Shown piece after piece: positions 1 to 59,821 of a DNA stretch of 59,821 nucleotides. The stretch is taken from positions 1-59,821 of the IMG/VR virus record IMGVR_UViG_3300045996_001015. One strand, given 5' to 3'. The position numbers were made by a program, and so were the translations under genes. Numbering within the stretch: the stretch's first letter is position 1; each line of letters starts with the position of its first letter. The stretch comes from a virus. The notes beneath the pieces are model-generated. The model did not search any database and was not told the DNA's origin. It was given only the letters and a program-made list of their open reading frames with translations.

Positions 1-127
1 CACACGAATCTAACGGAATCTCATATTGCAGGACTGACGCGCCTGCTCGCGGTTGCCACGGCATAAACCGTCTTGGTGTTATGTTGGCAGTGTACAAAGA
101 TACTCTAAGCGAGTCAATGGAATTTAA
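1..127. repeat. Terminal overlap of the circular assembly (left copy)
   Basis: These 127 bases are identical to the last 127 bases of the window, so the molecule closes into a circle of 59694 bp. An exact overlap of 127 bases matches a common maximum k-mer of de Bruijn assemblers. I therefore read it as an assembly signature of a circular or circularly permuted genome, not as a direct terminal repeat. Confidence 0.95.
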
Positions 128-166
128 CGATTATGCTGCTACGAAATATAGTATGCAGTGTACCCC

Positions 167-195
167 TTGCTACTACATCGCATGTACACTATCTT
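167..195 (+). promoter_or_regulatory. Promoter for the gene at 202, predicted leaderless
   Basis: TTGCTA, a 17-nt spacer and TATCTT end 6 nt before the ATG at 202, which places the transcription start at or next to the start codon. No Shine-Dalgarno sequence precedes the ATG. GTAC-containing repeats (AGTGTAC at 155, GTACACT at 184) surround the promoter and could be operator half-sites. Confidence 0.45.
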
Positions 196-201
196 GCTGG
201 A

Positions 202-540
202 ATGGACGCAAGACCCGAATACCTCTACGGCGCGAACGTGATGCTCAAAGTAAAAAGCAGCGCGTACGATATTTACGCGCTGCCGAGTTGCGGTCGTGTC
301 ATAGTTTTCGACGCTCGCGACAAAAGCTCTAAGCTGAATCAATTGCGAGGCATGAAAGCCGAATGGTGCGAATCTCGCCGTACGGATGAACGTGGAATGG
401 CCAATGTCGAGATAAACGCCTGGCTGTTCTACGATCGATACGGACGGCGCACGGAAGATGAATGCTTCGTTGAAATTGCAGCTACTTCGAGAGTCAGTGA
501 GGAAGAGATAGCAATTATTCTCGGGCAGAGTGAGTGCTGA
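202..540 (+). CDS. Hypothetical protein (112 aa)
   Basis: Not recognised. The ATG at 202 was chosen because a promoter-like sequence ends 6 nt upstream; an in-frame start at 133 would lie upstream of that promoter. The product is mixed alpha/beta in appearance, without a signal peptide or membrane segment, and has a few scattered cysteines. It stands alone on the plus strand between the lysogeny end of the circle and three small leftward genes. Confidence 0.5.
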   Translation: MDARPEYLYGANVMLKVKSSAYDIYALPSCGRVIVFDARDKSSKLNQLRGMKAEWCESRRTDERGMANVEINAWLFYDRYGRRTEDECFVEIAATSRVSEEEIAIILGQSEC

Positions 541-559
541 GAGGTCTTACACCGGGGCT

Positions 560-781
560 TTAATACTCTCCAAGTGACGCAGAGAACGTCACAGCTTTGA
601 TTCGGGCACCGGTTGGCTGAGGATCGTAATTCTCTGGGATCACAAGAGCCTCGCCAAGTTGCACGAGCTCGATCGTTTCCACTTCTGTGACGGGATAGAA
701 GCTGCCTACCCCGTCCATCGAAACGACTTCGGTGTTCGGGTCGAATGATTTCAGCTTGGCGATGAGGTCGGAGATTTTCAT
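560..781 (-). CDS. Small phage protein (73 aa), MKISDLI type
   Basis: It begins MKISDLIAKLKSFDPNTEVV, a pattern common in small phage proteins whose N-terminal helix is followed by a short beta domain with an 'xxVxS' strand. Function is unknown. It is the last gene of a three-gene leftward group (1394, 1129, 781). Confidence 0.65.
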   Translation of the reverse strand: MKISDLIAKLKSFDPNTEVVSMDGVGSFYPVTEVETIELVQLGEALVIPENYDPQPTGARIKAVTFSASLGEY

Positions 782-796
782 GGTGATTTGATCGGT

Positions 797-1129
797 TTAT
801 TTCAAAGGCAAATCAATCACACCATAATCAATAGAATTTAAACGGCATTGGCCATTTGACGCCAATGTGAATGATGCATAAAAGACATGCATTACTTCGT
901 CTTGCTCATCAAAAAAACACATCTCCATAGGGTGTATCTTCGACTGGCAAACAGATTCAGGGCTTGCTGGAATCGAGCGATTTGAATTTGTGCAAGGATC
1001 ACCAGATTGCAGTTTAGCATTGACGGCAGCAGCGAGTTGTATCCCAACCGGCTTTGGAAGCTGCCATCCTTTAATTTTTACTATTAGGGTGTTCGGAACC
1101 AATGCCCCAAATCCATGCCCACTACTCAT
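797..1129 (-). CDS. Hypothetical protein (110 aa)
   Basis: The start MSSGHGFG at 1129 is chosen because GGAGA lies 8 nt upstream and the ATG overlaps the TAG stop of the upstream gene (ATGAGTAG), a translational-coupling arrangement. The open frame extends further upstream, but that part runs through the neighbouring gene. Beta-rich and soluble; product unknown. Confidence 0.6.
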   Translation of the reverse strand: MSSGHGFGALVPNTLIVKIKGWQLPKPVGIQLAAAVNAKLQSGDPCTNSNRSIPASPESVCQSKIHPMEMCFFDEQDEVMHVFYASFTLASNGQCRLNSIDYGVIDLPLK

Positions 1130-1394
1130 CGAGAATGTCTCCAATAGGAGACACTTCACCTCGTTCATATTGCAAATGAGAGGCTTCGATTTCAGCGTAG
1201 TTCGGTTGAGGAGACGAGAGCTGCATTGTTCGGGCAACGCAATCCTGGAAATCACCCCAACTTGGCGGCGTTCCGCTTTGAGCCATCTTCGCTTTGAGGC
1301 AGGTAATTAAGGTAGCGCGCATTGCTGGCGTATACTTTTGAACCTGTCGCTGAATGCGATACGGTAAGTTAATAGCTGCGATGTCGATTTCCAT
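1122..1394 (-). CDS. Hypothetical protein (90 aa)
   Basis: Helical protein starting MEIDIAAINLPYRIQ, with AAGGG 8 nt before the ATG. It is the first gene of the small leftward group and is coupled to the next by an 8-nt overlap. No recognised domain. Confidence 0.6.
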   Translation of the reverse strand: MEIDIAAINLPYRIQRQVQKYTPAMRATLITCLKAKMAQSGTPPSWGDFQDCVARTMQLSSPQPNYAEIEASHLQYERGEVSPIGDILDE

Positions 1395-1697
1395 AACTAG
1401 ACCCTTTTTGCTAAAAGTTCATTGATGCCGATTGTTCTTATCGGCAAACACTCTGTATTCAAAGATGCCAATTTGTACCGCGAGGTTACTTTGTACTGCA
1501 ATAGAATTATAGAATAATCTATCTGCAAGCACGTCGCAATCAGCTATTTAGCGGTATTTTGGCCACTCCGTTACAACGGACAATCTATGGACATCTGTTT
1601 AACTTGTAATACTAGCAACACTTATGCCGATTTTAACGATCGAGTTTAAGGCTTCTTTGCCCCGATACCCCCGTAGTCCCTACTTGGCCTAGCGCAT
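1395..1697. other. Intergenic region without a gene
   Basis: AT-rich stretch upstream of the leftward gene starting at 1394. No convincing ORF, tRNA or repeat was seen. It presumably holds the promoter for the 1394-797 genes, but no clear -35/-10 pair stood out. Confidence 0.5.
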
Positions 1698-1720
1698 AAA
1701 AAACCGCCCTTGCGAGGCGG
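1698..1720 (-). terminator. Intrinsic terminator of the leftward virion operon
   Basis: On the minus strand CCGCC, a 7-nt loop and GGCGG are followed by six T residues. It lies downstream of the last virion gene (2411-4144) on that strand and would stop leftward late transcription before the small genes at 1394. It overlaps the -35 box of the rightward promoter at 1710. Confidence 0.75.
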
Positions 1721-1737
1721 CAATGGGAATCTATGAT
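1710..1737 (+). promoter_or_regulatory. Own promoter of the SGNH lipoprotein gene, predicted leaderless
   Basis: TTGCGA, a 16-nt spacer and TATGAT end 6 nt before the ATG at 1744, so the start codon should be at or near +1. No Shine-Dalgarno is present. An independent promoter next to a late-operon terminator is the arrangement expected of a moron gene expressed from the prophage. Confidence 0.6.
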
Positions 1738-1743
1738 TGAGCT

Positions 1744-2421
1744 ATGAAACATTTACTCGTTTTTATCGTTCTTTTGGCCGGTTGCTCGAAACCCGCGCCG
1801 GTGAAAACCCTTGCGAGCGTCAGGGTTGAGCTGAATAAGCAGTGGAAAGATAACCGGATTATCAATCTTGTCTTTCACGGCCACAGTGTTCCGGCTGGTT
1901 TTCATGTCACGCCCGAGATAAAACCGTTCGAGTCATACCCGCACTTGGTTTACGTCGGACTAAAGAAGAAATATCCTTACGCGCAAATCAACTGTATTGT
2001 CACTGCAGTTGGCGGAGAGACGAGCGATAAAGGCGCGATGAGATTTGAGGATGAAGTCATGAACCACAAGCCCGACATTCTGTTTATCGACTATGCTCTT
2101 AATGATCGCTTTTTGAATGAACAGGATTCGCGGCGTTCACTATCGAAAATGATCGACTCGGCAAAGGCACGAAATGTAATCGTGGTGCTCGTTACACCGA
2201 CCGGCGCTGAGGATGCAAATCTGAATGACGAAAGCGACAAGCTGACAATTCGCGTGAAGATCATCCGTGAGCTTGCAAAAGAAAAGGATTGTTTGCTGGC
2301 CGATGTTTCGGGAGTTTGGAAAACGAAAGATCAATCGAAGCTACTGAGTCAAATCAATCATCCGAATCTAATCGGCCACCAACTCGCCGCTGATGTGATT
2401 CTCGAAACTCTTAACCATTGA
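1744..2421 (+). CDS. SGNH/GDSL-family hydrolase, predicted lipoprotein
   Basis: The 225-aa product starts with a lipoprotein signal (LLAGC, Cys14). It then shows the blocks of an SGNH hydrolase: FHGHS with the nucleophile Ser48, a Gly in AVGGETS near 90, ALND with Asn120, and HPN with His206. The Asp usually three residues before the His appears to be Asn. Such enzymes commonly remove acetyl or acyl groups from glycans. It is transcribed against the virion operon from its own promoter and overlaps the 3' end of the esterase-fibre gene by 11 bp. I infer an envelope-anchored, prophage-expressed enzyme, perhaps altering the receptor that the fibre uses; only the family and lipobox are seen directly. 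Confidence 0.75.
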   Translation: MKHLLVFIVLLAGCSKPAPVKTLASVRVELNKQWKDNRIINLVFHGHSVPAGFHVTPEIKPFESYPHLVYVGLKKKYPYAQINCIVTAVGGETSDKGAMRFEDEVMNHKPDILFIDYALNDRFLNEQDSRRSLSKMIDSAKARNVIVVLVTPTGAEDANLNDESDKLTIRVKIIRELAKEKDCLLADVSGVWKTKDQSKLLSQINHPNLIGHQLAADVILETLNH

Positions 2422-4144
2422 GGCATCTTGCAAAGAACTGCCGTGAATCCGATGTGACGAAATGCGACAAATCGCCATGATCGCCAGTCGCGGCGAGGAT
2501 TGTAAACTCTCGTGCGCGTGAAGCGAGAAGCGTTTGCAGTACGTCGGAGTGAGATCCTCTCGGCACATAGGTATCGGCGTTTGATGCAGTAGTGCGCATG
2601 CGCACGACCGGATAAGCCGATGCACTTTTTAGCACCGGATCGTAGCCGCTCGTCTTACTCGCGTAGTCCGACCCATCGCCAGCGATTCCGTAAGCTGTTT
2701 TAACTGCAGCGGTGAACGTCGCGTGATTGTAAGCAGCGAGTAGCGAGCAAACCGGATAGATTCCGTACCAACCGATAACTGGCATGTCTTGCCGAGCAAG
2801 GCAGCCGAGTCCGGTCAATCCACCCATCGACTGCGATAAGAACAGTAATCGATTCGCTGAAAAATTAGCGTCCGCATAAGTCCAGAGTGGCAGATAGCAA
2901 TCTTGCGAGGCTTGATTGCCCCACGCCGTTGTACCGGCTGAGATTCCGCAGAGGATGTATCCCGCGCCAAGAAGTGCGTCTCGAGTTGCTGTTTTTAGCG
3001 AGTCGCTGTCCCAAGCGGTGTAATCTTCGCCGCTGCCGCTATGGTACATAATCACATCGTGACCAGTCGTCGCATCGTAATTTTGCGGCAGGATAATCAG
3101 CGAAGATTTACCACCAACAGTCTGGTAATTGCGTACTGGCAATCCATACGCAGCAAAAGAATTGATTCTATTGCTGTCATTCGCGTGCTCGTCATAAATG
3201 TTACAGCCAACTGCTGCACCCGTGTTCGAGAGTGGGACGGTGTCAGTTCCAGTGAACACCAAAACCCCGTCGTTGAATATTTTGAATACTAAATGCCCGC
3301 TCTCGTTCTCTTCCGCAGTGATGCGCATGTCGTGCACACCAACGGATGGCAAGTTTGTGGTAACTGCCGTGCCGATCGGCCCGCCACCGCCACCAATTTT
3401 ATAGCATCCCCACGATTCCAATCCTGAGATTGTGTCGAGCCAGCCAACCTGATAAAAAGTATTTGCGCCCGGCTGTAGACGAAACAAGGCAAGTACGGCG
3501 TTGCCAGCACCTGTCACTCCTGATTTCGTCCAATTCATTCTTACTTCGCAATTACGTGGAGGTGTGCCGCTTGCGTAGTATTGCGTATAAGCAGTTCCAT
3601 CGGTTTTGATTGCATTCGATGCAATTGATAGAGTGGTGCCTGTATAAAACCCGTGACGTGTCCACGTTGCCCCGAACTCACCCGTATGTACCGAAAGTAA
3701 TTTATCGCTGTCCGTGAAAGTGTCGTATACAAAACATGGGGATGTGAATTTATAAAGTGCGGAGTATTCAGAGCCATTGCCGTTCGCGTCAAACGCCCGA
3801 ACACGGTAATACATGCTGCCGTAGAGCGGCGCGACGGTTAATCCAACGACTTGCGCATTGCCACTCGCGGAAATATCGGTATAACTTCCAAGCCCTTGCG
3901 TGACCGGGTCGCCGGAAGCGTGACGATAGATGCGAAACGTCGTGGCTGACCCGTTTGACGGTGTGATCAGGAATTCGATTTCGTTCGCCGCTAATGTTCC
4001 GCCACCGGTCTTTGCGTAACCGGGCTGTGAGTAGAGAGCGAGTGCGTCGGTTTGCAGGGTGCTTACGATTGCGTTCGTGTCACCATTGAACGGCCCGCGA
4101 AGGGGGCCAGAGCCGAACGGGCCAAGGTAGGGCGAGCGTAGCAT
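2411..4144 (-). CDS. Tail fibre/receptor-binding protein with C-terminal alpha/beta-hydrolase
   Basis: 577 aa. A short N-terminal virion-attachment-like segment precedes a fibronectin-III-like region (about 50-135), a jelly-roll-like region (about 136-335) and an alpha/beta-hydrolase domain (about 345-577). The hydrolase shows an oxyanion-type HSGSG near 368, the elbow SQSMGG with Ser439, Asp524 in NADTYVP and His556 or His561. It is the distal gene of the leftward tail module, the usual place for receptor-binding proteins. An esterase or deacetylase acting on host surface polysaccharide is likely, but the substrate is unknown. Confidence 0.7.
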   Translation of the reverse strand: MLRSPYLGPFGSGPLRGPFNGDTNAIVSTLQTDALALYSQPGYAKTGGGTLAANEIEFLITPSNGSATTFRIYRHASGDPVTQGLGSYTDISASGNAQVVGLTVAPLYGSMYYRVRAFDANGNGSEYSALYKFTSPCFVYDTFTDSDKLLSVHTGEFGATWTRHGFYTGTTLSIASNAIKTDGTAYTQYYASGTPPRNCEVRMNWTKSGVTGAGNAVLALFRLQPGANTFYQVGWLDTISGLESWGCYKIGGGGGPIGTAVTTNLPSVGVHDMRITAEENESGHLVFKIFNDGVLVFTGTDTVPLSNTGAAVGCNIYDEHANDSNRINSFAAYGLPVRNYQTVGGKSSLIILPQNYDATTGHDVIMYHSGSGEDYTAWDSDSLKTATRDALLGAGYILCGISAGTTAWGNQASQDCYLPLWTYADANFSANRLLFLSQSMGGLTGLGCLARQDMPVIGWYGIYPVCSLLAAYNHATFTAAVKTAYGIAGDGSDYASKTSGYDPVLKSASAYPVVRMRTTASNADTYVPRGSHSDVLQTLLASRAREFTILAATGDHGDLSHFVTSDSRQFFARCLNG

Positions 4145-4156
4145 TAGACGCCTCTC

Positions 4157-4501
4157 CTAGATTTGCGTGTCACTGAGTTCGGTGAGAAAGACAATCGATG
4201 CCGTGCCGCCGAAGATGTAGATGCTGTCGAGAGCTTTCCCGCCGAACGGAAGGTAAAACGGCGTTCCTGCCGCGTAAGATTTCGTATAGCCGTTGGTCGA
4301 AGCTGTAGCGGTTGCTCCCTTCTCGTTCACGTAGCAGGTGCCGCTAGAAGGAAAGATGCTTACTCCTCGCACACGACCTTTGGACGCTCCAGCAACGGTG
4401 CCGAGATTTCTTCCTGCGGAAGAGTTATCGATGTCGTAATTCGCTAGCTGCGAAATTGACTGAATTGGTACGAGATTGAGTTGGCTTGTGAACTGAGACA
4501 T
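4157..4501 (-). CDS. Putative virion structural protein (114 aa)
   Basis: Beta-rich protein with many Gly, Ser and Thr residues, ending in FLTELSD. It lies between the esterase fibre and another beta-rich virion gene, with only 12 nt to each neighbour, so it should be co-expressed with tail proteins. No specific family recognised. Confidence 0.55.
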   Translation of the reverse strand: MSQFTSQLNLVPIQSISQLANYDIDNSSAGRNLGTVAGASKGRVRGVSIFPSSGTCYVNEKGATATASTNGYTKSYAAGTPFYLPFGGKALDSIYIFGGTASIVFLTELSDTQI

Positions 4502-4513
4502 GATTGTATTCCG

Positions 4514-5029
4514 TTACGAGAAGGTTCCAATTCCAATGTTTTGAATAACCAGAGCCGTTGCGGTTGTGTAGGTCACGATAAAGTCACGGTACGTATTTGC
4601 TGCGATTGTCATTGTTCCAGTGAGCGTGACTCCGTCACCGGCTGTCACGGTCAATGTTCCACTACCTTGACCATTCACGATTCGCAGGACGTAAGAGTTT
4701 CCGGCCACTGCCGTTGCGTCATCGCCAAACATTTCCGTTGCTGTGCGAGTGGCGATTGACCCAGGAGTTCCCTGTGTGTTGGTGTAAACCACGAACTTTG
4801 AACCGCTTAATTGACCAGCGGCAAACGTCGTAGTGGTTGTGCCGGTGGAGAAGCTGGCGTTTGCCCTTGCGTTTTGAGAGGTTACGGCAGCGGCAATCGC
4901 CGTTGTCATTTCTGTGGTAAGCGGAATCGACAACAAAAACTCGCGCCAAGATTGGTCGTCGAAGTCTTTGTTGCGGGCTTGCTGGTATAAATTTGCGAGT
5001 TGTTCGCGTGTTCTTGCAGAATCGGCCAT
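4514..5029 (-). CDS. Putative virion protein with helical N-terminus and Thr-rich beta domain (171 aa)
   Basis: The start MADSARTREQ at 5029 is set by GGAGG 8 nt upstream; the frame opens 54 nt earlier without such a site. Residues 1-50 are helical, and the remainder is a Thr/Gly/Ala-rich beta region like those of phage fibre or decoration proteins. It follows a possible promoter at 5055-5083. Confidence 0.55.
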   Translation of the reverse strand: MADSARTREQLANLYQQARNKDFDDQSWREFLLSIPLTTEMTTAIAAAVTSQNARANASFSTGTTTTTFAAGQLSGSKFVVYTNTQGTPGSIATRTATEMFGDDATAVAGNSYVLRIVNGQGSGTLTVTAGDGVTLTGTMTIAANTYRDFIVTYTTATALVIQNIGIGTFS

Positions 5030-5054
5030 GAGATTCCTCCGTGAATGATGCCGC

Positions 5055-5083
5055 AACTTAGCAACTCGCGGAGGGGGCTCCAA
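5055..5083 (-). promoter_or_regulatory. Possible internal late promoter
   Basis: On the minus strand TTGGAG, a 17-nt spacer and TAAGTT lie upstream of the gene starting at 5029. The -10 match is weak. The -35 region is part of a 19-bp sequence repeated exactly inside terL (13625-13643). Confidence 0.3.
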
Positions 5084-5095
5084 GGCAAAATCTTA
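5077..5095 (-). repeat. 19-bp exact repeat, copy 1 (intergenic)
   Basis: TAAGATTTTGCCTTGGAGC on the minus strand, directly after the stop codon of the gene at 5093. The same 19 bases recur at 13625-13643, and shorter relatives lie at 25008 and 25911. Confidence 0.8.
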
Positions 5096-5374
5096 GCGGC
5101 TAAAAATCCATCGAAATGGGCGTTTTGTAGAGAGCCACGCGCCTAGTTTGTCGAGTTTCACAATCCGCCCGTTGCATCCGCAATCGATTCCCAGCTTTTT
5201 GATTAGTTCGTTGATGCCCAGTCGCTTTGTGACCTTCCCCGCCCAGGTTCCCATCGGCAGCGGGTTCGGGACTTTGCAATTCGACTTGGCTTTGCAGTCT
5301 TTCGACCGATACACTTTGCCACATAGGGTGCATTTGCATTTGTCGTTCGGGAGTGTTTCGGGGGTGCATTGCAT
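5093..5374 (-). CDS. Small cysteine-rich, zinc-ribbon-like protein (93 aa)
   Basis: CKCTLCGKVYRSKDC followed by NC and then GIDCGCNGR suggests one or two metal-binding knuckles. The ATG at 5374 comes 2 nt after the upstream stop, implying reinitiation, because no good Shine-Dalgarno is visible. The segment KVTKRLGI...CGC resembles short phage proteins of unknown role found in tail regions. Confidence 0.6.
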   Translation of the reverse strand: MQCTPETLPNDKCKCTLCGKVYRSKDCKAKSNCKVPNPLPMGTWAGKVTKRLGINELIKKLGIDCGCNGRIVKLDKLGAWLSTKRPFRWIFSR

Positions 5375-5376
5375 TT

Positions 5377-5880
5377 TTATGGAAGACGAAGAATGACCGA
5401 CACTGCCGGTGTGTAAAACTGGCACGGCCCAAGATCGGCTCGCGAAAAGTAAGGAATCGAAATGTCTCCACCCGCTTCAAACGTGGCAGCCGAAATACCC
5501 GTGAGCTTGTAAATGAACTGCGTGGCTCCTCCGGCTGGAAATCTAGTTCGCCAGTCAATAATCACATCGTACGTGTTCGCTCCTCCGAAATACAAAAGGG
5601 TGACTTGAATGCTATGAATGGCAAAACCTGTGCAAAAAACTTCGTCGAACAAGTAGTCAATTGCGCAGTCTGGCGGATCATTAGATGCTCCAATATAGTC
5701 TGCAATGAATTCTCCGATCGTTAAAGTTGTGCAATCGGAACACCCCGAATTTGATCCTGTTCCAGTGTAGATACCGAATTCGGCGTAAACGGTAACGCTA
5801 TCAGACGGGAATCGATCGAGGCACGTCGGAAATCCACCTCCATCGCAACACGCGCAGTTGCTCAAGTCCCACGTTGCCAT
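5377..5880 (-). CDS. Putative virion protein with N-terminal Cys cluster (167 aa)
   Basis: The N-terminus NCACCDGGG is unusually cysteine-rich, and the rest is predicted beta. The start codon overlaps the previous stop (TAATG). Its position between fibre-like genes suggests a small tail component; no family was recognised. Confidence 0.5.
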   Translation of the reverse strand: MATWDLSNCACCDGGGFPTCLDRFPSDSVTVYAEFGIYTGTGSNSGCSDCTTLTIGEFIADYIGASNDPPDCAIDYLFDEVFCTGFAIHSIQVTLLYFGGANTYDVIIDWRTRFPAGGATQFIYKLTGISAATFEAGGDISIPYFSRADLGPCQFYTPAVSVILRLP

Positions 5881-6848
5881 TAGCTTTCGACCTCCGAGCT
5901 AATGGTCACGCCAAGGGCCATCACAGCGGCTGGAATATGCAGAGTGCGAACGTACTCAGTCATCTCGCAAGTTTCTTCATCCCATGAATAGCGGTAGAGC
6001 GTAATGTCTTCGTCGGAATAGCCTGTATCATCTAAAGAGATAATAAGTTCGGTTCCAGCACCGGCGGTAATCACAATAGGAAATGTTGCGGATAAGTTCG
6101 TTCCAATCGTTTTCGCCGTTCCGGCTCCGTTGCCAATCGTGATTCCAGCGGCGGCAGTCAGGTTAGCCGCAATGCCAATCGAAGTGTTCGCGACACTTGG
6201 CGTGAGCGTGATTCCGCAATTCGACGCCGTCGTGAAGTTCGTCGAGACCCACCAATCATCGTCGGTGAGCTCGGCAACAGTGATGCCGCTGCCGACTGCT
6301 GAATTGACCGTGACGGGTGAGCCGCCAGGAAACGTCACATTGCCGTTGAAAACTGTGTCGCCATTGAAAACCGAGCCACCATTCACGACCTGATCGCCCT
6401 CGATGACCGTGTCACCGTCAATCGTTGTGTCGCCAGCAACATTCACATCGCCTTGCAGCCACGTGTTTCCAGCAACAACAGCGTCACCATTAAGGACCGC
6501 CACGCCATTGCTGACAAACGCCACGCCGCGTCGAATTTCTTCCGAGTCCGGATCGATGTAACTGCCGATGTTTTGAGCAATCAACGCGCCAGGAAAGTGT
6601 TGTGGCGAGCTATTGGCAAACATCAACTGCGATGCTGTCGAGTTCCGAGGGGAATCCAGCGGTGGAACAATGATCGATAATGGAATTGGCAGAGCTTGCG
6701 GATTTTCGACGTTCACTAGGACCGGCGCACGATGCTGTAGCGGAAGCTGGCAATTTCCGATCACGCCCATCACGGCATTGATCGCGCCTTCGGGTAAGAA
6801 CTTCGCCAGGTCATTGGCCATCGAGGCGGTGTATTCTGTGAACATCAC
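5880..6848 (-). CDS. Putative tail fibre/needle protein with GD-repeat beta-helix (322 aa)
   Basis: The central third carries about ten short repeats built on a GDxxxxGD pattern (for example VNVAGDTTIDGDTVIEGD), typical of a parallel beta-helix or trimeric stalk. It follows the nozzle gene with an ATGA overlap, where podoviruses encode needle or fibre proteins. The N-terminal 110 residues may attach it to the tail. Exact role inferred from position. Confidence 0.55.
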   Translation of the reverse strand: MMFTEYTASMANDLAKFLPEGAINAVMGVIGNCQLPLQHRAPVLVNVENPQALPIPLSIIVPPLDSPRNSTASQLMFANSSPQHFPGALIAQNIGSYIDPDSEEIRRGVAFVSNGVAVLNGDAVVAGNTWLQGDVNVAGDTTIDGDTVIEGDQVVNGGSVFNGDTVFNGNVTFPGGSPVTVNSAVGSGITVAELTDDDWWVSTNFTTASNCGITLTPSVANTSIGIAANLTAAAGITIGNGAGTAKTIGTNLSATFPIVITAGAGTELIISLDDTGYSDEDITLYRYSWDEETCEMTEYVRTLHIPAAVMALGVTISSEVES

Positions 6849-9457
6849 GCCCCCTTGCCGGTGCTGTAAAACCCGACTTCATAAATCTTCGTGAAGTCTG
6901 ATTTCTGAACGCCTTGCAATTCGAGCGAGATAAAGCGATGCGTCAACATTTCGGAATCGCGATGCCCGCCGTAGCGATGCTTCACCCAGCCCGCTTGCGT
7001 CTTTCCAGCCGCAACCAGGGACTTCATATTTACGACCGCATCGGCTGATCCGACTGTCGTAGTGATGTTGTTGCCAGTATTGGCAGAGACAGGAAAAACT
7101 TCTGGTGACGTATTGTTGTCGTAGTATCGTCGAATATCGAACGTCGCTGCTGCTGTCGTCGGCTCAAACAGGACTTCGATCCCTTCGTAAAATGCTTCGT
7201 TGCTGTTCCGTGATCCGGTAAACAGTTGGCCGGTTTTGATAGACCAAGGAATTCCACCAATCGAGTACACCGAAGTCGTGTCGGGCGATGTTGTCCAGGC
7301 AGTCTGAATGGTAACTTGGGTACTCGTTTGAGCCGTGATGTATCGTGTCTGTCCCTTGCCAGTGCCGCTGACGATCGTAATCGGCTGATCCAAGCAGTCT
7401 GTCGTAAATTGCGATAGAGTTGTGTCTGATAATGTTGTCGAACTGGACGCAGTTGCGGTTCCTGTGAAGTGCGTTGTCCCATCAAACGAATTTCCTCCGT
7501 TCACGGATTTCAAAACGAGACCGTTAATGCCGCCGTAATAGATCGTTCCAGGCACTCGATTGTCGAACGTGAATCCACACAGGCCAGGAGCGTAGTAGCC
7601 GAGATACCACGCATTGACTCGATTGTTAAATTCGAGCCAGTATTGCGGGTAAGTCACATCGTTGCTCATCGAGAAATGAAATCGCATGCAATCGTGATTT
7701 CGATCCGACGCTACAAATGCATATTCAAAATTGTTATTGTTCAGCAGAACAAGCCCGTCGTGCCAGTAATTCGCGATTGGATCGTCAATTTCTTGAATGC
7801 CGCTACCGCTACAAAGGTATGACCCGAAAGCATCGACCATGAAAAGCGAGTCTTCGTAGCGAGTCCAGCAGCGATTGTTCAGCAATCCGCGATTCGAGAT
7901 CAGGTTGGGAGTTGCGTCAATGACCGGCTGGCTGACGTAGCGGATTGAATAGAGGTGCGAACGTTGGGCAACGATTAAAGCATTGTTGTTTGGTGCGAGT
8001 CCGACAATCTCATCCGGCGTTTCGTGGTTCTCTTGAATGAGAAGCGAATTGCCGCGTGGCACGGAAAACGGTTCGTCTTGTGCCGAATAAAGGATCTCAT
8101 TTCGTGTTTTATGGTCTGGCTTGATTGTGTAACTTAGCCCAGAGGCAGTATTCGCAACGGCTTCGTCAACCGTGATCGACGTTGCACTCGCCGCCGTGAT
8201 CTCGTACGCCTGTGGTTCGCCAGCGATGTAAATCTTGCGACCAATGAACGTGCTCTTCCAGTTGGTTCCCGTTCCGGTGATTGTTGTGGTGCCATTGGTG
8301 GCAATGGTTCCGCTCGAGTAAACAGCGTGAACTGCATAAAACGCGCGATCCTGCTGAACGGCTCCCACACGATAGTAATTCGGCGGTGGGACAAAGCGAT
8401 TGGCAATATCTTCGTGGCCGTCGAGCGTCGTTAATTGAGTTGACTGATACCCTTCGACTGTGGCATCTGTGGCCGAGTCGTTATCGTACTGCGTGATTAC
8501 CCACGTTGCCGCCGATCCAGCCGAAGCGAAAGCGATATTGGTGTCTACCGTCGTGGCCGTGATAGCGGTGGGCTGATGCACGACGTTGTAGGTTGCTTCC
8601 GAGTTGCCAGACATCAAGAAACGCATTGCATTCACGATGCCGTGACCGGCTGGAAGCGTGAATTGGCAAAAACCGCCGTTGTTCGTGCAGCTCGTAACCG
8701 TGCCTGAGACCGGCAAGTACGATTGACTCGAAGGGCCGAGTCCGTTGAATTTGAGTTTGAAATAAGTGATCGATTGACCGGCAGTCGTGCGCCAAAGTTC
8801 AATTCTCTTAGCGCGGGCTTGCGATGGAAGCGTGAATTGCCACCGCATAATGTCGAGTGTTGCCGACGCAGTTGTGACAGGTGAGAAGATTGAGGGATTC
8901 GGGCCAAGAGTTCCATCCCCGAATTCGTCGAAATCTTCTGCGTCATCCGTGTAGCGATAGACGAACTGATATGAACCGTCCAGTCCGCTGGAACCGCCGA
9001 GATTCGTGATTGTTGGAGCGACTGTTGGCCCATCAATGCCGATGTATTCCAGGGCAGCCGTGTAGCCATCCCACTGAAATGGCTCATCGATTCCATTAAG
9101 CCCGACAAGCAGGCCGAGTCGAGTTTGGAAGAAACAAATGCAATGCTCCCCGTCGTAGCCAGTTCCGAGAGTGACGATTGAACCGCTGCTCTTACGCGCA
9201 ATGATCTTGCCGCTGGAAGTCTGGTAGACGTAATGCGTCCCGTTTGGGGCATCGAATCGAAACACTGAAATCACATTGTCGCTAGCAGTGCGAGTCCCGA
9301 ACGCAGAACGAATTCCATCACGACCTTGCAGCATCCCAGCTTTGCGGATCACAAGGTTTTGCTGATAGCGCATCGCCCCCTGCGGGATGTCGTGCGGGTC
9401 AGCATTCGACATCATTCCTTGAAAGTTGTTGACGTTTCGGAATGTTTGTGCGTCCAT
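6845..9457 (-). CDS. Tail nozzle/hub-like protein (870 aa)
   Basis: Large beta-rich protein that begins with a conserved-looking MDAQTFRNVNNFQGMMSNADPH-type region and continues with repeated beta-propeller-like segments. Size, fold and position just after the tail adaptor match the P22 gp10 / T7 gp12 class of tail nozzle proteins. It overlaps the next gene by 4 bp. The assignment is by architecture and gene order, not by a diagnostic motif. Confidence 0.55.
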   Translation of the reverse strand: MDAQTFRNVNNFQGMMSNADPHDIPQGAMRYQQNLVIRKAGMLQGRDGIRSAFGTRTASDNVISVFRFDAPNGTHYVYQTSSGKIIARKSSGSIVTLGTGYDGEHCICFFQTRLGLLVGLNGIDEPFQWDGYTAALEYIGIDGPTVAPTITNLGGSSGLDGSYQFVYRYTDDAEDFDEFGDGTLGPNPSIFSPVTTASATLDIMRWQFTLPSQARAKRIELWRTTAGQSITYFKLKFNGLGPSSQSYLPVSGTVTSCTNNGGFCQFTLPAGHGIVNAMRFLMSGNSEATYNVVHQPTAITATTVDTNIAFASAGSAATWVITQYDNDSATDATVEGYQSTQLTTLDGHEDIANRFVPPPNYYRVGAVQQDRAFYAVHAVYSSGTIATNGTTTITGTGTNWKSTFIGRKIYIAGEPQAYEITAASATSITVDEAVANTASGLSYTIKPDHKTRNEILYSAQDEPFSVPRGNSLLIQENHETPDEIVGLAPNNNALIVAQRSHLYSIRYVSQPVIDATPNLISNRGLLNNRCWTRYEDSLFMVDAFGSYLCSGSGIQEIDDPIANYWHDGLVLLNNNNFEYAFVASDRNHDCMRFHFSMSNDVTYPQYWLEFNNRVNAWYLGYYAPGLCGFTFDNRVPGTIYYGGINGLVLKSVNGGNSFDGTTHFTGTATASSSTTLSDTTLSQFTTDCLDQPITIVSGTGKGQTRYITAQTSTQVTIQTAWTTSPDTTSVYSIGGIPWSIKTGQLFTGSRNSNEAFYEGIEVLFEPTTAAATFDIRRYYDNNTSPEVFPVSANTGNNITTTVGSADAVVNMKSLVAAGKTQAGWVKHRYGGHRDSEMLTHRFISLELQGVQKSDFTKIYEVGFYSTGKGA

Positions 9458-10620
9458 TAGTGGGTTAAATCGGTGTCCACGTTCACGGTGTAATTGGCGT
9501 CACAGTAAGCGTCGTCGATAAGCGGAATTCCAGCCCGTGCGATGTCGGATTGACCATCAATCGCCCATGCGCCCAGCAATTCTTGTTGATACAAATCTTT
9601 GGCTCGCGCTAATGCAGCTGCGCTTGTGTTTCGAACCGATTCAATCTCGAATTCCACGCCGCGCCACATCGGGCTAATCATGCAATCGTCGATGTCGATC
9701 GGGTCGCTGACACGGAACTTCACACCGGAATAAGCCGCGACACTGGCTGAACCGATCGTGAGCGAAGTGGTGCTTGCCACTGCCTTGATCACGAATTCCT
9801 CGGTATATGGCTCTGCGCCGCCAAGTCCATCCGGTGAGGTTGTAGTACTGTCACAAACTCGCAAAACGCTGCCGATCATGCGTGAGCTAAACGACGTTCC
9901 CACGCCGGTCACTGTTGTGCCAGCAGCCGAGATCGAAAGCGTTCCTGTTGTTGATGCCGTTTCCTGTCCAGTCAGTCGCAATGGTCGTGCAGTGCGTCGA
10001 TAGAGAAAGACGTGCGGGGCGTTACTTGATGGCGCAGGATCAACCAGCAGAGCCTTACGGCCATATTTCGGATTCGTGCTACCTGCGATTGTCCAGCGGT
10101 TTGGCGTACCAACAGAAGCATAGTTTCGCTGCTGAGAGAACCAATCTTCTGGTGTAATGTATCCTTGCAGCCAGCCACCTGTGCTTGTGACGATGTACAA
10201 ATCCTGATAGTCGTCCGGCACTGCGTACTGAGCTTGAAATAGCTGATAGGCCGTTCCCGAAGCAATGTTATCGACCGGCGAATTCAACGCGGTGACAACA
10301 AGGTTCGACCCTGAAACACTCTCCACGTCGTACACGTCATTAGCAACGCGAATCTGTCCGTACTTCGCCCAAGATGGCCATGAGCCGCCCGTGATCGCGA
10401 ACGTGCGGGTCGAGGCCGTGTATGCAATCGTGCCGGTATCATAGAGGCCATTGAGATTGACGCGCCCAGCAACGATGTAGTATCGCCATCCGTGATTATT
10501 GGTCGTGAGTCGCTGGTAAGCGTTCAAAATCGCGCGACGGATTCGACTTGTGAGTTGATCGGCTGCCGATCCACCCAAGTAATCCGTTGCGTGTTCGATC
10601 ATGTCGCAGTATGTGAGCAT
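9457..10620 (-). CDS. Head-tail adaptor / tail tubular protein A-like (387 aa)
   Basis: The N-terminal helices (SRIRRAILNAYQRLTTNNHGWRY) and following beta domains resemble the adaptor proteins that sit between portal and nozzle in podoviruses. A beta insertion around 215-285 could be an Ig-like decoration. It sits between the portal-side gene and the nozzle gene and overlaps both neighbours by 1 nt. Confidence 0.55.
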   Translation of the reverse strand: MLTYCDMIEHATDYLGGSAADQLTSRIRRAILNAYQRLTTNNHGWRYYIVAGRVNLNGLYDTGTIAYTASTRTFAITGGSWPSWAKYGQIRVANDVYDVESVSGSNLVVTALNSPVDNIASGTAYQLFQAQYAVPDDYQDLYIVTSTGGWLQGYITPEDWFSQQRNYASVGTPNRWTIAGSTNPKYGRKALLVDPAPSSNAPHVFLYRRTARPLRLTGQETASTTGTLSISAAGTTVTGVGTSFSSRMIGSVLRVCDSTTTSPDGLGGAEPYTEEFVIKAVASTTSLTIGSASVAAYSGVKFRVSDPIDIDDCMISPMWRGVEFEIESVRNTSAAALARAKDLYQQELLGAWAIDGQSDIARAGIPLIDDAYCDANYTVNVDTDLTH

Positions 10621-11078
10621 CAGTCCCCCAGTTTCCTTCCGGCCTTTTTCATCTTCTTGACGTATCGCGAGTTATCCATCGGATCACGATCGGGTATTGC
10701 CCGTTGATGTTCGACTACGCCGTGAACGGTTTGGTTGCGAAGCTTGGCGACACTCTTGATATGCCCCTTCGGATCAGCAGACGGGATAAACGCCAGCGGG
10801 TCGCCGATGTCGTAAGCCAAGTTTGGTTCGTAAATGTCGCTGTTCTTTGGCTCGTATCCTTTTTCGCGAGCTGCTTTGATCAGGTGCCGAAACTGTGCAT
10901 CCGTGCCGTTGTAGGAGTCTCTTAGGTTGTGACGGCCAGCCAGGAATTCACGGTCGGTCGTTGCGTCCGGTGCTTTGCGCGTTTGAAGCATCTCGGCAAA
11001 TCGTGCTTGATCTTCCGGTGTGCTTTCCACGCCGACATACTTGCCGTTGACGATCTTTCCGATTGTTTTCGTGATCAT
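10620..11078 (-). CDS. Hypothetical protein next to portal (152 aa)
   Basis: Basic, hydrophilic, mostly helical protein with a Lys-rich C-terminus (YVKKMKKAGRK). It overlaps the portal stop by 4 bp, so it is co-translated with the head-tail genes. It could be a connector or assembly factor; nothing specific is recognised. Confidence 0.6.
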   Translation of the reverse strand: MITKTIGKIVNGKYVGVESTPEDQARFAEMLQTRKAPDATTDREFLAGRHNLRDSYNGTDAQFRHLIKAAREKGYEPKNSDIYEPNLAYDIGDPLAFIPSADPKGHIKSVAKLRNQTVHGVVEHQRAIPDRDPMDNSRYVKKMKKAGRKLGD

Positions 11079-13054
11079 GCTGCTACTCCATTCATCGGGG
11101 GTGCTTGGGGTTGTCCAGGCGGTATAGGTGCGCCTTGCTGCATTGGTTGTCCGGTTGCAGGATCAATCGGAGCTGGTGGCGGTGGATTCGGTAACATTAC
11201 GTCGCCGACTTTCATGTCATTCGCCTTGCCCCATTCGCGGACTAGCTCGTTGTATGCGTCGAAGTTGCCGAACGTCATTCCGTATTGGAACGCTTGTGGT
11301 GTCAGCATTTGCATTGCTTGACCGATATTCGCCACGTCACGATCTTTGTTTGGCTTGCGAGTTGAGCCAGCTTCGATCGAGACTTCGGCTTCGCGCAGAA
11401 CGTCCTCGACAGGTCGCGACATAATCAAGGTTTGCCAGAGCATTGAGCCGATTTCGCCCATCACTGGTTTGACATCTTCGGCAGTGATAAAAATCTGCGA
11501 GCAAACGCGCTCCATTTTTGCAACTTCTGTTTGCCATTCTTCCACCTTTGTTGCCATGTGGTCGGGTCGAACCGTCAACGCCTGTCGCTTCATAGCAGCG
11601 TCTTCCGCTGTGCGGCTCGTTGCGCCAGGGTTGTTGCCGTAGAGTAATTCCGAGAGCCCTACGCGCTTATCAAACGCCTCGGCGACACGATCAAGGATTT
11701 CGTAAAGATCGCGGTTCAATGGTGGGTGTTGCAGGAATTGAATCACTGCGCGAGGATCGGCGATTTCAAGCGGAATTCCGAAGACGGAGAGGTCCGTTCC
11801 GTTCTTCATCAATTCTTCAACTTTGTCTCGCATTGCTTCTGGGCAAGCAACGAAGTCTCGCGACGAACTGATAATGCGGTTCGGCAGAAAGCTCATGATC
11901 ACATTCATGAATTGCAGCTCAGCCATGCCAGGCGTGAGCGGAGCCATCGGCCAGCAGCTTCCAGGGACTTTGTTGAAGTCCAGCATCGCGACCGGCCAGC
12001 GTCCATCTTTCCAGTACGGAATTGGCCATGCGAAACGAGCCTTTAAGTCGTCTGAAGTGACAGGCTGTTCCGGTTTATCGAACACGTCATTTGGGCAATT
12101 GAAAACAACGTCGGCTTCGCAATCGGGAATCACGATAAACGCATGGTCGCCGACTATTTCATCAAGAGTTTTCAGTTCGGCGATTTGTTCATTGCTGTTA
12201 GCCAGCCGCGTTCCAACGCCACCATTGGAGTAGATTTTCCAGTAGACGATGCTGTCGAACGATTCACCGAGGTTTTTGCGAACGCCCTCTTCGTCGCGAG
12301 CCTTAGAATTCTCCGAGACTCCGTTCAAGGTGGACTTGAGAGCGTACTTCTTCGCCATTTCTTCCGTCACACCATACTGCTTATACTTCTTGACGAATTC
12401 CCACACGGAATGAACGCAGCGAATTGCAATCCATGATGCGCTCCATTCGGTTTCTGCATCGGGATCAATCACGAGGTCGTAAGGATTCAGGTAGAAGCCA
12501 CCAGTAAGCGTTCTCTCGCTCTCTGGGAATCGGTAGGGTTCGACAGTCAAGCAACCGCGTCCCTTCACTAGAGCGTCGATCGTAGCGAGTTCAGAGTGTC
12601 CTTTGAGTCCACCGCCAGCCTGTTCGCCAGGAGTGTAGTTCAACCACAATCCTTCGAGTCGTGAGACAAGATCGGATCGCTGCCGCTCGGCCTGCATTTG
12701 CATCTCGACTTGCTGCGCTTGCATTACGTCAGCCACGCCAAGAAACTGCATGTCGTTCGGGCCAAGTTCGAGCTTATCCTTCGACTTCACCGTGCGAGTC
12801 GGATTCTGCCAGAACAATGACGGGCCGTAGAGTGCAACGAATTCAAACGCCTTGGCGATCGTGAAATGAAACTTTGGTTTCACGCCGTTTTTGTTGTACT
12901 TTTCGGCGTGTTTGTCCTCCCACATCCATCCAGCAGCACCAGCAAAGAAGAGTTCGCATTGGCGCGCGTTGTCCAGCCAGGCTTTTCGTTTCTCGATGCC
13001 TTTTGTGATCTTCTCGCGCCATGCCTTGGCGATTGGTGCTAGTCGTTGACTCAT
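11075..13054 (-). CDS. Portal protein (659 aa)
   Basis: Forms the dodecameric DNA gate at the capsid vertex. The N-terminal helices, the wing region with LYGPSLFWQNPTRTV, and a long helical C-terminal half with R-rich and acidic segments fit P22/T7-type portals in size. The C-terminus is Pro-rich (PPPPAPIDP). The ATG at 13054 is preferred over the one at 13084 because it overlaps the preceding TGA as ATGA. It lies in the expected terminase-portal-tail order. Confidence 0.75.
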   Translation of the reverse strand: MSQRLAPIAKAWREKITKGIEKRKAWLDNARQCELFFAGAAGWMWEDKHAEKYNKNGVKPKFHFTIAKAFEFVALYGPSLFWQNPTRTVKSKDKLELGPNDMQFLGVADVMQAQQVEMQMQAERQRSDLVSRLEGLWLNYTPGEQAGGGLKGHSELATIDALVKGRGCLTVEPYRFPESERTLTGGFYLNPYDLVIDPDAETEWSASWIAIRCVHSVWEFVKKYKQYGVTEEMAKKYALKSTLNGVSENSKARDEEGVRKNLGESFDSIVYWKIYSNGGVGTRLANSNEQIAELKTLDEIVGDHAFIVIPDCEADVVFNCPNDVFDKPEQPVTSDDLKARFAWPIPYWKDGRWPVAMLDFNKVPGSCWPMAPLTPGMAELQFMNVIMSFLPNRIISSSRDFVACPEAMRDKVEELMKNGTDLSVFGIPLEIADPRAVIQFLQHPPLNRDLYEILDRVAEAFDKRVGLSELLYGNNPGATSRTAEDAAMKRQALTVRPDHMATKVEEWQTEVAKMERVCSQIFITAEDVKPVMGEIGSMLWQTLIMSRPVEDVLREAEVSIEAGSTRKPNKDRDVANIGQAMQMLTPQAFQYGMTFGNFDAYNELVREWGKANDMKVGDVMLPNPPPPAPIDPATGQPMQQGAPIPPGQPQAPPMNGVAA

Positions 13055-13356
13055 GATTTTTTGAACTCGTTTCGAAATGCCCATGTCGCTGACGTTGCAA
13101 TGCGAGCAGGGTACGTTTCAAAAAGTTTGTCTTTCCAGTGAACTGCACCGTCGATCGCCATGTGACCGGCCATTGTGCTGCCCGCCAGTTGCAATGCGTA
13201 ACCGCCGCAAATCTTCTGAACGATCAGCGGGATAGGGTCTGGGCCGCCGCGATTGTTAGCTTTCCAGCAATAAACGATGTCGCCTACGCGCATGTCTTGT
13301 AATTGTTTTTGAAATCGGGCGTTTGCTGCTGAGTCAGCTTTAGGATCGTCGGACAT
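13051..13356 (-). CDS. Hypothetical protein between terminase and portal (101 aa)
   Basis: A short beta-rich protein: MRVGDIVYCWK followed by VQKICGGYALQLAG reads like a small SH3-like barrel. GATGAGG lies just upstream of the ATG at 13356. Its conserved position suggests a packaging or head accessory role, which is inference. Confidence 0.55.
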   Translation of the reverse strand: MSDDPKADSAANARFQKQLQDMRVGDIVYCWKANNRGGPDPIPLIVQKICGGYALQLAGSTMAGHMAIDGAVHWKDKLFETYPARIATSATWAFRNEFKKS

Positions 13357-13362
13357 ATAACC

Positions 13363-15021
13363 TCATCGGGGTAAGGAGCTGGCCGCTGGGCCAAGGGTAA
13401 TTGCTTTCTGATTCAACTCTTCGCCGAACAGTTTTAGGTACAGTTCGTGTGAAGGGTTCGGAACCTCAAGCGGTCGGGGTGGAACGTAGTACGGGGCTGA
13501 TGCGGCGAGGTACGCCAACGCATCTTGTGCATGATTGTTTGCTGCAATCGGTTGATCGACTGCGAGCTTCCCCGCGCCGATTCTCCGCTTGTAGAGCGCG
13601 AATTCTCGCACAAGGTTGGGGCATGCTCCAAGGCAAAATCTTAACGTCGGGCCAAGGGCGGGTCGCTCGGCTAGCCACTCGCGCACAGTTGACGTTCTGG
13701 CCGCGATATTGTCGCTTCCACGGGTAAAAGCACTGCCGGTCATAATCGACTTGATTCCAGCCGCTTCAAAGGCCCGAACGTACTGCAAATAGATCGATTC
13801 GCCCGATCCGGCCTGCGTCACACGCGAACCGTGATCATCGATAATGAACGACTGGAACACATGGCTGCCCATTTTCTTCTTGACTTCGCGCGCCAAGATG
13901 CTGGCCGAGCAGTTTTTGATGTAAAGTTCGTCGTAGATGACGACGAACTTACCAACGTCGGGTGGTGGAACGGCTGCAAAGATCGCGGCACAAGTAGAAA
14001 ATCCAGGGTCGACCGAGATATACCGCGTCCAGCCATCGGGAACGCCGTTTGCGCAGTGAAGTTCGATCAAGTCGGACTCTTTGTTGCCGTATCGTGGCAG
14101 CCCGTGAATCTCTTTGCTGAACTGCGGATACATCAAAACCGAGTCGGTCGAGTATTCACCGAAGATGCGGGCTCGCTGCTCTTCCTCGGTCATGCCCTCC
14201 ATGTTTTTGCGCAATTCGTCGCGGTCGATATGCAGGTTGTCCATCTGGGTTAAGATGAACTCTTGCACGTCGGGGTTTTCACGGTCTTTCTGCTCTTCTG
14301 CCCGCGCGCTGATCTTCATCATTTCATCGTTCTGCATCTTCGGAAACGCAGTCCAGATCAGCTCACCCTTGCGGTCAGCGAGCCGCGATTCCATTTCCCG
14401 CGCCCAAGCAGGGTTATAGAGATCCTCATCAATGAGAATGAAGTCCACCGGATCGCCCATTGCCGGTTCAGCCATCGAGCCATAAGCGCGAATCTCCGTC
14501 CCGTTCATCGGGTGGTCTTTTCCGATATGCAACTTCACGACCGAGAATACATTCTCTTTCTTGTTATCCCAGCCCATGCTGTCGGGAACGATGAATTCTT
14601 GTGGGATGTACGGCGGTGCCAGCTCCGATTCCGCTTCACGGCCAGCATCTTCCTTCGTCCACGACTTAAATGTGCGCCACTTGCCGGTTGCTTTATCTTG
14701 AATGATCCTGAACGCGCCAGGCTTGAAGAGAAGACGATGAGCAACACGACCTATTGTGTCAGCATCATACGCGACGATGTAAATGAGAAGTGGCCGGTCA
14801 TTCGCGATACGCTTACGAGGATCGACGCCGGTAGCAATGCGAGCTAATTGTAGATAGCCGGTCACGCTCTTGCCTGCTCGATTACCTCCGCGTAGCAAGC
14901 GAATCTTGGCTCGGCTTTTCAGGAATCGTTCTTGTTCGGGCGTACCTTCATACAACAACAGTGGATTTTTAGCCCGCCTGTTTTCTTCGTTAATCAGTTG
15001 TTGTAGGCGTTCCTTGCTCAC
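13363..15021 (-). CDS. terL: Terminase large subunit
   Basis: The packaging motor ATPase and nuclease, 552 aa. Walker A is RGGNRAGKS (44-52) and Walker B is FILIDED (194-200). The C-terminal RNase H-like nuclease has acidic residues Asp338 (SVDPG), Asp395/Asp396 (IIDDHG) and Asp500 (HAQDALAYL). The gene is overlapped by the small-subunit candidate. A 19-bp sequence shared with the intergenic region at 5077 lies within it at 13625-13643. Confidence 0.93.
   Translation of the reverse strand: MSKERLQQLINEENRRAKNPLLLYEGTPEQERFLKSRAKIRLLRGGNRAGKSVTGYLQLARIATGVDPRKRIANDRPLLIYIVAYDADTIGRVAHRLLFKPGAFRIIQDKATGKWRTFKSWTKEDAGREAESELAPPYIPQEFIVPDSMGWDNKKENVFSVVKLHIGKDHPMNGTEIRAYGSMAEPAMGDPVDFILIDEDLYNPAWAREMESRLADRKGELIWTAFPKMQNDEMMKISARAEEQKDRENPDVQEFILTQMDNLHIDRDELRKNMEGMTEEEQRARIFGEYSTDSVLMYPQFSKEIHGLPRYGNKESDLIELHCANGVPDGWTRYISVDPGFSTCAAIFAAVPPPDVGKFVVIYDELYIKNCSASILAREVKKKMGSHVFQSFIIDDHGSRVTQAGSGESIYLQYVRAFEAAGIKSIMTGSAFTRGSDNIAARTSTVREWLAERPALGPTLRFCLGACPNLVREFALYKRRIGAGKLAVDQPIAANNHAQDALAYLAASAPYYVPPRPLEVPNPSHELYLKLFGEELNQKAITLGPAASSLPR
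13625..13643 (-). repeat. 19-bp exact repeat, copy 2 (inside terL)
   Basis: Identical to 5077-5095 on the same strand, but here it is part of the terL reading frame (codons for LRFCLGA). This makes a simple promoter explanation for both copies uncertain. Confidence 0.8.
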
Positions 15022-15592
15022 TTTCGATCACAATCCCAGCTTCTTGCTTGATGAATCCCATGACCATTTCCAGCGTTTCGTTTGACCGATCCTCGGCCAC
15101 CATTTGCAATAAGAGCATCATCTTCTCGGTTCGTAGTTGGTCGTCGGTAAGGCTTGCTACGTCCGGCGCGGTCGCTCTGTGAATGGTGCTGGCTTGAATG
15201 ATGTTCGTGATCGATCGGCAGGCATCGAGAACCTTCTTGCCGCCAGGGTCGTTCACCGAAGCCAAAACAACTTGGTCGTAGTAAAACTGTGCAAAGCCGT
15301 TCGAGCCGCCGAACTTCACTAACAACGATTCCAAGAACTCGCTGATATGCGGTGCATTGATCGGCTGCGCTAGCTTGCTCACCCCCGCGTGAAACTCGGC
15401 GATCTGCTTCTCGGTCTTCTTCTTGATGAGGGCTTCAACTTGCTCGCGCTTCCGACACTTGCCGCACAAATTGCTTGACCGCTGATGCGATCCGCTCTTT
15501 GGAAACTCGCTTAACGGAAACGCTCTCGCGCATCCCAGACAAATCTTCTCGTCGAGAATGGACAGCTCGGCAGTTGGTTCATTAGTTGGCAT
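14990..15592 (-). CDS. Putative terminase small subunit with N-terminal zinc finger (200 aa)
   Basis: CLGCARAFP...NLCGKCRKRE near residues 18-50 forms a C-x2-C...C-x2-C finger, followed by a helical C-terminal domain suited to oligomerisation. It lies directly upstream of terL and overlaps it by 32 bp, the standard place for terS. The ATG at 15592 was taken over a TTG 12 nt upstream. No close resemblance to a known TerS was recognised, so the name rests on position and DNA-binding character. Confidence 0.5.
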   Translation of the reverse strand: MPTNEPTAELSILDEKICLGCARAFPLSEFPKSGSHQRSSNLCGKCRKREQVEALIKKKTEKQIAEFHAGVSKLAQPINAPHISEFLESLLVKFGGSNGFAQFYYDQVVLASVNDPGGKKVLDACRSITNIIQASTIHRATAPDVASLTDDQLRTEKMMLLLQMVAEDRSNETLEMVMGFIKQEAGIVIESEQGTPTTTD

Positions 15593-17159
15593 GACAGTTT
15601 TCAATTGGTGCGAACCAAACGGCGGTTCCTGCGAGTTGTGGACTGTCGATCAATTCGTCAACCGCCTCTTTCACGCCAATGAACGTGCTGCCGTAGTCGT
15701 GGCCAGCAATGATTCCGCTCGGGTTGACCAATTTTGACCACGCCTCGATATCTTCTTTGACTTCCTTGTAGGTGTGACCAGCATCGATGTAGACAAGGTC
15801 GATGCCGCGAGGGAAATAAAAGCGGTCAGCGGCAGTCAGTGATTCGATTCTGTATGGGGAGACGCGACCTGTTGCGATGTTCTTTTCGCCGACATTTGCT
15901 TTCCAACGACTGAATAATGCATCAGGGCCGCCAAGATGCTCGACCATTCGTTTTGTGATGTCGTATTCAGCACCTTGGAAGTGATCGACGCAGTAAAGAT
16001 TTGCTTCGAGCCCCATACTTTCGACAATCGTTTTACTTCCAACGCCGTCAAAGCAACCGACTTCCACAATCACTGCATTAGGCTTGTTTTTGACAGTCAA
16101 TCGAACGAGTTCGGCCAATGCCTGTCGATCTTCTTTCGACCCGTTGACCTCTTCGCCATTGTCGAGTGCTTTTTCCAGCACTCGCATATGCGCCAGCTTC
16201 CGCTCTGGCGTTTTCTGTTCGTAACTCGCTCTCGCGGGGCTCATGTCATGCGAACCAATTGCAACGACTTCGCCGAATTCCCTCGGATCGATGCTGTGCT
16301 TGATCGAGACGTAGGTTTGACGCTCGTCGCTCTGGTAGCCGTCTGCGAGTGCTTCGGCGAACTTGTCCTTCACCTTGTCGGCGGTCATTGGACGTGGTTT
16401 ACGCACGCCTATCGGCTTCCAGTGCTTCGCCCAGCTATTCCAGGCACAAAAGACGGGGTTGTAGCCAAGAATCTGTTGGCCGGCTAACGAGAGATCGCGA
16501 GTTTGCGTCACATCTTCCGTGCTGGACTTGTACGCTTGATATTTGTCAGTCCATTCGTAGTAGAACCACGGCTTTGAGTTCGCATCTCTTGGCTCGGTCA
16601 ACTCGAAGCATCGCATGTCGTACATGATCAGCCCTGTTGGAGCTGCTGCGATCGGAGTGATGCCTGTCATCATGCCCGCATGAGCGCGAGTGTACGCATC
16701 GAGCTTAAAGTTTCCGTCAACTTGATCGTTGTTGTAGTTGTCCCACTGAAAGACGTAGACATTTTCGTTCGGTGGTGGGCCGCAATAAGGTGCTGCAACA
16801 CAGACCGGTCCTTTCATCCAGTGGTTGTAAAGGAACTCGAAGGCCACTTCAAAGAACGGTTTCGCTTCGGGATCGGTGCCGAGTTCGGAGTCCGGCCCCA
16901 TATCGCTATCGATCATGACCAGCACGTCTACCTTATTCTCTCGCGCTTTCAAGACAGCCTGATTGCGAGTCATCGTGATTGGCGTATCGGCAAGGTCGAA
17001 GTGGCCGATTTCAGAAATGCGAGGGTCTTTTTGAGCCTTGCAGATTGTTTGAATCATCCAGTCGCGAACGTCAGGATGTTCGGACTTCATTCCGCCATTG
17101 CCACCATAAGAGAACGTGGCAATACCTACCTTCAAGCGCATTTGCTCTGGCATCTTCAT
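15582..17159 (-). CDS. Glycosyltransferase-methyltransferase fusion protein (525 aa)
   Basis: The N-terminal half resembles a GT-A glycosyltransferase: VGIATFSYGG near 11-20, TRNQAVLKAR near 64-73 and the metal-binding DSD at 84-86 (VMIDSDMGPD). The C-terminal part is a class I SAM-dependent methyltransferase of the Methyltransf_24 type, with VIVEVGCFDGVGSKT at 363-377 and VYIDAGHTYKEV near 456-467. ATG 17159 or 17153 both fit the GATAGG site. It sits between the capsid genes and terminase, so the glycan it builds may decorate the virion or host surface; this is inference. The substrate is unknown. Confidence 0.7.
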   Translation of the reverse strand: MKMPEQMRLKVGIATFSYGGNGGMKSEHPDVRDWMIQTICKAQKDPRISEIGHFDLADTPITMTRNQAVLKARENKVDVLVMIDSDMGPDSELGTDPEAKPFFEVAFEFLYNHWMKGPVCVAAPYCGPPPNENVYVFQWDNYNNDQVDGNFKLDAYTRAHAGMMTGITPIAAAPTGLIMYDMRCFELTEPRDANSKPWFYYEWTDKYQAYKSSTEDVTQTRDLSLAGQQILGYNPVFCAWNSWAKHWKPIGVRKPRPMTADKVKDKFAEALADGYQSDERQTYVSIKHSIDPREFGEVVAIGSHDMSPARASYEQKTPERKLAHMRVLEKALDNGEEVNGSKEDRQALAELVRLTVKNKPNAVIVEVGCFDGVGSKTIVESMGLEANLYCVDHFQGAEYDITKRMVEHLGGPDALFSRWKANVGEKNIATGRVSPYRIESLTAADRFYFPRGIDLVYIDAGHTYKEVKEDIEAWSKLVNPSGIIAGHDYGSTFIGVKEAVDELIDSPQLAGTAVWFAPIENCHAN

Positions 17160-17200
17160 ACCTATCGGGGTTAGGGTAAAGTTATTTCTGAGTGCATCGG

Positions 17201-17233
17201 AAAAAATGACAGGGGCCGGGAAAGCCCCCGTCA
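17201..17233 (-). terminator. Intrinsic terminator after the capsid genes
   Basis: On the minus strand a G/C stem (GGGGGC...GCCCC, flanked by pairing GAC/GTC) with a short loop is followed by six T residues. It lies between the capsid accessory gene and the glycosyltransferase gene and would reduce transcription of terminase and portal relative to capsid. A second short CCCC/GGGG hairpin follows at 17235-17247. Confidence 0.75.
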
Positions 17234-17268
17234 TCCCCGATTTGGGGCGCACCCAAAAATCAAATAAA

Positions 17269-17919
17269 CTAGCGAGGGATTTTCATGTTCACGAGCGTGT
17301 CAGTGCTGGTCTCGCCACTCGTGCGAGCCGTGATCACTTCCGCGATGGAATTCAGAACGTAGTTCTTGGCTGTTCCGTCAGTTGCCTGTGTTGCACTCCA
17401 AGTCGCTGGAAGAGCTTGGAAGCGTCCAGCTTGATTACCGGCAGTTGTCGTCGTGGCATTTGCAGCCGTGTCGGTTACTGCACAGAGATCATCGCCAGCA
17501 GCCCAAGTCGTGAGACCGAACGCCGCACCCGTCTTAGGAGTCTTGACAATGCACGGCCCTTCTTCGACAAGGTGAAACAAGTCACCGTCTGGAACGCCGG
17601 ACGAACCAAGATACGGATCGACCACACCGGCAACGTCAGCTCCATCGAGCCGAGAGTAGCCGTCCACACGCTTGCGCTTCACGCTGTACTTGACCGCGTA
17701 CTTGCCTTGCAAAACAACACCGGCACAGTTGCGCACGATGCGAGTTTTGATCAGTTGCGAGGATCGCGTTTTTGTGAGGTTTGAAGGATCGAGATCAATA
17801 CAAACACATTCTCGACCTTCCAGTTTTTGCAATGGGACGCTGGCATAGCTACTCGAAACATCGAGTGTTTGACCGGCGAACGCAGTTGTCCCCATTGGGA
17901 ACGGATTTGTGTTAATCAT
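17269..17919 (-). CDS. Putative capsid decoration/accessory protein (216 aa)
   Basis: Beta-rich protein located directly downstream of the major capsid gene and before a terminator, so it is expressed at capsid-like levels. AAGGATGA precedes the ATG. The sequence shows no catalytic motif. A head decoration or head-completion role is inferred from position. Confidence 0.5.
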   Translation of the reverse strand: MINTNPFPMGTTAFAGQTLDVSSSYASVPLQKLEGRECVCIDLDPSNLTKTRSSQLIKTRIVRNCAGVVLQGKYAVKYSVKRKRVDGYSRLDGADVAGVVDPYLGSSGVPDGDLFHLVEEGPCIVKTPKTGAAFGLTTWAAGDDLCAVTDTAANATTTTAGNQAGRFQALPATWSATQATDGTAKNYVLNSIAEVITARTSGETSTDTLVNMKIPR

Positions 17920-17969
17920 TTTGTCATCCTTGATTGTTATGAAACGGTGAGTGTCGAAAGCGCCATCGA

Positions 17970-19079
17970 CTAGGCGTAGTTTTTGATCTTGAACACGTTG
18001 CGAGGGTTGTAGACCATGTTTCCCCAGACGCTGACGCTGAACACGTCAGCAACCACGCCCGGATCGTAGGTTGGCCCAATCGCCTTGTAGAACTCTGGAC
18101 CCCAAATACCAAACCATTCGGTTTCGAGGTTGTGTCCGTAGACAGAGTTAGCTGGAACGCCAAACTCGCTCGAAAGCATCATGCCTTCAAACAGAATTGA
18201 TTCAGGGAAGCCAAGATCCTCAGCCTCTTTGTATGGAGCCCAGATTTGTTGCTTAGCAGATTCTTTGTTCTTGAATCCGTTGAGCATTCCGACATCCATC
18301 GTTGCGAGATCGAGCTTGCCGGTTCCGGCTGCAACCGTATCGCAAACCGTCTTGCCATAACGCAAAGAGTATTCGCAGTTCGCAGCCCAGGTTGTGAGTC
18401 CACCAGGCCATGAGTTACTGGACCAATTGATTAGTTTTGGAGCTAACCAGTCGTAAGAGGCCGATCCGCTTCCTTCTGGCCAATCAGTAGCAATCGCGGC
18501 ATTTGGCTTGGTGGCCTTGTCGGCAGACCATGTTCCGGCGATGGCACCAAGGTTAGTTTGGTGGCCCATGTAGGTGTCGCTCGGCTGTGCAACGATGTCG
18601 GCAGTTACGACCGTTCCAACGCCTGTGAAGGAATCGAAACCGTGGAAATCCGTTTGGTCGCCAGCGTTACCATCAATGTAGAGTTGGGTTCGCATCGCGA
18701 CTTCAACATCGCCCTTAAGTCGCTCGGTCATGCCACCAACGATTTTGATAATGGCTTCTGTGCCAGTGTTTTTCAGCTTCTCGCCTTCCGTGATCGAATC
18801 AGGTGCGAGGATGTGACGTTGTGGAATCTCAAGGGTCCGCCAACGATCGACAGGGCTGTAAACGACCGGCGATCCATCAGCGCGAGTCGTAGCTTGCCCA
18901 TCGGCGAAGCGAACTTTTTGCTCAAGATATTTACCAGTTTGGCCCGTTTTGATACGTCCACGCTTGCGAAGAAGCGACAAGTACAGAGACTTGCGCATCG
19001 TGTTGTTGATTTCAGCGGGCGAGTTCAGAAACTTCTGTGCCGTTGTATTGGCAATTCTGTTTGTGTCGTAAATCGGCAT
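17970..19079 (-). CDS. Major capsid protein, HK97-fold type (369 aa)
   Basis: The N-terminal helix, an E-loop-like segment (YLEQKVRFADGQATTRADG), the IPQRHILAPDSITEGEK region and the C-terminal A-domain ending VVYNPRNVFKIKNYA fit HK97-fold coat proteins that lack an N-terminal delta domain. It is preceded by a scaffold gene and AAAGGA upstream of the ATG. It should form the icosahedral shell. Confidence 0.75.
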   Translation of the reverse strand: MPIYDTNRIANTTAQKFLNSPAEINNTMRKSLYLSLLRKRGRIKTGQTGKYLEQKVRFADGQATTRADGSPVVYSPVDRWRTLEIPQRHILAPDSITEGEKLKNTGTEAIIKIVGGMTERLKGDVEVAMRTQLYIDGNAGDQTDFHGFDSFTGVGTVVTADIVAQPSDTYMGHQTNLGAIAGTWSADKATKPNAAIATDWPEGSGSASYDWLAPKLINWSSNSWPGGLTTWAANCEYSLRYGKTVCDTVAAGTGKLDLATMDVGMLNGFKNKESAKQQIWAPYKEAEDLGFPESILFEGMMLSSEFGVPANSVYGHNLETEWFGIWGPEFYKAIGPTYDPGVVADVFSVSVWGNMVYNPRNVFKIKNYA

Positions 19080-19098
19080 GGTGATTCAATCCTTTGAA

Positions 19099-20262
19099 TT
19101 AAAGAGTCCTGACCTGGCTGTATGAAAACGGAATTCCCGCTTCGGCAGCTTCCCTTGCTGCGATGGCTTCAAATGAGTTGTCTGCGCTTGGCATTGCTGC
19201 ACCAGCGAACACGGGCGTCCCTGCCCCGTTACGGCTTTGCGAGTGCATTGCCGCATCGACTCCGTTCGAGTTCGTGTATGCTTGGGCTCGGCTTGCTGCT
19301 TGCTGCTGTGGTGTTGGTTGCGGTGTCGCAATTCGCGTCATCATTGACTTGGCGATCCGATCCTGCTTTGCCGGTGATAGCCGGGACAGTTCGGGGTCTT
19401 GCTCGACTTCCGCCAATCGTTGCATGTACTCGAAGCCTTGCGCTGTCAGCACTGGTCGCTGGCCACTCGCGTCCATAATCGCTTGGCCTTGCGCGTCGTA
19501 CTGAACCATCCAGCTACTGTTGCTTGACAAAATGCTTTGAACGGTGGCTTGCTGCTGTTGAACTTGCTGCTGCGACTGAAACCACTCGATTGTTTCGCGT
19601 TTGGCTTGTTCACGGACGGCTTCAAGCTTGGACGCCATCAGTTCTTCAAAGACGGCTTCCGGTTCGTCTACCAATCGTTCTGCTCGACGCTGCCGATCAA
19701 GTTCGTACTCGTTTGCCTCGTCAACAATCTGCGGATTGATTGCGCCAGGTGTTTTGGCGACGTATCTGCCAGTTTCAGGATCGCGAGCGAGGTATCTCAG
19801 GTACTCTTTGTTGAAAGTCTTCTTTGGCTGCGGAACCTGCGCGGCTGGCTGTTGTGCGGGTGCCTGTTGTTGCTGGAACTGTCGCTGCAAGTTCTCGATT
19901 TGCTGCTGATACTGAATCTCTCTGGCCTTCAACTGCTCTTGCGCCGCATAGGCTGCTTGCAACGAGTAGTCGATGACTTGTTGTGGCGTCTGGAACTGTT
20001 GCAATCGATCAGGCTGAAAACCCCAGTTCGTCTGCAAATGACTGGCGATTCCGGCATCTAACTGTGACTGACTTGGTGCTGCTGCCGGTGCCGTTTGGCC
20101 AACAGCCGGAGCCGCTGAATCACTGACCGGCGTTTCCACTGGTGTCGCTGCCGCTAACTCACTGGCCGCAATTGAGTTAAAATCAGATGGTGTCTCTGAA
20201 GCTGAACTGGATGCGGGACTTGTGATATTGCGGTCAACGTGTTCGGTGTTTGGATCGGGCAT
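19099..20262 (-). CDS. Scaffolding protein (387 aa)
   Basis: Gln-, Ala- and Pro-rich with long predicted coiled coils (residues about 100-150 and 185-255), a disordered N-terminus and an acidic overall character, as in phage scaffolds. It is the first gene of the leftward virion operon and lies immediately before the capsid gene. The ATG at 20262 is preferred to a GTG three codons upstream. No protease gene was seen, so scaffold may exit intact. Confidence 0.7.
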   Translation of the reverse strand: MPDPNTEHVDRNITSPASSSASETPSDFNSIAASELAAATPVETPVSDSAAPAVGQTAPAAAPSQSQLDAGIASHLQTNWGFQPDRLQQFQTPQQVIDYSLQAAYAAQEQLKAREIQYQQQIENLQRQFQQQQAPAQQPAAQVPQPKKTFNKEYLRYLARDPETGRYVAKTPGAINPQIVDEANEYELDRQRRAERLVDEPEAVFEELMASKLEAVREQAKRETIEWFQSQQQVQQQQATVQSILSSNSSWMVQYDAQGQAIMDASGQRPVLTAQGFEYMQRLAEVEQDPELSRLSPAKQDRIAKSMMTRIATPQPTPQQQAASRAQAYTNSNGVDAAMHSQSRNGAGTPVFAGAAMPSADNSFEAIAAREAAEAGIPFSYSQVRTL

Positions 20263-20408
20263 GATGCTCACTGAATCGGGGGTTTTCGTTGGAATCGGGG
20301 TAACAACGAACGCTATGAAAGCAGACGCGACAGAGAGGCCGCGCGCCGAAAAGCAGAGCTAGGCAGAAATCAGAAGAAATCAGCGATTTTCAGAAAAAAT
20401 AATTTGCC

Positions 20409-20437
20409 TTGAGGCATTTTGCGTGAGGTGGTAATTT
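20409..20437 (+). promoter_or_regulatory. Promoter for the gene at 20445, predicted leaderless
   Basis: TTGAGG, a 17-nt spacer and TAATTT end 7 nt before the ATG at 20445, putting +1 at the start codon. A short inverted repeat TGCCT-TG-AGGCA covers the -35 box and could be an operator. The divergent virion operon begins on the other side. Confidence 0.6.
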
Positions 20438-20444
20438 TCACATC

Positions 20445-20738
20445 ATGAACACCACAACTACCGACGAACGAGATATGCTGTTCCCTCTTTCTCAAGTCAG
20501 AAAGGAGTTCAGCGAACGCTTTGGGCTCAACAACATGCCCAGCGAAGCGACATTGCTGACCTATAGAAGCGGCAAGCTAATCGGGCCGCGTAAGATCAGG
20601 GTGAAGATGAGGACGGGCAGAACTACATTCCCGTTAGGCGCAATCGGCATCAGCTACAACATGTTTCAAGAGTTCGGCGCAGAACTACAGAAAGTCTACG
20701 AAGAAGATGATCGCATTGCCGAACTAAACCAAGGATAA
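20445..20738 (+). CDS. Small putative DNA-binding protein (97 aa)
   Basis: Helical protein with a basic centre (LIGPRKIRVKMRTGRTTFPLG) reminiscent of a small winged-helix regulator, though no family is certain. It has its own leaderless-type promoter facing away from the late operon, a position suited to a regulator. Its 3' end overlaps the convergent serine recombinase gene by 15 bp. Confidence 0.5.
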   Translation: MNTTTTDERDMLFPLSQVRKEFSERFGLNNMPSEATLLTYRSGKLIGPRKIRVKMRTGRTTFPLGAIGISYNMFQEFGAELQKVYEEDDRIAELNQG

Positions 20739-21623
20739 ACCGTTTCCAGGTAGGTTTTGTCTTCTGGAAAGTACCTTATCCTCATACTCTTTGACCATCC
20801 TGGCGAAGCGTGGTGCAATCGGCAAATGAAATTCTGGCCGATCATTGTAGAAGTGTTTCAATGAATTCTGGTGAAATGATTGATGCGCGTAACGTCGGGC
20901 ACTGGCTCGATTATCAGGCCACAACCGCGGCGAGAACGCCGACCTTTTGTATTCAATCCCTTTGAGTGAGTGGTAGAACTGATCGGTCATGTCCGCTAGC
21001 CGGTGCATCGCGTATTTGTTGGTCGATGCTTGACGCAGGAAATACAAATACACCTCAAACTCTTGTGGATCTTTTACGAAAATTGATTGATCGCCAGATT
21101 TGCGAACCTTGAGCCCAGGTATCGCTAGGAAATTCTTGCCGAATGGAATGTGTGCCAAGTGCTGCCGATGATACTCGAACACCTCGCGCATCCGCTCCGA
21201 CTTGATTGCGCTCTCTAGCTCCGCTGCCATCACGAGCGTATGAGCCATCGCACGACCAACGGCAGAATTCAGATTGACCGGACAATTCACGAAGTGGCAC
21301 TTGATGCCACGATTCTCGAAGTTCGGCATCGTGTTGCAGTAATCACGCATGTTGCGGAACGAACGATCGAACCGCAAGAAAATGATGTGATCGCCGCGAC
21401 TAACGATGGAATTGTCTGCAAGCTTGCGACCGTTTTCGCGCTTGAACAATTGGCCGGTGTACGCGCTCTCGCCTTCATCCCGTAGCACGATTCCGCGAGT
21501 GATTCCATGTTGGGCAAGGTTCTGATCGAACCAACGCCAGCCCGATTCCTCTTGGATGCTCAGTGAGTGGCCATCGACTTGGTCGAGCGATGAAACGCGA
21601 ATGTAGAGGTGAGCGATGTTCAT
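20724..21623 (-). CDS. Serine recombinase (resolvase/invertase family, 299 aa)
   Basis: The N-terminal catalytic domain shows YIRVSS with the nucleophile Ser11 (or Ser12), QEESG, FLRFDRSFRN with catalytic arginines, and ELESAIKSERMRE leading into the long helix. The C-terminal part is not the large zinc-bearing domain of large serine integrases. It is the second recombinase of this phage besides the tyrosine integrase. It starts in a 4-bp ATGA overlap with the upstream gene. Resolution, inversion or an alternative integration role are all possible; no crossover site was found. Confidence 0.8.
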   Translation of the reverse strand: MNIAHLYIRVSSLDQVDGHSLSIQEESGWRWFDQNLAQHGITRGIVLRDEGESAYTGQLFKRENGRKLADNSIVSRGDHIIFLRFDRSFRNMRDYCNTMPNFENRGIKCHFVNCPVNLNSAVGRAMAHTLVMAAELESAIKSERMREVFEYHRQHLAHIPFGKNFLAIPGLKVRKSGDQSIFVKDPQEFEVYLYFLRQASTNKYAMHRLADMTDQFYHSLKGIEYKRSAFSPRLWPDNRASARRYAHQSFHQNSLKHFYNDRPEFHLPIAPRFARMVKEYEDKVLSRRQNLPGNGLSLV

Positions 21624-21913
21624 GATCTTCCCTCTGCCTTCGCAATCGCGGTACGAGCGGCATCAAACTCAACAGTTGCCCTGTCAGCGACGCGAACAAC
21701 GCCTTTCAACGCCGCGAGCAAGTCAGGTGCTGCAGCAATAAGGGCTTTGTCGGCGTTGCTTGGCGAATTTCCAGGCATACTGTCGTGCGGTATGTTAACT
21801 CCGAAGTCACAAACACTATTTGACGGTCCCGCAAGCGATTCCAGTTCGTCGATACCTTCGGTTTTCCATCTCCACGGCCCAGGCGTATGTTTCGATTCAC
21901 TTGGCGTTGTCAT
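21620..21913 (-). CDS. Phage protein with TPGPW and AAAPDLLAAL motifs (97 aa)
   Basis: HTPGPWRW near the N-terminus and NADKALIAAAPDLLAALK near the C-terminus define a widespread small phage protein of unknown function. ATG 21913 is chosen because GGAG lies 6 nt upstream; in-frame starts at 21925 and 21979 lack spacing. Confidence 0.75.
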   Translation of the reverse strand: MTTPSESKHTPGPWRWKTEGIDELESLAGPSNSVCDFGVNIPHDSMPGNSPSNADKALIAAAPDLLAALKGVVRVADRATVEFDAARTAIAKAEGRS

Positions 21914-22211
21914 TGGTGGCTCCATTCCAAAAATCGTAGTCTTCTTTGATTGGTTTATCGGGTTCGCCATCCCAGGCAAACTCGAACGTCAATGGTTCTT
22001 GCTCTTGAACCACACAACAATTATGTTCGCGATGCTTGTACATAAAGGACACGAGCAGCCCAGCTCGAAAGCTATCTTGCTTAATCTCATCAGCGAATTT
22101 TATAGCATCGTCGCGCGTTTCTACGTCAGAGCACGACATCGTATAGAACTTGTCGAGGTCGCGATATACCTTGCAGTCGCGGCAAACGGCAAAATAAAGA
22201 ACTCCCATCAT
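21897..22211 (-). CDS. Hypothetical protein (104 aa)
   Basis: Starts MMGVLYFAVCRDCKVYRDLDK, with a C-x2-C pair that may bind metal. GGAGA lies just before the two adjacent ATG codons. The upstream junction carries the TAACACCCC motif shared by several genes. Function unknown. Confidence 0.65.
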   Translation of the reverse strand: MMGVLYFAVCRDCKVYRDLDKFYTMSCSDVETRDDAIKFADEIKQDSFRAGLLVSFMYKHREHNCCVVQEQEPLTFEFAWDGEPDKPIKEDYDFWNGATNDNAK

Positions 22212-22229
22212 TCTCTCCAAAGCGGGGTG

Positions 22230-22532
22230 TTAATTTCGATTCAGGAATCCTTTGAACTTATTCACCAATTCGCGCGGATAGCTGTCATTCAGCCATTCGT
22301 AATCCGATTCACTTCCGTTTAACGGCAAGAGCAGTAATCGCCTAGAACCATAACAAAATCCGTCGCCAAACTCTTCTTCAAGTAGCTCATCTAAGCCAGG
22401 GACGCAAAGACAACGGTTGCAGTCACATGATCCATTGCCTTGCGCCCACCAAGATTCTGTCATTCCACATTTGAAATACGAGTCGGTATCGTAAGTTTTT
22501 CCGGTGACCGTATCGAGCACAATGTAATTCAT
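22230..22532 (-). CDS. Hypothetical cysteine-containing protein (100 aa)
   Basis: CDCNRCLC near residue 36-43 is a tight cysteine cluster; the remainder is acidic. Its TAA stop is part of the repeated TAACACCCC junction sequence. No family recognised. Confidence 0.6.
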   Translation of the reverse strand: MNYIVLDTVTGKTYDTDSYFKCGMTESWWAQGNGSCDCNRCLCVPGLDELLEEEFGDGFCYGSRRLLLLPLNGSESDYEWLNDSYPRELVNKFKGFLNRN

Positions 22533-22553
22533 GGTCAGTTAAAAAGCGGGGTG

Positions 22554-22808
22554 TTATTCGTTACAGTATTCGAGAAGTGCTTCAAGTGCACTAGCCGCGA
22601 AGCAATACGAACCGATCGGCGTATCGGGATACCATTGAAGTGTCCACATTTCATTTGACTCATACGCCTTGTCGCGTTCAGCATCACTGATCCACTCATA
22701 ATGCCTGTGGCCTTCCTGATCGATATCGTAGTCGCGCACGGACTGGTAAATGTCCCGGCAGACATTGTGTTCGAGATAGAGCCCGCATTTGTGTTCTGGG
22801 AATTTCAT
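22554..22808 (-). CDS. Hypothetical protein (84 aa)
   Basis: Acidic, aromatic-rich protein beginning MKFPEHKCGLYLEHN. The ATG at 22808 avoids overlap with the upstream gene. It is flanked on both sides by the TAACACCCC junction motif. Function unknown. Confidence 0.55.
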   Translation of the reverse strand: MKFPEHKCGLYLEHNVCRDIYQSVRDYDIDQEGHRHYEWISDAERDKAYESNEMWTLQWYPDTPIGSYCFAASALEALLEYCNE

Positions 22809-22815
22809 GGGGGTG

Positions 22816-23364
22816 TTATGAGTCGTTGTGCAGTTCATCTATTGAGACGAGTTCATCCCAATTCATGTTTGCAAGTTTGAACGCATCGGCTGGTGAAATG
22901 CTGTTATGAATGTACGCTACCTTTTCGCCTTCGAATTCCATGTAATTATATTTTTCATGCGGCGCACAGTTCATTGTTTGAATGAATTGCGGACGAATCG
23001 AAAGCCTCGGAATAGAAACCTTCTTTCCGTCGAGTGGTCCACCGATGAAGTACATTTCAGCCATGTTATGAGTCGAGTCGGGGTGAGATCGTGAGGCTAA
23101 TGCGATGTTGCGGCTGCCGTTTTTGGTCTGGTGGCGAAAAAATGCTAGATTTCCGTGATAAAGTTGTTCATCAAGACTTTTCTGCATGGTCTTAACGCGA
23201 ATGCCCTCAAGCGTCTTTACTGCGATGCTTAGGAACTTAATCAAGCCCCAGTTCTGATGTCGTGCCTGATCGTAGATGGTACGAATTATGAAACTATTGT
23301 TGATCAAGTGCAGCCATTCAGGATCAGACTCAAAGAATCCGTCGTACTCTTTTTGGTCAAACAT
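22816..23364 (-). CDS. Hypothetical protein (182 aa)
   Basis: Contains YFIGGPLDGKKV, a motif seen in small phage proteins of unknown role. It begins 38 nt after a region without genes and is the first gene of the leftward 23.4-20.7 kb group that ends with the serine recombinase. Confidence 0.6.
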   Translation of the reverse strand: MFDQKEYDGFFESDPEWLHLINNSFIIRTIYDQARHQNWGLIKFLSIAVKTLEGIRVKTMQKSLDEQLYHGNLAFFRHQTKNGSRNIALASRSHPDSTHNMAEMYFIGGPLDGKKVSIPRLSIRPQFIQTMNCAPHEKYNYMEFEGEKVAYIHNSISPADAFKLANMNWDELVSIDELHNDS

Positions 23365-23520
23365 CGTTTCACCTGCTGGGGTTATTTCTCAAACCGTGTG
23401 ATCGCTTCCAAAATGAATTTCACTTCGTCGAGGGAGAAAATGCGCAGGCACTTACGCGACCTGTTTACGAGCCTTTGTCTCCCTGAGTTAGCCAACGTGT
23501 TACCACATCGACACATATCA

Positions 23521-23583
23521 CTAGGACTCGAACCTAGCTCCCGTCTTGCCACAAACTCGGCCAGCGATCCGGAATCAAACCGG
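23521..23583 (-). other. Two tRNA T-arm-like hairpins (degenerate tRNA remnants?)
   Basis: Minus-strand hairpins CTAGG-TTCGAGT-CCTAG (23537-23521) and CCGG-TTTGATT-CCGG (23583-23569) have the 7-nt loop of a T-arm. I could not build matching acceptor, D and anticodon arms around either, so I do not call a tRNA. They lie in the 300-bp gap upstream of the 23364 gene. Confidence 0.35.
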
Positions 23584-23666
23584 CATTAACGCAATGTGTT
23601 CAGCGACCCTGATTATAAGACTCTCGGTTCTGTTGTCAATGCGTCACCAGCATTATTCCAATTCTC

Positions 23667-23695
23667 TTGTGACAATCTGGCAACGGCGATATATT
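23667..23695 (+). promoter_or_regulatory. Promoter for the XRE-type gene, predicted leaderless
   Basis: TTGTGA, a 17-nt spacer and TATATT end 7 nt before the ATG at 23703. There is no Shine-Dalgarno. Leaderless transcription of a repressor-like gene parallels lambda cI from PRM. Confidence 0.65.
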
Positions 23696-23702
23696 GAATC
23701 AC

Positions 23703-23894
23703 ATGACACTCACCGAGCAAATTCGAGCAGCACTCAATGCGCGACCAGAGTCGTTCCGTGCAATCGCATCACAAATCGATATTCACGTCTCGCAACTCAC
23801 TCGGTTTGCAAAGAAGGAACGCGGCCTGTCTCTCGATGATCTCGACCGTCTAACTAAGTTCCTCGGGCTCTCTCTCAAGTCCGACAAAAGCTAA
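23703..23894 (+). CDS. Small XRE/Cro-type helix-turn-helix protein (63 aa)
   Basis: Residues about 18-52 (FRAIASQIDIHVSQLTRFAK then LSLDDLDRLTKFLGL) form a compact lambda-repressor-like HTH fold, close in length to Cro. An upstream TTG at 23694 was rejected because the -10 box overlaps it. It is followed by more than 700 bp without genes and then the operator-overlapped promoter at 24.65 kb, a plausible target. Confidence 0.7.
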   Translation: MTLTEQIRAALNARPESFRAIASQIDIHVSQLTRFAKKERGLSLDDLDRLTKFLGLSLKSDKS

Positions 23895-24634
23895 AAACGC
23901 AACGTCCGATCATACCAGCGACTTCGTGATCGTTTGTTAAAACGCAAGCCAGAGCGTCGGATTCTCCTAAAACCATCGGAATCGGCAACTATTCGATAAT
24001 CTCGAAGTGTTCGATTCGTCTATAGGACCAACGTTAATCGACCCCCACTGCCATTCACGCGCCAGGATTTCACGAGCGATACGAATCACGACGATGAGGG
24101 CGAACATCACTAGCGACAACGTGGTAAGATAGGGATTCTGTGAGTGGTGAACTGGACACTTGGTAATGCGTTCAGTTTACATTCAAACAGGTGTTCGTCA
24201 GTCCGGCAAGACGAGAGCGAATCACAACATCAATCATATCAACGGCTTGCGTCTGGTATCAAATGGAAGGGGCGGGGGAACCCCAGCGATTCGCCTACAT
24301 TAGTTACGTTCCCCTCGCAGGATTTTTCACTCAAAACTTTCAGGGTCATTGCTACTCCCCTGTCGTCGTAGATGAGCATCGATAACATGCCGTGATTTAC
24401 GAGGTTTTGGCTGATGGCATTAGGTATTAGAAGTATTGAATAGTAATCTTCCTGCTCGCGGGCAAAGAATTTAAGAAACTGCCGACCATTAACTCATTTA
24501 AGAATTAAGGAATACGCCCAGGGAAGTTCAGCTTTCTCATGCTGGTGAAGCTGGGTAAGAGCAGTCTCTACGTCGAGCGTGATTAGAATTCGGGGAAGGT
24601 CGCCACGCTGAGATACGACCTTGTTGTGACACGG
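23895..24634. other. Long intergenic region without a gene
   Basis: About 740 bp with stops in all frames over useful lengths; the short plus-strand ORFs here lack ribosome-binding sites and codon character. No tRNA was recognised. The segment may hold regulatory RNA or decayed genes ahead of the rightward operon. Confidence 0.5.
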
Positions 24635-24678
24635 GAAATATATTCCCTTGCTTTCATCGAGTCAAGCGAATATATTTC
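24635..24678 (+). promoter_or_regulatory. Promoter of the rightward operon with overlapping inverted-repeat operator
   Basis: TTGCTT (24648-24653), a 17-nt spacer and TATATT (24671-24676) form a good promoter with +1 near 24683. The arms GAAATATATTCCCTTG (24635-24650) and CAAGCGAATATATTTC (24663-24678) are inverted repeats with 15 of 16 matches and a 12-bp centre, so each end covers a promoter element. This is a likely repressor site. Confidence 0.65.
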
Positions 24679-24681
24679 TTA

Positions 24682-24770
24682 CGCACCGGCGAAACAATTT
24701 ATTCTTTTGACGACCTACCCATAGGGGACTATCGCATCTTCGCCGGTGTGTTACCCCTTATGGGTTTTTT
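24682..24770 (+). ncRNA. Leader RNA with interleaved stems and intrinsic terminator (attenuator-like)
   Basis: Stem A pairs 24682-24693 with 24739-24750 (12 bp, core CACCGGCGAA/TTCGCCGGTG). Stem B pairs 24717-24727 with 24754-24765 (11 bp, one bulge, ACCCATAGGGG/CCCCTTATGGGT) and runs into six T residues. The order A1-B1-A2-B2 means the stems either form a pseudoknot or exclude each other as antiterminator and terminator. Between A1 and A2, ATAG-GGGA-CTAT (24721-24732) can fold as a small hairpin with a GGGA loop. The RNA should begin at the first bases of stem A. Confidence 0.6.
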
Positions 24771-24785
24771 CTTTGGGGTGTGTGT

Positions 24786-24992
24786 ATGGGACGGGCATCT
24801 GGCCGTAAGAGACGCGATCGCAAGGGCCGTCTAGCAAACTGCAAAGCGAAATGTCGGTCTTGTGGCTTGATTCAGGATCGAGAGCGAAACGACTTCTACA
24901 GGGCGTCTTCTCCACGTTGCGTGGCATGTGGCGGTGCGATTGAGCGGCTTTGCGAGCCGAAGAAAATCTTTAGCAAACGCTCGCCTAGATAG
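24786..24992 (+). CDS. Small basic zinc-ribbon protein (68 aa)
   Basis: Arg/Lys-rich N-terminus followed by CRSCG...RCVACGG, a C-x2-C...C-x2-C ribbon, plus additional Cys residues. GGGG precedes the ATG at 24786; a GTG two codons upstream is the alternative. It is the first gene after the attenuator-like leader, so it could be the gene most directly controlled by it. A nucleic-acid-binding role is inferred. Confidence 0.6.
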   Translation: MGRASGRKRRDRKGRLANCKAKCRSCGLIQDRERNDFYRASSPRCVACGGAIERLCEPKKIFSKRSPR

Positions 24993-25007
24993 GCCTTCTC
25001 CCAATCT

Positions 25008-25026
25008 CAAGATTTTGCCTTTGAGG
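25008..25026 (+). repeat. Relative of the 19-bp repeat
   Basis: TCAAGATTTTGCCTTTGAG, in the intergenic region before groES, matches the 5077 repeat with few changes. TTGAGG at its end could be a -35 box, but the following -10 (TAATCT, 16 nt on) is weak. Confidence 0.4.
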
Positions 25027-25136
25027 TCATTTCACGGCCTGCTAATCTGCCTCTCGATATGTAGATCCCTGTGCTGTCCCGCTGGGTTTTCCTGGCGGGC
25101 AGCCTCTTATTCCTTCACCCCGAAAAGGAACCTTCT

Positions 25137-25433
25137 ATGTCCGTGAATTCGCTTAACCCGATTGGCAATAACATTCTCGTCTTGCCTGATACCCCAGAAC
25201 AGAAATCTAAGGGCGGAATCGTTCTTCCCGACGTTGCCCAAGACAAAACCAATACCGGCGTCGTTGTAGGCGTTGGCAGCGGTACGATGCTCAAGAATGG
25301 GACGCTAATCCCAATGACTGTGAAGATGCAGGATCGCGTGGCGTTCCCGCGTTACGGCCATCATGAGATAGAGATTGATGGCGTCATGCACCTTGTCATG
25401 CCGGAAACGGAAGTGATGGGGGTGATTTCGTGA
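25137..25433 (+). CDS. groES: Co-chaperonin GroES
   Basis: 98 aa with GroES signatures: NPIGNNILVLPD at the N-terminus, the mobile-loop region PEQKSKGGIVLPD, GVVVGVGSG, DRVAFPRYGHHEIEIDG and the C-terminal MPETEVMGVIS. It would form the heptameric lid of the host GroEL and assist folding of virion proteins, as T4 gp31 does. AAAGGA lies 7 nt before the ATG. Its place at the head of the ejection-protein operon rather than beside the capsid gene is unusual. Confidence 0.92.
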   Translation: MSVNSLNPIGNNILVLPDTPEQKSKGGIVLPDVAQDKTNTGVVVGVGSGTMLKNGTLIPMTVKMQDRVAFPRYGHHEIEIDGVMHLVMPETEVMGVIS

Positions 25434-25723
25434 CCACCTCAATCGACTGCATCACGCCATACATGGGCGCTCACGTATTCGATACACTCAACGGCGAGTA
25501 CGTTCAGTGGGGCAACGATCCTGAGTTACTAAGAAAAATCCACGAACTTAAAGGAAAACACGACTCGATCTTTGCGATTCCTCGCGAGTTCGACGCTGAG
25601 GTCGTGAATGTTTCGCGTCAGCCTCCAAATCATCAAGTATGGCCTGCCGTCGATATCATCGGAACAGACAACCCTTATTTCCGGCCTTGGTTCCTCTCCG
25701 ACTACATCGGGGGTGAAGAATGA
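25430..25723 (+). CDS. Hypothetical protein (97 aa)
   Basis: GTG start overlapping the groES stop (GTGA). Acidic, with IPREFDAEVVNVSRQPPNHQVWP. No domain recognised; translationally coupled to groES and to the next small gene. Confidence 0.6.
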   Translation: MTTSIDCITPYMGAHVFDTLNGEYVQWGNDPELLRKIHELKGKHDSIFAIPREFDAEVVNVSRQPPNHQVWPAVDIIGTDNPYFRPWFLSDYIGGEE

Positions 25724-25896
25724 GCCAAGAAATCAACTGGTACGCCACTCCTGAATTACGTTGGCGTGATGCCAATAAAACAGGACCTGGTCCATTTCTA
25801 CAGCCTGGGTATCGTATCGCGGGCATACTGCAACAAAAATGGGTTAGCGACGATGGAGCCGAGGAATGGCGAGAAGTTCCTGTCGTCGGTCGTTAG
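25720..25896 (+). CDS. Hypothetical small protein (58 aa)
   Basis: Reads MSQEINWYATPELRWRD at the N-terminus and ends WREVPVVGR. The ATG overlaps the preceding stop (ATGA), supporting translation. Function unknown. Confidence 0.6.
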   Translation: MSQEINWYATPELRWRDANKTGPGPFLQPGYRIAGILQQKWVSDDGAEEWREVPVVGR

Positions 25897-25910
25897 CCAT
25901 TTTCCACTTC

Positions 25911-25927
25911 TAAGATTTTGACTTTTC
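25911..25927 (+). repeat. Partial relative of the 19-bp repeat
   Basis: TAAGATTTTGACTTTTC shares its first ten bases with the repeats at 5077 and 13625 and lies in the intergenic space before the ejection-protein genes. Confidence 0.35.
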
Positions 25928-25994
25928 CCTTGCCCCGCGACTCTCTATGTTGCGGGCAGGAAAACGTCTCTCTTTACCTAGTGGTGGAATCTTT

Positions 25995-27158
25995 ATGGCA
26001 TTTCCAATCCCAGATTTGCGACAAGATGATGCTGATCTCATGGCCGCGTTTGCTGGCGTGAATCGGCTCAATTCAAACAACCTCAACAATGCTCGCCAGA
26101 ACGACAATCAGCAAATGTTGTCGATGTCGCAGCTTTTACGCGCGATGAACGGCCAATATGCTTTGCCAGACTTCATGCGTGACCCAACGGGCCAAGGGTT
26201 TCAGCGGTACGCGGCGTTGAACGATTACACATTCGATCAAACGTCGGATCGCAATAAGCAGGATCTGGATAACCAGATCAGAGCACTTCAAGCCCAGACA
26301 CAGGCTCAGGCAATTCTCGGTCGCGAAGGATATGCGAACCAATCTGCTTTGAACCGCGAAGGCTACGATCAGCAAACAGGAATGCAACAAGATCGTTACA
26401 CGGGCGATCAAGCGTTGCTTCGCGATCGTTATCAAGGCGACCTCGGATTGCAAGATGCGCGATACGAAGACGAACTCACACGACTAGGAACTCAACTTGC
26501 CGGTGGTCAAAACTTACAACGCGATCGCGGGGCAATCGACTTGGCGATGCAAGACAATCGCTACGCTGGCGAACAGGGTTTGCTGCGTGATCGCGGCACA
26601 ATCGATCAATCCCTACTCCGTGACAAATACACGGGAGAGGGGTCGTTGTTAAACACTCGACTTGGTGGTGCTTCGTCAATTCTCGGCGCATTGTTCGGAG
26701 GAGGCGGGGGCGGATCAAGCGGAAGTATCTCGACCGATTATGGAGCTGGCGTGAATTTTGGTGGCGGCGGGTCATCGGGTGGAAGTGCTGCTAGTTCGGC
26801 CAATCCACCTAAATATCAACCACCTCAATTTTCCGGTGGCGCGTCCGGTGGAATGGAGTTCGGTGACGCATTGCCGCGAACATCAACGCCGAATTACTCG
26901 CAACAAGTTAGTTCGTCGCAGTATTTGCCACCAGTCGATCCGTTCAATTTCAATCCAAAGGCCAACGATAAAGCGAATCCGATTTTCGGTGACGCAAAGC
27001 CGATCTTTCAGCCAAGAGAGGCTCCGGAATCTTTGCATGAAACTCCGAACATGGACTTTCAGCAGCCGAGGATTTCAACCGCGTTTAATCACAGCTTCCC
27101 GCAAAGGAAGCCGATGCAACCAAGGCCACGGCAATTTCCAGTCGGAGGGGTTCGATAA
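25995..27158 (+). CDS. Putative ejection (internal virion) protein A (387 aa)
   Basis: The ATG at 25995 has GGA 7 nt upstream. Residues about 75-215 contain repeated helical units built on Asp-Arg-Tyr (for example QDRYTGDQALLRDRYQGD), then SSILGALFGG and a Gly/Ser-rich, disordered C-terminal half. Its composition and operon position suggest a protein packaged in the capsid and released with DNA. The LL/IL-x-A-LFGG element recurs in the next three genes. Confidence 0.5.
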   Translation: MAFPIPDLRQDDADLMAAFAGVNRLNSNNLNNARQNDNQQMLSMSQLLRAMNGQYALPDFMRDPTGQGFQRYAALNDYTFDQTSDRNKQDLDNQIRALQAQTQAQAILGREGYANQSALNREGYDQQTGMQQDRYTGDQALLRDRYQGDLGLQDARYEDELTRLGTQLAGGQNLQRDRGAIDLAMQDNRYAGEQGLLRDRGTIDQSLLRDKYTGEGSLLNTRLGGASSILGALFGGGGGGSSGSISTDYGAGVNFGGGGSSGGSAASSANPPKYQPPQFSGGASGGMEFGDALPRTSTPNYSQQVSSSQYLPPVDPFNFNPKANDKANPIFGDAKPIFQPREAPESLHETPNMDFQQPRISTAFNHSFPQRKPMQPRPRQFPVGGVR

Positions 27159-27484
27159 TGGACATCAATTCTGGCGTGCGCGTTGAAAACACCACCGCTC
27201 CAAAACAGCTCACTTCGGCTTACGCCAAGTTTGGCCAGCGAGGCACACCGATTCAAAAGCAGTTGTATGGTCAATTTGCTGGGCCGATGCAAACGAATGA
27301 TATGCGGCAAATGGCTCAAGGGAATGCGAATTACAACCTTGGCGCACAGACGGCTCGCGCGAACTCCGGCTTGCAATGGGGCAATATGGGCCAACAGCAG
27401 TACATGCAGAATGTGAATCACCAGAACGCACAACGCAACTTCGGTACGACGTTGCTTGAAGCGATCCTTGGAGGTCAATACTAA
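27158..27484 (+). CDS. Putative ejection protein B (108 aa)
   Basis: Starts in a TAATG overlap. The C-terminal 45 residues (Gln/Asn-rich helix, then TTLLEAILGGQY) align by eye with the C-terminus of the next protein, indicating a shared module. Function inferred from context. Confidence 0.5.
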   Translation: MDINSGVRVENTTAPKQLTSAYAKFGQRGTPIQKQLYGQFAGPMQTNDMRQMAQGNANYNLGAQTARANSGLQWGNMGQQQYMQNVNHQNAQRNFGTTLLEAILGGQY

Positions 27485-28200
27485 TGCGAAAAGCACCTGG
27501 AACACGCACGACAACACTTGCTGGCGGTCAACAGTACGCCCAGCCGCGCGTGCCACAACCAAAGGGGCCATCCCCTGCACCATACACGTTACCGCCAACA
27601 TGGAACGGTGAATCATCGTTCGGAACTTTCCAAAACACGGCACAGACTCCGTCACCGATGCCCGCCCCGACAACGGCGTACAGCCAAGCCCCTGCGATGA
27701 ACGTTGGCCTTGCACCACTCCTCACGAACAACGGGTTTAAATCGCCGTCCCTTCGCGCGAACACCCCAAGCGGCGAAGTTAAAAACCAAGCGCAAACGAA
27801 TGTTCAATCAAGCATCACTCCAACGAATGTTTTTGATCAAGGATTAACAAACGCTGCAAGGAATCAGGGTGTGGCGCAGGCACTTGCGGCCGGAAATCCT
27901 TATTCCGCACAAAAGGCCGTCACCCGTCCGGGGTTTTCGCGTGGAGCCGGAACAGATCGACTTGCCGCACCAATCATTGCGCAAGGACAAGCGAATGCCG
28001 CTCAGGCTGCGTCAATGATTCCGTACAGCGATCAAATGGCGAACATGAATTTCAATCTTCGCGGTCAGCAGACGCGCGATGCGGAGTCTCAGGGACTGGC
28101 TCAGCTCGGCAACAACATGACGAACTTTAATCGATCGAACACCTTGAATAATCAGCGATCGGCAACATCGTTGCTGCAAGCACTCTTGGGAGGGTTTTAA
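27484..28200 (+). CDS. Putative ejection protein C (238 aa)
   Basis: Pro/Ala/Gln-rich, disordered N-terminal two thirds, then a helical C-terminus ending ATSLLQALLGGF that matches the end of the preceding protein. It starts in a TAATG overlap and has 2 nt before the next gene. The low-complexity soluble character fits a virion-internal protein. Confidence 0.5.
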   Translation: MRKAPGTRTTTLAGGQQYAQPRVPQPKGPSPAPYTLPPTWNGESSFGTFQNTAQTPSPMPAPTTAYSQAPAMNVGLAPLLTNNGFKSPSLRANTPSGEVKNQAQTNVQSSITPTNVFDQGLTNAARNQGVAQALAAGNPYSAQKAVTRPGFSRGAGTDRLAAPIIAQGQANAAQAASMIPYSDQMANMNFNLRGQQTRDAESQGLAQLGNNMTNFNRSNTLNNQRSATSLLQALLGGF

Positions 28201-28202
28201 TC

Positions 28203-29675
28203 ATGGCAGTCGGTATCTCGGTCTTAGATGAAATGGCAAGCCAAGGTTTGCTCGACCCGGAACAGATCAACGTGCTACGAGCCAAGAAACAGGATCTCGA
28301 AGCGCAAGATGCGATCCGTAGTGGCATTCCGTGGTGGAAAGCCAAGGGCGGTCAAACGACTTGGTACAGCGGGAATAAACCTGAAACGTCTAACGATCAG
28401 TTTATCAAAGAAACTGGCGGGCCATCCTACGAGCAGACGATGGCCGATGAACGTAATCGCGGACTCGGCCCAAATAAGAACACGCAAGCAAGCCGTGACG
28501 ATTATGCTCAATGGCAGAAGTCACAGGAACCGGGCGCACCGATTGAGCACGTTATCAACAAACTTAGCGGAATGTCGCCCGATCAAGTTTCTCTTTACCA
28601 AACGCAGCAAAGCCAAATCAGAAAGAACAACCTGAGTGGTGCAAAAGTCGCCTCGGACAAGTCCGCTGCCGATTACGCTGCAACCCCCGAAGGGACGATA
28701 AACAACGCCAAAATGATCATGCGTCGTTTGGGAATTCCGGCACAACAGGCAATGGCCATCGCAACCGCGAATGGGAATCCTGGTATCGATCCCGCTGGAA
28801 TGAACGCCGCTGCTGTCATGCCGAACTTCGCGATGGGAAATGCGAACAACAATGCACGACTTGGTATCGCGAACGTCAACGCCGACGTGGCGAAAGCGGG
28901 TCAGGCAAATCAATTGGCGGTGCAAGGGCTCGCCAACGAAGGAAATATCGCTGGAATCAACGCGCAGGGCCAGAACGCGATGGGAGTTCAGGATCAGCGA
29001 AACAAGGCTTCAATCCTGCAAGCGATGATTGCTCAAGGGTTGATTCCGAACGATATGGGCGGCGGGCAAGTCGCTCCACCACCAAATCCAATGGGCGCAA
29101 AAATCCCACCTGCTCTCGGCCCAAAGCAAGGCGCAGGGCCGTGGTGGAATCAAACAGCTCCGCAAGGTGGTGCTCCGGGTTTCACACGATTGCCACCTTC
29201 TCCGCAACAGCAAATCATGCTCGATCAAGCGAAGCAGCAAAGCGAACTTGGCGGACTGCAAATTCAGAATGAGCGGAATAAACAAAATCCGTCGTTCGGA
29301 ATCGACCAGCAGGCTGCGCAGCGAGTCGCACAACTGAAAGCACAAGAGAACGACCCTGCCTTTGTGTTCTCCGAAGCGAATGCGGAGCCAATTCGCGCGG
29401 CTTTAGTTCGATGGAACAATACCGGCGAACCATTGCCTGTCTCGATCGAGAGCGGGCTACGATCACTCTACAATCGCGATATTTACGATAGCGATAACAA
29501 GCATTTGGGCAACTTGTTTGGTCTTGTCGGTGCTGGCGGATACACCGAAGGGAATGATGCGCAGATTTTTGCAGACTATCTTGAAACACATTACGGCGTT
29601 CCGCAGCAAGTCGGCATCAAGCTCTATAACGAGAAGATTAAACAGAAGCCAACCGTTAGCACTGGAACAACCTAA
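28203..29675 (+). CDS. Putative ejection protein D (490 aa)
   Basis: Helical Ala/Asn/Gln-rich protein. Residues about 205-280 contain the same module as its neighbours, ending KASILQAMIAQGL. An early segment (about 45-60) has two Trp pairs, and the C-terminal 100 residues look folded. Likely part of the DNA-ejection machinery by operon position. Confidence 0.5.
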   Translation: MAVGISVLDEMASQGLLDPEQINVLRAKKQDLEAQDAIRSGIPWWKAKGGQTTWYSGNKPETSNDQFIKETGGPSYEQTMADERNRGLGPNKNTQASRDDYAQWQKSQEPGAPIEHVINKLSGMSPDQVSLYQTQQSQIRKNNLSGAKVASDKSAADYAATPEGTINNAKMIMRRLGIPAQQAMAIATANGNPGIDPAGMNAAAVMPNFAMGNANNNARLGIANVNADVAKAGQANQLAVQGLANEGNIAGINAQGQNAMGVQDQRNKASILQAMIAQGLIPNDMGGGQVAPPPNPMGAKIPPALGPKQGAGPWWNQTAPQGGAPGFTRLPPSPQQQIMLDQAKQQSELGGLQIQNERNKQNPSFGIDQQAAQRVAQLKAQENDPAFVFSEANAEPIRAALVRWNNTGEPLPVSIESGLRSLYNRDIYDSDNKHLGNLFGLVGAGGYTEGNDAQIFADYLETHYGVPQQVGIKLYNEKIKQKPTVSTGTT

Positions 29676-32600
29676 TGGCTTACGAGTACGGCGTACCAGG
29701 TATTTTTAAGTCGAACCGTCCCGATGCGCCGCAAGAGGATGAAGTCTATTCGTGGCTCAAAGGCGCGGGGCTCGGTGCGATCGGTTATCTCGGTAACATT
29801 ATCGACACTCCCGGCTCATTCGTGCGCGGACTTGCTGCCGGTGAGCCAGGTCGCGCGTTTACCGGCTTACTGAATTTCGGCGATCGTGTCAGCGGGAAGG
29901 AATTAGCCGGACTCGACGACAATCCCGATTCTTACCTTGATGACGCTGGCGGAATCGCAACCGAAATTCTGCTCGATCCACTGACGTACCTTACTCTCGG
30001 CGCGTCGGCACTTGTCGGCAAATCGGGTCCGATTGCCAAGGCTGCTGGGTTAATGCCAAAAGCCGTGCGCAGTGGAACCGAACTTGTCAAAGGTGCGGCT
30101 GAACTCGGCACGAAAACGACTCTGCGTGAACTCGAAAAGCAAGCCCCTGAGAATCTCGCAAAGATACTTACTGCCGCCGAAGGACAAGCAAAGCCAGGAT
30201 TGCTCAAACGTGCTGTAACGAAAGTCACCGGCCACGAATTCCAACCGAACGATCTTGTTCAGAGAATTAACGACGGACTTGCCGCTGCTCCCGGCGCGGG
30301 TGGCATCGTTGATGAACCATTACGAGCTGGCGTGGCGAGATTGCAAATCCCAGGTACAGAGATCGGAATGAATCTCGGCGATTCGCTTGCCCCAAAGCTC
30401 GATCAGTTCGGCGATACATTCCGCTACGGCAATTGGCTCGGTGCGTTGCCGGAGTCGGTCAATCCACTCGTACAAGCGGCGACAGGGCCAACAGGTTACA
30501 CGCCTGACCCCACACGGCTCTACGATTTCAATCCGATTCGCACGGCAGCTCCGTATTTTCAGAAATCATCGTGGGGATCAAAGACAGCATTAGGTCAGCT
30601 TGTCGGTCAAGAAGCAACGCAGAATGTCGATGCACTCGAAACGTCGATGCGCGGAGACGTTTTTCCGGTTTACGAGCAATGGAAGCAAGTGCCAGGGAAT
30701 GACACACCGCAAATGATTCAGTCCGTTCAAGAATCGCTAGAACAGGGCGCAGTCGGTGCCGCGCCACAGTCGTTTATCGATCCCTATCGTCAACTCATGC
30801 AGGACTTGCCGGTTAAGCTTGAAACAGATCGCGGCATTCCGCTGAACGAACTCACCGATCTCGGATACATGCAGCGACAGCAATTACCGCTTCCAGGTGT
30901 TGAGGTGAATCCGCGTAACTCAGCCGGTCGATCCCGCGTGAATGACCCGTCTCACGATAGCATGATCGGGCGCGAAGAGTTCTTACGCAATCAGCCAACG
31001 AGCATTCTTTCTCGAATGTCCATCGATCCGGAAATTGTGCAAAGCACACTTAAGCCGGACGAAGTTCGTGATTTAATGCTAGGCAAATACGGCTACAGCG
31101 GGTTTGATCAATCACTTTACGATTCGCTGAAACAGGAAGTTAGTGACCTTGAAGGACAAATTGCAAAGTCCGGCTCGCTTCCGCACGATCAAGTCGATTC
31201 TCTAATCGAAGCACTAACAAAGAAGCAGGGTGAGTTCGGTGCGCAGGCAAAGGAATTGGCTAATGCTGGAAAATTGCAAGACTACATGCAGAACAGCGTG
31301 GGTGATAGGTATATCATACATGGCGGCGGGTTTGGCCTATTCGATTCTAATCCAATCGAACTACTTGACTCGCGGCTATCACGGACGGCCAATGCGGTTG
31401 GCGAAGCCGATGCACTGTTCGACGCAATTCCGCAACAGATGTTCCACGGCCCAGCCGGTGCGGACGAACGACTCATTCCGATGGAAAAGGCTCTCGATCA
31501 ACTCGGATTCGCCGTTGACGGGAAAGTGACCGATGGCGCGATCAATCAGATTGCAAAGCGGATCGGTAAAGCATTCGACCCGAAAGGCTTCTCAATTCCT
31601 GCCGATGTCGTCGAAGAATTGGCCCGTGTTCGTCAAGCATTCAAAGCACCGCAGGAAGTGAACGACTTCTGGAAAGCGATCGATAAAATTACAGCCGGAT
31701 TCAAAACATTCGCCCTCATGCGCCCAGCGTTCCACACGCGAAACCTTGTCAGCGGCCAAGTACAAAATGCGATGAACGGATTATTCAGTCCGTTCGGCAC
31801 TCAAGCCGCAAGCCGATTGATGAAAGGCGAAGAAGTTCCGGGACTGGCGAAGTTCCTCGGTCTCAAAATGACCGATTCCGAAGCATCCCGCGAAATCTCG
31901 AAGCTCGCATTTGTTCACGATGTCATTCCGGGTGGTGCAAGCCAGCTTGCTGACATGCCAGGAACAGTCGGCAAAACGATTCTCGAATCAATTCCAGGCG
32001 AAATTCCGGTTGGTGTCTCTTTAACCACAAACACAGCAAAGGAGATGGCGAGATCGGCGATAGAAACGGCCAAGCACCCAATCGATTCGCTCAAGCAGCT
32101 CGGAACATGGTTCAAAGACAAATACAAAGCGGGCGAACTCAATCCATTGAAATCGCGCGGCGTGATCGGTGATGAAAGCCAATTCGTCGGCAGTGTGGCC
32201 CAAGAGCAAGCCAGCCGTGCGATCGAAGGTTACAACCGGCTCGGCGCATTCATCGAAGGAATTCGCAAAGGCATTGATCCCGCCGAAGCTGCAAAGCGAG
32301 TCAAAAATATTCAGTACGACTATCGCAATTTGACTGATTGGGAAAAAAGTGTCCCTCGCCGAGGGATGCCGTTCTATTCGTTCCAGAAAAATGCTTTACC
32401 ACAAGTCGTGTCTGAGTTGGCCCACAATCCAGGTGGCCCCTACGGCCAACTGTTACGCGGAATCAACGAATTGCAGGGCGAAGGTCAAATCCTGCCCGAT
32501 CACTTAAAGAATACATTGGCGATTCCCTACGGCACGAACGACGAAGGCGATCCGAGATACATTACGGGGCTCGGCCTCATGCCAGAATCGAGCTACGGGC

Positions 32601-33124
32601 TGTTGGGTGGCTTGCTAGGCGGCGACGGGCTTGGCAGTCAACTTACCGGGATGCTGAATCCCATGATCAAAGGCCCGCTAGAAGCAATGACCGGACGCTC
32701 CTTCTTTCAGGATCGAGAACTGATTGACCAAGATCCTGTGATGGGGCGAATCTTCTCAAACATCTTTGGAGGCGAACCGCCTAACACACGCACGGCTGAT
32801 CAATTGTTAATGAACGCAATCCCAACCCCACTGACAATCGCGAAACAACTTACCGACACTCGCAAGGGCGTTGGCGCGAAAGCCACGAACTTGCTGACAG
32901 GCATAAAAACCACGGACGTTCCTGACAAGGTTCAAGAGGCTCTTGGCCGTCAACAGCTTCAAGAGTTGTTGCGCACAATGGGAGGCCATAAATACGAGCA
33001 GTTCGTCATGCCGAAAGATGAACTTGCGAAACTACCACCTGATCAGCAGGAGAAAGCTAGAGTGATTCAGGCTCTTCTAAAAGAGTTGTCGGAGCGGGCG
33101 AAGAAACGGGCAAAGGCGGGATAA
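29675..33124 (+). CDS. Large ejection/polyvalent-type protein (1149 aa)
   Basis: Long, mostly helical protein. Residues about 25-125 are Gly/Ala-rich with membrane-active character (LGAIGYLGNIID, DPLTYLTLGASALVG). About 680-1000 resemble the LPD38-type domain of phage polyvalent proteins (FALMRPAFHTRNLVSGQVQNA, then DYRNLTDWEKSVPRRGMPFY). Such proteins are ejected into the host with the genome. It starts in a TAATG overlap and is the last gene of the rightward operon, overlapping the convergent gene at 33266 by 68 bp. Confidence 0.6.
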   Translation: MAYEYGVPGIFKSNRPDAPQEDEVYSWLKGAGLGAIGYLGNIIDTPGSFVRGLAAGEPGRAFTGLLNFGDRVSGKELAGLDDNPDSYLDDAGGIATEILLDPLTYLTLGASALVGKSGPIAKAAGLMPKAVRSGTELVKGAAELGTKTTLRELEKQAPENLAKILTAAEGQAKPGLLKRAVTKVTGHEFQPNDLVQRINDGLAAAPGAGGIVDEPLRAGVARLQIPGTEIGMNLGDSLAPKLDQFGDTFRYGNWLGALPESVNPLVQAATGPTGYTPDPTRLYDFNPIRTAAPYFQKSSWGSKTALGQLVGQEATQNVDALETSMRGDVFPVYEQWKQVPGNDTPQMIQSVQESLEQGAVGAAPQSFIDPYRQLMQDLPVKLETDRGIPLNELTDLGYMQRQQLPLPGVEVNPRNSAGRSRVNDPSHDSMIGREEFLRNQPTSILSRMSIDPEIVQSTLKPDEVRDLMLGKYGYSGFDQSLYDSLKQEVSDLEGQIAKSGSLPHDQVDSLIEALTKKQGEFGAQAKELANAGKLQDYMQNSVGDRYIIHGGGFGLFDSNPIELLDSRLSRTANAVGEADALFDAIPQQMFHGPAGADERLIPMEKALDQLGFAVDGKVTDGAINQIAKRIGKAFDPKGFSIPADVVEELARVRQAFKAPQEVNDFWKAIDKITAGFKTFALMRPAFHTRNLVSGQVQNAMNGLFSPFGTQAASRLMKGEEVPGLAKFLGLKMTDSEASREISKLAFVHDVIPGGASQLADMPGTVGKTILESIPGEIPVGVSLTTNTAKEMARSAIETAKHPIDSLKQLGTWFKDKYKAGELNPLKSRGVIGDESQFVGSVAQEQASRAIEGYNRLGAFIEGIRKGIDPAEAAKRVKNIQYDYRNLTDWEKSVPRRGMPFYSFQKNALPQVVSELAHNPGGPYGQLLRGINELQGEGQILPDHLKNTLAIPYGTNDEGDPRYITGLGLMPESSYGLLGGLLGGDGLGSQLTGMLNPMIKGPLEAMTGRSFFQDRELIDQDPVMGRIFSNIFGGEPPNTRTADQLLMNAIPTPLTIAKQLTDTRKGVGAKATNLLTGIKTTDVPDKVQEALGRQQLQELLRTMGGHKYEQFVMPKDELAKLPPDQQEKARVIQALLKELSERAKKRAKAG

Positions 33125-33266
33125 GTCTGCTCATCTTCTCGATCGCTTCTTCGTATGTTGCTGGAATGTAGTTTGGGTGTGTTGGATCATACAACATACG
33201 ACGGCATTCAAGTTCAATTGACTCATGAAGCCATTTCGTTACATCACTCTCGTTTAGATCAATCAT
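33057..33266 (-). CDS. Hypothetical protein (69 aa), last gene of the leftward region
   Basis: Acidic helical protein with a Pro-rich tail. Its 3' 68 bp lie inside the convergent 1149-aa gene, so its C-terminus is constrained by another frame; this lowers confidence. It is closely spaced after the 33648 gene. Confidence 0.45.
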   Translation of the reverse strand: MIDLNESDVTKWLHESIELECRRMLYDPTHPNYIPATYEEAIEKMSRLIPPLPVSSPAPTTLLEEPESL

Positions 33267-33273
33267 TTATCAC

Positions 33274-33648
33274 CTAAGTACAATAACAGTATCGAACCGT
33301 AAATGTTTCGCGACGAGCAGTGGGGTCAACTCCGTGTTTGTGGCGAAGATCCATTTCGGTATAACCCATTTTTCGGCCTCTCTTGATTTCAACGCCGTAA
33401 ACAGTGCTATCGTTAATCATTCGGTATCTGTGGCACTCGTCGCAGAAGCGACTATGTAAATCTTCACGTAAGTAAATCTCGCCAGGGTAATCCAAGTAAA
33501 TGCGTGAGTAATCGTTAATTGCCTGCACGATTATATCGAAAACAGATCGCTCTCTTTCCTTGGGCGGTTCTGTCTTTACTGGCTCAGCATCTGGCTCAAC
33601 GGTGGCGCAGGTTACGGCATTGCATTGTGTTTTAATAAACGGCCACAT
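33274..33648 (-). CDS. Hypothetical protein (124 aa)
   Basis: Begins MWPFIKTQ, a start shared with the gene at 47991. It contains CDECHRYR and a C-terminal CYC, which may bind metal. The ATG at 33648 follows the upstream stop by 1 nt; the frame opens earlier but inside the neighbouring gene. Confidence 0.55.
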   Translation of the reverse strand: MWPFIKTQCNAVTCATVEPDAEPVKTEPPKERERSVFDIIVQAINDYSRIYLDYPGEIYLREDLHSRFCDECHRYRMINDSTVYGVEIKRGRKMGYTEMDLRHKHGVDPTARRETFTVRYCYCT

Positions 33649-33649
33649 G

Positions 33650-33919
33650 TTACTGCTTCGCTTTCTTGTAATTTTTGACGTGTGACTTAATCGCGACTTC
33701 GTCATTCTCAATGATTGCATCGATCAGATCGCAATACAGAAAATGGAAACTCGGCTCTTTCGGTTTACGGCCACGCTTTTTCTTGTGCGACAGGAATTTG
33801 AAAACCTTGTCGAAATCGCTACGTCGCTGGAAGTGCAGAAACAATGGCTTCATCGTGTAAGCGAATGAATCGCGCGTATGCCGATCGATCGTTGATGTAA
33901 TAATTCTTTCAATGCTCAT
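33650..33919 (-). CDS. Small basic protein with AT-hook-like motif (89 aa)
   Basis: KKKRGRKPKEP near residue 46-56 matches the RGRxP core of an AT hook, a minor-groove binder. The remainder is helical and basic at the C-terminus. Its ATG directly follows the TAG of the 41-aa membrane protein gene (TAGATG). DNA binding is inferred. Confidence 0.55.
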   Translation of the reverse strand: MSIERIITSTIDRHTRDSFAYTMKPLFLHFQRRSDFDKVFKFLSHKKKRGRKPKEPSFHFLYCDLIDAIIENDEVAIKSHVKNYKKAKQ

Positions 33920-34045
33920 CTACCAACTCCCAGAGTGAACATGCTTGATTAACGAGACGAGCAACCAGAGGTTTAACGAAAAAACAGTTGCCAGAAAAAC
34001 CAGACACGCGATCAGCAGCAGAAATCCGCGAACGTACTTTTTCAT
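33920..34045 (-). CDS. Small membrane protein (41 aa)
   Basis: MKKYVRGFLLLIACLVFLAT followed by a second apolar stretch: a signal-anchor or one to two membrane segments with a positive N-terminus. The start overlaps the previous stop (ATGA) and the stop abuts the next ATG, so both ends fit the operon. It could be a holin-like or membrane regulator peptide. Confidence 0.55.
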   Translation of the reverse strand: MKKYVRGFLLLIACLVFLATVFSLNLWLLVSLIKHVHSGSW

Positions 34046-34269
34046 GTCAACACAATCCCGTCATGTCGAAGGCCAGGATCAACGACAATAGCAGAATCAA
34101 ACAGTTTGATGCCGTGAACACTGTTGATCGGATCAGGAATGAGTGTACCGCCAAGGGCTTCGTGAAGTTGGCTGGCAATCGAGTATCCGATGCGGAATGC
34201 CTTAGGATATTCGCTGCGCATTTGATAAAAGTTGTTCGACATATTCTTTAGTCGCTGGTCAATCCTCAT
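34042..34269 (-). CDS. Hypothetical protein (75 aa)
   Basis: Helical, positively charged N-terminus (MRIDQRLKNMSNNFYQMRSE). Overlaps the upstream gene by 11 bp. Not recognised. Confidence 0.55.
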   Translation of the reverse strand: MRIDQRLKNMSNNFYQMRSEYPKAFRIGYSIASQLHEALGGTLIPDPINSVHGIKLFDSAIVVDPGLRHDGIVLT

Positions 34270-34450
34270 CGTCGTCCTCTCTTAAATCTTTCAAGCTTGG
34301 CTCCACAACGACATTCAAAAACACGCCGGTTTGCAAAAGCTCTTTCATGAACCATTGAGTGCGAATTCGATTGGTTTCGATAATCTCGGTCACGGTCATT
34401 GCTGGGCCGCTTGATTTCAGTCTCACGGTGTCGCCGGGCGCGTAGGTCAT
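34259..34450 (-). CDS. DUF2158/YodC-like small protein (63 aa)
   Basis: GDTVRLKSSGPAMTVTEI and TQWF match the core pattern of the DUF2158 family, a small SH3-like beta barrel (GDVVxLKSGGPxMTV...CxWF). The family has no established function. The C-terminus is very acidic (DLREDDDED). Confidence 0.7.
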   Translation of the reverse strand: MTYAPGDTVRLKSSGPAMTVTEIIETNRIRTQWFMKELLQTGVFLNVVVEPSLKDLREDDDED

Positions 34451-35169
34451 TTTGTTTCGCCCTTTGTGATGCTTCGCAAAACAGACGGCGGATACCCCAG
34501 GCGACGCCGATAATAAAGACCGAAGGCTGCCTGTTTACAACCAAGATCCTTGCAAATTTCAAAAACTCTTTTCGATTGAAGAAGTTTTTTGAGTTTAGGT
34601 ATGCTTGGGTATTTTGTCTTTGTTCTCGAATCAACAAATAAAGGTTTTTCGGTGTTTTTCAACGGCTTTATGCCGTGCCGTTTCATTTCGCTCGATAATT
34701 TGTCCGTGCATACATTAAGTATGCGTGCGGTGTTCTTTAGTGTATTGCGAGCGATCAAGCTTTCGATCGCGTCCTTGTCTAAATTTTTTCGCGTCTCTTT
34801 GAATTTGAAGTTCGACGGATGCGTGTTTAGGTAGTTCCCGTCAATGCATGTCAATTGCTCAGACTTCGTGAGGAACCTACCCAGCTTCTTTTCAAAACGC
34901 AATTTATAGATAGCCACACGACCAAACTTGTCGGCGTGAGGGTGATCCGGTGAATATTTCCTTAGCTCTCCACGAGCCCCAACGACAATCTCTTTCCAAC
35001 GATAGCACTCCTGCCCCTTGAAAGGGCCTTTTTTTCTCAGTGGAATGCCGAATTCCCGTAGCCGTGCAGCAATTGTTGTATCAACAACGCCGAACATTTT
35101 TGCTATCGTGGTTGTACTAAGTTTTCTTTTTTCGTACAGACGCCGAAGCGTTTTTGGTGTGATTTTCAT
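34447..35169 (-). CDS. HNH-like protein with degenerate active site and HTH segments (240 aa)
   Basis: N-terminal HTH (TIAKMFGVVDTTIAARLREF), then HPHADKFGRVAIYKLRFEKKLGRFL and LTCIDGNYLNTHPSNFKF. The last resembles the HNH homing-endonuclease core, except that the usual His-His before the ILDGN-type turn is Thr-Cys. The C-terminal segments look like further helical DNA-binding repeats. It may be an inactive homing-type endonuclease kept as a DNA-binding protein. It overlaps both neighbours by 4 bp. Confidence 0.55.
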   Translation of the reverse strand: MKITPKTLRRLYEKRKLSTTTIAKMFGVVDTTIAARLREFGIPLRKKGPFKGQECYRWKEIVVGARGELRKYSPDHPHADKFGRVAIYKLRFEKKLGRFLTKSEQLTCIDGNYLNTHPSNFKFKETRKNLDKDAIESLIARNTLKNTARILNVCTDKLSSEMKRHGIKPLKNTEKPLFVDSRTKTKYPSIPKLKKLLQSKRVFEICKDLGCKQAAFGLYYRRRLGYPPSVLRSITKGETK

Positions 35170-35558
35170 TTCGCCTTCCTCAGCAGTCCGCTACTTCTCA
35201 GAACTTCCCAAATCTCGGTATGTGAATTCACGTCGATTCCAGGACAGGTCAAAATATTCGCAGGCCACGCATCGGCGATATGGCCCAAGGTTTCAAAACC
35301 GCCCTCATCGAGCGCGGCTACAACATTCGCATTAAGTCGCGTGTACTGCACGGGAATTAAACGCGGATTTTTCAGGTGCGCATTCATGATCCGCTTGTAA
35401 TCGCAGCCGACTTCACTCAACGCCTTCCCAGCCGACTCAAAATTACAGTTCCGCAAATTGCATTCAACGCGATAGATAGCCACACGAACGATCTCGTCAC
35501 GTATTCCCGAAAAGAACTTTTCTCTCCGCGTCTGAAAGTAATCTGACATTCGGATCAT
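35166..35558 (-). CDS. Protein with RNA polymerase alpha-CTD-like helix-hairpin-helix (130 aa)
   Basis: Residues about 73-125 (VVAALDEGGFETLGHIADAW, then LTCPGIDVNSHTEIWEVL) follow the alpha-CTD pattern in which the N-C-L...G...T...L helix is followed by a G-x-x-S/H-x-x-E-I hairpin. In host RNA polymerase this domain binds DNA and activators. A second such protein is encoded at 41596-42000. A role in transcription control is inference. Confidence 0.5.
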   Translation of the reverse strand: MIRMSDYFQTRREKFFSGIRDEIVRVAIYRVECNLRNCNFESAGKALSEVGCDYKRIMNAHLKNPRLIPVQYTRLNANVVAALDEGGFETLGHIADAWPANILTCPGIDVNSHTEIWEVLRSSGLLRKAK

Positions 35559-35567
35559 GGGTCGAGG

Positions 35568-35843
35568 TTAGTATCCTAGCCGTTTCAATTCGTCGCGAAT
35601 CCGGTTCTTCGTGCATTCCCAGACTTCGCGTGTTGATTCAATTTTCTCATCGTAGGCCGATTTCCAGCCTTGATAGAAATTGTTTCTCAGAACGGGCTGG
35701 CTATCGTAAACCGTTGGTGTCTTGTTCGGTGTCGCGGCGGTGTAAGGTAACTGTGAACGCTTGAACGTCCCGTAAAGCCGAACAAACTGGTCATAGCCCT
35801 CTTGCTGGGCCTGCTGAATCTCAAGTGTTGTTGGCCGCGACAT
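35568..35843 (-). CDS. Hypothetical protein (91 aa)
   Basis: Hydrophilic, helical (TLEIQQAQQEGYDQFVRLYG at the start; CTKNRIRDELKRLGY at the end). Contains a short NNFYQGWKSAYDEK segment typical of small phage proteins that begin with a GY motif. Function unknown. Confidence 0.6.
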   Translation of the reverse strand: MSRPTTLEIQQAQQEGYDQFVRLYGTFKRSQLPYTAATPNKTPTVYDSQPVLRNNFYQGWKSAYDEKIESTREVWECTKNRIRDELKRLGY

Positions 35844-35856
35844 CCTTGCCTCCGTG

Positions 35857-36303
35857 CTATTGCTTCTCGATCTTCTTCTGTTCGACGTTCATGGTGTCGA
35901 TGTGAACATTCGTAGGCTTATTGGCCGCCGTGTAATTGATGCACTGAACCGCCGCAAGTTTATCCGCCATCTTGTCAACGCTCTCAGCAAATCGATCTTG
36001 CGAATCAGTGAACTTATTCACCGCTTCACGCAAGTCTTTTTCTCGCGCTTCTCCCGATACAAGCGTTCGTTCAATTGCTTGAATCAAATACGCTCTCTCG
36101 GCTGCCCGAACGCTATCGAGGGCAGCAGCAGACACGTCAGCACGTTTATCAGCACGTCCTAGCAGCATCTTGAACGCGGTGGCGAACATCGTGGCGATTG
36201 TGGCACCGGCGACGATGATATAACCCCATGCTCCGTCTGGACTGGTAGGAGTCGCGTCTGCGATCAGTGGTTCGACAAATGGTAAGTGCATATCTTTGTT
36301 CAT
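35857..36303 (-). CDS. Membrane protein with coiled coil, holin-like candidate (148 aa)
   Basis: One clear membrane helix at about 25-47 (WGYIIVAGATIATMFATAFKMLL) preceded by a short external-type N-terminus and followed by a long charged coiled coil (about 55-120). The topology fits a type III-like holin or a membrane scaffold. It is the first gene after the tRNA-bearing gap on this strand. Confidence 0.5.
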   Translation of the reverse strand: MNKDMHLPFVEPLIADATPTSPDGAWGYIIVAGATIATMFATAFKMLLGRADKRADVSAAALDSVRAAERAYLIQAIERTLVSGEAREKDLREAVNKFTDSQDRFAESVDKMADKLAAVQCINYTAANKPTNVHIDTMNVEQKKIEKQ

Positions 36304-36526
36304 CCTTGAATCTCATTCTATTTTGACTCTGCAAAGGCGTTAAATCAGTATTGCGTCAATGGGTTGAATCGCTACACTTCGCCGGTCACTCTGGCCGTAC
36401 ATCGGCTAGTTTGACGGCCTGGGCGTGGTTCGCGCCGCGCTCAGGCACTCTTTCGTACTTGTTCTACGATTTGCACAGTCTAAATCCGACCAAATCGTCG
36501 CTGTGAGTTCGTCATGAACTCCGAAA
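36304..36526. other. Intergenic sequence beside the tRNA-like gene
   Basis: No gene seen. GAGTTC-GTCAT-GAACTC (36505-36521) forms a 6-bp hairpin just downstream of the tRNA-like gene on the minus strand, without a T run. Confidence 0.4.
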
Positions 36527-36604
36527 AACACTGGATTGGATTTGAACCAACGACCCTCCGCTGCGGTACCGAGCGGTGCTCTCGCCAGGCTGAGCTACCA
36601 GTGC
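36527..36604 (-). tRNA. tRNA-like gene with a 9-nt anticodon loop (isotype undetermined)
   Basis: The acceptor arms GCACTGG and CCAGTGT pair over 7 bp (end pair G-U). The D-arm GCTC-AGCCTGGCGA-GAGC and T-arm GTTGG-TTCAAAT-CCAAT are canonical. The anticodon stem CCGCT/AGCGG (36572-36576 with 36558-36562) encloses CGGTACCGC, nine bases instead of seven, with no clear U33. CCA is not encoded. It may be a non-decoding tRNA, a decoy, or a decayed gene. Confidence 0.55.
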
Positions 36605-36775
36605 AAAAACCAGAATCCTATCGATTGCTCGAACGCCAACATGAGTTGACTATTCGGATTCTGTCGTGTCAGTCACGGCCTTGGCCAATTGGGAGTTTCG
36701 CAACTCAGTTTCAGGTCGTGACAATTTCAATCCCCGCCGTCAGCATTCTGGTCATCGGGCGGGAGTGAGTGGACG

Positions 36776-37141
36776 TTAGGGAACGTTGTGATAAGTTCCA
36801 GGTGTCTTGTGCTCGCAATGCTTCACGTCCTTTTTCTTAAAGTCGATCAACATTGTGTTATCTGGGCATGGCTTGAACACGATCAAATCGCAATGCTCAT
36901 CGGCACCTTCTTTAACCACTTTCGCCATATAGTGTTCGCCCTTGTTTTCTTCCAAATCGCACACGTAACAAACATTTTGACCTAACATGATTTCACCTTT
37001 TGGGATGTTGATTTCTTTCATCAGAACTCGGCGAATTGCTTCGTTCATAGAAAGACCTTGTGTATCCGAATATTTTTTAATCGCATCGTACTCATCGCGA
37101 ATCACACGCAAAGCGATTTGCTTGATCCACGTTTTCGCCAT
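36776..37141 (-). CDS. Ribbon-helix-helix regulator with Cys/His C-terminal region (121 aa)
   Basis: Residues 1-46 (KTWIKQIALRVIRDEYDAIK, then GLSMNEAIRRVLMKE) fit a ribbon-helix-helix DNA-binding domain. The C-terminal region carries CYVCD, EHCD, CP and HCEH, probably a metal site. The ATG at 37141 has GAGGG upstream and overlaps the previous stop (TAATG). Confidence 0.6.
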   Translation of the reverse strand: MAKTWIKQIALRVIRDEYDAIKKYSDTQGLSMNEAIRRVLMKEINIPKGEIMLGQNVCYVCDLEENKGEHYMAKVVKEGADEHCDLIVFKPCPDNTMLIDFKKKDVKHCEHKTPGTYHNVP

Positions 37142-37386
37142 TACCGGCACCCTCTCTTACCCAACCTTGCACATCGCGCGACGAACTTCACCGCTTTGCC
37201 AGCACCACGTACAGCGGCTTTACCAACGCCGAATCCTTTTGCGGTAACCGACTTCAATGGCCTTTTATCACTCGCAGCGTACGCACCAGCAGCACGTTGT
37301 GGCCCGCATGGACAGGCCGCTTGACTGACCGACACTGAACCGATCAGCAGGGCGATGGCGATGATGAACTTGATGAACAGTGGCAT
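37141..37386 (-). CDS. Exported small basic protein (81 aa)
   Basis: Signal peptide MPLFIKFIIAIALLIGSVSV with a cleavage site after SQA, then a mature part rich in Lys, Arg, Gly and Ala with cysteines at ACPCG and near the C-terminus (CARLGKRGC). GGAG lies 7 nt before the ATG. It could act on the envelope; no family recognised. Confidence 0.6.
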   Translation of the reverse strand: MPLFIKFIIAIALLIGSVSVSQAACPCGPQRAAGAYAASDKRPLKSVTAKGFGVGKAAVRGAGKAVKFVARCARLGKRGCR

Positions 37387-37405
37387 AGGGTTCTCCGTTA
37401 AGGGG

Positions 37406-37681
37406 TTAAGTGGCTGCTTGTGATTCGAGTATTTCATTTGCAACAAGCGTTGCATATCCGGCAATGTCGTGCCATGAGTCGTGGTAGTTCGGGTCGCCGT
37501 TAAGAATCCGGCCTATCTTATGTGCAATCATTTCAAGTGCTTCAGTTTGAGATGGGTTTAACTCGCCCCAGCCATTTGTCTCACGCATCACCACCTTAAT
37601 GACTTGTGTGATTGACGCATGACTCTTAAATTCACCGTAGCGACTGCCTCGCTCTTTCAGTGTTGCGTCGATGTTGCTCAT
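37406..37681 (-). CDS. DUF6378-like phage protein (91 aa)
   Basis: IDATLKERGSRYGEFKSHA, then QTEALEMIAHKIGRILNGDP and DSWHDIAGYATLV match the conserved pattern of DUF6378-type phage proteins, all-helical and with acidic residues reminiscent of nucleotide pyrophosphohydrolases. GGGA precedes the ATG at 37681. Function unproven. Confidence 0.75.
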   Translation of the reverse strand: MSNIDATLKERGSRYGEFKSHASITQVIKVVMRETNGWGELNPSQTEALEMIAHKIGRILNGDPNYHDSWHDIAGYATLVANEILESQAAT

Positions 37682-37683
37682 AC

Positions 37684-38184
37684 TTAACATCCCATTCCTT
37701 CGGCAAGTTCGATAATTGTTTTCGGCCCGCTTCTCTGACGAATCGCCTGCGGTGTCATGCCCAACGATGCGGCCACTTCCAAGTCACCAAGTCCAGGTAC
37801 ATTCGCCGTGACCATCATCACTTCGCTTGGATCAACACCGAGCACTTCGCACACTGTGAGGTACGCTCGCGGATCGGGCTTGAACACGCGGTTTGCTTCG
37901 AGTGGAATAATTGCATCCCATTCAATACCATTGAGATCAGCAATCGCGCGTAGCAAGCGAAGCGGCCCATTAGCACACGTCACAACGATGAAATATTCTT
38001 TCAGTCGTGCAATTCCTTCCGCTGAATCTGGAAATGCTGGCAACGTCTTCCATGATTCCGGCAGTACGAGCGGCGACCAGTCAGGCTTGCGGATATGCTC
38101 GCCATACGCCCGTAGTTCTTCTCGCGGCACGTTGCTCATGTCAACGACCGTTCCGAACACGTCGAAGGCGATAACCTTGATCAT
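37684..38184 (-). CDS. HAD-superfamily hydrolase (166 aa)
   Basis: Motif I is DVFGTVVD (Asp8, acidic partner position replaced by Phe as in haloacid dehalogenases), motif II VVTCANG near 67-73, the motif III Lys is Lys102 (VFKPDP), and motif IV is GLGDLEVA with Asp134. The small cap suits a type II haloacid dehalogenase or phosphatase. It overlaps the upstream thioredoxin gene by 4 bp. Substrate unknown. Confidence 0.75.
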   Translation of the reverse strand: MIKVIAFDVFGTVVDMSNVPREELRAYGEHIRKPDWSPLVLPESWKTLPAFPDSAEGIARLKEYFIVVTCANGPLRLLRAIADLNGIEWDAIIPLEANRVFKPDPRAYLTVCEVLGVDPSEVMMVTANVPGLGDLEVAASLGMTPQAIRQRSGPKTIIELAEGMGC

Positions 38185-38591
38185 TTAATAAACTCCCGTA
38201 TCTCTCCCTCGGACTTCGGCCCGATGAGATGCTTGTGCTTCCAAACGCCTTTGACCTTGAAATAAATCACTAACTGCGGGATCGACGTGCCATCGAGCAA
38301 CTGACCAGCCAGCTTGGAATCCGCGTCACAGTCCACGTGAATGTACTTCGCGCCCATTCGATCGAGCCTCGCTTGCATCTCGTGGCATGGCTTGCACCAC
38401 ACGGTTCCCAAGTGAACGAGCAAAGGCTTGCCAGACTCCATTGAGGCAGCGTAAGCGGTGGCATAGGTTTTCGGTTCTTCAATCTTGGCTTCGACCTTCA
38501 ACACAACAATAGGCTGAGCAAACGTCACCACCGCGCAAACCGTGAGGATCGCGAGGAACAGCACTATTGTTAGCGGATGAATGTGTTTCAT
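38181..38591 (-). CDS. Exported thioredoxin-fold protein (136 aa)
   Basis: N-terminal signal or anchor (TIVLFLAILTVCAVVTFA), then a thioredoxin domain with the active site WCKPC (Cys66, Cys69) and the cis-Pro at 105 (TSIPQL). It likely acts in the periplasm as a thiol-disulfide enzyme. It sits just after the C1 peptidase gene, suggesting redox help for that peptidase or another exported protein. Confidence 0.8.
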   Translation of the reverse strand: MKHIHPLTIVLFLAILTVCAVVTFAQPIVVLKVEAKIEEPKTYATAYAASMESGKPLLVHLGTVWCKPCHEMQARLDRMGAKYIHVDCDADSKLAGQLLDGTSIPQLVIYFKVKGVWKHKHLIGPKSEGEIREFIK

Positions 38592-38594
38592 TGG

Positions 38595-39446
38595 TTACGC
38601 TGAGTGTGCCAAGATACAAAGCTGATCGTCCGCCATTCCATGATTGAATGTTCGTGTGACTAAATGCGGAGTTCCGTCACTTGAATAGTTGTCGAGGTCA
38701 AGGAAACCGAATTCGCCGTTAGGCAAAACAAGCCCCCCGATCGTGGTAGTTTGGTGGCCGATTCTGTTGTATCCCGATGGAATAACCCAAGGGATCGGTT
38801 GCAAGCAAGCCGACATCTTCTCGTCATTGCTTCTCGGTGTTAATTCAATAACATCGGTTGGCTTATACTTTGCCGCATTGTCGCGACTCGGCTCAAAATA
38901 CTGACGACATCGAATCGCGTTCTGATTGTCTCTGGCGCATGTTGATGTGCCAGGAACACCGAACGGCCAGAATTCACGGCTTGCTACACCATGCTCGATC
39001 GCATAGTTGATTGCATTCACCCCCCAGCCGCCAACGTCACGATAGCCATTGATCGGGCCTGACACGCTGTAAGGACTTAGCTCCACAAACGGCAATCCAG
39101 CAAGCAATCGTGCGATCATAAGAGGCTGGCTAATCGACCCAAACGCCCAACATGAATTTGTTGGGTGTTGATTCTGCCATCCCTTCGGTGCCTCGCGGTT
39201 GATGATGTCGATCGGTCGAATTTTTTTTCGCTGTTGTTCCTCAATGCGTTCCTTCCACTGGTCGCGTGGAATCAGCAATTCCTTAGGAAACTCCCTTGAA
39301 TTCTTGATCGAACCTCGCGGTACGTCGTCGTAATTCCTGGCCGTGTAGCCAGACTCCGATACACCATTAGCATCGATATGCTTGACGAATTTCCAGTGTG
39401 TTGAATCGTCGTGAATCTCGCCGAAAATTTCAGATACGAATGCCAT
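38595..39446 (-). CDS. Papain-like (C1-type) cysteine peptidase (283 aa)
   Basis: NQHPTNSCWAFGS supplies the oxyanion Gln93 and catalytic Cys99. His231 lies in RIGHQTTTIGGL and Asn253 (or Asp252) in FLDLDNYS, matching the papain order Gln-Cys-His-Asn. No signal peptide is visible, so export would need lysis or a holin. No lysozyme, amidase or other muralytic gene was recognised in the window, making this a candidate lysis or virion-maturation enzyme. It overlaps the upstream membrane protein by 1 nt. Confidence 0.75.
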   Translation of the reverse strand: MAFVSEIFGEIHDDSTHWKFVKHIDANGVSESGYTARNYDDVPRGSIKNSREFPKELLIPRDQWKERIEEQQRKKIRPIDIINREAPKGWQNQHPTNSCWAFGSISQPLMIARLLAGLPFVELSPYSVSGPINGYRDVGGWGVNAINYAIEHGVASREFWPFGVPGTSTCARDNQNAIRCRQYFEPSRDNAAKYKPTDVIELTPRSNDEKMSACLQPIPWVIPSGYNRIGHQTTTIGGLVLPNGEFGFLDLDNYSSDGTPHLVTRTFNHGMADDQLCILAHSA

Positions 39447-40252
39447 TAGTCGCCTCCCTTTGACTTCAGTAATTTCAGTGTTTCTTCAGGTGTTTGCGGG
39501 AGCGGAAGAATTTCGAAATCCGCACCATTAGCAATGATGATCACAGGCGGCTTGGCTATCTTCGGCTTTGCGCCGTCCCAAATGGCCTTAATGGTGGGCG
39601 ATGTTTCGTGAATGACCGTTGTATTGTTCCAGTCCCAAAAACGACGTTCAGGTGTTTTGGTGGCGGAATCAAACGCGCAATGCGATTCAAGGTATTTCCT
39701 GACTTCAAGATCCGTAACAGAGGCGTTTGCTTTGTCGCCAGATCGTGATTCATACGCAATGATCACCCTCAACTTATCCTTGGGAATGATCGTTGTTTCA
39801 GGCTTCGGTGGCGGCGGAACGTCCGGCTTGTCCGGCGTGACAACGGGTTCATCTGGCTTAACAGGTGGTGGACGTGGCGCAGAACCATCCGTGACGACGA
39901 TCTTTCGAGTGAACCCAATATCGCCCGGCTTCGGGATCGCCTGTAGCGTCCACTCACCAAGGGCAAACTTACTGGCCGCCTGTTCAAACGCGGCATCAGC
40001 TCTCTTACCATCTTTATCAGTGAGGATGTACGACTCTGGAACGATCGGTTTCACTGGCTCAACAATTGGCTTCTCCGGCTCTTGTGGAGTAACCACCGGC
40101 GTAGCCACTGGCACAACAGCGGGCTTCGTTGAATTCTGGTAGATGAAGAATCCGAACATCCCGATGCCGATGAGAGCAACAATGTTTTGCTTCACCCATG
40201 ACATGGCTGCCGTAACTTCAGGCGGCGTTTCGATTTTTGGTTCGTCGGTCAT
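39446..40252 (-). CDS. Single-pass membrane protein with Pro-rich linkers (268 aa)
   Basis: One membrane helix at about 22-41 (QNIVALIGIGMFGFFIYQ), two Pro/Val-rich linkers (about 44-72 and 126-150) and a C-terminal domain ending LPLPQTPEETLKLLKSKGG. That end resembles the last strand and helix of thioredoxin-fold domains but lacks a CxxC. It may present a domain across the periplasm; a spanin-like role is possible. Confidence 0.55.
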   Translation of the reverse strand: MTDEPKIETPPEVTAAMSWVKQNIVALIGIGMFGFFIYQNSTKPAVVPVATPVVTPQEPEKPIVEPVKPIVPESYILTDKDGKRADAAFEQAASKFALGEWTLQAIPKPGDIGFTRKIVVTDGSAPRPPPVKPDEPVVTPDKPDVPPPPKPETTIIPKDKLRVIIAYESRSGDKANASVTDLEVRKYLESHCAFDSATKTPERRFWDWNNTTVIHETSPTIKAIWDGAKPKIAKPPVIIIANGADFEILPLPQTPEETLKLLKSKGGD

Positions 40253-40262
40253 TTTGAATAAC

Positions 40263-40493
40263 TCATCCCAAGAATTCTGTTTGATGGAGTTTCAAACTTC
40301 TGCGGCTTGTAAAAATATGATGCTTGTCGAATGGATTCATCGTGTCCTTGTCGGGATCAAACATGATTCCCCACCAGTAACTTGAATCACTCGTATGGCA
40401 TGGCCTTCCCTCTTGATCGCGACGTTTCTTCGCTTCCTTCGCGAGCCGAGTCATGCCCTTTGTGCGGTCGTAATGGGCAGGGTTGTAACCCAT
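40263..40493 (-). CDS. Hypothetical protein (76 aa)
   Basis: Basic and aromatic, beginning MGYNPAHYDRTKGMTRLAKEAK, with WW in the middle. Tightly packed against the next gene (starts 40697). No recognised domain. Confidence 0.55.
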   Translation of the reverse strand: MGYNPAHYDRTKGMTRLAKEAKKRRDQEGRPCHTSDSSYWWGIMFDPDKDTMNPFDKHHIFTSRRSLKLHQTEFLG

Positions 40494-40697
40494 TTACACC
40501 GCTCCCCGTGTGCCATCGTCATAAAACACAATCGTTTGCCCGTCGTTGATTGCCACAGCCTTTTCGTTGCCACAATCGAGGTAAAATTCTGGTGGTTCGC
40601 ACATTACCGTCGAATAATTCGGTGACGAAACACCTTCGGGCCAGCGGTCGCGACCTAGCGATGCCTGAAACACTTCGCGTTTGATTTCGTTCTTCAT
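40494..40697 (-). CDS. Hypothetical protein (67 aa)
   Basis: Start MKNEIKREVFQASLG at 40697; the upstream part of the frame runs through the small membrane protein gene. Mostly beta in the second half. Unknown. Confidence 0.5.
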   Translation of the reverse strand: MKNEIKREVFQASLGRDRWPEGVSSPNYSTVMCEPPEFYLDCGNEKAVAINDGQTIVFYDDGTRGAV

Positions 40698-40722
40698 TGG
40701 TTTGCCTTGAAAATCATGAACA

Positions 40723-40851
40723 TCACAACGCCCATAACAGCCCCAATCCCGCGATAACGATGCAAAGGAATGCCTGAAACTCTTTGGATGTTTCAAGGAA
40801 CAGGCAAACAATCGCCATCAGTACACAGCACGTAATTGCAATTTTGATCAC
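40723..40851 (-). CDS. Small membrane protein with two hydrophobic segments (42 aa)
   Basis: GTG start with GGAG 6 nt upstream. MIKIAITCCVLMAIVCLFLE and FLCIVIAGLGLLWAL are both apolar, with a short charged turn between. The arrangement is that of a small hairpin membrane protein, as in some class II holins. Adjacent to another hydrophobic protein (40855-41205). Confidence 0.5.
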   Translation of the reverse strand: MIKIAITCCVLMAIVCLFLETSKEFQAFLCIVIAGLGLLWAL

Positions 40852-40854
40852 GCT

Positions 40855-41205
40855 CTACTCCGGCGTTTCGTCAAGGAACAGCGGCAGGATAATCGCCCAG
40901 TTCTCGATGAAAAACTTGATCAACTTCTCAAGCATTGGTCGTGGCTTGCCAACAGCGGCGGAAAGCGAATCCGCGAGTTCGTCCGAATCCTCATCCGCGC
41001 CGAAAATATTCGTCGGGAATGTGTCGATGATCGGCTCAAGAATCGTAAGAACGTTTTTGAGATGGCCGATGATTTCTTTCAAATCAGCCTTGTTTACGCC
41101 GTCTTTCGTGAGCTCGTAAATGGCTTGAGCTTCTTCAATGAGTTCTTTCGCCGCGCCGGTGTTCTGAATCAGAAACGTGAGAATTGCGAACCGAGAGAGC
41201 AGCAT
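40855..41205 (-). CDS. Hydrophobic helical protein (116 aa)
   Basis: Starts MLLSRFAILTFLIQ (apolar N-terminus), then amphipathic helices, an acidic middle (ADEDSDELADS) and a C-terminal apolar segment (LIKFFIENWAIILPLFL). AAGGAA lies somewhat far from the ATG. It could be membrane-associated and part of a lysis group with its neighbours. Confidence 0.5.
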   Translation of the reverse strand: MLLSRFAILTFLIQNTGAAKELIEEAQAIYELTKDGVNKADLKEIIGHLKNVLTILEPIIDTFPTNIFGADEDSDELADSLSAAVGKPRPMLEKLIKFFIENWAIILPLFLDETPE

Positions 41206-41367
41206 GGCAGACGGTTTCCTTCCGATTAAGAGTGTTACCCGCGTTCGTTCGGGCGTGGCAAGAATGCCGCTGGGCGAACCATACGGCAAGCTGTTTATCG
41301 CATCAGTGATTTTAGAGAATCACGAGAGAGAATGGATGGCGATTAGTACATGCGGATGTACAAATAA

Positions 41368-41571
41368 TCAAAATGTGCGGTGTGAAATCTCAAAGCATGA
41401 TTGGCATTTGCAGATTCGAGTCCGTTCGGTGCGCCCTGGCTCTGACCGTGTACTGAGAACGTAGAAGTCGCCACCGCATTTTTCCATCTCGCCGGTCAGT
41501 TCGTTTCGCTTTTGCTTCTGGCATGTTCCGAGCTTCCGGTTAAGCTCCTTGGTTGGTAGGTATCGTTTCAT
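41368..41571 (-). CDS. Small zinc-ribbon protein (67 aa)
   Basis: C-x14-C-GGDFYVLSTR...CKCQSC gives four cysteines in a ribbon pattern with a central beta hairpin, like small transcription-factor zinc ribbons. The N-terminus is basic. The role is unknown; regulation is possible. Confidence 0.55.
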   Translation of the reverse strand: MKRYLPTKELNRKLGTCQKQKRNELTGEMEKCGGDFYVLSTRSEPGRTERTRICKCQSCFEISHRTF

Positions 41572-41595
41572 GTCGCGTCCTTGCTGGGGTGGGTG

Positions 41596-42000
41596 TTATT
41601 GTGATTCAAAGAAAATCGGGTTAGCCTTAGCAACCAATTCCATTTCATCCTCGGATAGATAGTTTGAATTTGATGCGGCCCAAGTATCGTAATTTGGCAT
41701 GCCGTCCTTGACCCACCTAAATAAACGGAGAAGCTCGTTCATTGAGTGATTGCCGCAATTCTTCATTCGCAGCAATAATTCCATATCCACCTTGCTAAAA
41801 AGCAAGTAAACAAATCGCGATTCACGCCACGTCCTCGCATCTGTACGAACGGCACCTATACGAACCAATGCCTTTCTCGCGCGAGTGGTTATGATTTTCA
41901 TGAACAGGCTTCCTTGGATTTTCGCTTCTCGAATTGGTGACGGAACGCCGCTCAGCCGTTCTTTGTAGTGGTCAAGCATTGCATCGCTAATAAAATCCAT
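41596..42000 (-). CDS. Second alpha-CTD-like helix-hairpin-helix protein (134 aa)
   Basis: Residues about 42-95 contain RKALVRIGAVRTD and LLLRMKNCGNHSMNELLRLF, close to the RNA polymerase alpha-CTD pattern (LLxIKNxGxKSLxEI). With the protein at 35166-35558 this makes two such domains in one phage. The TAA stop belongs to the repeated TAACACCC junction motif. Confidence 0.6.
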   Translation of the reverse strand: MDFISDAMLDHYKERLSGVPSPIREAKIQGSLFMKIITTRARKALVRIGAVRTDARTWRESRFVYLLFSKVDMELLLRMKNCGNHSMNELLRLFRWVKDGMPNYDTWAASNSNYLSEDEMELVAKANPIFFESQ

Positions 42001-42013
42001 CGTTCCCTCGTGG

Positions 42014-42409
42014 TTAAATTTCCGTGATCGTGATTAGGGTGTATTCCATTTCCTCTTTGCCGATTTTCGTTTGTTCTGAGATGACTTGTTTGACGTAGTC
42101 GGGGCCGTCATCTTTGATAATTGATCCCTTAACAAGAGCATCTTCAACGTCTTTTGTGTACACGTTTGAGTGATCACAGAGTCGATGTCTAAATTGATGC
42201 ACTCTAATGACAACTGGATTGTCGAATCGCGGACTCGCTCCCTCTTGAAGTGGTGCATTCGCAGCACGACGTTTTTGCTTAGGAGTTTCGTCGGTATCGC
42301 AAACGCCAGCGACTTCTTTTCCGTTGTTTTGTTTTCTGAGCTCATTCCATACCGCGTCCTTCCATGCGTCCGGCACTGATTCAAAGTCCTTGAAGTTTAT
42401 CGCTGCCAT
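42014..42409 (-). CDS. RusA-like Holliday-junction resolvase-related protein (131 aa)
   Basis: The C-terminal half (HRLCDHSNVYTKDVEDALVK, then GIIKDDGPDYVKQVISEQTK) resembles the RusA core, in which D-x-DN...K...DAL...DD forms the metal site. The first Asp-Asn pair appears as Asp-His-Ser-Asn. Resolution of branched DNA fits the recombination genes further upstream, but the assignment is by eye. Confidence 0.5.
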   Translation of the reverse strand: MAAINFKDFESVPDAWKDAVWNELRKQNNGKEVAGVCDTDETPKQKRRAANAPLQEGASPRFDNPVVIRVHQFRHRLCDHSNVYTKDVEDALVKGSIIKDDGPDYVKQVISEQTKIGKEEMEYTLITITEI

Positions 42410-42449
42410 AAATCACTCCGCGCCACCATGTCAGATTCGTTTGAAAGTT

Positions 42450-42623
42450 TCATAATTTGTACCGTTGGGTTGACATGTCAAATCGTGAGTTCAGTCCCGC
42501 CTCGCACATTCGGATATGTTTCAAAAACAAGAGATTAACCCTACGCACCGCCCTCTGGACCGACGCCGTGTGCCAGTGCGTAAACGAACGTTTCATCGCC
42601 TTCCTAGCCACTCTCAGTTTCAT
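42450..42623 (-). CDS. Small very basic protein (57 aa)
   Basis: MKLRVARKAMKRSFTHWHTA, a highly basic helical peptide; GGAG lies 6 nt before the ATG at 42623. Similar short basic MKLRxARK proteins occur in other phages, without known function. Possibly nucleic-acid binding. Confidence 0.5.
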   Translation of the reverse strand: MKLRVARKAMKRSFTHWHTASVQRAVRRVNLLFLKHIRMCEAGLNSRFDMSTQRYKL

Positions 42624-42644
42624 CGCTCGCTCCATCGTTAGGGG

Positions 42645-42953
42645 TTATCCGTAATGTACAAATTCGTCTTTGGTCGGTATCGCTTCGGGGATGTCGTCGA
42701 TCCAAATATCAACAGCGAATCCCTGTCGTGTTGCGTACTGTCGCTTAGGCTCGCTCATTGAGAGCAGAACCGGAACGCCCTTGGGTAAGGCGGTTGTTAG
42801 CTCCTGCCGATGCCCTACGTCGTTGTGACGCGCCGAAACGCATATCACTTGATGTCCGTGGCGTTGCAGCTCTCGGATGACCGCTGACCACGCTTCTACG
42901 TCCGCCGTGAACGTGTTATCAAAGTCAATCGCGATCGTTAGCTGCGGTCTCAA
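42645..42953 (-). CDS. Small HAD-like phosphatase (102 aa)
   Basis: IAIDFDNTF supplies the nucleophile Asp10 and Asp12 of a HAD domain; ICVSAR is motif II and IWIDDIPE the acidic motif IV. The length fits a capless HAD of the polynucleotide 3'-phosphatase or nucleotidase kind. A TTG start at 42953 is chosen because GGAGG lies 5 nt upstream. Confidence 0.65.
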   Translation of the reverse strand: MRPQLTIAIDFDNTFTADVEAWSAVIRELQRHGHQVICVSARHNDVGHRQELTTALPKGVPVLLSMSEPKRQYATRQGFAVDIWIDDIPEAIPTKDEFVHYG

Positions 42954-43049
42954 AATGGCCTCCAATTGACTAATGTTTAGTTCTGAACTGTAGTATCATT
43001 GGACAAATGTTAATTTGGGCAACTGTCGTTAAGCCGCCTAGCTTCGCGT

Positions 43050-43277
43050 CTAAAGCGTGATCTCGGTTTTCGATTCACCGGACGCAACCGGCATCCAATC
43101 GCTTTCAGGCGGCGATGGGGCGGGCTGGGGGATGGGTTCTAGCCCAAGGTTGAATCCCTTCTGCTCCAATAGCAATGCGACTTGGAGATGGCCACGAAAC
43201 CGTTCACTTGGATTCTCGATAACGATTGGCACAAACTGGTTTCCCTTGTCGTCAACGGTTGTGATCGTGATGGTCAT
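43050..43277 (-). CDS. Hypothetical protein (75 aa)
   Basis: MTITITTVDDKGNQFVPIVI begins a short beta sheet followed by a helix and a Pro-rich C-terminus. AAGGAG lies 6 nt before the ATG at 43277, which overlaps the previous stop. Unknown. Confidence 0.55.
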   Translation of the reverse strand: MTITITTVDDKGNQFVPIVIENPSERFRGHLQVALLLEQKGFNLGLEPIPQPAPSPPESDWMPVASGESKTEITL

Positions 43278-43525
43278 GCCTGCTCCTTGCGGGCTGCGTC
43301 GATGGCCTCGCGGAAAGTTTTGTGTCGTCCAAGGTTTCTTGGCCTCGTTAATATCTCGCATGTTCCGTCCATCTTGAGCGAACTGTAAGTGACGTACTTT
43401 GGCTGGCTAAGGAATTCCAGCCGCCGATGGTCTGCGAGGAGCGCGGAGAGCGCATTAAATCTCTTGTCACCGATCGGATAATTTTCAACCATTCGTTCGA
43501 TTAAATTCACTTGTTCCGGTGTCAT
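43274..43525 (-). CDS. Hypothetical protein (83 aa)
   Basis: Helical N-terminus (MTPEQVNLIERMVENYP), small beta centre, helical C-terminus (FREAIDAARKEQA). GGAGGAG precedes the ATG. Unknown function. Confidence 0.6.
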   Translation of the reverse strand: MTPEQVNLIERMVENYPIGDKRFNALSALLADHRRLEFLSQPKYVTYSSLKMDGTCEILTRPRNLGRHKTFREAIDAARKEQA

Positions 43526-43578
43526 GCTTGCTCCTCCGTGAGTGGGATTTCTTTTCGCTCGCTCGTGCTCGTGGTCAT

Positions 43579-43600
43579 GGGGGGGGGGGGCTCCGGGGGG
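43579..43600. repeat. G12 homopolymer followed by CTCC and G6
   Basis: Twelve G residues (43579-43590), CTCC, then six more G, directly after the stop codon of the gene at 43601-44251 on the other strand. Transcribed leftward it is a C tract. Such runs slip in replication and sequencing, so the true length may vary. Confidence 0.7.
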
Positions 43601-44251
43601 CTAAATATCGTTCATGGTTTTTAGGAATGGCACATTGCTCGTTAACCGCGGACTCGAGTTCTGGCTGGCTCCGATTCGCCGCGGCTCAATCTTCGGTAGG
43701 CCGGTTTCAATCTCAATTACCTTTTGGCGTTCATGCTCAATTCCATTCGTTGCATCGAAGTAACCGGGCAATGGCTTGGCTTCCTCGAGTCCGACACCCG
43801 ATTGAACCAAAGAGGTGTAAACTTGCTCGAATTTCTTACGGAGCCAAACTTCCCATTGCTCGAGTGGCTTGCTTGCTTCGTCACAAACGAACATCCAACC
43901 ACCAAGGTTTCTGATAGCGGCGTTCAGAATGACATCATCAAAATGAACGGTCTTGTAATATCCATGAATCGCAACAGCATCATCGAGAATCTTCCACGCC
44001 TTGATTGCTCGAGCTGCCGGTGATAACACGCCGCACATTTCGCGTAATTCGACTACCTTGGGCATGAATCGCAGTTCGCGGATCGCTCGCTTAATCGCTC
44101 GAGCAACGTCCACAATGTCAATGTCCTCGAGTCCCATTGCGTAAGTGTTCAATGTGACCGCCGTTAGCTTAAACCCGAAATTTTCAGCCATAGCAGTAAC
44201 CAGCGGTGCAAGCTGTTTTTCAAATGGAAATGGCTTAGAAACTTGGCTCAT
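43601..44251 (-). CDS. Putative helicase loader / replication protein (216 aa)
   Basis: The N-terminal 70 residues are helical with LNTYAMGLEDIDIVDVARAI and FMPKVVELREMCG, a pattern shared by phage helicase loader or inhibitor proteins (short helical domain ending in a 'FxPxxxEL' motif). It follows a DUF1376-like initiator gene and overlaps it by 17 bp, the classic O/P order. No Walker motif was seen. Confidence 0.5.
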   Translation of the reverse strand: MSQVSKPFPFEKQLAPLVTAMAENFGFKLTAVTLNTYAMGLEDIDIVDVARAIKRAIRELRFMPKVVELREMCGVLSPAARAIKAWKILDDAVAIHGYYKTVHFDDVILNAAIRNLGGWMFVCDEASKPLEQWEVWLRKKFEQVYTSLVQSGVGLEEAKPLPGYFDATNGIEHERQKVIEIETGLPKIEPRRIGASQNSSPRLTSNVPFLKTMNDI

Positions 44252-45092
44252 CGCTGCCCCCTGTTCTCATGTAAGTCTCGAGAACGGCAAAATTTCCTCG
44301 AGGGTCGGAATTGGCTACCTGACTTGAGGATCTTTGCCACTTGCTCTGGTCGTCGTCGAATTTCCCCGCATTCAGCCATGATGCAGGATAGGGAACGAAT
44401 TCACCTGCATTGCCTGCCGGTGAGTTCGCGTAAACTCGAGTCACCTGCTCGAGCCACGCCTGGGCCTCGAGTTCAGTCATGGATTTGTTCAAGGCGATTT
44501 CCTTGATTGCGCGACCAAACGCCGAAGACGCCTTCGCCTTGGACTCCTTCCTTGGGTAAATCGAGTACCACGATTCAAATTCGCTCGAGTAGGTTGGTTT
44601 GGGCGATTTCTTTGAAATGGCCGAGCCGCTAGGCGAGGGAGTATTTAGATCGGAAGACTGCAAACCGGAAACAGAAGAAGAAGACGAAGACAGAAGACAG
44701 AAGACAGAAGAGCTATCGAGTGGCGATTGATTCGCTACGGTTTCGCCAATGGCAGTGCCATTGGGGTCGCCATTTTTTGCCCATCGCTTTTCGGCACCAG
44801 CTTTCCCATTTTCACTTTGTCTCTTAATGAAGTCCGTCTTCTCGTTTCGTATCCGTTCTATTCGTTCATTGACAAGGTGCGTTCCTGTGTCAACAAATTT
44901 CTTTAAGACTCTCGGTGGAATGTCCGCACCCATTACGAGAGCGTTTAAGTTGTCCTTTTCAAGCGGCCCGCCCTCGAGCCATTGGTTGCAAATCAATTTC
45001 CAGTAAATGCCAAACTCTTCGTTTGTCATTCTGGCAGTTCCTGCAAGAAGGTCTTGGGCGTAACACGGAAATGACGGGGGTGATTTAGCCAT
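44235..45092 (-). CDS. Replication initiator-like protein with DUF1376 domain (285 aa)
   Basis: YAQDLLAGTARMTNEEFGIYWKL and ICNQWLEGGPL match the DUF1376 pattern of phage replication proteins (residues 11-90, winged-helix-like). A low-complexity Ser-rich linker (about 127-160) leads to a C-terminal domain with YSIYPRKESKAKASSAF, seen in phage initiators. It probably binds the origin and recruits the next protein. No iterons were identified. Confidence 0.65.
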   Translation of the reverse strand: MAKSPPSFPCYAQDLLAGTARMTNEEFGIYWKLICNQWLEGGPLEKDNLNALVMGADIPPRVLKKFVDTGTHLVNERIERIRNEKTDFIKRQSENGKAGAEKRWAKNGDPNGTAIGETVANQSPLDSSSVFCLLSSSSSSVSGLQSSDLNTPSPSGSAISKKSPKPTYSSEFESWYSIYPRKESKAKASSAFGRAIKEIALNKSMTELEAQAWLEQVTRVYANSPAGNAGEFVPYPASWLNAGKFDDDQSKWQRSSSQVANSDPRGNFAVLETYMRTGGSDEPSF

Positions 45093-45345
45093 TGGAGTAG
45101 CAATCTCCCGGCCACCGAGATGGTCTTTTTACTCGACTTTTTGATCCATATGTGTCAGATTTTTTGTGACAGTTATGGCACAAAACTCGAGCGTTTGTTA
45201 CATCAAGCCTGAGTTCTGGAAACTTCGACACTGGCTTAATGTGATCAACTTCTGGACGTTGTGTTGATTGACAAAGAACGCACTTTCGCCCGTCTCTCTC
45301 AAGAACGGTTTTGTGAAACCGATAGTAACTTATTTGCTTTGCCAT
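45085..45345 (-). CDS. HNH endonuclease (86 aa)
   Basis: A complete small HNH domain: Cys22 and Cys25 (CVLC), VDHIKPVS with His35, Asn51 (TNARVLC) and CHNCHKK with Cys56, Cys59 and His60. It overlaps the initiator gene by 8 bp. HNH proteins near replication genes may be homing, nicking or packaging enzymes; here there is no terminase nearby. Confidence 0.8.
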   Translation of the reverse strand: MAKQISYYRFHKTVLERDGRKCVLCQSTQRPEVDHIKPVSKFPELRLDVTNARVLCHNCHKKSDTYGSKSRVKRPSRWPGDCYSNG

Positions 45346-45398
45346 ATCCGCTCACCCTTCGTCCTTGTGTCCTTGGTGTACATCAATCCCGTAACTTC

Positions 45399-45653
45399 CT
45401 AAACTTTCGCCTTCTTCTCTAAATCCTGCATGTCAACCGTTCGATAGGCCCGCTTGTCAACGAATCTGGTTGACCACCGCTTCCATCTATGTGAGCCGCG
45501 AGTTGTTTCGATAATTGTCCTTGCTTCCTGCTTGGTGAACATGCGAGCGTTATCAAGCCGCGTCGTGTATCCGCAGTTTCCATCGGCCCAAAAGTACGGC
45601 GAGTTTCCAAGGAAGCCCATCGACAGATTTTGTAAGTAATAAAGCTCGACCAT
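45399..45653 (-). CDS. Small phage protein, FLGNSPYFW type (84 aa)
   Basis: MGFLGNSPYFWADGNCGYTT and a following ARMFTKQEARTII define a conserved-looking phage protein whose function is not known. The C-terminus is Lys-rich. Confidence 0.65.
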   Translation of the reverse strand: MVELYYLQNLSMGFLGNSPYFWADGNCGYTTRLDNARMFTKQEARTIIETTRGSHRWKRWSTRFVDKRAYRTVDMQDLEKKAKV

Positions 45654-45742
45654 GTTGGTTTCCTTTGCTCGTCCTTGTCCTTGCGGTTTCTGGTCCTGTC
45701 TAGCTTGGGGTGCCTACACCGGTGCGGTCAAACCTTGCGGTG

Positions 45743-46384
45743 TTACTCTCGCTTGAGGTTACAAACGACAATCATGCACTCTTTGCATTTCACAAATAAG
45801 GCGTTCTTGTCGTCTTTGATGTCGTTGAAAAAAGCGATTGGCTCATACATCTTGATTCGTTCGATGTACGTTCGGTTGTAGGTTCCGCTACCCACGACCG
45901 TAAGTGAGGATTCTGGGGCAATCTGCCCCTCGCCCTTGCATGATTGGCATCGCTGAATTCCGAATCCGCCGCGACCGTTGCACTCCTTGCATTCATCCTC
46001 GTGGCCGCATTTATCGCATTCGTGGGTGCCGGTGCCGGCACAGATGTCACATGGATCGAAATCTAGCAACCCTTTCCCACTGCAGTGCATGCAGCGATGG
46101 GTGTAGCCATGATCTTCGTTTATCGTTACTTCGGGCCAAGGAGACCATTGTGTGTCAGGGATCTCGTGAAAGCGATTGATAATTAAACCGAGGTCGGGAT
46201 AACGAAATCCGTCTGGCGGTTCGGAATTATCTTTATCTGTTGGGTACATCAACGCGATTCGGCCATCAGTGGCCATTACGTGACTGTGTCGCACGAACGG
46301 CTTTTTGAGCGGGGTAAAATCGATATCGCAAAACCGAAGTACGTTCTTCATTTTGAACGGTTCAAATTGTGTGGCAGTTGCCAT
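45743..46384 (-). CDS. Protein with DnaJ-type cysteine-rich zinc finger (213 aa)
   Basis: Residues about 97-160 contain four CxxC units (CMHCSGKG, CDICAGTG, CKECNGRG, CQSCKGEG), the DnaJ cysteine-rich pattern, plus CDKCG. The N-terminal part (DFTPLKKPFVRHSHVMATDG) recalls a strand-turn of sliding-clamp-like proteins. No J domain is present. AAGGG lies 8 nt upstream. A chaperone-adaptor or nucleic-acid role is possible. Confidence 0.7.
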   Translation of the reverse strand: MATATQFEPFKMKNVLRFCDIDFTPLKKPFVRHSHVMATDGRIALMYPTDKDNSEPPDGFRYPDLGLIINRFHEIPDTQWSPWPEVTINEDHGYTHRCMHCSGKGLLDFDPCDICAGTGTHECDKCGHEDECKECNGRGGFGIQRCQSCKGEGQIAPESSLTVVGSGTYNRTYIERIKMYEPIAFFNDIKDDKNALFVKCKECMIVVCNLKRE

Positions 46385-46400
46385 CGTTATTCCCTTAGTT

Positions 46401-46415
46401 AAAGTTCCTATGTTC
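46401..46415 (-). repeat. Intergenic motif GAACATAGGAACTTT, copy 1
   Basis: The minus-strand sequence GAACATAGGAACTTT lies 17 nt upstream of the DnaJ-finger gene. Near-identical copies occur at 48209-48224 and 48456-48470, also upstream of leftward genes. Confidence 0.6.
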
Positions 46416-46440
46416 CGCCATCAACCGGGGCCTTCTTGGC

Positions 46441-47010
46441 TTATTTCATTGCGAGATATTCGTCTGCGAATTTTGTCGTGATCCCGTGCGGCGGCATTCC
46501 GATTGAAAAACAACTAATAACTTGGCCCATGATGTAACGCCCTGTGCCCTCTTTTGTGTCGCATTTGTGCGCGTCGTTACCAGTGTTCTCGTTTTTGATA
46601 TAGCCGTGCGATTCAAGGATTTCGATTGCCTTGCCCTTGTCGTAATTACCTGTGCCAATTTCAGCCAATTCGCGAGCCCATCGAATATGCTCGTCAAGTG
46701 TTTCGAGCTTCGGTAGTAAACTAATCAATTGATCAACTCGCGCCTGTTCTGTACGCTCCTGCATCTCACGGCGTTTCTTGTCGGCAATGCCTTTAGGGCT
46801 TGCTTCGTACTCAAGTCGCGACCTGTGAAGTGCTGCGTCGTAATCCATGCTGACTGAAACGGCTGAACTGCTCGGCAGGGCTTCCAGTGCAACACCGTTG
46901 AACAAAAATCGCACGAGGCAATTTGATTCAATGGCCTGATCGATTGCTTTTTGTGCGACGAATTCAATGTGATCACCGCATCGCGATTCGTATTTAAGTC
47001 GTTCCGCCAT
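46441..47010 (-). CDS. Hypothetical protein (189 aa)
   Basis: Charged, helical protein with a central coiled-coil-like segment (about 62-120: KKRREMQERTEQARVDQLIS) and a C-terminal region containing HGYIKNEN. Looks soluble. No family recognised. Confidence 0.55.
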   Translation of the reverse strand: MAERLKYESRCGDHIEFVAQKAIDQAIESNCLVRFLFNGVALEALPSSSAVSVSMDYDAALHRSRLEYEASPKGIADKKRREMQERTEQARVDQLISLLPKLETLDEHIRWARELAEIGTGNYDKGKAIEILESHGYIKNENTGNDAHKCDTKEGTGRYIMGQVISCFSIGMPPHGITTKFADEYLAMK

Positions 47011-47094
47011 AATTTGCGCATCTCACGTAAAAGGTCTATTTTCTGGTGTTCAACTACATTCACCGATAGTTTCAAAATAAAAATGAGTTCTCGT

Positions 47095-47298
47095 TTAAGT
47101 GAATCCGCTCGGATAGCGGCCAATGATGTCTTGTAGGGACTGAATCGTTATCAAAGCCCTTGCTCGGTCTGACAATGTTCTGATCGCATAAATGAATCGC
47201 ATTAAAAGGTAGTGGAGATACAGCAACGTCCAGAGGAATTCGCGATGTCGCCACTCCGCAAGTTGTCCTGGTGTTAAATCGCCCACGATCTTCTCCAA
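47095..47298 (-). CDS. Hypothetical protein with apolar helix (67 aa)
   Basis: MEKIVGDLTPGQLAEWRHRE followed by an apolar, aromatic helix (LWTLLYLHYLLMRFIYAI) that may insert into the membrane or form a helical pair. Unknown. Confidence 0.5.
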   Translation of the reverse strand: MEKIVGDLTPGQLAEWRHREFLWTLLYLHYLLMRFIYAIRTLSDRARALITIQSLQDIIGRYPSGFT

Positions 47299-47330
47299 TT
47301 AGTTGTGATCAAGCTAAACCCACTATGCGG

Positions 47331-47549
47331 TTAAACTTTCTTCATTTCGGCTTCGAGTATTCGAAGGGCCTTTTCGACCTGATTGAATGCGAGGTATGTA
47401 TCTTTTGGTAGGTAAGCACACGCGAGACGCAACTCACCGAATGCCTTTTTGACGGCCTTGAACTCCCGTTTCTTCTGTGCGTGAAATTGCTTCCGAGTAC
47501 CAAAGTGTTGGCGAACTAAATCTGGGTAGTTCTTCGTTGCTCGTGCCAT
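47331..47549 (-). CDS. Small basic helical protein (72 aa)
   Basis: MARATKNYPDLVRQHF, rich in Lys and Arg. The ATG at 47549 has GAGGG upstream within the leader TACGAGGGTAAGAAG, which is repeated exactly before the gene at 48186. Unknown. Confidence 0.55.
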   Translation of the reverse strand: MARATKNYPDLVRQHFGTRKQFHAQKKREFKAVKKAFGELRLACAYLPKDTYLAFNQVEKALRILEAEMKKV

Positions 47550-47742
47550 CTTCTTACCCTCGTACGTGGTTAAAAATAAACCTGTCGGACCCACACCCTG
47601 GCGCACAATCAATAATCTGTCAGTGACAGGGGTCTTGAGTGTTGCCACGTCGATGCAATCGCTCTTTCGAGGGGCCGTGCTTTTTTCATGGCATCCCGAC
47701 AGTACACCTACAATCTCAATGAGCCAAAATCTACCAACGCAG

Positions 47743-47991
47743 TCATTTCGTGATGGTGAGCTTGAGACACGCTATCTCGTTTGGCGACCATCCTTTGTGT
47801 GGCAACCATTTTCTTTTGCAGTTAATGACACTCGACGCATCAACACATAGACCGTCGTGCTGCAAAACCATCGTCCACCCACAGTATTCGCACACGCCAA
47901 AATCACTTGATGATGATTCGCGAACATCCATTTCAATAAAATCACCACCCCACGAAACGAGTGCTGTTTTCTTCTTTGTAAACGGCCACAT
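47743..47991 (-). CDS. Hypothetical MWPF-type protein with Cys pairs (82 aa)
   Basis: Starts MWPFTKKK like the gene at 33648. CEYCG and later CVD...CKRK suggest a metal-binding fold. Function unknown. Confidence 0.55.
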   Translation of the reverse strand: MWPFTKKKTALVSWGGDFIEMDVRESSSSDFGVCEYCGWTMVLQHDGLCVDASSVINCKRKWLPHKGWSPNEIACLKLTITK

Positions 47992-48009
47992 TTTTCCACC
48001 TTTTTCGTG

Positions 48010-48186
48010 TTAATAAGCCCAATGTGTCGGAGTGTAATAAACGTACATGCTCTCGTCTGGGAACCACCAAAGGTTTTTACGACGCTTCAGGCGTTGCTCG
48101 TTGCGCTCGCCGTCCGCGTCGTCAATTTTCGTGAGAACTGAAACGCCCTCTGGTGGCAGTCGATCTAAGCATTTAATCCAAACCAT
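48010..48186 (-). CDS. DUF551-like small protein (58 aa)
   Basis: MVWIKCLDRLPPEGVSVLTK at the start and YYTPTHWAY at the end match the short DUF551 type (W-x-x-x-x-x-xP...V...THW). The leader TACGAGGGTAAGAAG before the ATG duplicates the one at 47549. Function unknown. Confidence 0.65.
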   Translation of the reverse strand: MVWIKCLDRLPPEGVSVLTKIDDADGERNEQRLKRRKNLWWFPDESMYVYYTPTHWAY

Positions 48187-48208
48187 CTTCTTACCCTCGT
48201 ACCTGTAA

Positions 48209-48224
48209 AAAGTTTCCTATGTTC
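48209..48224 (-). repeat. Intergenic motif GAACATAGGAAACTTT, copy 2
   Basis: Second copy of the motif, beginning at the last base of the TAG stop of the 48224-48433 gene and lying upstream of the DUF551-like gene. Confidence 0.6.
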
Positions 48225-48433
48225 TACTCGTCTGCGATCGGACGAAACACGTTAATCCGTTCGCCTTGCCCTTCGCCGAAATCGAATCGCACATCAACCT
48301 GAGTAATGCCACGCATTGCCATTAACAGCTTGACGCCTTCGGGAAGTTGATCTTCATTCTGTGGCCCGATCATCGTGAACTGTGCTTTGACGGGCTCGGG
48401 ATAGCTACCGCAAGCCATTTGAAATCGTTTCAT
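48224..48433 (-). CDS. Hypothetical protein (69 aa)
   Basis: Compact alpha/beta protein (MKRFQMACGSYPEPVKAQFT). Flanked on both sides by the GAACATAGG motif. Unknown. Confidence 0.55.
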   Translation of the reverse strand: MKRFQMACGSYPEPVKAQFTMIGPQNEDQLPEGVKLLMAMRGITQVDVRFDFGEGQGERINVFRPIADE

Positions 48434-48455
48434 CTTTGCGTCCTCGGTTGTGTGT

Positions 48456-48470
48456 AAAGCTCCTATGTTC
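48456..48470 (-). repeat. Intergenic motif GAACATAGGAGCTTT, copy 3
   Basis: Third copy of the motif, 22 nt upstream of the gene starting at 48433. Confidence 0.6.
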
Positions 48471-48494
48471 TGGAATCAACTCGACCCAACTGGG

Positions 48495-48764
48495 CTAAGG
48501 TGTTGCTTTTGCTGGCTGAATAAAGTCTTTCTTTTCTAATTCCTTTACTCTCTCGGATGCGATTTTGCCCTTGAGATATTTGCGACCTGCATCCGTTATC
48601 AAGTAAACCTTTATTCGATAGAATCCCATCCACTCAGCAAATCCAAGTCTGGTGAGCATGCCAGCGTAACGGACTTCGCTTTGGGTGAGCACCAAGCCTT
48701 TGTGTGGCTCGCATTTTGAAAGCCGATGCAAGATCACGAACGATCGTTCATTTAAGGCTGCCAT
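48495..48764 (-). CDS. Winged-helix-like protein (89 aa)
   Basis: Residues about 5-70 (ILHRLSKCEPHKGLVLTQSE, then RLGFAEWMGFYRIKVYLITDAGRKYL) have the helix-helix-wing order and the TxxGRxxL ending of small MarR/PadR-like winged helices. Possible regulator. Confidence 0.55.
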   Translation of the reverse strand: MAALNERSFVILHRLSKCEPHKGLVLTQSEVRYAGMLTRLGFAEWMGFYRIKVYLITDAGRKYLKGKIASERVKELEKKDFIQPAKATP

Positions 48765-48838
48765 CCTTCGCTATCCTTTCTAAAAGTTGTGTTTAGTTAC
48801 CTAAAAATAGTTCCGCCAATGGCCCGTTAGATCGAGGG

Positions 48839-49798
48839 TCATGCGAGTTTCAAAACGCCCTGCTCAAGTCGCTTAATCCCGAGTTTGCAGTAATCTTCAT
48901 TCAGTTCAGTCGCAATACACTCGCAACCGTTCTTTCGAGCAACGAGCGCCGTAGTCATTGCACCACCGAACGGATCAAGTACCACGCCGCCGGCGGGACA
49001 TCCGGCCATAATGCACGGTTCAATCAGGTCCATTGGGAATGTGGCAAAGTGGGCTCCCTTGTACGGCTTTGTGGTCACAGTCCAAACACTGCGCTTATTT
49101 CGCTTTTCTTTACCACCTTTGCGAGTTAACAAACCGGCTCCGCGACTTGGTTTTCCTGGAAAACCCCGATCAGGTCTGCCAGCGTCATAGCCCTCGCGAG
49201 TCAGGCGTTTATCTTTTTTGGTAGATGCTGCTACAGGTTCGAGAATGGCGGATTGATTGAAGTAATACCGTTTTGACTTTGACAACAGGAAAATGTATTC
49301 GTGTGATCTCGTACAGCGGTCCCTAACGCTCTCGCACATGCAGTTCGGCTTATCCCAAATGATGTCGTTTCGCAGATACCATCCGTCGTTACGCAATGCA
49401 AAAGCGACCATCCAAGGAATTCCGATCAGGTCTTTCGACTTCAATCCAGGAATCGCTACATCGTTCGGGCGAAGTCCATGCCGGCGGGCGGGTTGCTTTG
49501 GATCCACACCACCAGATTGACCTTTGCCGTTTTGATAACTGTCACCCAGGTTCAGCCACAACGTTCCATCCTTGGCAAGCACTCTGCGAACTCCTCTGAA
49601 AACTTCCACAATTCTTTTCACGTAATCGTCAGGTGTTCTCTCTCGACCGATCTGACCTGGGTGACAGTAATCTCTGAGGCCGTAGTAGGGGGGGCTCGTA
49701 ACGCAACAGTTGACGCTCTCCGCCGGTAACGATTCCATCACGGCGACACAATCGCCGTTGTAAATTGTCACTCCGTCGCGTTGGTAAAATGCGTCCAT
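48839..49798 (-). CDS. DNA methyltransferase, N4-cytosine/N6-adenine class (319 aa)
   Basis: The catalytic motif TSPPYYG (34-40) precedes the SAM-binding motif VVLDPFGG (272-279), the permuted order of beta-type amino-methyltransferases; SPPY is typical of N4-cytosine enzymes. The central part carries the target-recognition region. AGGA lies upstream of the ATG at 49798; an in-frame ATG at 49852, 4 nt after the csrA-like stop, is an alternative start. No cognate restriction gene was seen, so it is likely an orphan enzyme protecting phage DNA. Confidence 0.85.
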   Translation of the reverse strand: MDAFYQRDGVTIYNGDCVAVMESLPAESVNCCVTSPPYYGLRDYCHPGQIGRERTPDDYVKRIVEVFRGVRRVLAKDGTLWLNLGDSYQNGKGQSGGVDPKQPARRHGLRPNDVAIPGLKSKDLIGIPWMVAFALRNDGWYLRNDIIWDKPNCMCESVRDRCTRSHEYIFLLSKSKRYYFNQSAILEPVAASTKKDKRLTREGYDAGRPDRGFPGKPSRGAGLLTRKGGKEKRNKRSVWTVTTKPYKGAHFATFPMDLIEPCIMAGCPAGGVVLDPFGGAMTTALVARKNGCECIATELNEDYCKLGIKRLEQGVLKLA

Positions 49799-49856
49799 GT
49801 TTCCTATTTCCCAGACTTCATAATGGATAACTTGCGTAACTTCTGACTTCATGTTC

Positions 49857-50099
49857 TCACGACGATCGTTTGTGCAGTGAACCGTGATCAATCGGCTTCC
49901 ACTTCGCGGGCTCGGATTGCGGGGGAACGGTTGGTTCCCGAACAAACTTTTCGCCCTTGATGATGTCGTAATGTTTTGGTGCGTCGATCGCGAAACGCTT
50001 GACTCTTCCGCGATCCTCAACGATCTTGAGCGTGATGATGTCATTGCCGTTTTTGAGCACAAGCTCCTGACCAACTTCACGCGATAAAACCAGTGGCAT
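49857..50099 (-). CDS. csrA: CsrA-family RNA-binding protein, divergent (80 aa)
   Basis: PLVLSREVGQELVLKNGNDI, then RVKRFAIDAPKHYDI aligns with CsrA: the LVLSR N-terminal strand, G-V-G-x-x and the core xIDAPK. The C-terminal RNA-contact Arg (position 44 in E. coli) appears as Lys (IIKGEKF). CsrA dimers bind GGA in hairpin loops of mRNAs. It starts in a TGATG overlap. A Pro-rich tail of about 25 residues is extra. A second CsrA is at 53602. Confidence 0.8.
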   Translation of the reverse strand: MPLVLSREVGQELVLKNGNDIITLKIVEDRGRVKRFAIDAPKHYDIIKGEKFVREPTVPPQSEPAKWKPIDHGSLHKRSS

Positions 50100-50317
50100 C
50101 ACTTCCCCTCTTTCTTGACAAGCTTGAACCCGCGTTTGTCAGCCTTCTCCTTGAGAAAAGCATCTTCCAGTTCCCCAAGCTGCTCTGGCGTGTAGTTCGC
50201 TAGCGTTGCGCCTTCGTGCAGGAAATACGGAATCTTGTACGCAGGATGCTCGGCTCTCGAAACGACTACCACCGTCACGCAGACGCAGAGAGCGGCAAAT
50301 GCTTCACGGAATGTCAT
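50099..50317 (-). CDS. Exported small protein (72 aa)
   Basis: N-terminal signal (MTFREAFAALCVCVTVVVVS, cleavage likely after SRA), then a short charged mature chain (EDAFLKEKADKRGFKLVKK). Overlaps the csrA-like gene by 1 nt. Unknown role in the envelope. Confidence 0.55.
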   Translation of the reverse strand: MTFREAFAALCVCVTVVVVSRAEHPAYKIPYFLHEGATLANYTPEQLGELEDAFLKEKADKRGFKLVKKEGK

Positions 50318-50350
50318 ACAACGTCCTTGTGTGAGAGTCCTTAAATAGAG

Positions 50351-50423
50351 CAGTGCGAACGGAATTGCACCGTCTCATGCTGTACGCATGTTTTGTGACA
50401 CCTTAACGACCGAAATCGTACTG
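50351..50423 (-). other. tRNA-like sequence, atypical
   Basis: CAGTACG and CGCACTG pair at 6 of 7 positions as an acceptor stem. GACGG-TGCAATT-CCGTT resembles a phage-type T-arm, and CATGC-GTACA-GCATG is a stem with a 5-nt loop where the anticodon arm would be. There is no proper D-arm and the variable region is one base. I would not call it a working tRNA. Confidence 0.3.
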
Positions 50424-50584
50424 GGCGTGTCATGTCCACGCCGCACACTGCAAATCTCAGAGCCACGAATCGCACGTGGGACAGAGCCTGATGAGGGCTA
50501 TGTGTCGAGGGTAATCAGCAGTCATCACTGCAAACCGGCCCTGCTTCTTATCTCTGAGCCATTTCCAACGCCGCGAGGCGGTTA

Positions 50585-51175
50585 TTAAAACGGAACGTCC
50601 GGATCGCCACCGGTACTGTTTGCACTGATAGCCTGCTTTGCCTTTGGCGGCGATGCTGGCTTCGATGTGGCGGGTGGTTTTGTGTTTCGCTTGAACTGAC
50701 CGGCTAACGCTCGCATTTGCGAACCGTATTCCGATTTCAAGGTTCCAACCTTTTCTTCAGCTACTTCATAACGTCCGCCAGGGATGTTGTCGTAACCATT
50801 CAAAAATGCAATTTGAAAAGTGGTTTTTCCATTGAAAGTGTTTGGCTTAATAACAAACTGGCATGGCGTTGGTTTCCATGTTCCATTTGATACAGAAGAA
50901 AAATCACCATCCCAATCACAATTTTGAATTAGTGATTCAATGGATCTGTTGTTTAGTTGTCCTTCTTTTCCAACCACCCACGACGCGCCTTGTGCAATCA
51001 CATTGCTTTCGCGCCAGTCAATCCATTGCCCTGATTCAAAGTCGTAGTTTTCGTGAAGTTCAGCACGATACGAAACGCCAATAGACTTGCTTTCCTTTGC
51101 ATCTGTGAGCCAATACTCATAAATGACACCACGGAAAGTTCCCTCACCGCTTACCCATTGTTGTTGACTTGACAT
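50585..51175 (-). CDS. Single-stranded DNA-binding protein-like (196 aa)
   Basis: The C-terminus GGDPDVPF after a Pro/Lys-rich linker is the acidic tip of SSB proteins (DDDIPF), which recruits replication and repair partners. The N-terminal 140 residues are beta-rich and could be an OB fold, though they do not resemble E. coli SSB closely. It is followed by a Sak4-like ATPase and a RecB/Cas4-like nuclease, a recombination set. Confidence 0.65.
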   Translation of the reverse strand: MSSQQQWVSGEGTFRGVIYEYWLTDAKESKSIGVSYRAELHENYDFESGQWIDWRESNVIAQGASWVVGKEGQLNNRSIESLIQNCDWDGDFSSVSNGTWKPTPCQFVIKPNTFNGKTTFQIAFLNGYDNIPGGRYEVAEEKVGTLKSEYGSQMRALAGQFKRNTKPPATSKPASPPKAKQAISANSTGGDPDVPF

Positions 51176-51178
51176 GTT

Positions 51179-52021
51179 TTATTCCTTGTTAAAAAGTTGT
51201 TTCCAGATTTCAGCAGAACCGTCTTCGTAAGCTATCGCGTCGGACAAATTCCGGGACTTCGCCCAGTGGCCCGGATATTCCGTTGGGTAAATCGTTCGAG
51301 TTCCACCGCCCTTACCTTTGCCGTCGCTTGAAACAGCAACATCGTAACCGATGAACAATAAGTGATCGGCCCATTCTTTCACACGATGACGAATGCTATT
51401 GGCTTGGTTCGGTGGCGATGCCAGTCGCGGCTCGTAGCGAATCCAATCTTCACCATTTGGATTCTTAACACTCGTCACGCAGTCGTGAGCAATGCAGATG
51501 ATCTGCTTGCCGCGACGAGCCAATGCGTCAAGGTCGCCTAACAGCAACTCAAACGCTGAGTACAAGTGACCCCATTCTTTCCCGAATCCATACTTCGAGA
51601 AATCATCAACCATATGTCCCTTTTCGTGAGGTACTGTTGCGACAACATGCCGACGCGCCAACTCTTCTGCCTTCGTCAGTGAGTCAACCACGATTGCATC
51701 GTATTGTGCAATCAGCTTTTCACTGTGAAGTGCAGAGCGCAAGTCAGGGAAGTTGGTAATCTCAATTCGCTCAACGTCAAGGAACTTCGAGCCGTCTTCG
51801 AGGTCAATAAATAGCGGTCGCATCCCGATCTCTTTAATCAATGATGCAAGCTTTGTTTTGCCGACACCGCCCGGCCCATATTCGACAATCTTTTGAACGT
51901 CGATATGAGTTCCAGAGGTAACGTTAAATTCCTTGTCACCAATAGGCTGACTCGGTGAAGGTGCTTTCGCATTCGGTCTCACTGGTGGTGGTAAGGGTTT
52001 GGGGGCTGAAACTGTTGCCAT
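51179..52021 (-). CDS. RecA-like ATPase, Sak4-type (280 aa)
   Basis: Walker A is GPGGVGKT (49-56) and Walker B YDAIVVDSL (Asp113). IICIAHD (about 175-181) is a sensor-like strand. Length and neighbours match Sak4-type phage ATPases that help anneal single strands with SSB. The N-terminus is Pro-rich. It overlaps the nuclease gene by 86 bp. Confidence 0.75.
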   Translation of the reverse strand: MATVSAPKPLPPPVRPNAKAPSPSQPIGDKEFNVTSGTHIDVQKIVEYGPGGVGKTKLASLIKEIGMRPLFIDLEDGSKFLDVERIEITNFPDLRSALHSEKLIAQYDAIVVDSLTKAEELARRHVVATVPHEKGHMVDDFSKYGFGKEWGHLYSAFELLLGDLDALARRGKQIICIAHDCVTSVKNPNGEDWIRYEPRLASPPNQANSIRHRVKEWADHLLFIGYDVAVSSDGKGKGGGTRTIYPTEYPGHWAKSRNLSDAIAYEDGSAEIWKQLFNKE

Positions 52022-53081
52022 TGTTGTTCTCCTTCAATTCAGGATTAACGTCAGAGAGTTTTATGAAACCATCGGGTGTCTCTGACACGACACCACCCGT
52101 TGAACACAGTCCAAAATATTCGCAGTAATCACATGTATTCTTATTCACCGTCTTGAACCAATGGCCTTCGCGTTGTGCTTCTCGCAAAGTCTTTTGAAAC
52201 TGCCATGCTTCGGTTCGATATTCCTCAATGTCTTTATCAAGGCGGGCAATCTCTTGGCGATGAAAGTAAAATTCAGGCCGTGCTGCAATGTCCTCAGTCA
52301 ACTTGTCGCCCCATTCTTCGGGCGTCATTGGTCGTGCTTGAACGACATAACCATCCTCGGTGCTTCCAGTTTGCCGCCACTTCACTCCATCCTTGTTCTT
52401 GACTCGATTGCCGCTCTTATCCAGAACGATCTTGCAACCGAGTTCATCAAGGATCGGAACAAGACTTGGCTTAATTGCTGGCTTACGCGCTACGTCGTAA
52501 AGCACACAATCAACCTGAAAGCCAAGTTCACGAGCTGCGTAAACGTAGCGGGTAATCTGGTGATCCATTCGCAGTCGCTTCCACAATTGCGATTCGATGC
52601 TAATGTCATCGCCAAGTAGCTTTGCCTCTCGCACTGCAATTCGACCGTCTTCTAGTTGAACGATCCCGTCAATCTTTCCAGCGTCATCAAAGTGTTGTGC
52701 TGGTTTATCGGTCTTTGGGTTGACCAATGGAAATTGAAACTTCTTTTCGGCTTCGAGCGTTTTGATTTCATGACCTTCCCATCGCCATTGATAAGCACAA
52801 ATCAAACGAAGTACGGTTTCTTGTTCGTAGTACCATTCGAGTTGATCAAATTCTTCTGGACACAATGCGTAACAGTGGCGAATCGCCTCGCAAGCAGCTT
52901 CAAGACTGGTTTCGAGGTGTTCGATTCCTTCATGAAACGCCGTCCCCATTCGTAATGCTTTGCCGCTGGTTTTCTTTCTGATTCCAAGTTCGTATGAATA
53001 GTAATACTTGCGTCGGCATGACTTAAAGCATTCCATTGAGGAATGGGTGATCAGCGTTTTTGTAGTTTCAACAGTTGCCAT
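51936..53081 (-). CDS. Cas4/RecB-like PD-(D/E)XK nuclease with probable Fe-S cluster (381 aa)
   Basis: MGTAFHEGIEH (His50), GKIDGI (Asp138) and VREAKLL (Glu152, Lys154) are the RecB-family nuclease signature. Cysteines near the N-terminus (Cys18/Cys22) and CDYCEYFGLC near residue 317 match the split 4Fe-4S site of Cas4 and AddB. It likely resects DNA for the SSB/Sak4 system. The ATG at 53081 sits in a TGATG overlap. No cas or CRISPR context was found. Confidence 0.85.
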   Translation of the reverse strand: MATVETTKTLITHSSMECFKSCRRKYYYSYELGIRKKTSGKALRMGTAFHEGIEHLETSLEAACEAIRHCYALCPEEFDQLEWYYEQETVLRLICAYQWRWEGHEIKTLEAEKKFQFPLVNPKTDKPAQHFDDAGKIDGIVQLEDGRIAVREAKLLGDDISIESQLWKRLRMDHQITRYVYAARELGFQVDCVLYDVARKPAIKPSLVPILDELGCKIVLDKSGNRVKNKDGVKWRQTGSTEDGYVVQARPMTPEEWGDKLTEDIAARPEFYFHRQEIARLDKDIEEYRTEAWQFQKTLREAQREGHWFKTVNKNTCDYCEYFGLCSTGGVVSETPDGFIKLSDVNPELKENNNGNSFSPQTLTTTSETECESTFTESAYW

Positions 53082-53365
53082 CACTCCCCCAGTTCGCGGG
53101 CTTTGGTAAACAGTTCAATATCTTCTTCCGTTACAACGGTTCTTTTGCCGTAAACCTTGATGAACTCCTTCACGAACCCCCGCAGCTTGGCGTTGTCGTT
53201 CACTGCTTGGACAATCAACTCCATATTGCCATAGCATGGATCGTTCTTTGGAACAGAGCCGCATGGCAAAACTACGCCGGTCATGCGGAGTTCCTTTCCT
53301 TTCGCGTCAATGTAGCTGTGCGATTCTTCGTCGTACCGCCACGGCGTTGGTTGCGTCTTAATCAT
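53081..53365 (-). CDS. Hypothetical phage protein (94 aa)
   Basis: MIKTQPTPWRYDEESHSYID is a pattern seen in small phage proteins of unknown function. The ATG at 53365 was taken over the extended frame from 53446 because the latter overlaps the upstream gene. Confidence 0.6.
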   Translation of the reverse strand: MIKTQPTPWRYDEESHSYIDAKGKELRMTGVVLPCGSVPKNDPCYGNMELIVQAVNDNAKLRGFVKEFIKVYGKRTVVTEEDIELFTKARELGE

Positions 53366-53384
53366 CACTGCCTCGGTGGGGGTG

Positions 53385-53597
53385 TTAGTATCGTTCTGGA
53401 ACAGTGAACGTGATTGTCTTCCCGCAACTTGGGCATGTGTGTTCATAGACCCCAGGCGAATAGACCATCATGTTCGGCGGATTGTGGCCACGGTCTCTGC
53501 ATCGCTGTTCTTTTGGTAGGTCGGCGATCTTGCGAGTACCGCCAATTTTCTGTCGTCTCTTTAGCGGACGATTGTTTTGGTACCATTCGATTCCCAT
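53385..53597 (-). CDS. Small zinc-knuckle protein (70 aa)
   Basis: GIEWYQNNRPLKRRQKIGGT then HTCPSCGKTITF; a Cys pair plus a nearby His may form a zinc knuckle. Basic N-terminus. Its ATG at 53597 lies just after the csrA stop. Function unknown. Confidence 0.6.
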   Translation of the reverse strand: MGIEWYQNNRPLKRRQKIGGTRKIADLPKEQRCRDRGHNPPNMMVYSPGVYEHTCPSCGKTITFTVPERY

Positions 53598-53601
53598 CCG
53601 C

Positions 53602-53793
53602 TCATCCCGCCTTTCGCTGGGGGGTGTTAAAGTTCTTGATGTCGCCAGCGACAAGTTCGCCGCGAGCGATATTCACATCGCCGGGAGCCACTAAGCCCAA
53701 TTTCACGCGGTTGCCTTCGACCTTCAAAACCTTGACGATAATGTTTTCGCCGATCAAAATTTCTTCTCCCGCAAGCCGTGATAAACAAAGCAT
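53602..53793 (-). CDS. csrA: CsrA, RNA-binding carbon storage regulator (63 aa)
   Basis: MLCLSRLAGEEILIGENIIV, then GNRVKLGLVAPGDVNIARGE matches CsrA closely, including Arg6, the GNxVxLG core, AP, and the C-terminal Arg44 equivalent (IARGEL). It should form a dimer that binds GGA motifs and controls translation or transcript stability of host or phage mRNAs. It is the more canonical of two CsrA proteins here. The last ten residues read through a TAACACCCC motif that ends other genes. Confidence 0.92.
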   Translation of the reverse strand: MLCLSRLAGEEILIGENIIVKVLKVEGNRVKLGLVAPGDVNIARGELVAGDIKNFNTPQRKAG

Positions 53794-53925
53794 GTTCCGA
53801 ATCCTTTTGTAAAAATCGCGAGAACCGACTGCCTTGGCAAACGCCTCGGCAGGGTTGTCGATTCCATCCGTGTTCGGTCATCCGTAACCGAACTTCGCTT
53901 AATCCTCAGTCTCCGTAGGTGTCTA

Positions 53926-54528
53926 TCAATGATGAATTGCATGCAAAAACTTCTGTTGTGCTAATTCCGCTTCGTCTCGTGATGTCGTGTACAGGATGTG
54001 CATGCGTTTTCCTTCCACACGACCTACGACACGCCATCTTTGGTATGTGCTGGACCACCAGATAAATGCAGACGGCTCTTTGAACCTCTTTCCATTAAAA
54101 GCACGGTTAGGCCTTTTGTTTTTCTGTTGCTCAGCCTTTGTAATCCAGCAACAATTGCTTGGCTCGTAATTCCCGCTCACGTTTTTGCGTTCGATGGTCA
54201 AGTGTTCGTCGTATCCGTTTACCAATGCCCAATCGCGAAAGACCTTCCAATCGCTTAGCCACTCTTCGCAAATCGATATTCCTCTGGCTCCATAGTTCTG
54301 GTAGTTATTGCAATGCGTGTAATAGCATCGCTTTTTCATGTCGATCCAACACTGATAAATTCTTTTATGAACAACCGTTTCTCCTCTCGGCGGTTGCTCC
54401 CGATTTTCTTTGGGAACTGGCTGGCCAACAAACCAGTTGCGACCGCAGTCGAGGCAAGTAAACCGACGGCGCATTCCCTTTGAATAGCCGTTCTTCTTAA
54501 ATCGATTGTGCTCGCACATAAGGCCCAT
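53926..54528 (-). CDS. Homing-type HNH-like protein with zinc-ribbon N-terminus (200 aa)
   Basis: An N-terminal ribbon (MCEHNRFKKNG...RFTCLDCGRNW) like those of IS1 InsA-type DNA-binding proteins is followed by YGARGISICEEWLSDWKVF and a Tyr-Glu-x-x-NCCWIT segment with an ERKNVSG turn, the pattern of a large group of phage HNH-related homing endonucleases. It stands apart between gaps of about 100 bp, suggesting an inserted gene. Confidence 0.65.
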   Translation of the reverse strand: MGLMCEHNRFKKNGYSKGMRRRFTCLDCGRNWFVGQPVPKENREQPPRGETVVHKRIYQCWIDMKKRCYYTHCNNYQNYGARGISICEEWLSDWKVFRDWALVNGYDEHLTIERKNVSGNYEPSNCCWITKAEQQKNKRPNRAFNGKRFKEPSAFIWWSSTYQRWRVVGRVEGKRMHILYTTSRDEAELAQQKFLHAIHH

Positions 54529-54628
54529 CCGTATTTCTCTAAATCCGTAGTGACATCCTGTTGTGAATCAATGGTGTGGTGTTCAACCATCCCGCTGGCC
54601 GATTGCCCTCGCGGGAATGGAGAATGAT

Positions 54629-54955
54629 TTAAAATGTTGGATCGCGGTAATAGCGACGTTCTCCGACCAAGCAGCGACGAGCTGTCGCTTTGTTGTTTAC
54701 CCACCCATGCTTGTCACTCCAGAAGTAGGTCGTTATGTCGCCTTTAGGATTGGGTGCGTATGTGTATTCCAGGTCTGGCCATTTGCCTCCGACGATCGTC
54801 TCTTGATCTACTTGCACTGTTAATGTCTTAGGCGTGCGTTTGACAATCGTGGCTGGGTAGGTGTCGCTGTAAAGCAGCAACGTGCAACCATCGCCTATCG
54901 CGCCCTTAGTGTGGTCACCATTCTTGCAAAAGTGATCCATTGTGATTGTTGCCAT
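54629..54955 (-). CDS. Small phage protein (108 aa)
   Basis: GAIGDGCTLLLYSDTYPATIVKRT and the later VQVDQET follow a recurrent phage pattern with a small beta barrel (GDxxTxxxYSDxxxxTV). Function unknown. The ATG at 54955 was chosen over one 5 codons upstream. Confidence 0.6.
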   Translation of the reverse strand: MATITMDHFCKNGDHTKGAIGDGCTLLLYSDTYPATIVKRTPKTLTVQVDQETIVGGKWPDLEYTYAPNPKGDITTYFWSDKHGWVNNKATARRCLVGERRYYRDPTF

Positions 54956-55022
54956 TGGTTCATTCTCCATTGGTTAAATTGAATTCCAAAATTCATCCCT
55001 CACGCCGATTTCGCAAACCGGC

Positions 55023-55298
55023 TTACGCTACTCTCAAACTCTTTATCAGTGCGTCGTATCCTGGTCGTCCGAACTCTTTGCCAAACTGACTCACGATGTC
55101 AGCACAACGATTGACCGCATGAAATCTCGCGTCCTCGTCGTCGGCGTATTCAAGTTCATGCACGTTATTCAAGTGATCTTCCATTGCGTTCAGGATTTCC
55201 AAGGCCGCGTCCCAGTCGAACTTGGCTTTCGCCTTGCGAACTGCGTTGTTGTGAATCTCGGCGAATTGGCCGATGAAGTCTTCATTAACGGTCGCCAT
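55023..55298 (-). CDS. Hypothetical helical protein (91 aa)
   Basis: All-helical, acidic (MATVNEDFIGQFAEIHNNAV). Overlaps the upstream winged-helix gene by 14 bp. Unknown. Confidence 0.55.
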   Translation of the reverse strand: MATVNEDFIGQFAEIHNNAVRKAKAKFDWDAALEILNAMEDHLNNVHELEYADDEDARFHAVNRCADIVSQFGKEFGRPGYDALIKSLRVA

Positions 55299-55716
55299 GC
55301 TGTTGCTCCATTTCGTCCTTAAAAAACCTGTGAACTCGAATCGTCGCGTTACGCCCGCTGGTGGTTTTTCTCAATTGCCCTGTCACGATGATCGTTCCGA
55401 CTTCCTCAAGCTCTTCTCGTCGCCATCGCAACGTGCTTTCCGTCGTTTCGTGATTGATAATCTCGGATCGAAAACATGCGTACATCTCGCAGTCAGTCAT
55501 GCCGCGTTCCGCTGCTCGCAGGAAGAACTCACAAACTTGGTTGCGTCGGCTCTCTTTCTCGTCCGCACTCATCGACTTACCGGCCTCGATGCTGTTCGGA
55601 TCTTTCATCGGAGTGCGATTGCGGGTCGGCTGCTTCGGTTGCTCGACCGGCTTCTTGGCGTAAGTCACCTCGCCATCTTCACCCCAAAACGTCGGCGTTT
55701 GATTGGCTGAGTTCAT
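55285..55716 (-). CDS. Winged-helix DNA-binding protein (143 aa)
   Basis: Disordered N-terminus (about 1-50), then VCEFFLRAAERGMTDCEMYA, TLRWRREELEEVGTIIVTG and a basic wing (RKTTSGRNATIRVHRF), the pattern of phage winged-helix proteins that recognise DNA. It begins close to the 55745-55785 inverted repeat and is a candidate early regulator. Confidence 0.65.
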   Translation of the reverse strand: MNSANQTPTFWGEDGEVTYAKKPVEQPKQPTRNRTPMKDPNSIEAGKSMSADEKESRRNQVCEFFLRAAERGMTDCEMYACFRSEIINHETTESTLRWRREELEEVGTIIVTGQLRKTTSGRNATIRVHRFFKDEMEQQHGDR

Positions 55717-55744
55717 AAAAATCTGCTAACATGTTTCAAGTCTT

Positions 55745-55785
55745 GGCTCGTGCCAGCCAGTCGGGCGATTGATCTGACACGAGCC
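55745..55785. promoter_or_regulatory. Inverted repeat between divergent genes
   Basis: GGCTCGTG (55745-55752) and CACGAGCC (55778-55785), extended by CAG/CTG with one bulge, lie between the divergent starts at 55716 and 55807. It can be an operator for both directions or a stem in either 5' leader. Confidence 0.5.
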
Positions 55786-55806
55786 GCAACATGAAAGGGT
55801 CTTGGT

Positions 55807-56007
55807 TTGGCTAAAACACAATGGCAAATTCGGTTCGCAGTTCCAGACAAAAAAGATGTCATAATTGAGGCGGATGACATGCTTTACCAAAATGGCTTGC
55901 TGACGTTCTCAAACAAACTCCCAGAAACTGAGCGACACAAAACCGCAGCAATATTCCTAGGATCACAACTAGCCGGATGGTGGGACAGAAGCACCGTCCC
56001 GTCCTAA
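55807..56007 (+). CDS. Hypothetical protein with TTG start (66 aa)
   Basis: The frame has no early ATG, but AAAGGG lies 7 nt before a TTG at 55807, giving (M)AKTQWQIRFAVPDKK. Small alpha/beta protein. It is an isolated rightward gene inside the leftward early region and overlaps the next convergent gene by 39 bp. Unknown. Confidence 0.5.
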   Translation: MAKTQWQIRFAVPDKKDVIIEADDMLYQNGLLTFSNKLPETERHKTAAIFLGSQLAGWWDRSTVPS

Positions 56008-56199
56008 CGCCAGCTTTTCCGTCAATTTCTTGAAGGTCATTTCGGCATCCTTGCTAATCGCGAGGGTGCCATTTTTTGTAGTCACAATGCAATTGATCGA
56101 TTCACCGGCAACAGAAGAAATCGTGTCGCCCGGTGTTAAATGCGCACTCACGACCTCGCTTAGATCGATTAACAGTGAATCAGATATTTTCGTTAACAT
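55969..56199 (-). CDS. Hypothetical protein (76 aa)
   Basis: MLTKISDSLLIDLSEVVSAH, a compact beta-rich chain with a TTKNGTLAIS turn. AAAGGAG lies 7 nt upstream. Possibly a small DUF-type protein; unknown role. Confidence 0.6.
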   Translation of the reverse strand: MLTKISDSLLIDLSEVVSAHLTPGDTISSVAGESINCIVTTKNGTLAISKDAEMTFKKLTEKLALGRDGASVPPSG

Positions 56200-56268
56200 T
56201 GGAACTCCTTTGAGTTGTTGGTTGTGCCAGTTACAGACGTGGGGCAACGCTACAAGGCTGGTCGGCGG

Positions 56269-56475
56269 TTAAAGTTCTTTAACAGGGAGTTGGCGGTAAA
56301 ACTGATTGATCTCTTCACCGATGTAAACCAAACAGCCTTTGTCGTCTCTCGCTTTCACAATCCCCGTCGATCGCATTTCTTTGAGCTTCCCGTCACCGAT
56401 ACCCATTCTTTTGAGTCGCGTTGTGGAGTAGCTCACACGGTCGTCGATCTCGATGTCTTTGATGGTGTCCGGCAT
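56269..56475 (-). CDS. Hypothetical protein (68 aa)
   Basis: Small, with an SH3-like appearance (DRVSYSTTRL...GIVKARDDKGCLVYI). Begins at the stop of the upstream zinc-motif gene (overlap of 1 nt). Unknown. Confidence 0.55.
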   Translation of the reverse strand: MPDTIKDIEIDDRVSYSTTRLKRMGIGDGKLKEMRSTGIVKARDDKGCLVYIGEEINQFYRQLPVKEL

Positions 56476-56735
56476 CACGCAGTCTCCGAGAATGGATTCT
56501 TGGACTTGATCTTTCTGACTTCGCCAGAAGCTAAAACCTTTCCAGCGCGAATGAACTTGGTTTCAAATCTCGCTCGTTCTTGGGCTGTCGATTTCCGGTC
56601 ACGCTCACGGATGAAATCGAAATAATGCTTCCAACAAAGACCACGGCGAACCGCATGGTTTTTGCAAAGAAGGCATGTTCCCGCCTTCACCGAAGCGGTC
56701 GTTTGCTTCTTCACTTTGCTTGTTTTTGCGGCCAT
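56475..56735 (-). CDS. Leftward member of a divergent paralogous zinc-motif pair (86 aa)
   Basis: Basic N-terminus, then CLLCKNHAVRRGLCWKHYFD and a helical tail with IRAGKVLASGE. The C-x2-C...RRGLC-x-KHY pattern is shared with the divergent gene at 56967, so the two are paralogs. The ATG at 56735 matches the N-terminus of the paralog best; ATGs at 56774 and 56807 are alternatives closer to the promoter. Divergent paralogs around shared operators suggest regulators, perhaps a lysogeny switch. That role is inferred. Confidence 0.55.
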   Translation of the reverse strand: MAAKTSKVKKQTTASVKAGTCLLCKNHAVRRGLCWKHYFDFIRERDRKSTAQERARFETKFIRAGKVLASGEVRKIKSKNPFSETA

Positions 56736-56821
56736 CTGATAAATGCCTATCAATTGGGAAATGTCGTGATTCATGGGTCTCGGATGCGAAATCTTGGTGG
56801 TTTGCATCCGTGCGATTAAAG

Positions 56822-56895
56822 TGACACATGTGATATTAACAACCTTTGTGACCTTGTCAACAGTGTTGCTACACAAATGACACAATGTGATACTT
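56822..56895. promoter_or_regulatory. Repeated operator-like sites in the divergent region
   Basis: TGACACATGTGATATT (56822-56837) and TGACACAATGTGATACTT (56878-56895) are direct repeats, each containing a near-palindrome (CACATGTG, CACA-A-TGTG). The first overlaps the -10 box of the leftward promoter. Other TGTGA-type fragments lie between them. Confidence 0.6.
56833..56860 (-). promoter_or_regulatory. Leftward promoter for the early region
   Basis: On the minus strand TTGACA (56860-56855), a 16-nt spacer and TAATAT (56838-56833); +1 near 56826. The -10 box overlaps an operator-like repeat, as expected for a repressed early promoter. Confidence 0.7.
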
Positions 56896-56931
56896 GAAAG
56901 ATTTTATAACCCTATACAACATAAAGACTTA

Positions 56932-56959
56932 TTGACAAAAAGTTTTTTTGTGAAAGAAT
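56932..56959 (+). promoter_or_regulatory. Rightward lysogeny promoter, predicted leaderless
   Basis: Consensus TTGACA, a 16-nt spacer and AAGAAT end 7 nt before the ATG at 56967, so transcription should begin at the start codon. No Shine-Dalgarno is present. Confidence 0.65.
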
Positions 56960-56966
56960 TGCGTGT

Positions 56967-57278
56967 ATGAAAAGTAGCAAAAAAAGTAGCGGTGTCGTGG
57001 CAAAAACATGCCTCATCTGTGGTGGCACGGGAACCAAAAAACTCCCCGTGCGACGAGGTCTTTGCAATAAGCACTACCTGTCCTATCAGCGGGCCTACAA
57101 GATGGTCCCGAAAGAAAAAAGGGAGGAATTTGAGCAGGACTCAATCAAGGCAGGCGAAGTGTTGCCGATGGACGACAACGTTCACGTCAAGCGTGCGCTT
57201 AAGTATATGAATCCTGAGGATCGGAGTTTGATAGAAGGTGCAGCGCCGTTACTCGATAAATTCAAAAAGAAGGGATAA
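56967..57278 (+). CDS. Rightward member of the divergent paralogous zinc-motif pair (103 aa)
   Basis: Ser/Lys-rich N-terminus, then CLICGGTGTKKLPVRRGLCN followed by KHYLSYQRAY, IKAGEVLPMDD and a longer helical C-terminus than the leftward paralog. It is the first gene of a three-gene rightward set ending with the integrase, so it is the likely prophage-expressed regulator (repressor role). No classical HTH was seen; DNA binding may use the Cys/His centre. Confidence 0.6.
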   Translation: MKSSKKSSGVVAKTCLICGGTGTKKLPVRRGLCNKHYLSYQRAYKMVPKEKREEFEQDSIKAGEVLPMDDNVHVKRALKYMNPEDRSLIEGAAPLLDKFKKKG

Positions 57279-57280
57279 CT

Positions 57281-57988
57281 ATGGTTTCGGTCATTGCGTT
57301 TGTTCTGATGTCATGTCAGGTAGTAGTTCCTGCTAATGTTTTTGCTAGAGAGCTAAAAAAAGCAGAAGATCATCGCGCCGCGTACATTTCTGAGTGCGAA
57401 TCCGAGGCAGCAGAATTACGTGCGAAGGGAAAGCTGCTCGCAGTCGCAAAGGTTGGGACAAACGTTCACCTTAAAGATGCAAAAACCAACAAGCCTCATT
57501 TGGTGTACGTTAAGTCGCAGGAAATCAAAGACGCCACGCTTAAAGCGATGGGTGAACGGGTGGAATATCTTGAAGGCGAGGTAAAGGCGGCCAAATCATT
57601 GGATTTGCTGCCACAGCCCACCAAGGAGCATGAGTCGCTTTATTCGGTGTTTTATTTTTCGGACAAAATCAAAGTAAAGCAGGTGTTCGACGGCGAAAAT
57701 GTGCTGATCACGTATAAATACAATAAACCGGACGGGGCAGTTGACGTTGTTGATTATGTATTAACTGGAGTCAACGTAGGGGCCTTTGCTGACGGAAAAG
57801 AAATGCAATACGCAATACCGCTTATGGTGGTTGGAAACTATTCTTACATCACAAAGGACGAAAACAGGCGGACGGTACATAAGTTGGTTCCTGCCACAAA
57901 ACGGGAGCTAGAGGTTTTGGCGGGAATTAAAAGTAAGGAAAGCGTAGTCGAGCATGAACTGACTAACAAAAAAGCCACTTCAAAATGA
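57281..57988 (+). CDS. Exported protein or lipoprotein in the lysogeny operon (235 aa)
   Basis: The N-terminus MVSVIAFVLMSCQVV is apolar, with a possible lipobox (LMSC, Cys12) or a cleavable signal. The mature part is charged, with a helical segment (about 25-50) and a beta-rich C-terminal half (YSVFYFSDKIKVKQVFDGEN). It lies between the regulator and the integrase, the place where several phages encode superinfection-exclusion lipoproteins. Function unproven. Confidence 0.55.
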   Translation: MVSVIAFVLMSCQVVVPANVFARELKKAEDHRAAYISECESEAAELRAKGKLLAVAKVGTNVHLKDAKTNKPHLVYVKSQEIKDATLKAMGERVEYLEGEVKAAKSLDLLPQPTKEHESLYSVFYFSDKIKVKQVFDGENVLITYKYNKPDGAVDVVDYVLTGVNVGAFADGKEMQYAIPLMVVGNYSYITKDENRRTVHKLVPATKRELEVLAGIKSKESVVEHELTNKKATSK

Positions 57989-59133
57989 TCCGCGTATTTG
58001 TCCGCAAAAAGCCTGACCGAGATTTCTACCAACTCTATTACGTCGATCCGTTCACCGGCAAAGATGTCACGCGGTCTGCTAATACCGACAACAAGGCGTT
58101 GGCCGAGCGTGAGGCACAGAACTGGGAAACCGAGCTGACAGAGCAGGGGATCGGTGGCGGCGAGGTCTCCTGGGACGTTTTCAGACTGCGATTCACCGAC
58201 GAGCATTTAGCCCACTTAGCCATCAATACGCTCAAAGCCTACGAATCGAGTCTCAATGCTTTTGAAAATGCAGTAGGAAAACCGAAGTCCCTTTCGCTCG
58301 TCAATCCGAGCCTCATGAGTAAGCTGCGAACGAAGCTGATTGCAAACGCCGGTTCGGTTGAAACGGCCAAGAAATACATGCGTCACATTCAGGGCGCGTT
58401 GTCCTGGGCCGAAACAATCGGACTGATTAAAAAGGCCCCGTCGTTTATCGGTGTTCCTGGTAGCGGCAAGATGAAGGGGAGGCCGGTCACGGATAAAGAA
58501 TTTCAGTCCATGATCGATAACGCGAACGTCGAGAAGCCGGGTGAGTTTGCGAAAACAACTGCCGTGGAAGTTGAAAAACGGATCTTCACAATGAAGTCGA
58601 TTTGGGAGTCCGGCCTGAGAGTCGGCGAGCTATCGCGCTGCCACTGGGATAGCGGGCCGATCCGGTTCGATTTAGACAGCGGCGCATACCCTCAAATGAT
58701 ATTCAGCGTTGGCAGCCACAAGTCACGCCGACAAGAAATTGTGCCGATGACACCAGAGTTCGCTGCGTTGCTTAGGAAGCGATTTCCCGAAGGCAGTCGC
58801 AAGGGAAGGGTGTTTGACCTCGCGCAGCCCGATCGCGTCATATCGGCCATAGGCGTGGCCGCCAAGATCATTGTGAACGAAGATGGCAAGTGCGCATCGG
58901 CTCATGACCTGAGACGCTCGTTTGCGACTCGCTGGAGTTATAAGGTTCGGCCAGTGATTTTGCAACGAATGATGCGACACAAAAGCATCACCACGACGCT
59001 CACTTACTACGTCATGCAAGAGGCCGATGATGTCGGTGCAGAAATCTGGCGCGTACCCCCATTTGTACCCCAAACGCCCGAAAATCCGAAAAGGAAATCA
59101 AAACTGACCCCCAAAAACATCGGGAAAAAATGA
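57985..59133 (+). CDS. int: Tyrosine-family site-specific integrase (382 aa)
   Basis: Core-binding region at about 70-150, then the catalytic residues Arg212 (SGLRVGEL), Lys246 (SHKSRRQ), His307 and Arg310 (HDLRRSF), His332 (RHKS) and Tyr341 or Tyr342 (LTYY). The N-terminal 60 residues probably bind the arm sites seen at 59053-59071 and 59247-59265. It starts in an ATGA overlap. The C-terminal ADDVGAEIWRVPP style recalls Planctomycetota integrases. It recombines attP at 59161-59219 with a host tRNA-Leu gene. Confidence 0.93.
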   Translation: MIRVFVRKKPDRDFYQLYYVDPFTGKDVTRSANTDNKALAEREAQNWETELTEQGIGGGEVSWDVFRLRFTDEHLAHLAINTLKAYESSLNAFENAVGKPKSLSLVNPSLMSKLRTKLIANAGSVETAKKYMRHIQGALSWAETIGLIKKAPSFIGVPGSGKMKGRPVTDKEFQSMIDNANVEKPGEFAKTTAVEVEKRIFTMKSIWESGLRVGELSRCHWDSGPIRFDLDSGAYPQMIFSVGSHKSRRQEIVPMTPEFAALLRKRFPEGSRKGRVFDLAQPDRVISAIGVAAKIIVNEDGKCASAHDLRRSFATRWSYKVRPVILQRMMRHKSITTTLTYYVMQEADDVGAEIWRVPPFVPQTPENPKRKSKLTPKNIGKK

Positions 59134-59265
59134 AAGTTGGGAGTCAGTTTATGGGCTGATTAGGACTTAAAATCCTTCGGAGGGTAACCTCTGTGCGGGT
59201 TCGATTCCCGCCATCCCCACTACTTTTGAAGATTGACGAGAACCATGTACCCCAACTTGTACCCC
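59053..59265 (+). other. attP: attP: tRNA-Leu(UAA)-derived core with paired integrase arm sites
   Basis: 59161-59219 reproduces the 3' part of a tRNA-Leu: anticodon arm AGGA-CTTAAAA-TCCT (anticodon TAA at 59168-59170), long variable arm GGAGG-GTAA-CCTCT, T-arm GCGGG-TTCGATT-CCCGC, acceptor CATCCCC and discriminator A. The 5' half (acceptor, D-arm) is missing, so it is not a working tRNA. GTACCCC occurs at 59053 and 59065, and again at 59247 and 59259; each pair is spaced 12 bp, flanking the core. Integration would restore the host tRNA. Confidence 0.85.
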
Positions 59266-59486
59266 TAAGCGTAAACAGTCGCAATTTTTTTTGCATAGAT
59301 AATGCAGGTCAAGTCATTCTCTCTGATCCATTTATTTAGCAAGCCAATATCGTGCTTCATGTGCTTCTGACCTTTACGGCCAGAAGAATATACCCTTGGC
59401 AGCACTGTTGGTTCATCGCCTTCGTTCGTTGGATCGTAAGCACATAACTGGACTGTCCCTAAGCTCCTCGCCTTTAACGTCTTCAT
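59265..59486 (-). CDS. Hypothetical protein beside attP (73 aa)
   Basis: MKTLKARSLGTVQLCAYDPT at the start, with a basic centre (YSSGRKGQKHMKHD). AAAGG and GCAGG precede the ATG at 59486. In the prophage it would lie at one end. It could be an excisionase-like factor, but no HTH is evident. Confidence 0.5.
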   Translation of the reverse strand: MKTLKARSLGTVQLCAYDPTNEGDEPTVLPRVYSSGRKGQKHMKHDIGLLNKWIRENDLTCIIYAKKIATVYA

Positions 59487-59694
59487 ACCTGCCGCCTTTC
59501 CTAAAACTACAGGATTCCGTTCTGCCCTCGCGTCCGCTACTTGAGGGTCGCCGTGGGCTAGATTTTCGGATAGCTTTATCCAGATTGCAAGGAAAATAAG
59601 TTGGCGCAAACAACCACAGTATCGCTATCAATTCGCCTTAACCTGAAATTAAGGTTTCTTTCTCGTTTCTGCGCTCTCCCGCATTCTGAATTTG
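59487..59694. other. Intergenic region continuing across the contig join
   Basis: Together with positions 1-166 this forms about 375 bp without a supported gene. GTAC-containing repeats near 88, 155 and 184 are the only pattern noted. Confidence 0.5.
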
Positions 59695-59821
59695 CACACG
59701 AATCTAACGGAATCTCATATTGCAGGACTGACGCGCCTGCTCGCGGTTGCCACGGCATAAACCGTCTTGGTGTTATGTTGGCAGTGTACAAAGATACTCT
59801 AAGCGAGTCAATGGAATTTAA
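59695..59821. repeat. Terminal overlap of the circular assembly (right copy)
   Basis: Exact copy of positions 1-127; see the left copy. Confidence 0.95.

Follow-up and report, generated by a model that had tools for sequence, protein, structure and literature searches.

Several described systems come close to the phage leader analyzed here. In the fluoride riboswitch, a pseudoknotted aptamer is stabilized by its ligand, and the sequence of the pseudoknot overlaps the base of the terminator (PMC11077080). The put element of HK022, an RNA of about 70 nt comprising two stem-loops, acts via the RNA polymerase on distant terminators (PMC9378689). At prokaryotic bidirectional promoters, one polymerase excludes the other, and spacings of 10, 18 or 23 bp between the two start sites are common (PMC12825309).

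The locus under study belongs to an uncultured phage whose whole virus record is identical with the window, i.e., the entire stretch of DNA that was analyzed, with a length of 59,821 bases (59.8 kb). We propose that positions 24683-24774 serve as a conditional transcription terminator (a terminator/antiterminator leader) of a rightward phage operon, and we assign a probability of about 0.5 to this reading. Judged from its sequence and its modeled folds, the leader would work like an attenuator and is a candidate member of that class.

Genomic setting of the leader

A leftward gene block (2411-23364) precedes the leader and a rightward gene block (24786-33124) follows it, in a genome that carries a 127-nt direct repeat at both termini. 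The portal protein is P22-like with a score slightly under the Pfam cut-off, and the terminase match in the genome is weak. Three genes outside the rightward block are of relevance for the following considerations:

20724-21623, minus strand: serine recombinase (resolvase-type), only 299 aa long, encoded close to the candidate major head gene and 3 kb from the palindrome described below
23703-23894: Cro/C1-like regulator of 63 aa, below the Pfam cut-off
57985-59133: tyrosine integrase

At a viral locus outside this genome, L005, recombinase-like matches lie in the same neighborhood as the candidate major head gene. The phage genome furthermore contains a tRNA-Val gene (anticodon tac; 36527-36604, minus strand) and an 18-nt inverted repeat (94%) with arms at 49534-49551 and 49655-49672 that are 103 nt apart.

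The operon that the leader would control comprises the gene for a cysteine-rich 68-aa protein, groES, and the genes up to position 33124:

24786-24992, plus strand: first gene, encoding a basic, zinc-ribbon-like 68-aa protein that has two CxxC pairs and whose N-terminus is rich in arginine
25137-25433, plus strand: second gene, GroES (co-chaperonin; phrog_3188, E 1.7e-20)
25430-33124, plus strand: further co-directional genes, encoding proteins of 97, 403, 108, 238, 490 and 1149 aa

The original prediction had placed the leader in front of GroES and an ejection-protein operon. GroES is indeed part of the operon, but as its second gene, the preceding gene for the four-cysteine protein having been left out; the ejection-protein label finds no support, as those large genes of 25430-33124 that were scanned match no Pfam or PHROG family. 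The 68-aa protein carries the sequence GRKRRDRKGR near its N-terminus and four cysteines, and it matches Zn_ribbon_8 with a Pfam score below the cut-off. Its predicted structure is poor (pLDDT 57, from a single sequence) and yielded no fold match in a search that was uninformative. Just before groES, a strong hairpin is present at 25073-25105 (plus strand; fold of 25066-25112, -23.6 kcal/mol) that has no clear T-run.

A palindrome with predicted divergent promoters

The DNA directly upstream of the leader contains the following elements:

24635-24678: pseudo-palindrome of 44 bp, possible operator
24637-24665, minus strand: leftward promoter, TTGACT-17-TATATT, by consensus match
24648-24676, plus strand: predicted rightward promoter, TTGCTT-17-TATATT, with an expected start near 24683

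The 16-bp inverted repeat that had been reported around the promoter is present, its arms (24635-24650 and 24663-24678) being matched at 15 of 16 positions across a 12-nt spacer. No other inverted repeat of this quality (15/16, spacer 3-30) exists in the genome, and four of 200 shuffles possess one. Most of its symmetry is accounted for by the -35 and -10 hexamers of two predicted divergent promoters, and the pattern TTG-N20-TATATTNC occurs in the genome only at the palindrome, once per strand (two such matches are found in none of 100 shuffles). The most fitting interpretation of this sequence is that of two overlapping promoters placed back to back; symmetric promoter elements on both strands are what a bidirectional promoter would display. 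Symmetry also extends to six of the seven arm positions that lie beyond the hexamers, so that the operator invoked in the original prediction is a possible but only putative feature.

The two promoters differ in quality. The leftward one agrees with the consensus at 10 of 12 positions and ranks second in the genome by a sigma70-type score, for which E. coli hexamer frequencies served as weights. The rightward promoter had been named in the original prediction, and its sequence is there, but it matches at only 8 of 12 positions, ranks 35 of 119,572 positions and falls under the cut-off of the promoter scan, so that it was not listed there; the stronger leftward promoter had been missed. The modest 8/12 match counts against the switch reading. 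The expected start site of the rightward promoter lies some 7 nt beyond its -10 element, inside stem A, so that 11-12 of the 13 stem A pairs would be transcribed; the start had previously been assigned to the first base of a 12-bp stem A.

All three top-ranking sigma70-type sites of the genome are found in this intergenic region and are directed leftward. The best one is a perfect 12/12 sigma70 promoter (TTGACA-16-TATAAT; 23612-23639, minus strand) directed into a region (23480-23605) with two tRNA-T-arm-like sequences, GCCGGTTTGATTCCGG and GCTAGGTTCGAGTCCTAG, at which ARAGORN calls no tRNA. The third-ranking promoter-like site (TTGATA-18-TATGAT; 24233-24262, minus strand) is located within some 1.3 kb of sequence that is devoid of a leftward ORF of 60 aa and may harbor small genes or RNAs. 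Control of groES by CIRCE/HrcA was considered and rejected, as no TTAGCACTC-N9-GAGTGCTAA site was detected with up to 3 mismatches.

Anatomy of the interleaved stems

The leader itself is composed of the following elements, all on the plus strand:

24681-24693: A1, 5' strand of stem A and candidate antiterminator, pairs with 24739-24751
24717-24727: B1, 5' strand of terminator stem B, pairs with 24755-24765
24733-24750: inner hairpin CGCAUC/GGUGUG of 6 bp in the loop of stem B (local fold of -4.9 alone)
24739-24751: A2, 3' strand of stem A, within the loop of stem B
24755-24774: B2 and the T-run TTTTTTCTTT, predicted intrinsic terminator
24775-24785: weak GGGG ribosome-binding region GGGGTGTGTGT, directly 3' of the T-run

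Stem A consists of 13 pairs and stem B of 11, each including one G-U pair. Both sequence and tools bore out the strand order A1-B1-A2-B2 with a gap of just 3 nt between A2 and B2; the consecutive linkers measure 23, 11 and 3 nt, and the two stems have no stem base in common. The assignment of stem B, with TTTTTTCTTT behind its 11 pairs, as an intrinsic terminator holds at the sequence level, and the predicted hairpin is larger than stem B alone: in the best local fold, the 11 bp continue via an internal loop into the 6-bp inner hairpin (-25.1 kcal/mol). A loop of 27 nt, as in stem B, is on the long side for a terminator, a property that counts against the switch reading. As the 3' side of the inner hairpin lies within A2, this hairpin cannot coexist with stem A; hence, formation of stem A would be at the expense of the full terminator hairpin, despite the absence of a stem base common to both stems.

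The terminator (24717-24774) sits between the predicted promoter and the first gene, the arrangement expected of an attenuator at the sequence level, and 12 nt separate the end of the T-run from the ATG at position 24786. In one long fold (the MFE structure of 24635-24786), the GGGGTGTGTGT region is able to pair with part of A1.

In the genome, a stem B that has at least 9 bp, is followed by a T-run and is threaded by a stem A of at least 10 bp occurs at the leader only; one of 200 genome shuffles contains such a combination. No such arrangement was found in 1.61 Mb of other phage DNA, where the nearest case is a 9/9 one (locus L051). The leader folds with an MFE of -28.3, compared with -18.3 +/- 3.1 in shuffled sequences, and six out of 1000 shuffles are as low. 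However, its raw stability is not exceptional, since 479 of 5194 genome windows fold as stably. All these chance estimates are weakened by the fact that the leader was picked after the sequence had been seen.

Two predicted competing folds and a model for the proposed switch

For the predicted transcript (24683-24774), the best fold reaches -28.3 kcal/mol with stem A and -27.3 kcal/mol with stem B, a near tie, and the two states together dominate the ensemble: among the 156 folds within 3 kcal/mol, 152 contain either A or B and four contain neither. As modeled, the leader RNA is thus sharply two-state with near-equal stabilities, in support of the terminator/antiterminator logic of the original prediction. 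Nested folding predicts an equilibrium of about 75% A and 25% B, and when a growing chain is folded with 10 or 14 nt hidden in the polymerase, stem A is complete before B2 becomes exposed. Because modeling favors A, in a model that does not include pseudoknots, read-through would be the default; being derived from equilibrium folds, this prediction may fail.

These data lend themselves to the following regulatory model. RNA polymerase would start near 24683 from the palindromic divergent promoter. As long as A1:A2 holds, A2 would be withheld from the inner terminator hairpin, the formation of the terminator hairpin would be late, and transcription would read through into the operon. If A1 were instead occupied, delayed or remodeled, B1 would pair with B2, the inner hairpin would form in the loop, and the polymerase would presumably halt in the T-run after about 90 nt. 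In this model, the A and B folds would exclude each other in the cell. Judged by its position and composition only, the basic four-cysteine 68-aa protein is a candidate for a feedback function.

Several established mechanisms were tried and rejected. Ribosome-driven attenuation would involve a leader peptide, but no ORF that starts within the transcript spans A1-B1. Antisense-RNA attenuation was dismissed as none of the better-scoring promoter sites 3' of the leader points leftward. A known riboswitch or RNA family is not apparent: Rfam yielded no match, neither at the gathering threshold nor with E relaxed to 5, which also counts against the switch reading.

Alternative readings

The locus might also be controlled in the manner of late genes governed by lambda Q, 21Q or AlpA, where a short terminated RNA would be the default product, a phage antiterminator loaded at the promoter would permit passage, and stem A would be secondary. 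The layout of a promoter, an intrinsic terminator about 90 nt further on and an operon is that of 21Q and AlpA (PMC6606751, PMC9371919), and the -10-like sequence AACAAT at about +10 to +16, a weak motif, could mark a pause. Nevertheless, neither a Q-like nor an AlpA-like protein was found among the ORFs scanned, which cover the small ORFs in part; the -35/-10 spacer contains no clear 6-bp direct repeat, as judged by eye; and the balance of A and B would be left unexplained. We regard this possibility as rather doubtful.

A further possibility follows from the geometry of the two stems. The original prediction considered their simultaneous pairing to be strained, a view that finds no support: the linkers of 23 and 11 nt look sufficient, and rough energies leave room for a pseudoknot that contains both stems. 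Formation of both at once looks feasible, with the 3-nt side as the place where the two helices could stack. As A and B have no stem sequence in common, such a pseudoknot may form, and in that event A need not prevent termination but would only slow or stabilize it, a point against the switch reading. The product could then be a stable, terminator-ended small RNA, a pseudoknot of about 90 nt acting in trans or as a decoy, with the operon being fed by leak-through or by another promoter. In favor of this idea, the stack energies of A (-23.9 kcal/mol) and B (-22.1 kcal/mol), calculated after removal of an assumed duplex initiation term of 4.1, sum to a value that far exceeds either state alone; by a rough estimate, the pseudoknot would be competitive even with a penalty of 10-15 kcal/mol, and linker lengths of 23, 11 and 3 nt would seem to permit it. 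Yet no second good rightward promoter was found between the leader and groES, and we consider the small-RNA explanation improbable.

Stem B might alternatively be a plain terminator that stops read-through from upstream, with stem A arising by chance or tuning efficiency only. Interleaved stems that are not backed by a T-run constitute weaker evidence for a switch: of 60 shuffled genomes, 5 contain them with 11/11 bp or more and 25 contain them somewhere with 10/10 bp or more, the latter frequency being in line with a chance origin of stem A. On the other hand, the best promoter of the operon itself would be severed from its genes, and stem A is formed by 13 precisely placed pairs, so that this simple explanation appears decidedly unlikely. 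A role of the repeats as DNA, either as protein-binding dyads or as a recombination site for the serine recombinase (20724-21623), would accord with the symmetry of the 44-bp palindrome at 6/7 bases beyond the promoter hexamers, with the Cro/C1-like regulator gene (23703-23894) and with the resolvase-type recombinase 3 kb away, but it is very improbable, as no extra copies of the arm motif exist above chance, the T-run and the interleaving would be unexplained, and the palindrome is not CIRCE.

Relatives and conservation

The phage has no close sequenced kin. A DNA search of annotated phages with positions 24301-25500 as the query gave no match, and neither did scans of viral contigs with the 68-aa protein, GroES, the 1149-aa protein, the terminase and the candidate major head protein. 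Alignment-guided terminase scans uncovered relatives at 30-42% identity. Among 20 of these, good homologues of the 1149-aa protein are present in five, and a weak partial match exists in a sixth (the contig of L005); the homologues in related phage contigs show 27-37% identity. Neither GroES nor the 68-aa protein was found in any of the 20 terminase relatives searched, and no comparable leader was detected in those regions of the relatives that were scanned. A scan for the stem-A pattern matched three viral contigs, none of which has the A/B arrangement according to a structure scan. Genome-contig scans (integrase, terminase alignment) revealed no prophage relative beyond a terminase of 21% identity on one 7-kb contig.

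The 1149-aa gene is encoded on the strand opposite to that of the terminase and portal genes in the phage studied here; in the related contigs (L127-L132), it shares their strand, so far as can be judged from the loci. The leader thus seems to be tied to a rearranged gene block. That no leader-carrying relative, and hence no covariation of stems A and B, emerged from protein, DNA or pattern searches counts against the switch reading.

Comparison with known systems

At present, the leader is a well-formed, single-copy candidate for a conditional terminator. If this reading is true, a terminator would be controllable by a stem that merely threads its loop, and the scope of searches for attenuators would widen accordingly; the locus would also represent a compact case in which a phage employs RNA-level control for GroES and a large operon. 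One elaboration of the conditional-terminator reading is speculative and, in its full form, rather unlikely: the threading antiterminator stem would act as a kinetic switch of the pseudoknot type, instead of one with a shared strand, would be coupled to the palindromic two-way promoter, and would perhaps be read by the arginine-rich four-cysteine protein.

The palindrome resembles prokaryotic bidirectional promoters (PMC12825309) in that pseudo-symmetric DNA carries promoter elements in both directions; it differs from them by a start-to-start distance of about 53 bp and by -35 elements that are placed back to back. As with the HK022 put RNA (PMC9378689), a structured RNA that may oppose termination would be made soon after a phage promoter, but the leader of this phage has a stem that is interleaved directly with the terminator. 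The succession of promoter, short leader, intrinsic terminator and operon is shared with the promoter-proximal terminators of the Q and AlpA systems (PMC6606751, PMC9371919); in contrast to these, the phage leader possesses an extra competing stem, and no protein of this type or clear binding element was found. As in the fluoride riboswitch (PMC11077080), the structure that forms first would compete with an intrinsic terminator during transcription; unlike the riboswitch, the leader has neither an Rfam family match nor a known ligand. Like terminator/antiterminator leaders in general, it is predicted to offer two competing folds of near-equal energy, one of which is an intrinsic terminator, in front of a first gene. 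It deviates from them in that its stems interleave completely, with no stem sequence in common, that neither a leader peptide nor a known ligand is involved, and that the competition concerns the loop of the terminator and its inner hairpin rather than its base.
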